The translations under genes were made by a program, and so were the position numbers. Below, piece after piece: positions 1 to 40,216 of a stretch of 40,216 bases of DNA. The notes below the pieces were generated by a model that was not told the origin of the DNA, searched no databases, and saw only the letters and a program-made list of their open reading frames with translations. Numbering within the stretch: the stretch's first letter is position 1; each line of letters begins with the position of its first letter. Source of the DNA: a virus. The stretch spans positions 1-40,216 of the IMG/VR virus record IMGVR_UViG_3300005295_000040, one strand, 5' to 3'.

Positions 1-276
1 AGTTTGCTGGTAAGTGCAAATTCAAGAGCGGGCGTGTGGTTTTCTCCAAGATCAATGGACTTCGCGAGGCGATTGATATTCTGAGCGTAGCTTACCCGGA
101 TATGCCGGTTGTCGGCCGCGCTGCAACGGCTGGTAATCGTGGCACTGCAACGGCTGGTGACGAGGGCACTGCAACGGCTGGTGACGCTGGCACTGCAACG
201 GCTGGTGACGAGGGCACGATCATTGTCAAATGGTGGGACGGCAAACGATACCGTGCCTCTGTTGGCTACATCGGCG
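1..276. repeat. Terminal redundancy matching 39941-40216
   Basis: Bases 1-119 are identical to 39941-40059. After that the copies keep the same repeat structure but differ, for example G at 120 versus A at 40060 and AG at 153-154 versus CT at 40093-40094. The left copy has four 24-bp repeat units before leaving the array; the right copy has at least six and is still inside the array at the contig end. This is best read as an assembly that circled the genome and broke in a tandem repeat, with variant copies present in the population. A physical terminal repeat is possible but less likely because the two ends differ. Confidence 0.85.
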
Positions 277-347
277 AGAACGGGATTGAGGCAAACAAAA
301 AATACAGAGTGGATAAAGGTGAGTTTATTCCCGTCGAGGAAGACTGA
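1..347 (+). CDS. Tandem-repeat protein, C-terminal part (gene wraps across contig ends)
   Basis: This is the 3' part of the gene that begins at 39691; the codon frame here starts at base 3 and matches the right-end copy exactly. It reads from the unique N-terminal domain (FEFAGKCKFKSG) into four 8-residue repeats of the form T-A-T-A-G-x-x-G, where the two variable residues are NR, DE, DA and DE. A C-terminal domain of about 40 residues follows (WWDGKRYR, GYIGENGIEANKKYRV). I associate this architecture, a CGGGLHG-type N-domain, beta-solenoid-like repeats and a WWDGKR tail, with phage and bacterial proteins of unknown function. A shorter in-frame ATG at 36 exists but is not the real start. Function unknown; a repeat-built adhesive or solenoid protein is a guess. 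Confidence 0.8.
   Translation, partial: FAGKCKFKSGRVVFSKINGLREAIDILSVAYPDMPVVGRAATAGNRGTATAGDEGTATAGDAGTATAGDEGTIIVKWWDGKRYRASVGYIGENGIEANKKYRVDKGEFIPVEED
121..216 (+). repeat. 24-bp tandem repeats (about 4 units)
   Basis: Four consecutive 24-bp units share the core ACTGCAACGGCTGGT and vary in the next bases (AATCGT, GACGAG, GACGCT, GACGAG). They encode 8-residue repeats with an invariant T-A-T-A-G frame and a variable pair. The same array is longer at the right end of the contig (40061-40216). Confidence 0.95.
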
Positions 348-348
348 C

Positions 349-588
349 ATGACGACCGATGACACCACGATCAAAACTTCCTCGACCAGTGCCTTGAACG
401 CATGGCGCCAGGCACGCCAGGCATTGGTCTCTGCGATCCACGCCCACGAAGAGCAGCACACGACAGCCACAAAGCAGGCGATCAAGCAAGCCCAGGAGGA
501 GGAGGCCAGGCGACTGCACAGGTACTCGGAGATCCGTATGCATGAGCTGACTGTCGTGGCACAGCAGCAGCGGAGGCGCAATGACTGA
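349..588 (+). CDS. Small hypothetical protein, Gln/Ala-rich helical
   Basis: This 79-residue protein starts just after the stop of the repeat protein and ends overlapping the next gene by 8 bases. The C-terminal two thirds (AWRQARQALVSAIHAHEEQ, then KQAIKQAQEEEARRLHRY) is charged, Gln/Glu/Arg-rich and probably a long helix or coiled coil. I recognise no family. The frame is open further upstream to 109, but that would overlap the repeat protein, so ATG 349 is preferred. It sits in a run of small early genes before the replication genes. Function unknown. Confidence 0.6.
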   Translation: MTTDDTTIKTSSTSALNAWRQARQALVSAIHAHEEQHTTATKQAIKQAQEEEARRLHRYSEIRMHELTVVAQQQRRRND

Positions 589-775
589 GCGCCGCGCGAA
601 CTGGAAAGGACATCTCGGCAAGCAGGCAAAGGCGCGCAAACAGAAAAGGCTTGAACTGCTGACGCAATTGGATCAGACCCGCAGAGAGATTCGGGAATGC
701 GGGACCGACTTCAAGCGCTACGACCAACTGAAAGCCCGACAACGCGAAGTGGCCGCGCAGCTCGCGGCAATGTGA
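581..775 (+). CDS. Small basic helical hypothetical protein
   Basis: This 64-residue protein has an N-terminal basic stretch (GHLGKQAKARKQKR) followed by a predicted helix (LELLTQLDQTRREIRE) and a second one (QLKARQREVAAQLAAM). Its start overlaps the preceding gene's end, suggesting translational coupling. The basic composition is compatible with nucleic-acid binding, but no known domain is visible. Function unknown. Confidence 0.55.
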   Translation: MTERRANWKGHLGKQAKARKQKRLELLTQLDQTRREIRECGTDFKRYDQLKARQREVAAQLAAM

Positions 776-787
776 AAGGAAAAAATT

Positions 788-1036
788 ATGCACACAGGTA
801 TGTTGTGGTTCGATAACTCACAATCCACATTCGATGTCAAGTTACAGAAAGCGGTCGACTACTACCAGAAGAAGTATGGTCGCAAGCCGGATCTGTGCTT
901 GGCGCATCCGTCCACAGTCAATCTTCCGCAAGGTCAACGCTCCGCCGAAATGTGCGGCTTGACCGTGCGGCCTTACCGACCCGTGCTACCCGGACACATC
1001 TGGGTAGGCATCGAAGACAAGGAGCAAACCTCATGA
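788..1036 (+). CDS. Hypothetical protein, 82 aa
   Basis: This short protein is preceded by GAAAGGA and an A-rich spacer, a good ribosome site. Visible features are a helical segment (VKLQKAVDYYQKKYGRKP) and a conserved-looking stretch (LCLAHPSTV, then VLPGHIWVGIED). Its stop overlaps the start of the next gene in an ATGA arrangement at 1033-1036. Short phage proteins with a KKYGRKPxxCxxHP pattern recur near recombination or replication genes, but I cannot assign a function. Confidence 0.6.
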   Translation: MHTGMLWFDNSQSTFDVKLQKAVDYYQKKYGRKPDLCLAHPSTVNLPQGQRSAEMCGLTVRPYRPVLPGHIWVGIEDKEQTS

Positions 1037-1680
1037 GCGATTTCAATTCCAATGCAAAACCCGTCCCACCCGATACTCTGATCGACGACCTCAACCCGTC
1101 GCGCTTTCTCAAGCCTACCGACCTGACCGAGCGCTGGCATGTGCAGAGTCTGACAGTCACGATCTCCCGGCTGTCCTATGAGGATACGTGGCCATCGATG
1201 CAGGACATCGACCCGCGGACCCGTAAGCCGAAGGTGAAGGTTGCGCCGGTGCTCTACTTCAACAGCAAGAACGGCGGTGAGTTCCCGCGCGGAATGCTTC
1301 TGGGTGCAGGCGAAAACATCACGGCACTCAAAGCCGCGACCGGAGCCAGGACCGTGGGAGAGATGGTGGGCAAGCGGATCACGATCATCGTCGGAGAGTT
1401 CCGACACAAGCCGGTCCTTCGCATTTCGCCGGAGACGCCACCCGCAGCATCGACGCCTGCGGCGGTACGGTCCAACGGCAACGAGCAGGCATCGAAGCCT
1501 AGCCTCGCAGATCTGCGTGAGCAACTCAAAACCGGCGATGTGATCGTTGCCTATTCGGGTATCACGAAGATGGCAGGCATCGACCAGCCGACCGCACAGG
1601 CGATCCTTCGTGAATGCCTCGGCGATTTCGAGACGGCGTTCGACAAGATCGCCGAGCAATACGCCAAAGTGCTGAGCTAA
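1033..1680 (+). CDS. Phage early protein, DNA-metabolism neighbourhood (unknown function)
   Basis: This 215-residue protein has an N-terminal domain of about 130 residues with the pattern LNPSRFLKPTDL, SLTVTISRLSYED, and later GARTVGEMVGKRITIIVGE. I associate that pattern with phage proteins found beside recombination and replication genes, probably a small beta-rich fold. A linker rich in Pro/Ala follows, then a C-terminal helical part (ADLREQLKTGDVIVAYSG to the end). ATG 1033 is chosen because it overlaps the upstream stop; the frame is open further upstream but that would run through the previous gene. A role in DNA replication or recombination is inferred only from context. Confidence 0.65.
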   Translation: MSDFNSNAKPVPPDTLIDDLNPSRFLKPTDLTERWHVQSLTVTISRLSYEDTWPSMQDIDPRTRKPKVKVAPVLYFNSKNGGEFPRGMLLGAGENITALKAATGARTVGEMVGKRITIIVGEFRHKPVLRISPETPPAASTPAAVRSNGNEQASKPSLADLREQLKTGDVIVAYSGITKMAGIDQPTAQAILRECLGDFETAFDKIAEQYAKVLS

Positions 1681-1698
1681 CCAACCCCAACCCTAGCA

Positions 1699-1726
1699 GG
1701 CTGGCAGGTACGGAAGCCTGCCAGCC
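1699..1726 (+). promoter_or_regulatory. Perfect 10-bp hairpin immediately upstream of a ribosome site
   Basis: GGCTGGCAGG (1699-1708) pairs perfectly with CCTGCCAGCC (1717-1726) around an 8-base loop. No T tract follows; instead GAAGGAG at 1727-1733 serves the gene at 1742. It is therefore more likely an RNA-level control or mRNA-stability element than an intrinsic terminator. Confidence 0.6.
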
Positions 1727-1741
1727 GAAGGAGAAACGACG

Positions 1742-1945
1742 ATGGAATTCAAAGCATTTGTCAACGGCGTAAAAGCCGATGTAGCCAAAAGAGAGCTGAC
1801 CCTTACCTTCAAAGTCTCCCTCGACGAAGAGAGTCTTGCGACAGCTGAGGAGTTAGCCCGTTTCACAGGAGAGGACGCCAGCGCGGTGGAGTTGAAGATC
1901 AAGCCGATGCAGAGTTCTTTCCTGAATACCACCCTGACCAGGTAG
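1742..1945 (+). CDS. Hypothetical protein, 67 aa
   Basis: It is preceded by a clear GAAGGAG ribosome site placed directly after a perfect hairpin. The sequence begins with beta-like segments (FKAFVNGVKADVAKRELTL, TFKVSLDEES) followed by a helix (ATAEELARFTGEDASAV) and a final strand, consistent with a small alpha/beta domain. Small proteins with FKVxLDEES plus AxLARFTGxD are found in phage early regions; their function is not known to me. Confidence 0.6.
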   Translation: MEFKAFVNGVKADVAKRELTLTFKVSLDEESLATAEELARFTGEDASAVELKIKPMQSSFLNTTLTR

Positions 1946-1952
1946 CCCAGTC

Positions 1953-2513
1953 ATGAAATACACAGAAGCCAAATCAATTGCAGAAAAGTGGATGCGATTT
2001 CTAACCCCTGCCTGCGAGCGGATCGAGATCGCCGGAAGCATCCGGCGCGGCAAGGCAGAGGTCAACGACATCGACATCGTACTGAAGCCGCTCACCATGA
2101 CGGAGCCTGATCTATTCGGACAGCCGACTGAAATCAATTTCTTCGAGGAGCTGGTTACCCAGGTGGCACACGCGAACGGCGCAACCTTCCTGCTGAACGG
2201 CCCGAAACACAAGAAGCTCGCCCTGCCCGAAGGGATCAAGCTGGAGTTATGGATCGTCCGACCTCCCGCAGAATTTGGGGCGATCCTCCTGATCCGAACG
2301 GGACCGGAAGATTTCTCTCACTGGATCGTGACGCCTCGCCGAGTCGGCGGAGGGCTTCCCTCCTACCTGAGAGAGAAGGAGGGCGCGCTCTGGAGGTACG
2401 ACCGGAAGATTTCCACACCCGAAGAAACGGATTTCTTCAAGGCAGTCGGAATGACGTATATCGAGCCGGAGCGCAGGCGGGCGCACTGGGTAGGAGCGGA
2501 GCGACATGGCTAA
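1953..2513 (+). CDS. DNA polymerase X (Pol beta)-type nucleotidyltransferase
   Basis: This 186-residue protein covers only the catalytic palm and thumb-like part of Pol X enzymes and lacks the N-terminal 8-kDa and HhH domains. The nucleotidyltransferase signature is clear: GSIRRGK at residues 28-34 followed by D39-I-D41 as the metal-binding pair. The third carboxylate strand, normally V-D-L, reads K-L-E98-L and is followed by the family-typical PPAEFGAILLIRTG. The C-terminus contains ISTPEETDFF and MTYIEPERR, matching the thumb-end motif (two-residue PP replaced by EP). Known Pol X enzymes fill short gaps or add nucleotides in DNA repair. Here it sits next to the initiator-like gene and overlaps it by 8 bases, suggesting a role in phage DNA synthesis or repair. 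Confidence 0.82.
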   Translation: MKYTEAKSIAEKWMRFLTPACERIEIAGSIRRGKAEVNDIDIVLKPLTMTEPDLFGQPTEINFFEELVTQVAHANGATFLLNGPKHKKLALPEGIKLELWIVRPPAEFGAILLIRTGPEDFSHWIVTPRRVGGGLPSYLREKEGALWRYDRKISTPEETDFFKAVGMTYIEPERRRAHWVGAERHG

Positions 2514-3375
2514 GAAGCATTGGATTTACATCAAGCGCGGCTTGAGCGAAGATGCCAAGCACCGGGCGCAGATGGGTGAATGCATCTGGCTCTACATGCA
2601 CATCATTGACCGGGCCGACTGGGAGACCGGTATTGCCTACGACTGGAGAGACAGGGAAGAAGCCGCCCAGATGGACATGCCAGTCGATACCCTCCGCTAT
2701 CAACGCCACAAACTGGAAGAGATGGATTACGTCCGCTGCGAGAAGAAACAACACAGCCAAAACATTTACATCATGGAGTGGAAGAACCCGCGTGACTACG
2801 GATCGGAGACCAAGAACCCCCGAAACGAGAGTAGCAATCCATTACCACTCTCAAGTTCTCAGAGTCTTAACCAGAGTAGTAACCAGAGTCTTAACCAGCT
2901 TCAAGCACAGGTTAAGACCCCTACATATACCTCAAAGATCAAAGGTCATAGATCAACGACCGCACCCGCGCTCGACTTCAAAAATATGACAGTCGGAGAA
3001 GCGCGCAAGCTCTGGACAATCAAGCTCTACATCGAAGCAACTGATCAGTTTCCAGCCTCAGTCCTGTGGGAGACCGTACACAACTCCATTACAGAAAAGG
3101 CTCTTACGTTCGAGCAACTTCATTCCGCGGCGGTCGCCTGGATCGGCAGAGGCTACCGGCCCGAGAACGTAACTGGCATTCTGGAATGGGCTGCAAGTGG
3201 CATCCCGACAAACGGCAACGGCTCGAAGCCAGGGACCGGCGCAGCTCCCGCCATCAACGAAGCCGCGGTCGAGACCACCAAGCAGCTGGTCGGTGGAAAG
3301 TGGGACTTCACTCCCGCGCCTCCGCCATCGACGCGACCCGTAATCAGGCAACCGGAGAAGAGGGTACACCGATGA
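2506..3375 (+). CDS. Replication initiator-like winged-helix protein
   Basis: The N-terminal ~100 residues (WIYIKRGLSEDAKHR, IWLYMHIIDRADWETG, then YQRHKLEEMDYVRC) resemble the winged-helix DNA-binding domain of phage and plasmid replication initiators. A Ser/Asn/Gln-rich linker of about 30 residues follows, and the DNA coding it contains three 12-bp iteron-like repeats (2860-2895). The C-terminal half (residues ~155-245, LDFKNMTVGEARKLW onward) is helical and may be a helicase-loader-interacting domain. The architecture of N-terminal DNA binding, a linker carrying the origin, and a C-terminal partner domain is that of lambda O-type initiators. No helicase or replicative polymerase gene is visible, so it presumably recruits host machinery. 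The initiator role is inferred. Confidence 0.65.
   Translation: MAKKHWIYIKRGLSEDAKHRAQMGECIWLYMHIIDRADWETGIAYDWRDREEAAQMDMPVDTLRYQRHKLEEMDYVRCEKKQHSQNIYIMEWKNPRDYGSETKNPRNESSNPLPLSSSQSLNQSSNQSLNQLQAQVKTPTYTSKIKGHRSTTAPALDFKNMTVGEARKLWTIKLYIEATDQFPASVLWETVHNSITEKALTFEQLHSAAVAWIGRGYRPENVTGILEWAASGIPTNGNGSKPGTGAAPAINEAAVETTKQLVGGKWDFTPAPPPSTRPVIRQPEKRVHR
2860..2895 (+). repeat. Three 12-bp iteron-like repeats, candidate origin
   Basis: CAGAGTCTTAAC (2860-2871), CAGAGTAGTAAC (2872-2883) and CAGAGTCTTAAC (2884-2895) are head-to-tail, with units 1 and 3 identical. A looser relative, GAGAGTAGCAAT, lies at 2827-2838. The stretch downstream (about 2910-2960) is richer in A and T than the flanks. They lie in the linker of the initiator-like gene, the usual place for an origin in lambda-type replication modules. 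Confidence 0.5.
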
Positions 3376-3608
3376 GCTGGCAGGATCTTCTCAAACGAAA
3401 GCGACAGCTGGAGCAGATTCAGAACATCCCTTCGGTGGCTGACTACGCCGAGGAATGGAACATCCTCGGCAAGCAGTTTGCCGAGATATTCCTTATGGCA
3501 AACGCCGAGGATTGCTGGTCACGCTTCCGGCATTATCGAGATCTTCAACCCGGCGAATATGTGCGGCTGATCGACGGGCAGATCGCCGAGCTGATCCACG
3601 TGCCATAA
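3372..3608 (+). CDS. Hypothetical protein, 78 aa
   Basis: ATG 3372 overlaps the stop of the initiator-like gene (ATGA), so the two are probably translationally coupled. The protein is acidic and aromatic-rich in its second half (CWSRFRHYRDLQPGEYVRLI). I see no family motif. As the gene immediately after the initiator it could be a partner in replication, but nothing in the sequence proves that. Confidence 0.6.
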   Translation: MSWQDLLKRKRQLEQIQNIPSVADYAEEWNILGKQFAEIFLMANAEDCWSRFRHYRDLQPGEYVRLIDGQIAELIHVP

Positions 3609-3617
3609 GGGGTAGCA

Positions 3618-3806
3618 ATGAACAGTAACTGGAAATTGAAAAAGGACGGCTGGCACAAAAAGCAAACATCGACCACGCGCGGCAATGCGGATTACTTCAA
3701 GCGAACACCCCCCCCGATGCGAGACAGCAGCGGGCGACCGATGAAGAACTATGACGAGATCGATATTGCCAAGTGGATTGAGGAAGTCAATGAAAAAAAC
3801 AAGTAA
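3618..3806 (+). CDS. Hypothetical protein, 62 aa
   Basis: This short basic, polar protein has a Thr/Arg/Pro-rich middle (KQTSTTRGNADYFKRTPPPM) and an acidic helical C-terminus (YDEIDIAKWIEEVNEKNK). A run of eight C bases near 3710-3717 lies inside it and is a possible frameshift hot spot. It has a reasonable ribosome site (AAGGGG) and overlaps the next gene by 17 bases. Function unknown. Confidence 0.5.
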   Translation: MNSNWKLKKDGWHKKQTSTTRGNADYFKRTPPPMRDSSGRPMKNYDEIDIAKWIEEVNEKNK

Positions 3807-4002
3807 CGCCTCGGCACTGGATAGGTTCCTGAAGGAACACAAGAAGCACTGCAACTATTGGGTGTTCAGTGGAGATCGGCATTGTTCCTGTGGCCGCGAC
3901 GAGGCAACCCGTGAACTGGAAGAGATGCGCGCCGCGCTCAGTGTGCAGCAGCCGACACTCGTTCAATTGCCGATGATGGTTTACCAGGATAAGGAGTTTT
4001 GA
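3790..4002 (+). CDS. Small Cys/His-rich protein, probable metal-binding
   Basis: This 70-residue protein contains H-x2-C-x10-H-C-x-C (KHCNYWVFSGDRHCSCGRDE), which looks like a small zinc-binding knuckle, followed by an amphipathic helix (ATRELEEMRAALS). Similar short phage proteins with a CxC-GxxEA motif are common and uncharacterised. The in-frame ATG at 3790 is preferred over 3751 because it leaves only a short overlap with the previous gene. Confidence 0.55.
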   Translation: MKKTSNASALDRFLKEHKKHCNYWVFSGDRHCSCGRDEATRELEEMRAALSVQQPTLVQLPMMVYQDKEF

Positions 4003-4003
4003 A

Positions 4004-4522
4004 ATGTCACGACGATTTGAAGCAACGCAAGTGACCACGATCAAGGACCTACAAAGGGTCATGACGAAGATCAACGCGACCTCGCTACGCATTGAGCAGG
4101 ATGTGATGAAAGGTGGTGTCAAGATCACCTTCGACCGGGCAGGGAAGCGCTATGTCCGTGAGTGCAGCAAGTATGAGAACTCACTGGATAACCTGCGGGT
4201 GATCGGCTTGCAGATCGAATACCTCTACCGCGCTCTGGAAGTCTATGCTGAAGATATTGTCGAGACCTCGTTTGATATCGAGTTTGACCGGATCTTCAAC
4301 GGCTTCCTTGCCACGCCGGATGATACCGCTCTCCTGTTAGGAGATGGAACTGCGCAATGGTACGAGATCCTCGGAGTGAAAGCGGACGCGAGCCGGGAAG
4401 ATATTCGTAGTGCCTTCCGCGCCTTGTCACTCGTTCACCATCCCGACCGGGGAGGCCGCGATGAAGATTTCAAACGGATCAATGAGGCCTTTCGTCAGGG
4501 GATGAAGGTCGCGAAGAAGTAA
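4004..4522 (+). CDS. J-domain (DnaJ-like) protein with C-terminal J domain
   Basis: This 172-residue protein has an uncharacterised N-terminal domain of about 115 residues and a C-terminal J domain: WYEILGVKADASREDIRSAF, then the diagnostic H146-P147-D148 in VHHPDRGG, then KRINEAFRQGM. J domains stimulate the ATPase of DnaK and direct it to a substrate. The N-terminal part (KITFDRAGKRYVREC, then NLRVIGLQIEYLYRALE) is also found in other phage proteins and probably supplies the targeting function. Lambda needs DnaJ and DnaK to start its initiation complex, so a phage-encoded J protein near an initiator gene is suggestive. A role in assembly or host takeover is equally possible. Confidence 0.8.
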   Translation: MSRRFEATQVTTIKDLQRVMTKINATSLRIEQDVMKGGVKITFDRAGKRYVRECSKYENSLDNLRVIGLQIEYLYRALEVYAEDIVETSFDIEFDRIFNGFLATPDDTALLLGDGTAQWYEILGVKADASREDIRSAFRALSLVHHPDRGGRDEDFKRINEAFRQGMKVAKK

Positions 4523-4650
4523 TGGACGCCTGCTTATCTATCGGCTTTGTGATCCTGATCGCGCTGACACTTCTTTCGATGGCACAGCCGCGTGAGAGTC
4601 GTGAGGTTCGGCAGTTCATTCAGATGCTGATGGATGCGTTGAGAAAGTAA
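4522..4650 (+). CDS. Small single-TM peptide, 42 aa
   Basis: It starts on the last base of the J-protein stop (TAATG overlap). Residues 5-20 (LSIGFVILIALTLLSM) form one hydrophobic membrane segment, followed by a basic, amphipathic tail (PRESREVRQFIQMLMDALRK). It was identified from overlap, composition and an intact frame. It is short, so it could be fortuitous. A tight start overlap and a classic N-out/C-in pattern favour a real membrane peptide of unknown role. Confidence 0.5.
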   Translation: MDACLSIGFVILIALTLLSMAQPRESREVRQFIQMLMDALRK

Positions 4651-4653
4651 ATA

Positions 4654-4695
4654 CCTGCCGAGTGTAGGGAGTTCCGCAACCTACACCCAGGCAGG
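4654..4695 (+). promoter_or_regulatory. Long hairpin with ribosome-site mimic in its loop
   Basis: CCTGCC (4654-4659) pairs with GGCAGG (4690-4695) and GTGTAGG (4662-4668) pairs with CCTACAC (4680-4686). The loop holds GAGTTCCGCAA. The 11-mer GGAGTTCCGCA at 4668-4678 is repeated exactly at 4715-4725 as the ribosome site and start of the next gene. No T tract follows. A role in translational control of the gene at 4725 is plausible. Confidence 0.5.
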
Positions 4696-4724
4696 CAAGT
4701 GAATTGTACTAAAAGGAGTTCCGC

Positions 4725-5189
4725 ATGAACGCAGAAACAATCACACCCTTTTTATTTATCGGCATGTTGATTGCCAGCGTGATCTCCATCGGCTGGCCAC
4801 GCTATCGCACTGACCCGATGGAAGACCAAACACCGCCGAAGCAACATGACCGGCAATCGCAGTATACCGGACCGGCGATCAACCTGCATGTCAGGGACGA
4901 GCAATGGCTGGAAGGTTACAAGGCTTATATCGCAGACAACGCCGCTCCAAACTCACTGGCCGATGCGATGGTCTTGCAGGCAGTGCGTGACATCGTGAAC
5001 AACGAAGCTCTCAGTAAGGCGGCGCAGTATCACATGCTGGACGCGTTGCAGATGCAGGTATGGAACGCACACCCACGCGGGATGGCAGCCGAGGTGATCG
5101 AGACGATCAACGACGAGATGGAGACGCTGGATCATCCTGACTGGCATGGAAGACATGGAAGATTCGTGAGCGTGAAACGAGGTGAGTAA
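4725..5189 (+). CDS. Hypothetical protein with N-terminal membrane anchor, 154 aa
   Basis: Residues 7-25 (ITPFLFIGMLIASVISIGW) are a probable membrane anchor, and the remaining ~125 residues are soluble and polar, rich in helix-forming stretches (LADAMVLQAVRDIVNNEA, then KAAQYHMLDALQMQVW). The start is supported by AAGGAG at 4713. It ends overlapping the next membrane gene by one base. The pair may form a membrane-associated complex. No family recognised. Confidence 0.6.
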   Translation: MNAETITPFLFIGMLIASVISIGWPRYRTDPMEDQTPPKQHDRQSQYTGPAINLHVRDEQWLEGYKAYIADNAAPNSLADAMVLQAVRDIVNNEALSKAAQYHMLDALQMQVWNAHPRGMAAEVIETINDEMETLDHPDWHGRHGRFVSVKRGE

Positions 5190-5731
5190 TGTATATCCCT
5201 CGACCCTGGCACAACATCTTCCCATTCTCCCTGCTCATGCTTGGCTTGTATGTCGGTCACAACTTCAAGCCCGCGACCTATGACGTGGTCCTGTTTTGCA
5301 TCTCGAATTATTCCTTCGCTCTGATGCACGCCTACTACATCATGCGTGCCGGGCTGATCTACCAGATGTATCTTGCAAAGGTCGATGGCAATGAGCCGGT
5401 CTATAAGCCGAGCATCCCAAACCTCAACACCGCCACGACGGGCGTGCTCTACAACCAGACGACCGTCGCGCCGAAGTTTGCTAATGAGCGACTCTTTGCA
5501 TTCACGATTGTCAGGCAGCATGATCATAGCTTCGACGTCAAACTGACAGAGGAGTATTGGGTCAAAGCCGGAAGGTGGCATGGCTCGCGCGAAGAGTTTG
5601 TTGCCGTGCTCGACAAGTGGAAGAAGAGACGGATCATCCAGCGCAAAGGCAACCGTAAAAACTCTTCATACGAGGTTCTGTTATGGGACGCGGTTCGCCT
5701 GATCGCGGATGGGAACCCGTTACCGGACTAG
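5189..5731 (+). CDS. Membrane protein with C-terminal soluble domain, 180 aa
   Basis: The N-terminus has two likely membrane segments (PFSLLMLGLYVGH and VVLFCISNYSFALMHAYYI), followed by a soluble region. The last ~80 residues (EYWVKAGRWHGSREEFVAVL, then KWKKRRIIQRKGNRKNSSYEV) are basic and look like a small helix-turn-helix or winged-helix-type fold. Membrane-anchored DNA-binding proteins occur in phages, but this is only a reading of the composition. It is the last gene before a structured intergenic region, so it probably ends the early operon. Confidence 0.6.
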   Translation: MYIPRPWHNIFPFSLLMLGLYVGHNFKPATYDVVLFCISNYSFALMHAYYIMRAGLIYQMYLAKVDGNEPVYKPSIPNLNTATTGVLYNQTTVAPKFANERLFAFTIVRQHDHSFDVKLTEEYWVKAGRWHGSREEFVAVLDKWKKRRIIQRKGNRKNSSYEVLLWDAVRLIADGNPLPD

Positions 5732-5741
5732 GCACACAAGC

Positions 5742-5828
5742 CCCCTCCCCTGCTGAGTTCAACTCTCAGTATCACCCAGCTACGGTACGAGTGAGCGAGT
5801 GAGAGCGAGAAGTGAGCTGGGGGAGGGG
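5742..5828. other. Structured intergenic region with nested inverted repeats
   Basis: This gene-free stretch (5732-5994) starts with CCCCTCCCC (5742-5750), which is complementary to GGGGAGGGG (5820-5828). Between them are a hairpin CTGAG/CTCAG (5753-5757, 5765-5769) and CCCAGCT (5775-5781) pairing with AGCTGGG (5815-5821). The outer and inner arms overlap at the G run, so alternative folds are possible. Between the arms lies a purine-rich GAGTGAGC/GAGTGAGA direct repeat. It could be a regulatory RNA, a terminator variant or an origin element; the sequence alone does not decide. Confidence 0.4.
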
Positions 5829-5874
5829 AGCGGGCACAGCAGGAACACGGTTCACGACCTGCCCTTTCGACTGG

Positions 5875-5893
5875 CTGTTACAGAAAATAACAG
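5875..5893. repeat. Inverted repeat, operator-like
   Basis: CTGTTA (5875-5880) and TAACAG (5888-5893) are inverted around a 7-base A-rich spacer. It lies about 100 bp upstream of the gene at 5995, in the only gene-free gap of this part of the map, so it may be a protein-binding site. Confidence 0.35.
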
Positions 5894-5994
5894 GCACTCG
5901 GAAAATTGAAAATAGGCGAGCCGGCCTAATTTGCCTTCGAGCAAAAACCGACCAGCAGAAAGACGCCTGACGCGATTTGAGAAAGTGATGAACT

Positions 5995-6306
5995 ATGCCA
6001 GCCAAAGTTATCACCGGCAAAGAATTTTTAGAAATGCTTGGGATCACCAGGAAAGTTCCTATGCACTTCAAGAAGAACAAGCCGCCCAACATCGGGCAGC
6101 GTGTCATGGGCTACGGCGGATGTGTGTTTATTGTGGAGGCTGTTTCTCTGTTTGGTGACGAGGTTTTTATAAAGCCGCTTCTTCAGTCTTGCTGGAGTGA
6201 CAGTCATAACGATTGGATAGATGTGTACCACCTTGGCAAAGAGAGTCGCTGGAAAAAAGTTGACGAACTCATACCAACGATAGATTACTTGGAAGAAAGC
6301 GAATGA
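5995..6306 (+). CDS. Hypothetical protein, 103 aa
   Basis: This protein of mixed alpha/beta composition has no recognised motif. Its N-terminus (KVITGKEFLEMLGIT) looks helical and the centre has strands (GCVFIVEAVSLFGDEVFIKP). The gene is more AT-rich than its neighbours near its start. The stop overlaps the next gene by four bases. It is the first gene after the structured gap, so it may head a separate transcript. Function unknown. Confidence 0.6.
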   Translation: MPAKVITGKEFLEMLGITRKVPMHFKKNKPPNIGQRVMGYGGCVFIVEAVSLFGDEVFIKPLLQSCWSDSHNDWIDVYHLGKESRWKKVDELIPTIDYLEESE

Positions 6307-6779
6307 AAAAATACCGACCCCACATCCACCCGAACGCATGTCGAAAGCTGGCCCGATTCTTCCGGCAGGTCAAACGCGAGACCGGCACCTGGAATATTCG
6401 CGAGACTGCCAGGCGACTGGGGGTCAATCAAAAGTATGTGCAGGAGAATTTGATAGCAGGTATCGAGCCGACCAACCCGGACATCAGGGAACTGATCCTC
6501 TTGCCGAGGAAACCAAAGAAACGATTTGGCGATTGCAGCCAATGCGGAAAGCCGGTCGAGCTGACCATCAAGGGAGAACTGCAATCGCACGTACGTCCTG
6601 ATGGCACGTATTGCGAAGGCTCGTTCACGCGAGAGTTTTTACCTCGGCGTCGATTGCCGAAGCTAAAGCCGAAGCCTGAGCCAATCACGCCGGAATGGTG
6701 GGACGAGCTGAGGAAGCGAGCAACGAAAGCAATGGTGAGACGAACGAATGACGCAGTCGTTAGAAGGAGACAGCCATGA
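6303..6779 (+). CDS. HTH and zinc-ribbon protein, 158 aa
   Basis: The N-terminal part (residues ~20-55) contains a helix-turn-helix-like pattern, WNIRETARRLGVNQKYVQEN. The middle holds a CxxC zinc-ribbon half (C-S-Q-C-G-K at residues 78-83) with a second Cys near C102 after an H. The C-terminus is very basic (RRTNDAVVRRRQP). The combination suggests a DNA-binding regulator or DNA-processing accessory protein. It overlaps both neighbours by four bases, so it is part of a coupled group with 5995 and 6776. Confidence 0.6.
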   Translation: MKKYRPHIHPNACRKLARFFRQVKRETGTWNIRETARRLGVNQKYVQENLIAGIEPTNPDIRELILLPRKPKKRFGDCSQCGKPVELTIKGELQSHVRPDGTYCEGSFTREFLPRRRLPKLKPKPEPITPEWWDELRKRATKAMVRRTNDAVVRRRQP

Positions 6780-7072
6780 GTGTATTGTTAGCGACCAAGA
6801 AGTTCCCGGCCATCAACCGGCGCATCGAGATCCTGGGTCAGATGAATGACCGTCGCGCCCAGGCATCTGGCAACCAGGACAAGCAAGCGCTGCGAGATCT
6901 TGCCAATGAGTACAAAGAGATGGGTTGCCCGCGTCTGGCAGAAGAGATCAAGACAGAAGCCAAGGCGATCAAGAGAAGGCGCACAGCTGGCCCCGCCGCG
7001 AATGTCGATACCGACATCAACGTCGATGCGAGATCTGATATCGCAACACCACAAATGGCGGTGACACCATGA
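6776..7072 (+). CDS. Hypothetical protein, 98 aa
   Basis: A helical N-terminal half (KFPAINRRIEILGQMNDRRA, then QALRDLANEYKEMGCPRLAEE) is followed by a low-complexity acidic tail rich in Asp/Ala/Val (VDTDINVDARSD). The ATGA overlaps on both ends show that it is a true member of the 5995-8682 run. No family recognised. Confidence 0.6.
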   Translation: MSVLLATKKFPAINRRIEILGQMNDRRAQASGNQDKQALRDLANEYKEMGCPRLAEEIKTEAKAIKRRRTAGPAANVDTDINVDARSDIATPQMAVTP

Positions 7073-7356
7073 CCCAAGATGAAGCCGATGCCGAGGCGAA
7101 GCGCCGATGGGGAGCACGTGCCCATGCAAAACCATACCTGGACAAATACGTCGAGCTTTTGCTTGACATCACCCCGCCAGGCTGGGACATCAAGAAGCAT
7201 GGAAGGGTGGACCAAGTGATAGCCTGGGCAGAGACCTGGGAAGAAGCGTTTGCACTGGCGGGGCAGCAGTACAAGATTCCGGAAGACACCGCCGCCGATG
7301 GTGATACCGCCGATCGTGACGGTGCTGCAGTAAATCAAAAAGGAGATAACTCATGA
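7069..7356 (+). CDS. Hypothetical protein, 95 aa
   Basis: The protein has a helical, Ala/Glu-rich N-terminus (QDEADAEAKRRWGARAHA), a central WDIKKHGRVDQVIAWAETW segment, and a disordered Asp/Ala-rich C-terminus like that of the preceding protein. Short phage proteins starting with an AxxRWG pattern are widespread and uncharacterised. It overlaps both flanking genes by four bases. Confidence 0.6.
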   Translation: MTQDEADAEAKRRWGARAHAKPYLDKYVELLLDITPPGWDIKKHGRVDQVIAWAETWEEAFALAGQQYKIPEDTAADGDTADRDGAAVNQKGDNS

Positions 7357-8051
7357 GAACAAATTTCGACCCGCCATCTGATCCCGAGGGCGGCGTGCGA
7401 GTCTGCCGCAAATGTGACCAGGCTCTTGAAGAGCACTGGGGGGAATGGGTCTGTGTCAATCGCAGATGTCAATCAAGCACGCGTTACGACTTCATCTTCG
7501 ACGCGCATGAGAGCGCTCGCGAGTGGGCACGTGAGCTATTGAAACATCCCGACCAGCTGGTGATCCTCGACGCAGAGACCACGGGATTGGGAAGCTACGA
7601 TGAAGTGTGCCAGGTCGCAATGATCGACGGCTCCGGCAACGTGCTCATGGAGAACCAACTTGTCAAGCCGACGATCCATATCCCAATCGATGCTTACCGC
7701 ATTCACGGGATCACCGATGAGATGGTTCGGGACGCGCCGCGCTTCGCAGAAGTTTGGGGCGAGATCTACAAGCACATGGACGGCAAGATCCTTGTCATCT
7801 ATAACGCCGACTTCGATACCCGCATCCTGAGACAGAGCGCCAAGGCGGTGGGTGACGGGCATGAGCTTGGCTTTCCCTTCAAGAGGCTGACGTGTGCAAT
7901 GAATGCCTATGCCGAATACGTCGGCGAGTGGAATGGCTATCATGGAAACTTTCGCTGGCAGCGACTGCCGGGCGGAGACCACACCGCGCTTGGCGATTGC
8001 CGCGCGACATTGGAACTGATTAGGGATATGGCGGCAGGGGCAGATGCCTAG
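7353..8051 (+). CDS. DEDDh 3'-5' exonuclease (DnaQ-like) with N-terminal zinc ribbon
   Basis: The first ~40 residues carry a four-Cys zinc ribbon (C18-x2-C21 and C34-x4-C39). The nuclease core begins at residue ~68 with D73-A-E75-T-T-G (Exo I), continues to N151-A-D153-F-D (Exo II) and ends with H210-T-A-L-G-D215 (Exo III), the full DEDDh catalytic set. This family removes 3'-terminal nucleotides from DNA or RNA and acts as proofreading subunit or in end processing. The phage has no visible replicative polymerase, so it may proofread for the phage Pol X, process recombination ends, or degrade host RNA or DNA. The zinc ribbon probably binds nucleic acid. Confidence 0.88.
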   Translation: MRTNFDPPSDPEGGVRVCRKCDQALEEHWGEWVCVNRRCQSSTRYDFIFDAHESAREWARELLKHPDQLVILDAETTGLGSYDEVCQVAMIDGSGNVLMENQLVKPTIHIPIDAYRIHGITDEMVRDAPRFAEVWGEIYKHMDGKILVIYNADFDTRILRQSAKAVGDGHELGFPFKRLTCAMNAYAEYVGEWNGYHGNFRWQRLPGGDHTALGDCRATLELIRDMAAGADA

Positions 8052-8682
8052 GTTATTGGATTTGTTTTGTAAGGCAGGGGGTGCAGGGATGGGATACCAT
8101 CGCGCGGGCTTTGAAGTTGTCGGAGTGGACATCGAACCGCAGCCGCGTTATCCATTCGAGTTCCACCAGGCAGACGCACTTGATTACCTCGCCGAGCATT
8201 GGAGGGAGTTCGACGCCATCCATGCAAGCCCGCCATGCCAAGATCATATACCAACTGTTCTCAAAAAGCATGGCACTGCTCATTTGTTGCCAGATACACG
8301 GGAGCTACTTGAAAGATTAGATATACCCTGGGTTATTGAAAATGTACCCACTGCTCCTATGCGCGCCGATTTTAGATTGTGTGGCTGCATGTTCCGGCTT
8401 CCACGCCTGCGTAGACAAAGACTTTTTGAAACCTCTTGGCATGGATTTGCATTGCTCCCGCCTTGCAATCATCCAGAGCATCCAATTAGCGTAACAGGAC
8501 ACGGGATCCCATCAGGTAATTATTATAGAGACAAATTGAGAGGCCCAGAATTTGGAGTTTTAGCTAGAGCGGCAATGGGTATTGACTGGATGACGCGAGA
8601 CGAACTGGCGCAAGCCATCCCACCCGCCTACACGGAATTTATCGGCACTCAGTTGTTGAATGTCATTACGAATTTGCAATGA
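8044..8682 (+). CDS. DNA (cytosine-5) methyltransferase-like protein
   Basis: This compact 212-residue methylase has motif I LDLFCKAGGAGMGYHRAGFE (residues 5-24), a VGVDIEPQPRYP segment, the catalytic P63-P-C65-Q motif IV, E99-N-V motif VI, and an R-R-Q-R-L motif VIII-like region. It is smaller than bacterial C5 enzymes (over 300 residues) and lacks a long target-recognition domain, like several phage DNA methylases. It would methylate phage DNA to resist host restriction. The interior of the gene (about 8240-8575) has visibly lower GC (about 40% in some 60-base blocks) than neighbours near 57%, suggesting later acquisition or recombination. Overlaps the exonuclease by 8 bases. Confidence 0.85.
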   Translation: MPRLLDLFCKAGGAGMGYHRAGFEVVGVDIEPQPRYPFEFHQADALDYLAEHWREFDAIHASPPCQDHIPTVLKKHGTAHLLPDTRELLERLDIPWVIENVPTAPMRADFRLCGCMFRLPRLRRQRLFETSWHGFALLPPCNHPEHPISVTGHGIPSGNYYRDKLRGPEFGVLARAAMGIDWMTRDELAQAIPPAYTEFIGTQLLNVITNLQ

Positions 8683-8772
8683 AGCAAAAGGTTACATCGT
8701 ACTTCTCAGCATCGCGCGCATGTTCTAAAATCCTTCTGTCGTTGTCCTTATCAGTACCCAATGGAGCAAATC

Positions 8773-8988
8773 ATGCTGAACAAAATCGCAATAGCATTAT
8801 CGGACGTCATAGGGCAGGAGAACGCGGAGATCCTTTTGAACATGTGTCAGCGCGTGAAGGAGCGAGCCATCGACCGCAAGAGCCAGCAGTCGGTCGAGGT
8901 GATCTTCAATGAGCATGGACACGTCCGCCATATCAACGGATCAGACAATGTGAATGGCATCAAGCCGAAGACCTATCAGTCGGAGTAG
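8773..8988 (+). CDS. Hypothetical protein, 71 aa
   Basis: ATG 8773 is preferred to 8761 because GGAG at 8763-8766 is six bases upstream of it. The sequence (LNKIAIALSDVIGQENAEI, then NMCQRVKERAIDRKSQQS) is helical with a short beta C-terminus (VEVIFNEHGHVRHIN). No known family. It is the last gene before the terminator at 9033, closing the early/middle region. A longer overlapping frame at 8679-8912 was judged less likely. Confidence 0.5.
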   Translation: MLNKIAIALSDVIGQENAEILLNMCQRVKERAIDRKSQQSVEVIFNEHGHVRHINGSDNVNGIKPKTYQSE

Positions 8989-8991
8989 GTG

Positions 8992-8997
8992 TATAAT
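8992..8997 (+). promoter_or_regulatory. TATAAT box without a good -35
   Basis: TATAAT occurs at 8992-8997, just after the stop of the 8773 gene and before the terminator. No TTGACA-like hexamer lies 16-18 bases upstream (the sequence there is AGACCT). Any transcript would be stopped at 9033-9073. Weak evidence; it may be chance. Confidence 0.25.
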
Positions 8998-9032
8998 TTT
9001 CAAAACAAATTTTATCTAGTCCGACAGACAAG

Positions 9033-9073
9033 AAACGGGACGCTCTATCTAGGAGCGCCCCGTTTTTTATTTT
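9033..9073 (+). terminator. Intrinsic terminator ending the early/middle region
   Basis: AACGGGACGCTC (9034-9045) pairs with GAGCGCCCCGTT (9053-9064) with a single mismatch around a short loop (TATCTAG), followed by TTTTTTATTTT. This is a textbook rho-independent terminator, placed between the last early gene and the lysis cassette. Confidence 0.9.
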
Positions 9074-9122
9074 CCGACAACGAACGCCGGAACAAGTGTG
9101 CCTGCCGGAGAAGGAGACCCCC

Positions 9123-9317
9123 ATGTTAGACCCAACATTAAGAGCAGTTTTCGTTGCGCTTCTGATCGTGATCCTTCGCTTTGTGTTCATTGCCCTCGGC
9201 GTCCCTGTCAGCGACGAGTTCCTGGCTACTCTTGCCGCGGCGATCATCGCCTGGATCTTAGGCAACCCTGCCGGGTCTGCCACCGCCCAGGCGATCCACC
9301 GCGCCCGCGCCAAATAA
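9123..9317 (+). CDS. Putative holin, two-TM
   Basis: This 64-residue protein has two membrane segments, residues ~7-27 (RAVFVALLIVILRFVFIALG) and ~33-48 (LATLAAAIIAWILG), joined by a short acidic turn (VPVSDE) and followed by a basic tail (HRARAK). Size, topology and position directly before an endolysin are those of class II holins, which form the membrane lesion that releases the lysin. AAGGAG upstream at 9110 supports ATG 9123. Function is inferred from context. Confidence 0.7.
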   Translation: MLDPTLRAVFVALLIVILRFVFIALGVPVSDEFLATLAAAIIAWILGNPAGSATAQAIHRARAK

Positions 9318-9746
9318 ATGACTCCGACTAATGCAGGCGGCTTCCAGGAAATCTTTGACGCCGTCCAGATGGACGAGAACGCCAAGAAAGTTTTCCTTGC
9401 CATGCCGAGGGAAGAGCAGCTGCTCGCCATCGTTGGGATGCAGGCCTGGATGCGCTCAGAACTGGTGAACATCAAGCGGGATGTGCTTGAGACCAAGAAG
9501 GATCTGGAAGAGTCCAAGAAGGAGACCCTGCAATACAGGGTCAGGCGGGAGAGGCAGGAAAAGAAACTACTTGGCAGCCTGGAAGGCGACGACCAGATGT
9601 CTACGACACAGAAGATCGTGCGGGAGATCGCCAAGGAATTTTCAAAGCGCTTTGATTTCTGGGCATGGTTCCGGGACAAGGTACTTCCCGCGATCCTCAC
9701 AGCAATTGCGCTTGGCATTCTCTACCTGGTATTCGGAGGCAAATAA
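9318..9746 (+). CDS. Coiled-coil membrane protein in lysis cassette
   Basis: The first ~50 residues are soluble and helical, followed by a strongly charged coiled coil (ELVNIKRDVLETKKDLEESK) of about 50 residues and a C-terminal membrane segment (LPAILTAIALGILYLVF). The N-terminal region plus one TM near the C-terminus resembles holin-like or holin-regulating phage proteins. It starts immediately after the preceding stop, so it is translated by coupling. It is probably the second component of the holin system. Confidence 0.6.
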   Translation: MTPTNAGGFQEIFDAVQMDENAKKVFLAMPREEQLLAIVGMQAWMRSELVNIKRDVLETKKDLEESKKETLQYRVRRERQEKKLLGSLEGDDQMSTTQKIVREIAKEFSKRFDFWAWFRDKVLPAILTAIALGILYLVFGGK

Positions 9747-9749
9747 CAA

Positions 9750-11417
9750 ATGCTGAATACGATCAGAAACTATCTCGTCTCCATCCTCGCACCCAAGTAC
9801 CGCGCGGTAGGGATCGACGGCTCGCACTGGTGGGGCTGGTTCAAGCCGGAGCTGGCGACCAGGCCGATTGATTTCGTGATCATCAAGGCGACCCAAGGCT
9901 CGACCATGATCGATCCCGCCCTCGGTATCAACTGGGAGGGAGCCAAGCGCGTGGGAGTGAGGGGCGCTTACCACTACCAGAAGTATGGCGCCTCGTGGCT
10001 GGCTCAGGCGGAGTTCTTCCTGCGGGCCGCAGACCGTTACGACTTTCATATCCTCGCCCTGGATGTGGAGAAGGCCTACAACGAGCTGGCCTTCGCAAGC
10101 CCGGCTGCGGGGGATACGTTCTTCTCGGACATGCGCCGCATCCTGGATTACTGGAAGTTCAAGAAGCCGGACAAGAAGGTCGTCCTCTACACCAACACCG
10201 ACATCTACGCAAACTTTATCTACCCCGCCATCAAGCGGCTGTATGGGATGGAAGGGGAGCAGTGGCTGGAGTCGCTCGACCTATGGCTGGCAAACTATAA
10301 CGGGCAGAACGTGGACGGTGAGCCGCTGATGCCTGCTAACCGCGCAAGTGGCTGGACGTTCTGGCAATACAGCAGCAACGGGAAGAAGGCAGACTACGGC
10401 ACGAATGGGGATGTAGATCTGAACGTCTTCAACGGCAGGGTGGAGGAGCTGTACAAGTGGGCAGGGATCACAAACACCGATCCACCTCCACCAGTCGAGC
10501 CGCCCGCGCCACAGACAGAACCGGAGACCGAGCCGGAGACCTGGACGGGTCATGTCGTTGCCCTCGAACGCCTGATTGCCCGCAGCTACCCGGCGCGGGC
10601 AGACGGGACCGACACCGGCCGCCGACTCATCCCAGGGGAGAAGGTGAGCGGGAGACTATGGACTGGCAACGGTTACGTCTGGATGAAGCTCGACGACAGT
10701 GTACCCGAGACGATCAAAGGGAAGTGGGTCGCAGTGCGGAAGGAAGGCGGCGATCAGTTTATCAAGCTGGACCCGCAGCCATTGCCACCGGGACCAACCA
10801 TCCCGCAGTTATGGAGAGTGAAGCACGACATCGAATTGACGAAGGGGTTATGGCGGGACAACCTGCCGGAAGTGCACCCGATCTTCCCGAACCATCACTC
10901 GGAATTCGGCAAGGACTGGCAGCTGCTTAGCCGAGGCATGAACCCAAGGATCAGCGCCAACAAATGGACAGCCGTCTATCACTTCAAGTTGTGGATAGAT
11001 AACAACCAGGGGTATGGGATGGAGAGTGATCCGCGCGCCAACTATGTGCTACGCGAGAACCTGACGTGCGATAACCCACGCGTCGAAGCCCTGACTACAG
11101 GCGGCAGCTTCCACACCGGGACAGTGGAAGGACCAAACCTGATCCTCGAAACGCTGGATGTGAATCACGCGCCGACATTGGATTGGATACTGGCGCGCCC
11201 GTGGTTCTTTGTGTATGCCGTGACCGTGGACAGTAAGGGCACGCCGAGGAGATTCCCGCAGGGATTGCAGCCGAACGGGGAAGTTGCGCCGATCATCCAT
11301 CCGCTGATTGCCGACCGCAGGAAATACCCAAAGCTCACGATCCCGCTTTCCAAGTTGGAGAAGTGGGACATGTCGAAGGGTTTGCCTGATCCGTTCAAGG
11401 TGTACGAAAAGGCATGA
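9750..11417 (+). CDS. Endolysin, GH25-type lysozyme with C-terminal wall-binding region
   Basis: Residues ~17-240 form a glycoside hydrolase family 25 domain: G-I-D23-G-S-H near the start, IIKATQGSTMID, RGAYHY, the catalytic L-A-L-D105-V-E107, LYTNTDIY, LWLANYN and WQYSSNG. GH25 enzymes are muramidases that cut peptidoglycan glycan strands. A Pro/Glu-rich linker (about residues 245-270) leads to an SH3-like segment (RSYPARADG to WVAVRKEGGD) and a further ~200-residue C-terminal domain with RGMNPRISANKWTAVYHFKL, probably for wall binding. At 555 residues it is longer than typical GH25 lysins because of these extra domains. It follows the holin candidates directly. Confidence 0.88.
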   Translation: MLNTIRNYLVSILAPKYRAVGIDGSHWWGWFKPELATRPIDFVIIKATQGSTMIDPALGINWEGAKRVGVRGAYHYQKYGASWLAQAEFFLRAADRYDFHILALDVEKAYNELAFASPAAGDTFFSDMRRILDYWKFKKPDKKVVLYTNTDIYANFIYPAIKRLYGMEGEQWLESLDLWLANYNGQNVDGEPLMPANRASGWTFWQYSSNGKKADYGTNGDVDLNVFNGRVEELYKWAGITNTDPPPPVEPPAPQTEPETEPETWTGHVVALERLIARSYPARADGTDTGRRLIPGEKVSGRLWTGNGYVWMKLDDSVPETIKGKWVAVRKEGGDQFIKLDPQPLPPGPTIPQLWRVKHDIELTKGLWRDNLPEVHPIFPNHHSEFGKDWQLLSRGMNPRISANKWTAVYHFKLWIDNNQGYGMESDPRANYVLRENLTCDNPRVEALTTGGSFHTGTVEGPNLILETLDVNHAPTLDWILARPWFFVYAVTVDSKGTPRRFPQGLQPNGEVAPIIHPLIADRRKYPKLTIPLSKLEKWDMSKGLPDPFKVYEKA

Positions 11418-12040
11418 CCGACGAACTCAAGCCACTGTCTCAAAGCCATCAAGCCGTCATGGATGAATACTTCCAATGTTGGGAGAAAACAGAGGCTTAT
11501 AAAAGGGTTTACCAGAAAGCCTCGCACAACGCGGCAAGGACTTCTGCCGCGCGTTTGTTTGCAGAAGCTAACTTTCAAGCACATTTGCAGCAGCGATTAG
11601 CAGAGAACCACATGAGCGCCGACGAGGTCCTGAAGCGGCTGGCAGACATCGGGCGCGGCGACCTGGGTCTGTTCTTCAAGGTGACGGATGAATGGATGTT
11701 CTACCCACCGCCGACCTCCGAGATCCTGGATGAGCAGGAAGTTATCGAAGAACAGGAAGGCAAGCCAGCAGTCAAGCGGATCAGCTACCGGGTGCGACGT
11801 GTGATCCTCGACCTGGACAGGATCAAAGATCCAGACTATTCCTACCTGCTCAAGAAGTTTTCCGACCATGGCAGAAGGGGAATGAGCATCGAGATCCACG
11901 ACGCGAAAGCCGCGCAGGAACTGATCGGCAAGCATCACAAGTTATTCAACGAGCCGGGCACGAAAGAGAACCCACTCCACATCGACGGACTGGATAAGTA
12001 TCTGGACAAGATCTATGGTAACCGCGACGATCAAAGCTGA
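11414..12040 (+). CDS. Terminase small subunit
   Basis: This 208-residue protein has an N-terminal helix-turn-helix type segment (QAVMDEYFQCWEKTEAYKRV, then AARTSAARLFAEANFQAHLQQ) typical of small terminases. LAENHMSADEVLKRLADIGR and a central region follow, with a C-terminal helical part that overlaps the large-subunit start. It would recognise the packaging site and recruit the large subunit. Its stop lies 25 bases inside the next gene. Confidence 0.8.
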   Translation: MTDELKPLSQSHQAVMDEYFQCWEKTEAYKRVYQKASHNAARTSAARLFAEANFQAHLQQRLAENHMSADEVLKRLADIGRGDLGLFFKVTDEWMFYPPPTSEILDEQEVIEEQEGKPAVKRISYRVRRVILDLDRIKDPDYSYLLKKFSDHGRRGMSIEIHDAKAAQELIGKHHKLFNEPGTKENPLHIDGLDKYLDKIYGNRDDQS

Positions 12041-13421
12041 CGAACGTATCGAGCGAATGCTGACCGCCATGCGTGACGCAGGCTTGCCGCGCGACCAGGC
12101 AGAGCAGTTCACGCGCGCCGGCTACATTCCACTGGAGGGGATGCTTCCCTTCCATGCGGCAGCCAGGGAAGCCGACAAGCAGGGCGGGCCCGAATGGATC
12201 GCACTCGGCGGCAAGCGCGGACCAGGCAAGAGTCACACGATCATGGCGCAGGTAGGACTGGACGATTGCCAGCGGGTCGAAGGGTTGAAGGTTCTCTTCC
12301 TGCGCAAGATCATGAAAGCAGCCAGGGAATCGCTCGATGATGTTGTTCGCCAGGTGTTTCGGTACACGCCGCACACCCCGACCGCGGACGGCATCTCATT
12401 CAGGAACGGCAGCCGGATCATTATCGGTGGGTTCAAGGACGAGAAGGACATCGAAAAATATTTGGGCATCGAGTATGACATCATCGTCATCGAAGAGTGC
12501 ACGCAGATCTCAGAGACCAAGAAGGATAAGTTGCGCGGCTCTCTTCGCACCTCGAAGTCGAAGTGGCGACCGCGCATCTACCTATCCACCAACGCGGACG
12601 GCATCGGCTTGTCCTGGTTCAAGAAGATGTTTATCGAGCCGTTCCGCAAAGGGATTGAGCGCCTGACCCGCTTCTTCGACGTGACCCATATCTACAATCC
12701 CTTCATCAACCCGGAGTATCAAAGCTGGCTGGATAGTCTTACAGGTCCACTCGGCAAAGCCTGGAGAGACGGAGACTGGGACGCATTCGCAGGCATGGCA
12801 TTCCCGCAGTGGAATAGGGAGCGGCATGTCGTGCAGCCGTTCGAGATCCCGAACCATTGGATCAAATGGAGGTCGACCGACTGGGGATTTGCCTCGCCGT
12901 TCTCAACTCACTGGTACACCAAAGACCCGGACACCAGGCGGATATTTGTTTACCGTGAGTTCTACGGTGCAGGCATGACCGACCGGCAACAGGCGCGCGG
13001 CATCCGAGACATGACACCCGATGAAATCATCTTCGTTCACTACGCCGACCCTGCTCTTTGGGAGCGCAAGAACCGCGACGATGAAGTGTTCTCGACTGCC
13101 GATGAGTACAAGAAGGAAGGTGTGGTCCTGACCAAAGCGGACAACGACCGGCTTTCAGGCAAGCGCAAGGTGAACAACATCCTCGCCGACCTGCCAGACG
13201 GAGAGCCAGGCTTGCAAGTATTCGAGACCTGCCCGCACATGATCGAGCAGTTCTCCAGTCTGGCAGCTGACGAGCGCAACCCGGAGGACGTGGACACTGA
13301 CCAGGAAGACCACGCCTATGACGATTGCAGGTACGCACTCACCAACGAGAAACGAATTGAGCAAAAGGGAGCGCCGAAGCAAGACGGCAGGCATCCACTC
13401 GCAGGAGTAAAAGGACTATGA
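12015..13421 (+). CDS. Terminase large subunit
   Basis: This 468-residue packaging ATPase/nuclease has a Walker A-like G65-G-K-R-G-P-G-K72-S, Walker B Y154-D-I-I-V-I-E160-E161, and the C-terminal nuclease domain beginning with T288-D289-W-G. Later acidic residues (HYADPALWE, EDHAYDDCRYAL) complete an RNase H-like active site. Terminase large subunits translocate DNA into the prohead using ATP and cut the concatemer. ATG 12015 gives an overlap with the small subunit; it is the only start placing the ATPase domain correctly. Confidence 0.95.
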   Translation: MVTATIKADERIERMLTAMRDAGLPRDQAEQFTRAGYIPLEGMLPFHAAAREADKQGGPEWIALGGKRGPGKSHTIMAQVGLDDCQRVEGLKVLFLRKIMKAARESLDDVVRQVFRYTPHTPTADGISFRNGSRIIIGGFKDEKDIEKYLGIEYDIIVIEECTQISETKKDKLRGSLRTSKSKWRPRIYLSTNADGIGLSWFKKMFIEPFRKGIERLTRFFDVTHIYNPFINPEYQSWLDSLTGPLGKAWRDGDWDAFAGMAFPQWNRERHVVQPFEIPNHWIKWRSTDWGFASPFSTHWYTKDPDTRRIFVYREFYGAGMTDRQQARGIRDMTPDEIIFVHYADPALWERKNRDDEVFSTADEYKKEGVVLTKADNDRLSGKRKVNNILADLPDGEPGLQVFETCPHMIEQFSSLAADERNPEDVDTDQEDHAYDDCRYALTNEKRIEQKGAPKQDGRHPLAGVKGL

Positions 13422-15265
13422 CCACAGTTAACCTACCACAGGAAGAGATCCGGCAGCTACGCATACGGCGCGACCAGATCAAGGCATCCTATGGCGCACG
13501 CAACCAACTCTTCACGCGCTATGAAGAGATCTACTTCATGAAGAACATCGAGAAGCCGAAGGACGCAGGCATCGACCCCAAAGACTGGAAGGTCACAGCC
13601 TCACCAGGTGGACGGGATAAGGTCACAGGTTTGAAGCGCATCCTCGACACGTCCGAGATCCATATCAAAGTGAAGGATGGCAAAGAGGCGGCGCAACATT
13701 CAGACGAGATCGAAGCCGCGCTCAAGACCATACTCAGGGTGAGCGGAGAATATAAGGCAGCCAGGAATGAGCGGGACACCAACCTTGCCGCGATCCTATA
13801 TGGTCCAGTCGTGATGACGGTCAACAGCGTCGACGACCTGATTACCGCCAAGACCAAGGACTACGCGGGCGCTGATCGCCAGGTCAACAAGTTCATCGTC
13901 AAGCAACTGGAGACGATCCGCAAGCGCACGCCGTTCCTGATCGACACCATCAACCCGAAGGAGAGCTACCCGGAGTGGGGGAAGTATGGACTATCTGGGC
14001 ACTTGCAGGAGTACACACTCAAAGGGATGGAGATCAAAGAGGAATGGGGTTGCGATCCGATGAAGTTCAAGGATGACACGGACTACATCGTCTCCGACTT
14101 CTTCCACTATGACAGGCGGCTGGTCGAGAGTGGCGGCACTACCCTGTTTGCGGGTGAGTGGCTCAGTAAGAATGCCGATGGTGACATCGAGGGCGTGACC
14201 AATATCCCCGTCTTCGTGAGATACGCAGGCGGCAGCACATTATTCCACAAGCCGGAAGAGCAGCTTCAAAGTTTCTTATATGCGTATGCCAAGGGTGAAT
14301 GGGATCGGCGGGAGAACTTGTTTTGGACGTACTTGTTCACGGCGATCTATACTCAAGGGTTGCCTGGTCCGACCATCCTTCGAGATCCTGACGACACCTC
14401 GGACATCACGGTCGATTACCGCGGTGGTGTGAAGATCATTACCGCCAAGGGCAAGCTGGAAAATACGCAGGTGATCGACGGGGATGTGATCCAGATCAAA
14501 AACCTGATGGATGCGCAGACCGGCAAGAGCACCATCCAGGAGCAGACCATCGGCGGGACATCGGGGGCCGCGACCTTTAGCAGCTATGTGATGGAAGTCA
14601 ACGCCGGGAAACTGCCAGCCATCGACCCGACCGAAGCGCAGGAGCAGTGTTACCGGGATCTATTCCTCCACATATTGCAGCGGATCAAGAGCGAAGGGAT
14701 TGTCAACGACCTGATCGAACCCGAAGATATTCCCGCCGACGTCGAACTGGAAGTCACGCTCGAACCCGATCTTCAGCAGGACGACCTGCGCAATAGCCAG
14801 ATCGTCACGCAGCTCAAAGGCAGCGGCGCCAATGTCTCTGACGAATGGCTCAACACCAATCTCCTCAAGATCGCAGATAGCAATGCCATGTTCCGGCAGA
14901 AGACGAAGGAGGACATTCGCAAGGCTATCGTCGGCAGTATCCTCCAGAACCCGCAGCTCATGCAGAAGTTCATTGCCGCGGCAATGGGACAAGGACAGCA
15001 ACCCGGTCCAACACCGCCAGATCAGACGATGCCAGCTGGTGGAGAGCAGCCTCCGCCAGGCTTCCATCAAATGCCGGACGGTTCAATGATGCCCGACAGT
15101 GAGATGCCGCAGGGACAGCCCACGCCGGAGCAGCTAATGCAGATGCAGGGGCAGGGAGGACAGCCGCAGGGGATGACGCCAGGCATGGGAGCCGAAGCCA
15201 CGCCGATGACCGAAGCACAGCCGCGACCACAGGAGCGAGGCAATGGAAGGATGAAGGCGCGATGA
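13418..15265 (+). CDS. Portal protein
   Basis: This 615-residue protein immediately follows the large terminase with an ATGA overlap, the usual position of the portal. It has an N-terminal helix-rich part (IRQLRIRRDQIKASYG), long alternating beta/alpha stretches with VKMTVN-like segments, and a disordered Gln/Pro/Met/Gly-rich C-terminal tail (QGQQPGPTPPDQTMPAGG). The tail resembles those of portals from podo- and siphoviruses. Assignment rests on position, size and fold-like pattern rather than on a short signature. Confidence 0.75.
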   Translation: MTTVNLPQEEIRQLRIRRDQIKASYGARNQLFTRYEEIYFMKNIEKPKDAGIDPKDWKVTASPGGRDKVTGLKRILDTSEIHIKVKDGKEAAQHSDEIEAALKTILRVSGEYKAARNERDTNLAAILYGPVVMTVNSVDDLITAKTKDYAGADRQVNKFIVKQLETIRKRTPFLIDTINPKESYPEWGKYGLSGHLQEYTLKGMEIKEEWGCDPMKFKDDTDYIVSDFFHYDRRLVESGGTTLFAGEWLSKNADGDIEGVTNIPVFVRYAGGSTLFHKPEEQLQSFLYAYAKGEWDRRENLFWTYLFTAIYTQGLPGPTILRDPDDTSDITVDYRGGVKIITAKGKLENTQVIDGDVIQIKNLMDAQTGKSTIQEQTIGGTSGAATFSSYVMEVNAGKLPAIDPTEAQEQCYRDLFLHILQRIKSEGIVNDLIEPEDIPADVELEVTLEPDLQQDDLRNSQIVTQLKGSGANVSDEWLNTNLLKIADSNAMFRQKTKEDIRKAIVGSILQNPQLMQKFIAAAMGQGQQPGPTPPDQTMPAGGEQPPPGFHQMPDGSMMPDSEMPQGQPTPEQLMQMQGQGGQPQGMTPGMGAEATPMTEAQPRPQERGNGRMKAR

Positions 15266-15302
15266 AAAGCAGAACGAACTTTCTAACAGAAAGGAAAGTG
15301 AA

Positions 15303-15548
15303 ATGATTGGGCGTTTTCTACACAGTGTTATTGTGAATTTCATTTCGTGGTATCTGCGGAATAAATGCGGTTACGCAGTTCACAGTTACCCATACGGCAA
15401 ACGCGGACGGTATATCGTGATGATGACCGAAAACCAATATCACGATTTCAGGGAGCGCGTTGAATGGCCTGCCGAAGCCCCGCGTCCAGATGGTCCGGTT
15501 CGTATTCAGCGAGTGCATGGTAGTTCTTTCAGGATGATGGACGAATAG
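15303..15548 (+). CDS. Hypothetical protein, 81 aa
   Basis: This small protein has an N-terminal amphipathic or membrane-associated helix (FLHSVIVNFISWYLRNKCGY) and a basic, aromatic middle (YGKRGRYIVMMTENQYHDF). GAAAGGAAAG upstream is a ribosome site. It lies between the portal and a small acidic protein. No family recognised. Confidence 0.55.
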   Translation: MIGRFLHSVIVNFISWYLRNKCGYAVHSYPYGKRGRYIVMMTENQYHDFRERVEWPAEAPRPDGPVRIQRVHGSSFRMMDE

Positions 15549-15563
15549 AACGGATATTCAATC

Positions 15564-15785
15564 ATGACTGACGACTTTGATTTAAGAGACATCTTCCTCG
15601 AGGCGACCGCCGACATTCAGGAGATCGTCCGTGAAGTAATGGAAGAACTGACCGAGCCGCAGGAACTGGAGCAGATCCGGCAGATGTGGGCCGCCGCGAC
15701 CGATGAGCAGAAAGAACAGATCATGCGTGAGAACCCAGAGGAGTATAAGGCTCTGATGGATGCAATCAACGAAAGGAGAAGGTAA
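15564..15785 (+). CDS. Small acidic helical protein, 73 aa
   Basis: It is almost all helix and very acidic (IFLEATADIQEIVREVMEEL, then EPQELEQIRQMWAAATDEQK). It ends in a basic tail (NERRR) and overlaps the next gene by one base. This composition recalls small phage adaptor or scaffold-associated proteins, but no motif proves it. Function unknown. Confidence 0.55.
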   Translation: MTDDFDLRDIFLEATADIQEIVREVMEELTEPQELEQIRQMWAAATDEQKEQIMRENPEEYKALMDAINERRR

Positions 15786-16372
15786 TGCCCGGACAACCCT
15801 CTTGGTGGCAGACACTTAAGAACAAGCTCAACCAACTCGGCACACCTGCCGGACTGGGCGGCGGCGTGCAGATCCCAAAGATCCCGATCTCGACCCAACC
15901 GCCGAAAACACAGACCGCATCCGGCTCATGGTGGCAGCAAATGCAGAACCAACTCAACCAGATCCCGGTAGGTGGAACGCCGTCACCTCTTCAATCGACA
16001 CCCCTGCCATCCTGGTTGCAACCGAAACCGCCAGCTAGTACTGCCAATGCGCCAGTCAATTTCAATCCCGGTCCGGCAACGACAATCGGACCGGCAGGCG
16101 GAACGCCAATGACTTATGTAGCGGGACCGGGCGGGATAGTGAGAGTCAACATGGGATCAGGTGAACCCGTGCCTATCACGCCAACCGCGCCGATCACCCC
16201 GACCACACCTGATTATGGTGGCTATGGTGGAGGCGGGTATGGCGGATATAAGAAACGCAGGGGCGGAGGTGGGTATAGGTACCAACCTCGAACCTACCAG
16301 CCGACGCAATACGACAACTCTCAACCCGAATGGGCAAAGAGTGCAGGGTTAGCCAATTGGTCAATAGGCTGA
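15785..16372 (+). CDS. Disordered Pro/Gly/Tyr-rich structural-region protein
   Basis: This 195-residue protein has two W-W-Q repeats, PSWWQTLKNKLNQL near residues 4-17 and GSWWQQMQNQLNQI near residues 49-62, each followed by Pro/Gly-rich linker. The C-terminal half is an extreme Gly/Tyr/Arg region (YGGYGGGGYGGYKKRRGGGG). It looks intrinsically disordered, with features of phase-separating or DNA-binding proteins. The position between portal and giant protein suggests a minor virion or assembly role. No family recognised. Confidence 0.6.
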   Translation: MPGQPSWWQTLKNKLNQLGTPAGLGGGVQIPKIPISTQPPKTQTASGSWWQQMQNQLNQIPVGGTPSPLQSTPLPSWLQPKPPASTANAPVNFNPGPATTIGPAGGTPMTYVAGPGGIVRVNMGSGEPVPITPTAPITPTTPDYGGYGGGGYGGYKKRRGGGGYRYQPRTYQPTQYDNSQPEWAKSAGLANWSIG

Positions 16373-16404
16373 AGCACCGCCGTTCATGGCGATAAGGACC
16401 CCAC

Positions 16405-19400
16405 ATGCCAAGCAATAAGGAAATGCGCATCCAGCTTGAGAAGCGCGGCATCAACGCCGACAACCTCAAGAAGTGGCAACTCTACAACAGCGAAGATCTG
16501 ATCCGGCAGCATAAGCAAGACGTGCGGCTGGAGCAAAAGGGGCTTCTGGATTACCAGACTGCCGGAATGTCGACTGCTCAGATCGCACAGAAGTATGTCG
16601 ACGCGCGGGTCAAGGTCAATCCTGACTGGTTCCAGCAGCACTACGCAGGGATACAGCAGCCACCGACTCAGGCGACTCAGGTGCAGGCAGCCCCGACGCC
16701 GGTCAAGTTCGCGACGGTAGAAGCTGTGAAGACGGGCGGTGCAGGCTGGACTGACGTCGAAACCACCGAGCGGGCGAAGCTCCTCAAAGACCCCTCTTTC
16801 TACAAGTCCGGGCAGATCACACAATTTCCTGTTGCCGTGCGTGATCAGATCCTGAATGATCCGAACTTCGACTGGAAGCAGTTGCCCCGCTGGCAGAAGA
16901 CATACTATGGCATCATCTCCAACCCCAAGATCATGGCCAGTCCCATGGCTTTGGCGGGTGCTCATGCCGGTGGGATCTTCGGTCCTGTTGGAAAGGTTGC
17001 AGGTGCGGCTGTTGGTTATGGACTGGGACTTGTCGGCGGGCAACAGTATGACCCGACGCGGGGAGTCTTCGAGCAGCCAAGCGCAACTGCCGGACTGATG
17101 GCTGTCCTGAACAAGCTCTCAGAAGGAGCAGAGCAGACGGTCGGGTACACAGCTCAGGCACTGGACGCAGCAATTGCCGGAGCGCAGGGGAATCAGGAAG
17201 CGGCAGCTAGCGCCAATAAGATGCTGACAGATCCTGCCTACCGGAAGGCGACTTGGGAAGCGGGACGCTTTGCCTACGAAGCCAGCGACTTCATGGGCGC
17301 ACGCAACTGGATACCAGGGATCGCGAGACTCTTGGGAGATGAAACCGCCGTCCTCGCCAAGCCTGGGCAGGACTTCGTGGTCGGCGCATCTCAGCCGGTG
17401 GATCGAGCCGTAGCGCAGGGGTTCAACCCGGTGACCGGCAACTTCTACGATACCAACGATGCTATGGGGATCTTGCAGGAAGCCAGGCTCACCATCCATA
17501 AGGCGATCATCAATGGTGAGGACCCTCGGGATGTGGTTCGGCAAATCATGGGCGAGCAGGGGCAGTATGTGGGCGCGACCGTGGCAGACTTTGCCGGACA
17601 AGCAGCCATTGACCCGCTGGAATACCTGCCGGAAGTGACAGCCAAGACGACCGGCAAACTCGCCAGCCTCATGGGGAACGAGACTGCGGCGCGTGCCTTC
17701 CTGGAATCCAAAGCGCCGGTCGAGGGATTGCGGAGGTATCAGACACTGGTGCAAACCGGAGATGTGGCGCCAGGCTTCGACTATACCAAGATGAGTTCAG
17801 TAAGCAGATGGGTCGCAGGTCTCAACGAAGCCGGGCAGATCAAGAGCGGACCGCTCACACAGACCGGACTCCTGGACAAGCCAGCCAAACAGGCCGGGCT
17901 ATGGTCGAAGCTCAAAGACGACTGGGCGGCACTGACACCGGAGGCACGCGCACGCGAAGGGGCGAACATGTTCTATAACAACCTCGGCGCGCTCCTCTCC
18001 ACCTTCGACGATCCGCATGAGATCAGTAAATTTATGGGGTCACTCTCGAAGGGTGACATGAAGGTCTGGGCAGAGATGGGCGGCAAGATCGCCCAAAGCC
18101 CGGAGTGGTACACGATCCTGCCCGCGCTCAAGGACTTTGATAGCGCCAAGGTCGACGGACCGCTGGCAGCCTGGGATCTTGCACAACCCCATAGGGAGAG
18201 ACTCCTTAGGATCGCCGATGTGTTGGGCGAGGAGCCAGGCACATTCATCGAAGACCTAGCCAAGCGCGGCACAGATGAGCAGGACTTCCAGAGGCTAACC
18301 GAACGGCTGCAACAATCCACAGACCCGGGTGCCAAGGAACTGCTTGCCGACATGCAGCGCGGCGATTTCACCAAAGACAATCTCAAGCAGATGGTGGATG
18401 TCTTCACTGGTGACGGGGCATTGCCGTGGCATGTCGACCAATGGAAAGCCTCGATGATGGATGCCCTCGGTTCTCACTTCGACGAATGGGCAGTCGAGAA
18501 GCTAGGGTTGGGGCGCGATACGCCGGAAGCGAAAGCCTTCTTCAGGACCACACATCTTTTGAAGAGCGCGCAATCTGTCCTCCTGTTGGGCGGCAGTCCG
18601 GGCTATGCTTTGCAGAACGGCATGTCGAACATGGTCCATAGAGCCGTGACCGGCATCTATGGATACATGACCCCGCGGCAGATCGACACATGGCTCGACC
18701 GATTCGGAGTGACACCCGCCAGACTGGAAGAGGGAGTTGGGATCGGCGGTGAAGTAGAACAGGCCGCATCAAAGAGCAGCGTCAAAACAGAAGCGATTCA
18801 AGCGGAAGTCAAGGGAAACCAGAATGACGCCCTGGGTCGAGCGCAGCGGATAGTCTCCGCCATCGGCAGGGGCATGCCGTTCAATAAGTTATCTTCCGCC
18901 TTCGAACAACTGGAGGGGAAGAACGGCTACATGATCGCCATGCGGGATATGTGGTCGCAGACGTGGCGCCGCGGGCGCGGCTTTGCCGAAGTGACACCGG
19001 ATCTGAAGGGACACCTGGAGCAGGCAGGCATCAACCCGAACAGCATTTATTCTCTGATCGAGGCGGGCATGAACAAGGATGAGATCGAGCGCTTTGTCTT
19101 CCAGCGACAGTCAGGGATCATGTCTCGGACTCTGGTCAACGACGCAGCCCAGAAGATGGGAATGCCGTCCACCCAGGCAGCCAGGTTATTGGAGAAGGTC
19201 GGCGTGCTGGATGAGCTGGATCGCGTCCTTGCCAAAGCCGATACCCCCGACCGTGTACGAGGCGCGTTCAGGTCTGCGATCAGGAAGGCTCAGGACTTCC
19301 AAGACATGCAGACCGCCCGCGATCTTAGGACAATGGCAGAGCAGGTCACGAATAAGGTTCAGGCAGAAGGACCGGCAGCCGCATTGGATGTAGTGCAGCG

Positions 19401-22400
19401 GGTGAACGGGGAATACTTCGACGCATGGCTGGATCACTACTCACGGTTCGGGGAGACGTTCGAGGAATTGCGCGGCATCCCCGACGCTAGCCTACGCAGC
19501 AAAGCGATTGACCTGAATTACCAGATTTCCGATCAGGAGTTCAGGCGGATCAATGCGAGGACGGCGGCGAACTATCAGGGCATATTCGAAGCATGGGGCA
19601 AGTCTCGTAACCCAAAGGCGATGGAGATACTCGCCGCCGTCGCGCAGTCCGATGCAGCCATGAAGGAAGCCTACGACTTCATGAGAAGTGAGCGCAGATC
19701 TTTCTTCGATAGGCTACGAGAGAACCCGGATTCCATTCCTCCTGGAGAGTGGGAAGCCTCCCAGAAGAAGGTCGACCAGGCATTCGAGCGGGCCTTCAAG
19801 TCCAAGGGCAACGCCGAAAAGAATATGGGGAATGCACTGGGCAAGATCAACGAGGAGATGTACGGTCCGGCCGCCGGAGAAGCCGCCCGCAAATGGTGGG
19901 AGGATTACACAAAGTTCTCTGACGACATCGTGAAGCGTGAGCGCGACTTCCGTAAATCCATCCAGTCACTGACGCGTGATCAGAGGGAAGCGGCAAAGCA
20001 GAAGTATTACCAGACGGAGAAGGTTGCCCAGATCGCAGAGCTTGAGCGCATCAACCAGGAGGGGATACAGAGATTGGAACGCGTCATCAAGAACGGGAAG
20101 GGCGGGCAATCAGCAATCAGCGGTCAGCCTTCAGGTGGCACTCCCCCGCCCTCCCCCGGTGAAGCTATACGCACAGGTGGGGGAGCTGAGGAAATCAATA
20201 GTCTGATCGCCGACGCAGAACAGCGCACTGCCCGCGACGTTGCAGACAAAGCTGAGAAGGTGAAATCCGTTTGGGATGTGGCAGAGGAGTATTCCCGCGT
20301 TGGACTGCCCTACGACCGGACCATCCTGCAAGATCGCTTTGCCCTGATCGGTGCGCTCAGGAAAGAAGAGTACGGCGGGATCGCAGACCTGACCGGACTG
20401 GATGACCCGCGTCTGACGCCGGAGATGGTGCGGGATGTGATGGACAAGCGAGCCGAAGCCAAGAAGGTGGAAGAGTCCAACAAGGTAGACCTTGCCAGGG
20501 CGAAGGCAGAACAGGCCGCCAGGAAAACAGAAGGGATCTTAGGTCCCGACATCCATGACGACACATCCATTCTCAAGGCCATCTCCGAACATGGCGGCTT
20601 GCAGATCGATCAGGCTCTTGACTTGACCGGCGAGAAGCGACCGCGCTCCATGCCCGGAGTGTTCAGGAAGAAGGGAATCGGCTTGGATGAAATGGCGCGC
20701 ATGCTGGCTGATGACGGCTACCCAATCGACTTGAACTCTCCCGACGACCCAGGCGGAATCAGGCAGGCGACTGAACTTCTTACCCGCGCACGCCAGGGAG
20801 AGAAGATCTATCCAGCCGGTCACGACTACGAAGCCGCGCTCAAGCGAGCAGAGACGGCTTTCGCCGAAGAGATGGCAGCGCAGGAACCCGTCTTCGATAT
20901 GGCACTCTGGCAGAAGGATCTTGAAGACGCCACCTCGACCGGCGACCTGACGAAGATGTATGAGAAGATCGGCGAGCTGCCAGAGGAGCTGACCAACGAG
21001 CGCGCCCCCTCCGGTGAGACCTGGACAGATTGGATGAGCCGGATCGCGGATGAGACAGTGGCGCGTGTGGAGGATGCAACCAGAGAGCAGGCTGTTGCCG
21101 ACACGATGAGCCGGATCGCCGATGAGACCAACTCCATGGAAGAGCGCGGGCAGGCAATGCAGACGAAGCGTATCCTGGAAGAGAAGTTCAGGGACGTCTT
21201 TGGGCTGACCGATGAGCAGGCCGCCGCCTACATGGAGTTGAGTGAAAGTGTTTCAGAATGGTACATGCGTATAACAGGAGAGAGCGGCGATGCTTTCTAT
21301 TCCAGGTACTATGAAGATGTGGTCTCAGGCGGGGAAGGGGATCTCTTCCAGATTGAGCCAGTCAACAGAAGGATGACACCGCAGGAAGTCAGCGACTATG
21401 CGCGGGCACTGGTAAGAAGTGGAGCCGACGAGCTGAGGCGGGCAGTAGCTAATGAGCCGAACAAAGCCGACCGCGTTGCCATCCTGACCGAAGCGCACAA
21501 CCTCAATCCGAAGCTAGCTGAGCAGGTTGCTAGGCAGTCGCTCAGTGTTCTCTTCCAGGAAGTGTGGCACGGCAGCCCGTATAAGTTTAACAAGTTCACC
21601 CTCGACAAGATCGACACCGGCGAAGGTGCACAGGTCTATGGATGGGGGCTGTACTTTGCTGAAGAGAAACAGGTCGCAGAGTATTATCGACATGGTTTAT
21701 CTCTGAACAAGATGGACCCGGAAACACGGAAGCTGTACGACTACTGGGAAGTAGTGGATAAGAAAAAGGAACTTGTCGACGCATTGCGAGAAAAGCAATC
21801 ACAGCGCCCAAGCGACAGGCAGTTGCAGACGCGCTTGAAAGTAGCCGAGTCTGAATACAACTATATACTCGAATCAGCCCAGGGGATTGGAGAGCGCCCA
21901 CCAGAAGCTGGACAGCTTTATCGCGTTCATGTCCCTGACGAGAATTATCTGTTGTGGGATCAGCCATTGAGCGAGCAGCCGCAGGTGGTACAGGATGCTG
22001 CGAGGAAATGGTACGACAGTCAACCTGGGTGGAAGGGTGCACCGCCTGAAATGTTCGAACGGTTCCTGGCAGCCACAAAAGGAAAAGATTTTTACGACCG
22101 ACTAGCCGAAGCTCACGGAACCGAGAAGACATTTACCGGAGGCTGGACTGGGAAAGTTAAGAGTGATAAAGCCGCATCTCTTGCTTTGAACGAAGCAGGT
22201 GTCAGTGGCATCAAGTATCTGGACGAAGCCAGCCGCGGCGCGGGCGAAGGCACATATAACTTTGTGATCTTCGACGACAACGCCACCAAGATTCTGGACA
22301 CCTACTACCAGATCGCCAATGGGACCGGCGCAAAGCGCGGCGCCGTCACCTTCGGACCAGACGGCATCAAGGCAACCATCCACGCCTTCGAAGCCAGGAA

Positions 22401-25400
22401 CTTCTCGACCCTGATCCACGAGAACGCCCATGTCTTCCGGCGCGTGCTGGCAGATGTGGCGACCCGCACCGACAACCAGAAGATCAAAGCCGACCTTGTC
22501 ACCATCGAAGAATGGGCAGGGGTCAGGGATGGCGAGTGGACGCGTGAGCACGAGGAGAAGTTTGCACGCGGCTTCGAGAAGTACATTGCCGATGGAGAAG
22601 CGCCGACGCCCAAGCTGAAGCGTGCCTTCGAGAGTTTCAAGAGCTGGATGCTTCAAGTTTATAAGCAGATCACCGGAAGCGCTATCGATGTGCAGTTGAC
22701 CGACGACGTAAGGAGTGTATTCAACCGGATGCTTGGGGAAGAGAAGCCGATAGAGAAGATGCTCAGCGACCGCAGACAACCCGCACACAAGCAACTCAGG
22801 GACGCATGGGGCACCCTCGACCCGACCCAGCAGCAGGAGGTCATGGATTGGATCTTCAAGAAGACGCTGGTGGATCCACTCTCAGGACTGGAAACGCTGG
22901 TTGCAAAGGGCATCGAGGGAGCCAAGCCCGCTGGATGGGTGGAGGCCATCTCCGACCTGAACGCCCTGACTGCTATCAATAATGCCTGGGGGCACGGGGG
23001 GGGCGACCAGGTCATCAAGGGGATCGGCGGGATCGCAAAGGTGGAAGTGGAGAAGGTCGGCGGGCGCGCCTTCCGTGTCGGCGGCGATGAGTTTTCCTAT
23101 TGGTTCCCCAGTGAAGAAGCCGCACGCACCGCGCTTGACGCCATCGACAAAGGAGTCCGGGAACATGTCTTCACCATCGGCGACACGAAGCGCAAGGGCT
23201 TCACCATCTCCTATGGAATCGGCGACAACCTACCCAGCGCCGACAAGTCCCTGTATGACGACAAGTCCCGGCGCATTGAACTAGGGCAACGCTCGACGGT
23301 CCGTGATCAAATGCCGCCCTCGGTCCAGACGTTGTTCCAGGCAGACTACCCAATGGGCACAATGGAGGACGCCTCAGGCTTCAAGGCAGATAGTGAATGG
23401 CAGGACGCGGGCTGGAAGTCGCGCGTCAGACCTCTGCTCGACGCGATGCAGACCGTCGCACTCGACAAGCTCACCAATGAGCGCCCGCTGGACGGAGCAT
23501 ATAAGGACATGTCAGCCGAGGGACAGCAGCTCCTCCGGCAGTATGTTCGTCAGGTACAAAACGACATGGGCGCGGTGAAGAACTCGACCATCAAATGGGG
23601 AGAGTCACAGCGCGACTTCGCCATGTTGAATTACAACAGGCGGTACGGGTTCGACCGTGGACTGGAAGCCGTCGCACCCTACCAGTTCTATTACACCCGC
23701 AGCCTCATGACCTGGGCGGCGCGCGGTATCGACAAGCCTGCCTGGTTCGCCAACTACGCCCGCATTCGTAATCTCCAGAACAAGCATGAACGAGATGTGC
23801 CTGAGCGTTTGAGAAACAAGTTCCGCATCCCCGCGCCGTGGCTTCCCAAATGGATGGGCGACGCGTTGTATATCGACCCGCTTTCCAATCTCTTCACGCC
23901 TGCCAATTTCCTGAGACCCTTCGAGACGATGATGAGGGATAAGAATTATCAGGTGATCGAAGCGGAAAGAGTTTTGCAGGAGTGGGCACAGGATGGACAG
24001 GCAACCGACGACGCAATCGCCGAAGCCGCACAGAGTAGAAGCGGCAGCCTGTGGGAACGGGCACTGGCTGAGGCAGGCACGAGGAGAGAGTCGGAGATCT
24101 CCAACCCGTTTGATTTCATGGCTACGATGTTTGGTCCCGCATGGTATCTCTCCACTCCACTCAATCTGTTGGGTGCCAAGGTTCCATTCCTGAGTAAGGG
24201 AGAGCCGAACAAAGTCACGACGACCCCACTCCTGAACACTGCCCGCGCGCTCGAAGCCACCACCAAAGGAACCTGGGCGGAGCCGATAGGACAGTTCGCC
24301 GCGCTCCTGGGGAAGCCCGAAGAGATGCTGCGAAAGAAAGCTGGACTGCCGGAGTTCGGCGAGTTCGGCGATTACTATGTCGACCGGCAGCTATCCAACA
24401 TGGTAGCAGAAGGTGCAATCACCAGCCAGCAGGCACAGATGGCAATGATCGAGCGACAAGGCGCGCTCTTCGACCAGGCACGCGAGCGGGTAAAGCTGGA
24501 GCTTGCGATGAGGACGCCCCTTGCCGGTGCGGTACTAGCTGGCACACATGAGGGAGTCGGCGCAGGTGTGAAGTCTTTCTTGCCGTCGCTGTTCGGGTCG
24601 GGGTTGTTACCAGCCGGTGAGCTGGAGTATCGCGGCTTGAAGGGTGAATGGAACGAAGCCTGGAAGAAGTACGACGGTGGCGATAAGACCGCGATCAATG
24701 GCTTCTTCTCAGACCACCCCGAATATGAAGCCTACCTTGCGAAAGGCAAGCCGCCCGAGGAGCGACTGCGATCTTTCCTGATCGGTAACATCTGGGATGC
24801 GTACATGGGCTTGGGTCCCACCAACCAGAAACAGGCCCGCTCTGAAATGGGCGACGACTTCAACCGTTCCTTCCTGGACAAGGAGACTCGCTCTTACGAT
24901 AGCCTGGACGTGAAGACCCTGACGCAGTGGGCGCAGCTCCTGGGCGGCATGATCCCGAAGACTCCGGAGACCGCGCCAGTGCTGGCGGTGCCGGCAGCCG
25001 AGCGACCCAAGCTCAACCTCTACGACCGGCAGGTGACGAAGATCACGGATCAATTCTTCAACCAGCGCACCAAGTATTACGGCAACTATTATGAGCTGGA
25101 GCAAGGCTACTATTCATTGCCAAAGAGCCAGCGCGCCAGTTATCTCTTGAAGAACCCTGAGCTGAGGAAGTATTGGGATTGGAAGGATAAATGGATGAAG
25201 AGCTACCCAGATCTGGAACCGATATTTAAGGGGCAGGTTTTCAAACGGGTGGATACTTCGACATGGGCACCGGGTCTCCTCGATTACGTCACGACCTATG
25301 CCTACAGCGGGAAGAAGTTGCCGAAGGGAGCCTACAAAGCCCTGGAGCAGCAGTGGATTATGGAGGGTCGACCGATGGACAATCTCAATTCGTGGCTCAA

Positions 25401-25440
25401 TTCTCAGGTTGTTCCCGCCTTACTTTATGGCGGTCAATAA
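16405..25440 (+). CDS. Giant polyvalent protein (ART, zincin HENAH, GGDEF, LPD-like domains), 3011 aa
   Basis: This single uninterrupted frame contains several modules. Residues ~177-215 are a Gly/Ala-rich hydrophobic stretch (glycine-zipper-like). About 725-760 has SPGYALQNGMSNMV, a motif typical of large polyvalent proteins. About 1535-1575 has a duplicated M-S-R-I-A-D-E-T segment. Residues 1719-1968 match the ADP-ribosyltransferase domain of polyvalent proteins (EVWHGSPYKFNKF, YGWGLYFAEE, YNFVIFDDN). H2005-E-N-A-H2009 is a zincin-type metal motif. Residues 2157-~2290 are a GGDEF domain (DPLSGL start, G2226-G-D-E-F2230). About 2407-2600 resembles a C-terminal polyvalent-associated domain (NYNRRYGFDRGLE). 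Such proteins are thought to be packaged and delivered with the DNA to act on the host. It lies between portal and capsid genes, where a large ejection protein would be expected. Confidence 0.75.
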   Translation: MPSNKEMRIQLEKRGINADNLKKWQLYNSEDLIRQHKQDVRLEQKGLLDYQTAGMSTAQIAQKYVDARVKVNPDWFQQHYAGIQQPPTQATQVQAAPTPVKFATVEAVKTGGAGWTDVETTERAKLLKDPSFYKSGQITQFPVAVRDQILNDPNFDWKQLPRWQKTYYGIISNPKIMASPMALAGAHAGGIFGPVGKVAGAAVGYGLGLVGGQQYDPTRGVFEQPSATAGLMAVLNKLSEGAEQTVGYTAQALDAAIAGAQGNQEAAASANKMLTDPAYRKATWEAGRFAYEASDFMGARNWIPGIARLLGDETAVLAKPGQDFVVGASQPVDRAVAQGFNPVTGNFYDTNDAMGILQEARLTIHKAIINGEDPRDVVRQIMGEQGQYVGATVADFAGQAAIDPLEYLPEVTAKTTGKLASLMGNETAARAFLESKAPVEGLRRYQTLVQTGDVAPGFDYTKMSSVSRWVAGLNEAGQIKSGPLTQTGLLDKPAKQAGLWSKLKDDWAALTPEARAREGANMFYNNLGALLSTFDDPHEISKFMGSLSKGDMKVWAEMGGKIAQSPEWYTILPALKDFDSAKVDGPLAAWDLAQPHRERLLRIADVLGEEPGTFIEDLAKRGTDEQDFQRLTERLQQSTDPGAKELLADMQRGDFTKDNLKQMVDVFTGDGALPWHVDQWKASMMDALGSHFDEWAVEKLGLGRDTPEAKAFFRTTHLLKSAQSVLLLGGSPGYALQNGMSNMVHRAVTGIYGYMTPRQIDTWLDRFGVTPARLEEGVGIGGEVEQAASKSSVKTEAIQAEVKGNQNDALGRAQRIVSAIGRGMPFNKLSSAFEQLEGKNGYMIAMRDMWSQTWRRGRGFAEVTPDLKGHLEQAGINPNSIYSLIEAGMNKDEIERFVFQRQSGIMSRTLVNDAAQKMGMPSTQAARLLEKVGVLDELDRVLAKADTPDRVRGAFRSAIRKAQDFQDMQTARDLRTMAEQVTNKVQAEGPAAALDVVQRVNGEYFDAWLDHYSRFGETFEELRGIPDASLRSKAIDLNYQISDQEFRRINARTAANYQGIFEAWGKSRNPKAMEILAAVAQSDAAMKEAYDFMRSERRSFFDRLRENPDSIPPGEWEASQKKVDQAFERAFKSKGNAEKNMGNALGKINEEMYGPAAGEAARKWWEDYTKFSDDIVKRERDFRKSIQSLTRDQREAAKQKYYQTEKVAQIAELERINQEGIQRLERVIKNGKGGQSAISGQPSGGTPPPSPGEAIRTGGGAEEINSLIADAEQRTARDVADKAEKVKSVWDVAEEYSRVGLPYDRTILQDRFALIGALRKEEYGGIADLTGLDDPRLTPEMVRDVMDKRAEAKKVEESNKVDLARAKAEQAARKTEGILGPDIHDDTSILKAISEHGGLQIDQALDLTGEKRPRSMPGVFRKKGIGLDEMARMLADDGYPIDLNSPDDPGGIRQATELLTRARQGEKIYPAGHDYEAALKRAETAFAEEMAAQEPVFDMALWQKDLEDATSTGDLTKMYEKIGELPEELTNERAPSGETWTDWMSRIADETVARVEDATREQAVADTMSRIADETNSMEERGQAMQTKRILEEKFRDVFGLTDEQAAAYMELSESVSEWYMRITGESGDAFYSRYYEDVVSGGEGDLFQIEPVNRRMTPQEVSDYARALVRSGADELRRAVANEPNKADRVAILTEAHNLNPKLAEQVARQSLSVLFQEVWHGSPYKFNKFTLDKIDTGEGAQVYGWGLYFAEEKQVAEYYRHGLSLNKMDPETRKLYDYWEVVDKKKELVDALREKQSQRPSDRQLQTRLKVAESEYNYILESAQGIGERPPEAGQLYRVHVPDENYLLWDQPLSEQPQVVQDAARKWYDSQPGWKGAPPEMFERFLAATKGKDFYDRLAEAHGTEKTFTGGWTGKVKSDKAASLALNEAGVSGIKYLDEASRGAGEGTYNFVIFDDNATKILDTYYQIANGTGAKRGAVTFGPDGIKATIHAFEARNFSTLIHENAHVFRRVLADVATRTDNQKIKADLVTIEEWAGVRDGEWTREHEEKFARGFEKYIADGEAPTPKLKRAFESFKSWMLQVYKQITGSAIDVQLTDDVRSVFNRMLGEEKPIEKMLSDRRQPAHKQLRDAWGTLDPTQQQEVMDWIFKKTLVDPLSGLETLVAKGIEGAKPAGWVEAISDLNALTAINNAWGHGGGDQVIKGIGGIAKVEVEKVGGRAFRVGGDEFSYWFPSEEAARTALDAIDKGVREHVFTIGDTKRKGFTISYGIGDNLPSADKSLYDDKSRRIELGQRSTVRDQMPPSVQTLFQADYPMGTMEDASGFKADSEWQDAGWKSRVRPLLDAMQTVALDKLTNERPLDGAYKDMSAEGQQLLRQYVRQVQNDMGAVKNSTIKWGESQRDFAMLNYNRRYGFDRGLEAVAPYQFYYTRSLMTWAARGIDKPAWFANYARIRNLQNKHERDVPERLRNKFRIPAPWLPKWMGDALYIDPLSNLFTPANFLRPFETMMRDKNYQVIEAERVLQEWAQDGQATDDAIAEAAQSRSGSLWERALAEAGTRRESEISNPFDFMATMFGPAWYLSTPLNLLGAKVPFLSKGEPNKVTTTPLLNTARALEATTKGTWAEPIGQFAALLGKPEEMLRKKAGLPEFGEFGDYYVDRQLSNMVAEGAITSQQAQMAMIERQGALFDQARERVKLELAMRTPLAGAVLAGTHEGVGAGVKSFLPSLFGSGLLPAGELEYRGLKGEWNEAWKKYDGGDKTAINGFFSDHPEYEAYLAKGKPPEERLRSFLIGNIWDAYMGLGPTNQKQARSEMGDDFNRSFLDKETRSYDSLDVKTLTQWAQLLGGMIPKTPETAPVLAVPAAERPKLNLYDRQVTKITDQFFNQRTKYYGNYYELEQGYYSLPKSQRASYLLKNPELRKYWDWKDKWMKSYPDLEPIFKGQVFKRVDTSTWAPGLLDYVTTYAYSGKKLPKGAYKALEQQWIMEGRPMDNLNSWLNSQVVPALLYGGQ
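21033..21127 (+). repeat. 72-bp-spaced direct repeat within the giant gene
   Basis: Bases 21033-21055 and 21105-21127 are identical except for one position (GATGAGCCGGATCGC core). They encode two copies of M-S-R-I-A-D-E-T, 24 residues apart, in a helical region. A recent local duplication is the simplest explanation. Confidence 0.7.
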
Positions 25441-25465
25441 ATCATTCACCTAAAGGAGTAAAGAT

Positions 25466-25738
25466 ATGGCACTCACAACTGTTCGCGCAAAATTTTCTTG
25501 CACATCTGTAACTAAGCTGATGGGAGGCAAGTACAACAACGACGGCAAGTATGAGAGCGGAATAGTCTATAACTACCGCTTCCAGGCTGTGACTGGTGGA
25601 CCGGGCGCGGATGAAGAGGACAAGAAGTTCTTCGCATCGACACCAAGCGGCACGATAGAACTGCAAGCCGTTCGCGACGATCTGTTTGAAATCAACGAGG
25701 AATACTATCTTGATTTCACACCTGCTGTGAAAGTGTAA
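25466..25738 (+). CDS. Small structural-type protein, 90 aa
   Basis: AAGGAG at 25453 supports the start. The sequence is mostly beta (ALTTVRAKFSCTSVTK, then GTIELQAVRDDLFEINEEYY) and ends in Y-Y-L-D-F-T-P-A. Short phage proteins with a V-x-A-K-F-x-V-T-S-V start and a YYLDFTPA end recur widely and are uncharacterised. Its position between the giant protein and other virion genes suggests a minor structural or DNA-associated role. Confidence 0.6.
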   Translation: MALTTVRAKFSCTSVTKLMGGKYNNDGKYESGIVYNYRFQAVTGGPGADEEDKKFFASTPSGTIELQAVRDDLFEINEEYYLDFTPAVKV

Positions 25739-25741
25739 AAG

Positions 25742-26275
25742 ATGGCATACGATTGCACGGATGACGTGCTTGAGCATAAAGAGAAAGTCGTGTATTGGAT
25801 GCGCCGATTCTGGACGCTACTGGAAGGGCGTTCCAAATATCACGACGACAGCAAACTCAAGAACCCGACCGAAAAAGCAATGTTCGATAGGTGGGTTCCT
25901 GAGTTGAAAGCCCGCACACTCGGCAGCCCTGAATACAAAGAAGCACTAGAGCAGATGGGCGAAGGATTGCGGATGCACTACGAAGCCAACCGACATCATC
26001 CTGAACACTTCAAAAACGGCGTGGATGACATGACACTCATAGACATCGTGGAGATGGTTGCCGACTGGATGGCAGCCGCGCAAGCGAAGAATGTACACGT
26101 TGATTTGGATTACCTCGCAAATCGATTCCATCTATCTGAGCAACTGGTGAAGATCATTGCAAACCAGTTGCGCGAAGAAGATTTATTCAACGCCGCCGAC
26201 AATATTCCTGTCACTTTATTCTGCCCACCCGATAGACGCAGGGGATATGTCGACGGCTTCGAACAAGTGGAATGA
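25742..26275 (+). CDS. DUF5662-like protein
   Basis: This 177-residue protein starts with an LEHKEKVVYWMRRFWTLLEG segment, then R-S-K-Y-H-D-D-S-K-L (a D-S-K motif) and a histidine-rich M-H-Y-E-A-N-R-H-H-P-E-H-F motif followed by MTLIDIVEMVADWMAAA. I recognise this set of His/Asp motifs as typical of DUF5662 proteins, which look like HD-type metal-dependent enzymes. Substrate unknown. Such proteins are common in phages outside the core structural genes. Confidence 0.7.
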   Translation: MAYDCTDDVLEHKEKVVYWMRRFWTLLEGRSKYHDDSKLKNPTEKAMFDRWVPELKARTLGSPEYKEALEQMGEGLRMHYEANRHHPEHFKNGVDDMTLIDIVEMVADWMAAAQAKNVHVDLDYLANRFHLSEQLVKIIANQLREEDLFNAADNIPVTLFCPPDRRRGYVDGFEQVE

Positions 26276-26352
26276 GAACCTTTCGCCGCGCCCTCTTCCT
26301 GCTTTGGTTCGTGTTAATATTCACGCCCGTGATTTGGGATTGTCTCAGATGA
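26272..26352 (+). CDS. Candidate 26-aa membrane peptide
   Basis: ATG 26272 overlaps the DUF5662 stop (ATGA). It encodes MRTFRR followed by one continuous hydrophobic segment (ALFLLWFVLIFTPVIW). The arrangement suggests a translationally coupled membrane peptide, but it is very short and has no strong ribosome site of its own. Speculative. Confidence 0.3.
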   Translation: MRTFRRALFLLWFVLIFTPVIWDCLR

Positions 26353-26486
26353 ATTCATGTCCCACACTTCTCTCCATCCCGACCTACGACTATATGCTCG
26401 TAAAGCTTTGGATGCAGTCCACTCACAGCGCAGGTCAACGGCGCGAGATTGAAAGCAGGAAGCGCCTGTTACAGCGGAGTAACACC

Positions 26487-26532
26487 CAACAAAAACACAA
26501 CTGCCAGCTTGGCTACAGACCTCTGGCAGTTG
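26487..26532 (-). terminator. Intrinsic terminator of the minus-strand RNA
   Basis: On the minus strand CAACTGCCAG (26532-26523) and CTGGCAGTTG (26507-26498) form a perfect 10-bp stem with a 15-base loop, followed by TGTTTTTGTTG. On the plus strand the flanks have no T tract, so the terminator is specific to minus-strand transcription. Confidence 0.75.
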
Positions 26533-26653
26533 CATCGACGGACAGCACTATCATGCACGCCACATGAGGAAGTGCAGGAGTTTCGAGAACAGCGCGGCGT
26601 CGGTGTTCTCTAGGCGGTGTACAGGCTCACCTACTCTACAGGAATAGCCGCCG
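26488..26653 (-). ncRNA. Candidate small structured RNA on the minus strand, ~165 nt
   Basis: This is the only minus-strand unit with its own promoter and terminator in the virion half of the map. A TTGAAT-N17-TATAAT promoter at 26687-26659 would start the RNA near 26653. The RNA can form several stems: GAGUAG/CUAUUC at 26631-26636/26642-26647, UGUUCUC/GAGAACA at 26604-26610/26585-26591, and UGCAC/GUGCA at 26554-26558/26572-26576. GGCGG/CCGCC also pairs near the 5' end. It ends in a perfect 10-bp terminator stem followed by a T-rich tract. An open frame passes through it without a plausible start, so a non-coding role fits better. No family recognised: it does not look like tRNA, tmRNA, 6S or RNase P RNA. 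Confidence 0.6.
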
Positions 26654-26658
26654 CCCTG

Positions 26659-26687
26659 ATTATAGATGGGTTGAGTCGAAAATTCAA
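26659..26687 (-). promoter_or_regulatory. Minus-strand sigma70 promoter for the small RNA
   Basis: Reading the minus strand, TTGAAT (26687-26682) is followed after exactly 17 bases by a consensus TATAAT (26664-26659). A short inverted repeat, GTTGA...TCAAC, overlaps the -35 region and could be an operator. Confidence 0.65.
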
Positions 26688-26806
26688 CGGCTGAAATTTG
26701 CAGTCTTGACAGGCGATTCTGTTTGCGGTAATCTTGCGTTCGGCGGTGTTCAGCCTGCCCCCCTCAGGCCAGAGCCGCCACTTTACTGCGATGCTTTATT
26801 TTAGAT

Positions 26807-26841
26807 GGTTCCCGATTGTTTGCAGAGAGCAGTCGGGAACC
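26807..26841. repeat. Perfect 9-bp inverted repeat upstream of the dam promoter
   Basis: GGTTCCCGA (26807-26815) and TCGGGAACC (26833-26841) are perfectly complementary around a 17-base loop. It lies 12 bases upstream of the -35 of the methylase promoter. It could stop transcripts arriving from upstream, although the T tract is weak, or be a regulatory site. Confidence 0.45.
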
Positions 26842-26853
26842 TGCATTTAACTC

Positions 26854-26882
26854 TTGACAACCACGCCATATTCGGCGATACT
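26854..26882 (+). promoter_or_regulatory. Promoter of the adenine methylase
   Basis: Consensus TTGACA (26854-26859), a 17-base spacer, then GATACT (26877-26882, four of six -10 bases). The methylase start lies 19 bases after the -10, so the leader is short. It gives the methylase transcription independent of the structural operon. Confidence 0.6.
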
Positions 26883-26901
26883 GCAGGGAGGAGACACAGC
26901 C

Positions 26902-27609
26902 ATGAACTATAAAGGCGGTAAGAACGCAAGCGGCATCTACCAGCGGATCATCAATCAGATCCCACCCCACACAACCTATATCGAACCCTTCCTGGGATCA
27001 GGCGCGATCATGCGCTTGAAGAAACCGGCGATCGTAAGCATCGGCATAGACGTCGATATGAACGTTATCAAACAATGGGAGGACTGGGGTGCCGGGCACC
27101 TCGCCACGCATGGCGATGCGATATCGTTTCTCAGTTCTTACGACTGGCAGGGCGACGAGTTTGTTTACTGCGACCCACCCTACATCATGTCGACCCGGTC
27201 ACATCAGAAGCCGCTCTACAGGCATGAGTTCTGTACAGAGGAAGAGCACGCCGAACTTTTGAAAGTGTTGAAATCCCTGCCTGCCATGATCGCAATCTCC
27301 GGCTACAAGTCCGGTCTCTACGATAAGATGCTCAAGGATTGGCGCGTGATTTCCTACCAGACCCGGACGCGTGGAGGCACGGTGGTCACGGAATATTTAT
27401 GGATGAACTACCCGCAGCCGTTTGAACTCCACGACTATTCCTATCTCGGCGACAATTACCGAGAGAGGGAGACTATCAGGAAGCAGCAGAAGCGATGGAG
27501 ACGGATGCTGGCAGAGATGCCCGCGCTCAAACGGCTTGCGCTGTTGGATGTGATCCAATCTGCTAGGCAAATTGAGCAGAGAGATTCCGGAAGGCACCAC
27601 CACGAATGA
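26902..27609 (+). CDS. DNA adenine methyltransferase (Dam-type)
   Basis: This 235-residue enzyme has the N-terminal Y-K-G-G-K-N motif (SAM binding), I-E-P-F-L-G-S-G-A-I at residues ~32-41, and D91-P-P-Y94 catalytic motif IV followed by YIMSTRS. The rest (EEEHAELLKVLKSLPAMIAI and so on) is the usual C-terminal part. It is an N6-adenine methylase of the alpha group. ATG 26902 is chosen because GGAGGAGA lies just upstream and because an upstream in-frame ATG overlaps the promoter. It probably protects phage DNA from host restriction or regulates timing. Confidence 0.9.
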   Translation: MNYKGGKNASGIYQRIINQIPPHTTYIEPFLGSGAIMRLKKPAIVSIGIDVDMNVIKQWEDWGAGHLATHGDAISFLSSYDWQGDEFVYCDPPYIMSTRSHQKPLYRHEFCTEEEHAELLKVLKSLPAMIAISGYKSGLYDKMLKDWRVISYQTRTRGGTVVTEYLWMNYPQPFELHDYSYLGDNYRERETIRKQQKRWRRMLAEMPALKRLALLDVIQSARQIEQRDSGRHHHE

Positions 27610-27779
27610 CGGTGCGGGATCTGATTTCCTCGAGGAACACCGCGGACGGCGATGCGGCCCGGGTAAGCACCGCCATCCATGGAGCGGCCGACATCGACGC
27701 GAGTGACGATGTGATCATTTCTAAAAGGTTACACCAGCTGACACCGCCATTGACGGCGATAAGATCTCGCGTGATATAA
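27606..27779 (+). CDS. Hypothetical protein, 57 aa, coupled to the methylase
   Basis: ATG 27606 overlaps the methylase stop (ATGA). The protein starts VRDLISSRNTADGDAARV and ends QLTPPLTAIRSRVI, with an Asp-rich middle (ADIDASDDVIISK). No family recognised. Its 3' end overlaps the -10 of the structural-operon promoter. Moderate confidence because of tight overlap and intact frame. Confidence 0.5.
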   Translation: MTVRDLISSRNTADGDAARVSTAIHGAADIDASDDVIISKRLHQLTPPLTAIRSRVI

Positions 27780-27780
27780 T
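27750..27780 (+). promoter_or_regulatory. Extended -10 promoter for the virion operon
   Basis: A consensus TATAAT (27775-27780) is preceded by TGA, giving the extended TGnTATAAT form, which compensates for a weak -35. TTGACG (27750-27755) lies 19 bases upstream. The predicted start is near 27787. Confidence 0.65.
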
Positions 27781-27816
27781 CCCGCCAACTTAACATTCTT
27801 GCCGACAGACTTACGA

Positions 27817-27849
27817 GCGGGCACCCTAACCAGGTGCCGCTTTTTGTTT
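27817..27849 (+). terminator. Leader terminator (possible attenuator) before the scaffold gene
   Basis: GCGGGCACC (27817-27825) pairs with GGTGCCGC (27833-27840) with one bulged base, around CTAACCA, followed by TTTTTGTTT. It lies between the promoter start (near 27787) and the scaffold gene (27873), so it would stop a leader RNA of about 60 bases unless antiterminated or read through. It could also end upstream transcription from the methylase. Confidence 0.75.
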
Positions 27850-27872
27850 GCCAGCAATGGAGGAACATCACA

Positions 27873-28571
27873 ATGCCAGAGCCGACATCCCAAGCAACGC
27901 CAACGGAGTTGGTCACTCCCACAAGCGCAGAGGTTCAGGAGCCAATCACCCCAAAGGCTGAAACTCCAATCGAACCGCAGACGGAAACGCCGCTTACCCC
28001 TGAGCAGATCGCAGCCATCGAAAAGATCGCCGATCAGCGAGCCGCACGGATCGCACAGTCTCAGACGGCAAAGAGTGAGAACCGCATTCAGAAGCAGATC
28101 ACAGATAGGTTCGCAGCGTTGAGCCAAACCAAGGATACGCTCGGACTTACCGACGACCAAGTCAAGCAGGCACAACAGAAGATCGTGACTGAGGCGTATG
28201 CTTCCCCACCCGAGGAAACCACGCCGACCACTCAGCCAGCTCCCGAAGTGTCAGATACTGACGAGGCGATCCAGTACATGAATGCGCAGATCGCGAATGT
28301 CTTTGAAGAAGTAGGAGCGACCGTCACGCGCGCCGACCCTGAATTTGCAGACCTGCAAAAAGCAGTCGACAGCGCATGGAACGATCCGAAAGGATTAGTG
28401 AAGATCCTACGCGCGGCAGACAAAGCCGCCAACACAAAGGCAACGCGCCTCCAGGCTCAAAGCAGGAACGCCGCCGCCCGCGTGGTGGGTGGTGGATCAC
28501 AGATCAGCGGACAGGTTCAGACCCCCGGCAGCGCACACGACGCCTGGGAGAACGCTTATAAGAAAGAGTAA
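27873..28571 (+). CDS. Putative scaffolding protein
   Basis: ATG 27873 follows AATGGAGGAA. The 232-residue protein is very rich in Thr/Pro/Glu/Gln in its first third (TPTELVTPTSAEVQEPITPK), then helical (AAIEKIADQRAARIAQSQTA, then VDSAWNDPKGLVKILRAADK). It is highly charged and contains almost no aromatic core, as is usual for phage scaffolding proteins. Its position directly before the capsid gene is diagnostic of the role. Scaffolds direct prohead assembly and then leave. Confidence 0.7.
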   Translation: MPEPTSQATPTELVTPTSAEVQEPITPKAETPIEPQTETPLTPEQIAAIEKIADQRAARIAQSQTAKSENRIQKQITDRFAALSQTKDTLGLTDDQVKQAQQKIVTEAYASPPEETTPTTQPAPEVSDTDEAIQYMNAQIANVFEEVGATVTRADPEFADLQKAVDSAWNDPKGLVKILRAADKAANTKATRLQAQSRNAAARVVGGGSQISGQVQTPGSAHDAWENAYKKE

Positions 28572-28606
28572 CCTGCCCGCCTTCAACCTAAACTTGGAGG
28601 CCTGAA

Positions 28607-29563
28607 ATGGCTTATACGCTTTTAGATTACGAGATGACCGCGCCGCCCCTGACGCGTGCAGTCATCAAGACCTGGCGGGAAGCATCCCTGATTATGGACA
28701 TGCTCTCTCTCAAGACGGACGCCCAACTGTCACAGGAAGGCATCCGCTTCAATTCCCTGCCGACTGTGCCCTGGCGCAAGATCGGCGAATCATTCAGCGA
28801 TGTGAAAGTCACCCCCGACCCCTGGCGTGAGCGGCTTCACTTCCTGGGGGCAAAGATCGACGTGCCCAAAGAGTACGTCGAAGCCCGCTCTCTGGTGGAC
28901 GTGCGCGCTCAACAGAGCGAAGCGATCATGCAGGGCAGTGCGTTCGCCTTCAACGACGCCTTCTTCAACAACACCCCCACCGGCGACGAGGATGCGATTG
29001 TCGGCATGTGGTATCGCATCCATAACGACCTCGGCTCGAACCAGAAGTTCGACGCCGGGCTGGACATCTCCCCCGATACGTCTGTCACCAACTGGTGGTT
29101 CGATATGTTCGACAAGGTCGACGATCTGATTGACCGCGTCGACGGCGACGCCAGCCAGAAGATTTTGTTCATGGGTCGCACCATGTACTTCCGCTTTGTA
29201 GCAGCTCTACGCAAGGCCAACCAGGTGTTCAGCGAAGAGTTCCTGGGACGCAAGCTCTTGACCTACGGTCCGGGCGGCGCGAAGATCGCCCAGGCTGGAT
29301 ACAAGGTCGACCAATCTTCCCAGATCCTTGGCGATGCGGAAGTCAACAACACCGCCCTGACAGGTGGGAGTGAGTCCTCGATGTACTGCCTTCGCTTCGG
29401 TGAGCCGTACATCGCAGGTTGGGCGATGAAGATGCCGACCGCCGAAGATGTTGGATTGCTCGAAGACCGTGTCAACTACCGCACAGTGGTCGATGGTTCC
29501 ATTGGTCTCTATATAGTCAGCCCTCGACCGGCAGCCGTTGCTTGGGGCTGGACAGCGGCATAA
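28607..29563 (+). CDS. Major capsid protein (HK97-fold candidate)
   Basis: This 318-residue protein starts after GGAGG at 28592. It has an N-terminal helix (APPLTRAVIKTWREASLIMD), a segment KIGESFSDVKVTPDPWRERL, the long helix (VDVRAQQSEAIMQGSAFAF), and a C-terminal beta region with MKMPTAEDVGLLEDRVNYRT and a hydrophobic end (GLYIVSPRPAAVAWGW). This pattern resembles uncharacterised HK97-fold major capsid proteins of podo- and siphoviruses. It is about the expected size, lies between the scaffold and a small decoration-type gene and is preceded by a strong ribosome site. Exact family not confirmed. Confidence 0.75.
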   Translation: MAYTLLDYEMTAPPLTRAVIKTWREASLIMDMLSLKTDAQLSQEGIRFNSLPTVPWRKIGESFSDVKVTPDPWRERLHFLGAKIDVPKEYVEARSLVDVRAQQSEAIMQGSAFAFNDAFFNNTPTGDEDAIVGMWYRIHNDLGSNQKFDAGLDISPDTSVTNWWFDMFDKVDDLIDRVDGDASQKILFMGRTMYFRFVAALRKANQVFSEEFLGRKLLTYGPGGAKIAQAGYKVDQSSQILGDAEVNNTALTGGSESSMYCLRFGEPYIAGWAMKMPTAEDVGLLEDRVNYRTVVDGSIGLYIVSPRPAAVAWGWTAA

Positions 29564-29575
29564 GGAGAAACGATC

Positions 29576-29935
29576 ATGGATACCAATCTTGTATTACGCG
29601 CCGCTTCTGTTGGCAACCTGACCGCCGACTCGACCCTGACCGACGTCGATCTCACCCCGATGATCGACCCGCTCTATCTGCATATCATCATCCCGTCCGT
29701 CAGTTCGGGTGATGTGTTGGATGTGACCGCAGACTTCGAGGACGGCTCGAACAACACCCTGCAACAGACGACCATCCCGCAGATCACGGCAGCCGGTCAT
29801 TATGTGTGCCCGCTCTTTTGCGATCACCCGTCCCTTACCGACCTGTCGGTGATCCTGAACGTGACGCTGGACTCGACCGCAGCCGGTTCCTTTGGAGCCG
29901 TGGTGGTCTATATCTCCAACTCACGGCACTCGTAA
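29576..29935 (+). CDS. Small virion protein, probable head decoration
   Basis: This 119-residue protein is mostly beta (VLRAASVGNLTADSTLTD, then LYLHIIIPSVSSGDVLDVTA) with an immunoglobulin- or jelly-roll-like pattern. It sits 12 bases after the capsid gene with a good AAGGAG start site. Position and size suggest a head decoration or cementing protein. It would coat the capsid after expansion. Confidence 0.65.
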   Translation: MDTNLVLRAASVGNLTADSTLTDVDLTPMIDPLYLHIIIPSVSSGDVLDVTADFEDGSNNTLQQTTIPQITAAGHYVCPLFCDHPSLTDLSVILNVTLDSTAAGSFGAVVVYISNSRHS

Positions 29936-29950
29936 CAACCAGCTGAATAG

Positions 29951-29980
29951 AGGCCCGCTCGGCGACGGGCGGGCTTTCAC
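29951..29980 (+). terminator. Weak intrinsic terminator after the capsid and decoration genes
   Basis: GCCCGC (29953-29958) and GCGGGC (29969-29974) form a GC-rich stem extended by two A-U/G-U pairs, followed by TTT. The T tract is short, so partial readthrough is expected. This fits a design in which capsid genes are transcribed more than the genes downstream. Confidence 0.5.
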
Positions 29981-29990
29981 TATACAAATC

Positions 29991-30587
29991 ATGAGAACTG
30001 TTGCTATTGTTGGACGCGCCAAAGAGACCCGCGACTTCGCCCCATTCGACAAGCCTCATATCGACATCTGGGCATTCAACGACTATGCCATGGGGTTGCC
30101 GCGTGTGAGTGGGGTCTTTGAAACCCATGCCGACTGCCTGACCACCGACCGTTACGAGGAAGAATATAGGGACTGGCTTAGGCAGCCGCACCCCTTCCCG
30201 ATCTGGATGCACGCAGCCGACCCCCAAATCCCTGCGTCACTCGCTTTCCCGAGACACAGCATCAGTGCGCTGTACTCCGGTCTCTGGCACGGTGCGGAGA
30301 AGGTTCAGGACTTCTACACCTCGACCACGCCCTATGCTCTTGCGCTTGCGATCTATAAACACTACACCAGAGTAGAGCTGTACGGCATCGAACTCTATGA
30401 CAACGGCTACCGCAAGCAGGGTGACAGCATCTTCTTCTGGCTGGGGCAAGCCGCGGCGCGCGGCATCGAAGTTGCGATCCACGAAAAGAGCAACCTATAC
30501 CGGGATGCCCTGTATCCATTGAAAGGAGATTACCATGCCAAGGAAACAAAAACCCCAGAAAGAACCGGTTACGCTCGAATCCGTTGA
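29991..30587 (+). CDS. Rossmann-like phage protein (unknown function)
   Basis: ATG 29991 is preferred because the longer frame runs through the previous gene. The protein (198 aa) starts VAIVGRAKETRDFAPFDKPH, which resembles a Rossmann-type nucleotide-binding start, and contains TSTTPYALALAIYKHYTRVE, LYGIELYD and QAAARGIEVAIHE. This pattern recurs in many phage proteins of unknown function with a predicted nucleotide- or sugar-binding fold. The end overlaps the next gene by 53 bases in another frame. Confidence 0.65.
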   Translation: MRTVAIVGRAKETRDFAPFDKPHIDIWAFNDYAMGLPRVSGVFETHADCLTTDRYEEEYRDWLRQPHPFPIWMHAADPQIPASLAFPRHSISALYSGLWHGAEKVQDFYTSTTPYALALAIYKHYTRVELYGIELYDNGYRKQGDSIFFWLGQAAARGIEVAIHEKSNLYRDALYPLKGDYHAKETKTPERTGYARIR

Positions 30588-30807
30588 GGAAGTGCAGCCA
30601 ACTGAAGAGACGGTGACTGAAAAACCTCAGGCCGGCGAAGTCGAGACTGTACACTTTCCTGCCTTCATCGCAGGCAAGCCAATTGTCAAACTCTCCGACC
30701 TGCAAACCGCTCGCGTGATCGTCGGCGATGAGAGGGGCAATTTCTTCTACCTCGACCCGTCCGCTCGTCCGAACGAGTACGTCCTACGCGCCGTCCCGAA
30801 AGCCTAG
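30535..30807 (+). CDS. Hypothetical protein, 90 aa
   Basis: The start lies within the end of the preceding gene; AAAGGAG at 30521 is a good ribosome site. The N-terminal third is Pro/Glu/Thr/Val-rich and disordered, followed by a small folded region (GKPIVKLSDLQTARVIVGDE, then GNFFYLDPSARPNEY). No family recognised. It probably belongs to the head-tail region. Confidence 0.55.
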   Translation: MPRKQKPQKEPVTLESVEEVQPTEETVTEKPQAGEVETVHFPAFIAGKPIVKLSDLQTARVIVGDERGNFFYLDPSARPNEYVLRAVPKA

Positions 30808-30848
30808 GAGAAGATCGGACAGCGCACCCGCCAAATAACGAGGACTAT

Positions 30849-31019
30849 ATGCCACTCAAAAAAGGAACCAGCCAATCAGCCGTCTCCTCCAACATCCGCA
30901 TGATGATGGATGAAGGCAGGCCGCAGATGCAGGCAATCGCCATTGCGATGCACAAGGCAGGCAAGCGCAAGCCGCCAGCCTGGGCGAAGAACATCCCGAA
31001 GCGTTGGAGGGGTAAATGA
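30849..31019 (+). CDS. Short basic phage protein, 56 aa
   Basis: It encodes PLKKGTSQSAVSSNIRMMMD followed by EGRPQMQAIAIAMHKAGKRK and an aromatic, basic end (WAKNIPKRWRGK). The pattern of KKG, S..NI, EG-P-Q-QAIAIA and KAGK recurs in many small phage proteins, usually next to head genes, with no known function. Its stop overlaps the next start (ATGA). It has an AACGAGGA start site. Confidence 0.7.
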   Translation: MPLKKGTSQSAVSSNIRMMMDEGRPQMQAIAIAMHKAGKRKPPAWAKNIPKRWRGK

Positions 31020-31810
31020 CCGCCACTCTCGCCGACCTCACCCGCCAGGTGGCAAGACTTGTGACCCGCACCGTGATCGGCGCAGCCACATCCAGCCCAG
31101 GCAACGCAACCCAGATCATTGATACGGTCAACCTTGCAGGCTTCCCCGACAATAACTTTGTAGGCGGCACTGCCTGGATTACGAGCGGAGCCAATGCAGG
31201 CCGCAGCCGGGCGGTGACGGCCTTCTCCGACACAAACGACCGATTGACCGTTGCTGCGTTCCCCTCCAACATCGTCAGCGGTGTGACGTTCGAGGTGGCA
31301 GCTTCTGATTTTGTCGAGTACCGTGACCTCCGGCAGGCGGTGAACCTTGCACTTCGAGAGATCGGAAAGATCCTCTACGACAACGAAACCCTTACCAGTG
31401 TAGAGAGTCAGCTCATCTATACCCTGCCGGCAGGCGTCACGCACGTGGTTGACGTCACTATCGACACAGACACCCTGACCCAGCCGGAGCCGAATAATCA
31501 TTGGGAGGAGCGATTCGGGAAGCTCATCTTCGAGCAGTATCGGGAACCGGCAGCCGACAAAACCATTCACATTTTTTACGAGGGGTTCCACAGCGAACTG
31601 AACGCAGACACTGATGAATTGTTTTATCAGGTGGACGAAGAGTATCTGGTCTATCTCGCCGCGCGCCAGGCAATGCGACTAGCCTACAAACGCTTCGGCA
31701 AGGCAGGCACGGACACGATCCCTGAATGGTTGAATGAGGCTATCGAATCCGCGAAGGCTCATATAAAACCAAATCAACATAAGCCGCGCCTAAGAGTGAG
31801 AACCGCATGA
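31016..31810 (+). CDS. Head-tail adaptor / tail-connector candidate
   Basis: This 264-residue protein starts LADLTRQVARLVTRTVIG and contains a beta-rich N-terminal domain with WITSGANAGRSRAV and a helical C-terminal half (DFVEYRDLRQAVNLALREIG, then YLVYLAARQAMRLAYKRF). A beta domain plus a bundle of helices is consistent with phage adaptor or tail tube A-type proteins, which attach the tail to the portal. The position between capsid and large tail genes supports this. Tentative. Confidence 0.55.
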   Translation: MTATLADLTRQVARLVTRTVIGAATSSPGNATQIIDTVNLAGFPDNNFVGGTAWITSGANAGRSRAVTAFSDTNDRLTVAAFPSNIVSGVTFEVAASDFVEYRDLRQAVNLALREIGKILYDNETLTSVESQLIYTLPAGVTHVVDVTIDTDTLTQPEPNNHWEERFGKLIFEQYREPAADKTIHIFYEGFHSELNADTDELFYQVDEEYLVYLAARQAMRLAYKRFGKAGTDTIPEWLNEAIESAKAHIKPNQHKPRLRVRTA

Positions 31811-34800
31811 CCACCGAGCCGGATGTCAGCCCGACCAACAAAATCAACACGCACCACATCTCTTTGCAGGACCCAGCCGGTATGAAGTACGGTCTCATAC
31901 TTTCTCCGAACGGCAACGCCATCGAGCGCCGACCCAAAGGAAACAGCCAGCACGTCCCATTCACACAGAACGATTGGAGCGGCGGGCGCGGCTTGAAAGT
32001 TGCCACCGATGACCGCTCACGCTTCGCCGACAGCAAGCGCCTGAACACCCGCAAGCCTGGGCTTGTCACCCTGGGAGGGTTGGAAACTTATACAGGATGG
32101 TTTAGAAACGTAGAGCAGTACATGCCTGCCGATGCTAGCGGGCTGACGTGGCAATCTCTCAATGGGTCCAGTCGTTATATCGCCGTGCAGATCACGGCTT
32201 CTGCCTCGGGCAACCGGGCCCGTATCTATACTTGGATACGCAGGCGCGGAACGCCCGCCAGCACCCTAATCGCCGAACTGTGCGCCAACAACGCCGGCGC
32301 GCCGGGCACGGTGCTCAAGAGTGTCTCAGTTGCCGTCTCGGACATTGGAGATACCGTCAGCCAGCTTTATGAGTTCGCATTTTCCTCTGTGCAAGCCGTG
32401 GCCAGCGGTGCGACCTACTGGGTAGTGCTCTGTGCAGTCGGCACGGATACCGCGACCGACTACTGGCAGGTAGGCACAGATGTAGCCGCAGGCAGCGCCT
32501 ACTCAACAATCGCCGCTCCCGATGGTGTGAGCTGGGGCGCAGCGACGTATGACCTATTCTTTCGGCTGGTCGACGACAGCGCCATACTGGGAATGATGTT
32601 TTTTGTCTATAAATCGCAGCTCTACATGCTCACCCGCCCACCTGGATCGACTGCGCCGAAGCTCTATATGAACGGCTACCGCGGCGTGGCAACCGCCAGT
32701 ACCGCCGCCCTGACCGACAGTACCCAAAACTGGACAACCAACGCACTCGTAGACGCGCTGCTCCTAGTGATCGAGGGCGCGAACAGTGAATGGAGCCAGC
32801 CATACAAGACCATTGTCTCTAACGAATCGGACACAGTACACCTACCAGGCAAGCGACCCTTCGGGAAAAACTTCGAGGCAGGCAAGAGTGTGTATGTCAT
32901 TTTGGGTACAGATGTCTGGACGGAGATCACCGGGCATGGGCTGACGGTCCTGCCGACTTCAATCCTGGTGACAGGTGACATGGTCTACTTTGCCCAGGGA
33001 GACGCGATCAAGATGCGCCGGATGAGGGAGTACAACAATAACGGCACCTGGACCAGGTTATTCGCCCAGGAGGACAACTATGCGAAGCATCTTCTGAGCT
33101 TCCAACACAAAACCAAGGGGCTGACGATCTGCAAAGCCAACGACTTCGACAACGCTGGCCGCCCGTCTTTTGCACAGGCTACGGCAGAGCCATGGGGCAG
33201 GCGGTTGAAATTCCCGTGGCTGGTCAACGATTGCGAAGTGACCACTGGCTGGACAGCCGGGGCCGGTGCGGCGATTGCCGTCGACACCGCAGATTTCATG
33301 ACAGGCTCAGCGTCACTCAAGATCACCGTCTCCTCAGGTCCCGCCAATCCGGTAGCTTATTTCTCTGTTGGCAATGAGTTTGCGCGGCAGACGAACGCGA
33401 ACGTTTTGGCAGGACAGCGGCAACTCCGGTTCTGGTTCAAATCGGCAAACGCGACCGCCGAGGGAGATGTGAAGGCGTTCCTGTCCATCTCTGGCACTGC
33501 CGCCTCAAGTATCCAGGATCTACCCCTGCCCGCCCTGGTACCAAATGAATGGTTCCAAATCACCCTGCCTTACATAGACACCGCGGCAGGGTTGAATGTC
33601 GTTCTTGCTCTTGGCTTACGTGTGACCGCCGCAACTGGTAACTACTGGATCGACGGCATTGAATCCATTCCAAACGGGTCCGAGGTGCCACTCGGCAAAC
33701 CTGGAGACAAGGTCACGGGGCTGGAACTCTACGGCGACCCGGAGGTTCCATGGATCTTTCGGGCTGGATCGCTTGGGTATATCGACAACGGCACCTATAC
33801 CCCTGTGCCCTTGCGGGAGTACAGTCAGGTCGAGAATATCCATAACGGCGCAGGGCACCTGGTGCATGATGTCTACCTGTACTTCTCGTTTCTCCAAGGA
33901 CTCGAGGAGTATTACCGCTCGAACCTAGACGACGTGGGCCCGAACAAGGATGAGGGGTTACCGCTAGAGAGGCAGGGCTACGTCACGTCGATGGTCGGCT
34001 ACCCGGACCGCTTCCTGTACAACTACGACGCGGGCACGACTGGTTACTCCTCCATCATGACTCGCAAGGGCGGCGGGCACCACGAAGATTATCGGTGTGA
34101 TGCGGCAGGTAAGCGCATCCACGCGATCTTCCTGCAAGTCATCCCAGGCGACATGGCGGACCGGCTATGGTTTAGTGAGGGCGAAGACGTTGCCTACCTG
34201 CCGATGCCGGGCAACACGGTCAACGAACTGACGGACGGGACTTACCGATTCACCCATGAAGGCGTGCTTGAACTTGCCTGGATCGGCGACGATCAGCAGC
34301 GGATCTTCTCTTATGTGAAGCTTGGATTGGAGAATGTGAGTGCGGCGAGGTGTATCGAGTGGGATTACAGACTGGACGAAGAAACCGCCTGGACGCCCAG
34401 CGCGACACCCTTCACCTCGGGACCCGTGCAGACCATCCTTTTGAACAAGACCGGCAAACGGCTCAAGGTGCGCTTCCGTCTCCAGTCTAACGACAACACC
34501 GAGACACCCAGGATCACGAGTATCAACGTCTCGACCACCGTGCAGCCGGATACCCGCTATGCCTACTCGATGACCTTTGTGTATTCGGACAACGGGCGGG
34601 ATCTGTTGGGGAATGCCGAGAAGTATTCACGCGCAGAAATCCTCATCGCACAGCTGGACACCTGGATGACCTCGAAGACGCCGCTCACCATGCGCTCCAT
34701 CTCTGAGACCTTCGACAACAAGACCATCACCCTCGACCCGACGCCCTTGCGGCCTGTTGCCAACGAAACACAGGAGCAGCAGGAGAAGATGTCCGGCACC

Positions 34801-34824
34801 CTGACCGCGGTGGAGCCGCAGTGA
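31807..34824 (+). CDS. Large tail structural protein with carbohydrate-binding-like inserts, 1005 aa
   Basis: It starts in an ATGA overlap. An N-terminal segment (WSGGRGLKVATDDRSRF) is typical of a phage tail protein. Residues ~105-260 form a beta-sandwich of a type common in secreted proteins (QITASASGNRARIYTWI, then YWVVLCAVGTDT). Residues ~475-620 resemble a galactose-binding or carbohydrate-binding module (DCEVTTGWTAGAGAAIAVD, then NYWIDGIESIP). The rest is beta-propeller or beta-sandwich-like. In short-tailed phages a large nozzle or hub protein follows the adaptor gene. Functions in receptor contact or tail-nozzle formation are inferred. Confidence 0.6.
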   Translation: MTTEPDVSPTNKINTHHISLQDPAGMKYGLILSPNGNAIERRPKGNSQHVPFTQNDWSGGRGLKVATDDRSRFADSKRLNTRKPGLVTLGGLETYTGWFRNVEQYMPADASGLTWQSLNGSSRYIAVQITASASGNRARIYTWIRRRGTPASTLIAELCANNAGAPGTVLKSVSVAVSDIGDTVSQLYEFAFSSVQAVASGATYWVVLCAVGTDTATDYWQVGTDVAAGSAYSTIAAPDGVSWGAATYDLFFRLVDDSAILGMMFFVYKSQLYMLTRPPGSTAPKLYMNGYRGVATASTAALTDSTQNWTTNALVDALLLVIEGANSEWSQPYKTIVSNESDTVHLPGKRPFGKNFEAGKSVYVILGTDVWTEITGHGLTVLPTSILVTGDMVYFAQGDAIKMRRMREYNNNGTWTRLFAQEDNYAKHLLSFQHKTKGLTICKANDFDNAGRPSFAQATAEPWGRRLKFPWLVNDCEVTTGWTAGAGAAIAVDTADFMTGSASLKITVSSGPANPVAYFSVGNEFARQTNANVLAGQRQLRFWFKSANATAEGDVKAFLSISGTAASSIQDLPLPALVPNEWFQITLPYIDTAAGLNVVLALGLRVTAATGNYWIDGIESIPNGSEVPLGKPGDKVTGLELYGDPEVPWIFRAGSLGYIDNGTYTPVPLREYSQVENIHNGAGHLVHDVYLYFSFLQGLEEYYRSNLDDVGPNKDEGLPLERQGYVTSMVGYPDRFLYNYDAGTTGYSSIMTRKGGGHHEDYRCDAAGKRIHAIFLQVIPGDMADRLWFSEGEDVAYLPMPGNTVNELTDGTYRFTHEGVLELAWIGDDQQRIFSYVKLGLENVSAARCIEWDYRLDEETAWTPSATPFTSGPVQTILLNKTGKRLKVRFRLQSNDNTETPRITSINVSTTVQPDTRYAYSMTFVYSDNGRDLLGNAEKYSRAEILIAQLDTWMTSKTPLTMRSISETFDNKTITLDPTPLRPVANETQEQQEKMSGTLTAVEPQ

Positions 34825-35264
34825 CAGACTTCAAGTTCAAGACACGCCGGGCGCGACCCTTGAAGGTGGAGAGGTTCACCCTGCCCAGGAAAGTCAAGCC
34901 GCCAGAAGAACCCAGGGGGTTGATCCAGGGCATCTACCCGGACTCGAAGGAGGAATGGTGGACGTCTCTCTGGCTGGACCGCAAGCAATTGAGCTACAAA
35001 TATCAATACCAACTGGGAGCCGTCGACCACTTTTACAAGATCGACTTCGTTGTCTGGACTGTGCCACTTGCCACGATGGTGGAGCCACTCGGTAACCACT
35101 GGCATACCGACGAGCTTGGACAGGATGACCGCAAGCGCCAGGAGGAGATCGAAGACCTGATGCGCGACATCGCCAAGATCCCCATGCAATTCATCTTCCC
35201 TCCCGACATGATTAGCCGCGATACATTGGAGGCGGCGCTCGAAAGGATCTTCCGTGAAACCTAG
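34821..35264 (+). CDS. PD-(D/E)XK-like (VSR-type) nuclease-fold protein in tail region
   Basis: Of 147 residues, the core is YQYQLGAVDHFYKIDFVVWT followed by TMVEPLGNHWHTDE and a helical C-terminus. The I-D-F-V-V, V-E-x-L-G and N-H-W-H elements match the very-short-patch-repair-type branch of PD-(D/E)XK folds. This kind of protein is found in virion gene clusters of several phages, so it may be virion-associated or process DNA at ejection. The N-terminal 35 residues are basic. Overlaps both neighbours. Confidence 0.6.
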   Translation: MTDFKFKTRRARPLKVERFTLPRKVKPPEEPRGLIQGIYPDSKEEWWTSLWLDRKQLSYKYQYQLGAVDHFYKIDFVVWTVPLATMVEPLGNHWHTDELGQDDRKRQEEIEDLMRDIAKIPMQFIFPPDMISRDTLEAALERIFRET

Positions 35265-37716
35265 ACCCAACTCCTGGAACGACCTCGACGCGCAGGAAGT
35301 CTCAACTTCGACCCGATTGCAGGACAGTCAGGCATGGTACGAACAGCAACTGGCAGAAGCGACCAAGGAATTGAGTGAGCGGGTCGGAATGCAGGGGTCG
35401 CTTGGTCAGGTCAGTGCGGGCGGCGTGCAGATCTCCTCAGGCCTGGGTCTCGGCGCGTACGAGGGCGGCATTCTCAAGAGCACCATCGAGCCAGACGGGG
35501 ATGTCTTTATCGGCTCGAACATCGAGCAACACTCAGGCGTGAGCTTCGCGGTCTTTGTGAATACACAAGCCTACAACGCCGAGGAGATGCAGGAGGGCGA
35601 CATCCTGATCGGCAACAATTCCGACAGTGTCTCGAACATGAAGTGGGATGCGAGCGAAGGGCAGTTCCAGTTCCGGTTCGGCACGACCGTCACCGCCTAC
35701 ATGGACACAGATGGAACATTGAAGTTTCTGGCAGGCGAGATCGGCGGGTGGGTCATCGGTCCCGATTCCATCAAGGACGCCGCGGGAGTGGTGGGGATGC
35801 TCTCGACCGTCACAGGCGGAGATGATATACGCTTCTTTGCCGGGCACGCAACGCCTGCAAGCGCGCCATTCCGGGTAACAGAAGCCGGGGCGCTTGTTGC
35901 CAGCAACGCCACGATCACGGGATCTATCACCGCGACGAGTGGCTCTATTGCTGGCTGGCAAATTTCAGACACGCGCATACAAAAATACACTGGCTTAATC
36001 GGCATTGCCCTCGACAGTGACGTTCCACAAATCCGGGTCGGAGATACAGGCGGGACGTATATCATCATCAACGGTGATGCCCTTACTCCCGGCATTAGCT
36101 CCAGCAACTACGACGCGGGTGTATCGGGCTTCAACATCGACGCCGATACCGGCGATGCGGAGTTCAACAACCTGACCGCCCGCGGCGAATTGAGAACATT
36201 CCTGCTCACATCCTCCAACCAGATGGCAGTCGCGGGAAATATCATCGTCAGTAAGGACGCGGGCAAACTGGGGGCGGATGTATCCTCGGGAGCAACGACT
36301 GTCAACTTTGGGAAAGCCTTGACTGTCGGCGACTGGATCAAAATTCAGGGGCCGGACGACGCAGGCTCGAACAATCTGGAATGGATGCTGATCGGTTCTC
36401 TTGTCTCCGGTACGACCTACAATGTCACGCGCAATGTGGACGGCTCAGGTGCTAATGGTTGGCTGAAAGATACCCCCTTTGTGGTGATCGGCGCGTCAGG
36501 CGACTCTCGAATTGAACTGGTTGCAGGTTCAAGCGGGTCTATTCAGTTGATTACCCAAGGGGCAACGTGGAACACCCAGACCGTGCAGGCTTCGATGTCT
36601 ACTGTTGCCGGAGCAATCACCGCAGGTGGGGGATCTGTGAACATCGACTCGACTGGCATTACGACAGATAACAACTACCCAGGAGTTAGTTTTCTCGCTA
36701 CAAACCCGCTCAAAACCGCTTATCTGAAAATGTCGAGTACTGACGATTTTGCTATAAGGAACTCTGTTGCAGGAAAAAAGATAAGCCTCACAATTGATCT
36801 AGCTGATGCGTCAACCCCTGCTGTGCAGTGGTCGGAAGATGGCAACAATGCAAACGTATCCCTGTTGACGGTGAACGCCAGCCCAACAGCCCCCGCGCGC
36901 CTTACTATTGGCGGGATAGCGGCAGCGAATGTGGGGATTGATCTATGGGCAAACAAGGACGGCAAAGCAACTGTATTCAATGACAATTCTTACGATATAG
37001 ACTTTCGCATTGAAGGCTCGACCGAAGCCAATATGTTCTTCATCGACGCCGGCAATAATCGCGTGGGGATTGGGACGGGTTCCCCAAGCGCCGCATTCAA
37101 CGCAGAGGGCGGCGCGGTGTTCAATGATTTCGGTGCAGACGTGGATCACCGCATCGAAGGAGACACAGACCCCAATCTCCAGGTATGGGATGCCGGCTTA
37201 GACGCAATCGGCATGGGCGGCGCGGCGGAGAGCGGGTACAAACTCAAAGTGACGGGTGACGAGAAGGTGACAGGGAAGATCGTCGCCGATGCGATTGAAG
37301 TTGCAAACGGCAGCGCGACACTCGGCAGCACTTTCTCAATTACCGGAACTGCCGGGACCTACCAGGACACAGGATTATCTGTGACACTGCCCAGCGCGGG
37401 CAGCTACCGAATTACCGCCAATGTGCGCGGCGTGCTACAGGGAAATGCCGGGACTCTCTGGTGGATTACTGCAAAACTCTACAACTCCACGGATGCCGCC
37501 GATGTCACCGATTCTGAGCGCATCGTAACGCTCACTGGCACGACTGGGTTGAACCTGCAAAACACCGCGCCCATTGTTACCCGTGTTACGGTCGCTGCTT
37601 CTAAAACGATCAAGCTGTATGCATTTCGGAATGGCGACGGGTCGCCCTCATGGACGCAAAGCAATATCGGGAGCGACGCGAACGGCAGAACGACCCTAAT
37701 GTATGAAAAAGAGTAG
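35254..37716 (+). CDS. Tail fibre / receptor-binding protein
   Basis: This 820-residue protein starts with a short helical coil (LQDSQAWYEQQLAEATKELS), followed by long beta-rich repeats (ISSGLGLGAYEGGILKSTIE, then ITGSITATSGSIAGWQISDT) typical of phage fibres. About residue 601 has NNRVGIGTGSPS, a classic fibre motif. The last ~140 residues are a jelly-roll-like trimerisation domain (GTYQDTGLSVTLPSAGSYRI, then LWWITAKLYNSTDAADV), resembling C1q/TNF-type fibre tips. No peptidase S74 chaperone domain is visible at the end. It most likely carries host recognition. Confidence 0.8.
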   Translation: MKPRPNSWNDLDAQEVSTSTRLQDSQAWYEQQLAEATKELSERVGMQGSLGQVSAGGVQISSGLGLGAYEGGILKSTIEPDGDVFIGSNIEQHSGVSFAVFVNTQAYNAEEMQEGDILIGNNSDSVSNMKWDASEGQFQFRFGTTVTAYMDTDGTLKFLAGEIGGWVIGPDSIKDAAGVVGMLSTVTGGDDIRFFAGHATPASAPFRVTEAGALVASNATITGSITATSGSIAGWQISDTRIQKYTGLIGIALDSDVPQIRVGDTGGTYIIINGDALTPGISSSNYDAGVSGFNIDADTGDAEFNNLTARGELRTFLLTSSNQMAVAGNIIVSKDAGKLGADVSSGATTVNFGKALTVGDWIKIQGPDDAGSNNLEWMLIGSLVSGTTYNVTRNVDGSGANGWLKDTPFVVIGASGDSRIELVAGSSGSIQLITQGATWNTQTVQASMSTVAGAITAGGGSVNIDSTGITTDNNYPGVSFLATNPLKTAYLKMSSTDDFAIRNSVAGKKISLTIDLADASTPAVQWSEDGNNANVSLLTVNASPTAPARLTIGGIAAANVGIDLWANKDGKATVFNDNSYDIDFRIEGSTEANMFFIDAGNNRVGIGTGSPSAAFNAEGGAVFNDFGADVDHRIEGDTDPNLQVWDAGLDAIGMGGAAESGYKLKVTGDEKVTGKIVADAIEVANGSATLGSTFSITGTAGTYQDTGLSVTLPSAGSYRITANVRGVLQGNAGTLWWITAKLYNSTDAADVTDSERIVTLTGTTGLNLQNTAPIVTRVTVAASKTIKLYAFRNGDGSPSWTQSNIGSDANGRTTLMYEKE

Positions 37717-37795
37717 ACTCCTCCGCGGCATCCTCAACGGCTTATTATTTGAACTGGCGATTCTCGCCATCATTCTGATCATAGTATGGAGATAA
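37703..37795 (+). CDS. Small membrane peptide, 30 aa
   Basis: It starts inside the end of the fibre gene and encodes KKSRLLRGILNGLLFE followed by a hydrophobic tail (LAILAIILIIVW). Short membrane peptides after the fibre gene are common in phages and remain of unknown function. The basic start and long hydrophobic stretch fit one TM segment. Its stop is two bases before the next ATG. Confidence 0.6.
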   Translation: MKKSRLLRGILNGLLFELAILAIILIIVWR

Positions 37796-37797
37796 AA

Positions 37798-37971
37798 ATG
37801 CTCACTCAGGAACAAAAGAAAATACTCTTGGATTTACTGAACAACGCTCAGGTCTCAGGCAACCGGCAGCAGATCGGGAAGATGCTGGAGAAGCTGGACG
37901 AACTGGCACGGGTGCTCGAAGCGATGCCGACCGAGCCGGACGCGAAGACCGAGACCAAGAAGAAAAAGTAG
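37798..37971 (+). CDS. Small helical protein at the end of the virion operon, 57 aa
   Basis: GGAG at 37788-37791 precedes ATG 37798 (an in-frame upstream ATG at 37786 lies inside the preceding peptide). The protein is helical (EQKKILLDLLNNAQVSGNRQ, then IGKMLEKLDELARVLEAM) with a Lys-rich end. No family recognised. It is the last + strand gene before the control region. Confidence 0.6.
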   Translation: MLTQEQKKILLDLLNNAQVSGNRQQIGKMLEKLDELARVLEAMPTEPDAKTETKKKK

Positions 37972-37975
37972 GTCC

Positions 37976-38017
37976 GGCATCGCCACGATCGACGATACCA
38001 CCAGGTACGGCGGTGCC
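37976..38017 (-). terminator. Hairpin between convergent transcripts
   Basis: GGCATCGCC (37976-37984) pairs with GGCGGTGCC (38009-38017) over 9 bp with one G-U pair. On the minus strand a T-rich stretch (TACTTTTTCTTCTT) follows within a few bases, so it could end minus-strand transcription of the integrase remnant. On the plus strand no T tract follows. The region is also where an attachment site would be expected next to an integrase end. Confidence 0.45.
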
Positions 38018-38026
38018 AGCTGCGAT

Positions 38027-38158
38027 CTACAGCCGCCAGTTATCCACAGGACTTGCTCTTCTGTGAACTGTATCCACATCCACTTGAGCCAGTTGGAGAT
38101 AGTGCTTTACCATCTCAAGAGACGAGTGCCCAAGCATCGCGTAGTGCGCCGTCGGCTT
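38027..38158 (-). pseudogene. Tyrosine recombinase (integrase) C-terminal remnant
   Basis: Reading the minus strand from 38149, the frame encodes HYAMLGHSSLEMVKHYLQLA and ends in HRRASPVDNWRL at 38027. The LGH with the HYL a few residues later is the conserved His and catalytic Tyr region of phage integrases, and the HRRASPVD end is typical of the family. No N-terminal or catalytic Arg parts are present; the frame is closed by TGA at 38161-38159. It is a remnant of an integrase joined to a different protein's start. The phage therefore probably cannot integrate with this gene. Confidence 0.8.
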
Positions 38159-38283
38159 TCATAATCGTTGACGGTCTGCCTGGTGATGCCAACCTTACGA
38201 GCGAGAGTGGACTGATTCCACTCTCGCTTTTCGCGTTCCTCAACTATCCACTCAACCCAGGCAAAGTCGTTTTTAGTGTCCAT
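38107..38283 (-). CDS. Xre-type HTH protein, truncated (58 aa)
   Basis: On the minus strand ATG 38283 opens DFAWVEWIVEEREKREWNQS followed by TLARKVGITRQTVNDYESRR, a clear helix-turn-helix with the N-Q-S-T-L-A-R-K-V-G-I-T-R-Q-T-V core. After ESRRR the frame runs 12 more residues and stops at 38107, overlapping the integrase remnant in a different frame. Normal Xre domains continue with two more helices, so this is probably a fragment. It may still bind DNA and repress the facing promoter, or be a dead remnant. Confidence 0.65.
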   Translation of the reverse strand: MDTKNDFAWVEWIVEEREKREWNQSTLARKVGITRQTVNDYESRRRTTRCLGTRLLRW

Positions 38284-38285
38284 GC

Positions 38286-38299
38286 TTGCTTACATTTTG
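38286..38299. promoter_or_regulatory. Operator-like repeat, left copy
   Basis: TTGCTTACATTTTG at 38286-38299 differs in one base from TTGCATACATTTTG at 38387-38400. The two copies lie on either side of the divergent promoter region, one just upstream of the HTH start and one just downstream of the + strand promoter. Operators for the HTH protein are a reasonable guess. Confidence 0.45.
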
Positions 38300-38342
38300 T
38301 CACATCTTTCAAAAGTAATGATTGTCAATTTGTCTGTAACCC

Positions 38343-38371
38343 TTGACAGAATAAGACTAACCTAGTATTAT
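38343..38371 (+). promoter_or_regulatory. Near-consensus early promoter
   Basis: TTGACA (38343-38348), exactly 17 bases, then TATTAT (38366-38371), five of six. It lies about 60 bases upstream of the first early gene (38432) and is the best + strand promoter I see in the window. It would drive the early operon across the contig junction. TGTCAA at 38323-38328 is an inverted copy of the -35 and may serve the minus-strand HTH gene. Confidence 0.85.
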
Positions 38372-38386
38372 CCAGAATGTCAGTGA

Positions 38387-38400
38387 TTGCATACATTTTG
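38387..38400. promoter_or_regulatory. Operator-like repeat, right copy
   Basis: This copy (TTGCATACATTTTG) is just downstream of the early promoter start. It matches the left copy at 38286-38299 in 13 of 14 positions, so binding here could block transcription initiation or early elongation. Confidence 0.45.
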
Positions 38401-38431
38401 AAAGCAGTACCAGACAGCGAAAGGAAACCAA

Positions 38432-38719
38432 ATGGCAGAACAATCTCAAACCCAACAAGCCAAGATCCACATCAAGGAAACGCATGTCGACCCGACTTAT
38501 GGGCGCATCTTTGAAGGATGGATGTCCGGCGACGCGCTGAATGTTTTCGGCGACTTAGCTCATACCCACTGTGCCATGACCAGCAGTCAGGCGATTGCTT
38601 ACTGCTGCGAGGTGGAAAAAGTTGCTCATGGTGTCAGTGTGATCTCTCGGGAAATCGGCGACAATCGCACTCTCGAAGTTGAGAGAGTTTACGACTTTCT
38701 GAACGCCTCGGAGGATTGA
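38432..38719 (+). CDS. First early gene, hypothetical 95 aa
   Basis: AAAGGAAA gives a good start site. The sequence is mixed and contains IHIKETHVDPTYGRIFEGWM and AIAYCCEVEKVAHGVSVISR, without a known motif. As the first gene behind the strongest promoter it is expressed immediately after infection and is a candidate host-takeover or regulatory protein. Confidence 0.55.
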   Translation: MAEQSQTQQAKIHIKETHVDPTYGRIFEGWMSGDALNVFGDLAHTHCAMTSSQAIAYCCEVEKVAHGVSVISREIGDNRTLEVERVYDFLNASED

Positions 38720-38923
38720 ATGGCAGACACCGACAAGCAAGGAACGTGGGTCAACACCCTTATGGATCAGACCGACGTCGAGAAACTCGACATCATGGTC
38801 GCTGAGAACGGCTCAGACCGAGCGAAGTTTATCCGCCTGCTGGTTCAACAGGAATGGGAACGACGCCGACAGGTCAAGACACAGATCACTAAGCTGCAAA
38901 AGAAAGGCCTCTGGCCCCACTAA
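38720..38923 (+). CDS. Small ribbon-helix-helix-like protein, 67 aa
   Basis: A short beta start (GTWVNTLMDQTDVEKLD) followed by helices (MVAENGSDRAKFIRLLVQQE) with a basic C-terminus fits a CopG/Arc-type ribbon-helix-helix DNA-binding protein of expected size. It starts directly after the previous stop. If real, it may regulate early transcription. Motif strength is modest. Confidence 0.5.
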   Translation: MADTDKQGTWVNTLMDQTDVEKLDIMVAENGSDRAKFIRLLVQQEWERRRQVKTQITKLQKKGLWPH

Positions 38924-38956
38924 TTTTCTCCCCTGCCCCATAGACTCCGAACCTCT

Positions 38957-39265
38957 ATGGAACCGGCAGAGAAAGAACGATGGAATATGAGACATCCCCT
39001 CAAACCTGAAACTATCGAACGAATATCCGCCGCCCAAGCAGCAGCCCCCCAGAACTTCAACATGCAGCTTGAGGCAATTTGCCTCGCCTACCGCGGCGCC
39101 GATCATACGGTCGCCTATTACAGTACGCGCTTCCCTGATCCTATCGCCAAGCAGATCTCGGCAATGTCTAGGGAGCGTTTTTCGTCGGACCTTCGCAAGT
39201 TGTTAGGTTTTCTGGTCCTGGAAGTCTCGGATCAGGAATGGGACAACTGGCTAGCCGGTGAATGA
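38957..39265 (+). CDS. Hypothetical protein, 102 aa
   Basis: The start is uncertain because no clear ribosome site precedes ATG 38957; an alternative ATG is at 38987. The protein is helical at first (LKPETIERISAAQAAAPQNF), then LEAICLAYRGADHTVAYYST and a C-terminal RFSSDLRKLLGFLVLEVSDQ. No family recognised. Confidence 0.5.
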   Translation: MEPAEKERWNMRHPLKPETIERISAAQAAAPQNFNMQLEAICLAYRGADHTVAYYSTRFPDPIAKQISAMSRERFSSDLRKLLGFLVLEVSDQEWDNWLAGE

Positions 39266-39268
39266 ATC

Positions 39269-39299
39269 GACCGAGCGCCTCTCCGAAAGGCGCCCGGTC
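39269..39299 (+). promoter_or_regulatory. Long hairpin between early genes (no T tract)
   Basis: GACCGAGCGCCT (39269-39280) pairs with AGGCGCCCGGTC (39288-39299) over 12 positions with one mismatch and a 7-base loop. No T run follows, so it is not a classical terminator; an mRNA processing or attenuation element is plausible. Confidence 0.45.
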
Positions 39300-39358
39300 A
39301 CAGAACGATGGAGCGGGATTAGTTACCCGCATTGGTCATTATAGCAGAAAGGTTTTTT

Positions 39359-39694
39359 ATGACTGTTCATCTTCTTCACTTCACACAATCTCTGCCGCGG
39401 GGAATTTCACCGAGCGGCACCGCTCTGCAGGCCGGACACTACCTCGGCTACACCGAAAACCTGATCGAGCGGATCATGGCACATGCCGAAGGTCACGGCG
39501 CCAGACTGACCCAGGTCGCTAAAGAGCGCGGCATTGACTTTCGACTGGCTCGCACCTGGGACGGAGCAAACCGCACCTTCGAACGGATGCTCAAGACCAG
39601 AGTCAAGAACGGGCGGAGACTGTGCCCAATCTGCAACCCGAAGGCACTCAACTGCAAACCCAGTGGCAGCCTGGGAGATGGAGAACAATCATGA
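39359..39694 (+). CDS. GIY-YIG-like nuclease-fold protein
   Basis: ATG 39359 is preferred because it follows GAAAGG. The protein (111 aa) contains HYLGYTENLIERIMAHAEGH, a GIY-YIG-like start (G-H-Y-L-G-Y-T), then GARLTQVAKERGIDFRLART and FERMLKTRVKNGRRLCPICN with a C-x2-C motif. Members of this branch are small endonuclease-like proteins of unclear substrate. It overlaps the repeat-protein gene by four bases, so they are coupled. Confidence 0.75.
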   Translation: MTVHLLHFTQSLPRGISPSGTALQAGHYLGYTENLIERIMAHAEGHGARLTQVAKERGIDFRLARTWDGANRTFERMLKTRVKNGRRLCPICNPKALNCKPSGSLGDGEQS

Positions 39695-40216
39695 AAAAGA
39701 TCAATTTGCAAAAGGGAGAGATCCTAGTCCTACGGACATCAGACAAAGACGGCAGGTCTTACGGTGATTTTCAATACCCCAAGAAGGGCGAGGTTGTTGC
39801 TCCTGATTGGGATGGGCAGCCTGAATGCGGAGGCGGTCTGCACGGCCTGCCGCGCGGATGTGGCGACGCAACTCTCATGAACTGGGAGGATGGAAACACG
39901 GCACAGCTAATCGCCGTCAACCCATCTGAGAATTATTTCGAGTTTGCTGGTAAGTGCAAATTCAAGAGCGGGCGTGTGGTTTTCTCCAAGATCAATGGAC
40001 TTCGCGAGGCGATTGATATTCTGAGCGTAGCTTACCCGGATATGCCGGTTGTCGGCCGCACTGCAACGGCTGGTAATCGTGGCACTGCAACGGCTGGTGA
40101 CGCTGGCACTGCAACGGCTGGTGACGCTGGCACTGCAACGGCTGGTTACGCTGGCACTGCAACGGCTGGTGACGCTGGCACTGCAACGGCTGGTTACGCT
40201 GGCACTGCAACGGCTG
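39691..40216 (+). CDS. Tandem-repeat protein, N-terminal part (runs off contig, continues at 1)
   Basis: The first ~120 residues form a unique domain with ILVLRTSDKDGRSYGDFQYP, PECGGGLHGLPRGCGDAT and FEFAGKCKFKSGRVVFSKIN. From residue ~123 the repeats T-A-T-A-G-x-x-G begin, with variable pairs NR, DA, DA, YA, DA, YA before the contig ends. The unique domain with CGGGLHG is shared by several phage and bacterial proteins that carry similar repeats. The circular continuation is at 1-347, giving one gene. Function unknown; the repeats resemble beta-solenoid turns. ATG 39691 overlaps the nuclease-like stop. Confidence 0.8.
   Translation, partial: MKKINLQKGEILVLRTSDKDGRSYGDFQYPKKGEVVAPDWDGQPECGGGLHGLPRGCGDATLMNWEDGNTAQLIAVNPSENYFEFAGKCKFKSGRVVFSKINGLREAIDILSVAYPDMPVVGRTATAGNRGTATAGDAGTATAGDAGTATAGYAGTATAGDAGTATAGYAGTATA
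40061..40216 (+). repeat. 24-bp tandem repeats (6 full units plus a partial)
   Basis: This is the right-end copy of the array, still repeating at the contig end. The variable positions are AATCGT, GACGCT, GACGCT, TACGCT, GACGCT and TACGCT. Assembly usually breaks at such arrays, so the true number of repeats is unknown. Confidence 0.95.

Follow-up and report, generated by a model that had tools for sequence, protein, structure and literature searches.

A predicted structured noncoding RNA gene with its own promoter and terminator, conserved among distantly related phages

The stretch of DNA analysed here, an IMG/VR virus record of 40,216 bases that is referred to below as the window, contains a short minus-strand segment that begins with a promoter and ends with a terminator, and the question that it raises is whether this segment is a gene and, if so, how its product might act. 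The promoter that had been claimed on inspection, TTGAAT-N17-TATAAT of the sigma-70 type, is present at bp 26687-26659 (minus strand), as is the claimed terminator, in which a perfect 10-bp stem (26532-26523 paired with 26507-26498) encloses a 15-nt loop and is followed by the T-rich tail TGTTTTTGTT (bp 26488-26497, minus strand). The predicted structured noncoding RNA between them is approximately 165 nt in length (bp 26490-26655, minus strand), its 5' start having been placed from the -10 box (near 26653-26655) and its 3' end from the T tract (26490). When the entire window was scanned for a promoter matching at 9 or more of 12 positions, with a stem of 8 bp or longer and a T tract 60-400 nt further on (criteria that were set after the feature had been seen), this was the single cassette found, while none was found in 60 Markov shuffles. 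The sequence from 26655 to 26490 folds at -63.3 kcal/mol (z = -2.33), with one of 200 shuffles equally good. One explanation for such a segment is that a promoter-like and a terminator-like sequence lie together by chance and have no function: promoter-like matches are common (five in 3.3 kb) and this feature was picked by eye.

The first-pass annotation assigned the RNA to no family, and the Rfam comparison agrees with it. At gathering score, Rfam 15 gave no matches over the window, and permissive thresholds gave only sub-gathering noise for the window and for three of the loci compared with it (L022, L003 and L075). The best sub-threshold match for the L075 RNA, the rnk leader (E = 0.019), was rejected because the similarity was of the terminator type only. 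ARAGORN identified no tRNA or tmRNA genes in the window. We predict that this RNA is a new noncoding RNA family, hitherto undescribed, of the known phage small-RNA kind.

Standard searches with the region or the RNA were uninformative. BLAST against phage and plasmid collections returned short chance matches only, and blastn and nhmmer searches with the RNA among 60 related loci recovered nothing but the same virus (L002, L005, L014, L019 and L184 are one contig, identical to the window here, and were left out as non-independent). A short match in MT839284.1 was considered as a homologue and discarded, as the covariance model did not confirm it. There was no match to the RNA in 400 Chloroflexota genomes, a search that had no positive control in this group and says little. 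The promoter proved to be the more useful query. An inverted repeat, AAATTTCAGccgTTGAATTTT, lies over the -35 box (bp 26679-26699, minus strand) and, by comparison with L022, L075 and L185, may be operator-like or promoter-associated. The window sequence AAATTTCAGccgTTGAATTTT-N14-TATAAT has as its counterpart AAAATTCAGggaTTGAATTTT-N14-TATACT at the same place and on the same strand in L022, where the repeat is perfect; it is also present in L075 (AAAATTCAGcggTTGAATTTT), with equal spacing to the -10 box, and L022 and L075 share the architecture TTGAATTTT-N14-TATACT. IMG/VR was scanned with a pattern describing the promoter and the overlapping inverted repeat (TTCANNNNTTGAATTTTN{13,15}TATANT), which gave at least 120 matches.

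L075 was recovered by this pattern alone. It is a 46-kb phage that has a 75%-identical cytosine methyltransferase in common with the window and otherwise shows remote similarity to it. Its promoter (AAAATTCAGcggTTGAATTTT-N14-TATACT) is followed by approximately 180 nt and a terminator, and the local alignment of these 180 nt to the window RNA covers the full length with a score of 32.5, which was reached by none of 3000 shuffled pairs and by one of 3000 random window segments. A covariance model made from the window RNA alone detected L075 with an E-value of 3.6e-8 in 877 kb. When the 118 promoter-pattern matches listed were ranked by the likeness of their downstream sequence to the window RNA, L075 was first (32.5) and the L022 copy next (17.0); with the L022 RNA as query, L075 was again first among the same 118 (18.5, the next being 12.5). 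A model of the window and L075 together then matched L020 at the syntenic place and strand with 12.4 bits, the E-value being 0.11 over 71 kb and 4e-4 when only the 291-base interval is considered; no -35 box is recognisable for the L020 RNA. The same model matched L022 weakly (E = 0.018 locally), and downstream of the L022 promoter is an RNA of strong fold (z = -3.61) that has a 13-bp terminator of its own. In the corresponding position, L003 has a folded minus-strand RNA (z = -3.44) and terminator. Its sequence is similar to that of L022 (9 of 2000 shuffles were as good); the L003 RNA was unmatched by the covariance model and has no recognisable promoter. Model calibration was short and all of these E-values are rough. 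Three further loci (L103, L082 and L185) carry the promoter motif, and an RNA of the window family was recognised in none of them. Based on sequence comparison, the predicted family comprises the window, L075 and L020, probably L022 and possibly L003.

Compensatory change in the predicted helices is further evidence that these RNAs are related by structure. In the alignment of the window with L075, 94.4% of cells pair and 13 of 36 pairs are changed on both sides, a number reached by none of 500 shuffles; with the structure moved by one to three columns as a control, zero or one pair was double-changed. With L020 added, 18 of 31 pairs are changed on both sides, the slid controls overall giving 0-2. 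These counts come from few sequences (the window, L075 and L020) in alignments made to fit the model, a procedure with some bias towards the structure, and the model behind the window-L075 alignment was built with the window sequence only. The structure was carried over from this single-sequence model because MAFFT alignments misplace the stems by one base. The homologues that had been proposed as a check thus occur in other phages (L075 and L020) and show strong covariation. Chance pairing of two signals is contradicted both by this covariation and by the independent recovery of a full-length homologue through the promoter pattern, and we consider it extremely improbable; a genuine structured noncoding RNA gene is by contrast highly probable in our judgement.

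The first-pass annotation described at least three hairpins. Comparison refines these to four consensus helices (P1-P4), whose compensatory changes taken together are above control, the double changes being concentrated in P2, P3b and P4. P1 (bp 26613-26655, minus strand; GGCGG 26655-26651 with CCGCC 26617-26613, GACGG/CCGUC in L075) is weakly supported, as double changes affect one of its five pairs, and alone is not above shuffles. When the window RNA is folded by itself, the minimum-energy structure departs from the comparative one in the long-range pairing of the 5' end. P2 (bp 26585-26610, minus strand) is a 7-bp hairpin in which five of seven pairs are changed on both sides between the window and L075, and P3 (bp 26545-26575, minus strand) consists of P3a (5 bp) and P3b (6 bp). 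The P2 loop contains ACGCC (26600-26596) and the apical loop of P3 contains GGCGU (26561-26557). These are perfect complements, expected by chance in about 1% of RNAs, and both are kept in the window, L075 and L020. This suggests that the two loops may form a kissing-loop contact, which is suggested rather than proven because the loop letters do not vary. P4 (bp 26498-26532, minus strand) is the 10-bp terminator stem itself. Seven of its 10 pairs are changed on both sides over the window, L075 and L020, and the conserved apex, GGU[C/U]...AGCC, is by this comparison more than a plain terminator needs.

Could the promoter instead serve a leaderless mRNA for a short peptide? In L185, the inverted-repeat promoter (bp 1571-1620, plus strand) stands upstream of a different, protein-coding gene that starts approximately 7 nt past the -10 box in leaderless-like fashion, and in L022 a similarly spaced ATG opens a frame of 36 codons. 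Three observations stand against such a peptide. First, the window, L075, L020 and L003 have no start of this kind. Second, in L003 an indel and a stop interrupt the minus-strand frame seen in L022. Third, the changes are compensatory in the stems and not synonymous in codons. No conserved frame runs through the RNA on the minus strand when the homologues are compared, and no conserved protein reading through the region was found. We regard a leaderless mRNA as highly improbable. Because it is found before a protein gene in L185, the inverted-repeat element is not tied to the RNA.

The RNA lies between the gene for a 3011-aa giant virion protein and the scaffold and major capsid genes. The first-pass annotation placed it in a gap among virion genes; the interval is an accessory cassette of variable content rather than a break in an otherwise constant virion operon. 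L004 has nothing here, L003 has a 760-aa protein and an HNH endonuclease, L020 has a polysaccharide deacetylase and a methyltransferase, and the window has a DUF5662 protein, a small ORF and a methyltransferase. The last of these is a D12-class adenine DNA methyltransferase (bp 26902-27609, plus strand; Pfam PF02086, E = 1.8e-11) with 70% identity to that of L020 and 53% to that of L022. It adjoins the RNA in the window and L020 and is one gene away in L022. In these three phages the RNA belongs to an accessory cassette with a DNA methyltransferase close by; in L075 the RNA is elsewhere. The divergent methyltransferase gene has a promoter of its own (TTGACA-N17-GATACT, bp 26854-26882, plus strand) that is conserved at L020 13362 and L022 11830, standing before a small gene in L022.

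Several other features of this locus and genome were observed. A DNA element, TGTTAC-N5/6-GTAACAGGCGCTCCCTGC, is conserved on the RNA strand (window 26455-26484, L003 4287-4316 and L020 13167-13195, all minus; L075 1767-1795, plus), with a weaker copy at window 5876-5900 (plus strand). It is found just downstream of the RNA terminator in the window and L020, further downstream in L003 and upstream of the RNA promoter in L075, and is possibly an operator or recombination site. In L003, an inverted repeat (GTCACAGTTGC...GCAACTGTGAC, bp 4655-4732) upstream of the HNH endonuclease gene is perhaps the footprint of that gene's insertion. A strong plus-strand terminator is conserved in position directly before the scaffold gene (window 27795-27850, plus; L003 5265-5320, L004 4615-4670, L011 9175-9230, L012 7360-7410, L009 1900-1950 and L013 9262-9315), following the motif (A)CCGACAGA in most relatives. 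The giant virion protein (bp 16405-25440) contains a GGDEF (diguanylate cyclase) domain at residues 2183-2273 (Pfam, E = 5.4e-8) and matches ADP-ribosyltransferase-PolyVal weakly; the giant protein of L022 has the GGDEF motif too, and none was seen in the shorter protein of L020. The window major capsid protein has distant kin in Streptomyces phage Rowa, in Paenibacillus phages and at loci in three Chloroflexota assemblies. Elsewhere in the window are a phage protein with a DnaJ domain (bp 4004-4522, E = 1e-12), a protein with weak similarity to the palm and thumb of DNA polymerase beta (bp 1953-2513) and a long hairpin (CCCCCTCCCC...GGGGGAGGGG, bp 5740-5840) in a 264-bp intergenic region. A 24-bp tandem repeat is common to both ends of the record (bp 121-217 and 40058-40216), which may point to a circular or terminally redundant genome.

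The region had also been described as a 600-bp gap without a good gene. On the plus strand, however, a small convergent ORF of 72 aa (bp 26349-26567) overlaps the RNA 3' end by approximately 78 nt. It is similar to L003 4181-4333 and to L020 from 13054 onward: both share its 5' part, conservation does not extend to the portion that faces the RNA, and in L020 the frame is interrupted. Changes at the three codon positions number 6, 3 and 12 in comparison with L020, a third-position bias, and 16, 13 and 16 in comparison with L003, without such bias. By these patterns the ORF is probably a gene in its own right or what is left of one.

This overlap raises the possibility that the RNA, like the lambda OOP RNA that is antisense to cII (PMC12197685), silences the convergent gene in cis, its terminator also blocking antisense transcription into the late genes. 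The position of the terminator at or adjoining the 3' end of the convergent gene in L022, L003 and L075 is consistent with this. The overlap is only a few bases in L022 and L075, however, and the convergent neighbour is not constant among the members, being the small ORF in the window and a 99-aa gene or a tail gene in L022 and L075. Furthermore, the compensatory changes in P2-P4 keep the fold and not the sequence, while antisense pairing requires no conserved fold. We consider cis-antisense action decidedly unlikely. Because the convergent gene varies, action in trans is preferred, and we judge it to be probable.

A trans-acting RNA could base-pair with host mRNAs, whether in the Hfq-dependent manner or otherwise. 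The size, individual promoter and intrinsic terminator of the window RNA are typical of such sRNAs, and base pairing is the mode of many known phage sRNAs (PMC12197685). The window RNA appears to differ from this class in having no long conserved unpaired seed, its conserved unpaired letters being two mutually complementary loops. In addition, there was no excess complementarity to the translation starts of the phage itself, with 50 of 60 shuffles as good. We view base pairing with host mRNAs as rather unlikely. Since the two conserved loops complement each other and no antisense target is evident among the translation starts of the phage, a folded RNA that binds protein is slightly preferred, and we lean towards it with moderate confidence. 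The argument for protein binding is made from the conserved fold and the lack of an obvious antisense target among those translation starts.

On balance, we favour an autonomous, trans-acting structured RNA gene whose product is more likely to bind a protein than to base-pair. Of this, computation establishes the promoter, the terminator, the conserved fold, the occurrence in distant phages and the variability of the neighbours. Host RNA polymerase with its main sigma factor would transcribe the RNA independently of the opposite-running late operon, its timing depending on the factor that occupies the inverted repeat at the -35 box. The RNA would then act in trans as a folded molecule, most likely on a protein, for which it could be a decoy, an inhibitor or a scaffold, and this action would fall during host takeover. 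The gene itself appears to be mobile as an accessory cassette, usually in the vicinity of a protective DNA methyltransferase. Solitary DNA methyltransferases in phages are typically anti-restriction genes, and given this recurrent company an anti-defence role for the RNA is attractive but unproven. In its fullest form, that of a mobile counter-defence or host-takeover factor with a compact kissing-loop fold and a regulated promoter of host type that is carried beside an anti-restriction methyltransferase and inhibits a host protein, the proposal is speculative and should be regarded as doubtful.

To our knowledge, few phage noncoding RNAs are known outside of model phages, and most were found through expression. 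Here, one observation on raw sequence led by way of a promoter pattern to a family that shows covariation between distant phages. The outcome is a defined structural hypothesis (a P2-P3 loop contact and a conserved P4 apex) that is testable with a 170-bp synthetic gene, and models R1 and R2 together with the promoter pattern allow others to collect the family.

Phage RNAs that counter a protein-RNA host defence system have a precedent in the ToxI-like RNA mimics of phage PhiTE (PMC3475682). The PhiTE RNA copies a host antitoxin RNA, whereas the window RNA matches no Rfam model. GOLLD and ROOL, noncoding RNAs of phages and prophages whose function is unknown, have kissing loops and a covariation-supported structure (PMC12286853). 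The window RNA shares with them its phage origin and covariation-supported structure, although kissing loops are only suggested here; they are several hundred nt in length and are often near tRNA islands, while the window RNA is approximately 165 nt, has no Rfam match and is found in a window without tRNA genes. Phage small RNAs with their own promoter and terminator are already known, including OOP, sar, aQ, PreS and VpdS (PMC12197685). Lambda OOP, sar and aQ are, like the window RNA, short, opposite to the main operon, equipped with a promoter and terminator of their own and able to overlap a convergent 3' end. In contrast to these, the window RNA has a fold kept by compensatory changes and a convergent gene that varies, rather than a constant target. 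PreS, VpdS, 24B_1, IpeX and AgvB (PMC12197685) show no sequence relation to it in Rfam or the phage collection; they resemble it in size class, in being phage-encoded and in being partly independent transcription units. Where these RNAs have an exposed seed, the window RNA appears to have a loop-loop complement and a conserved apex instead.
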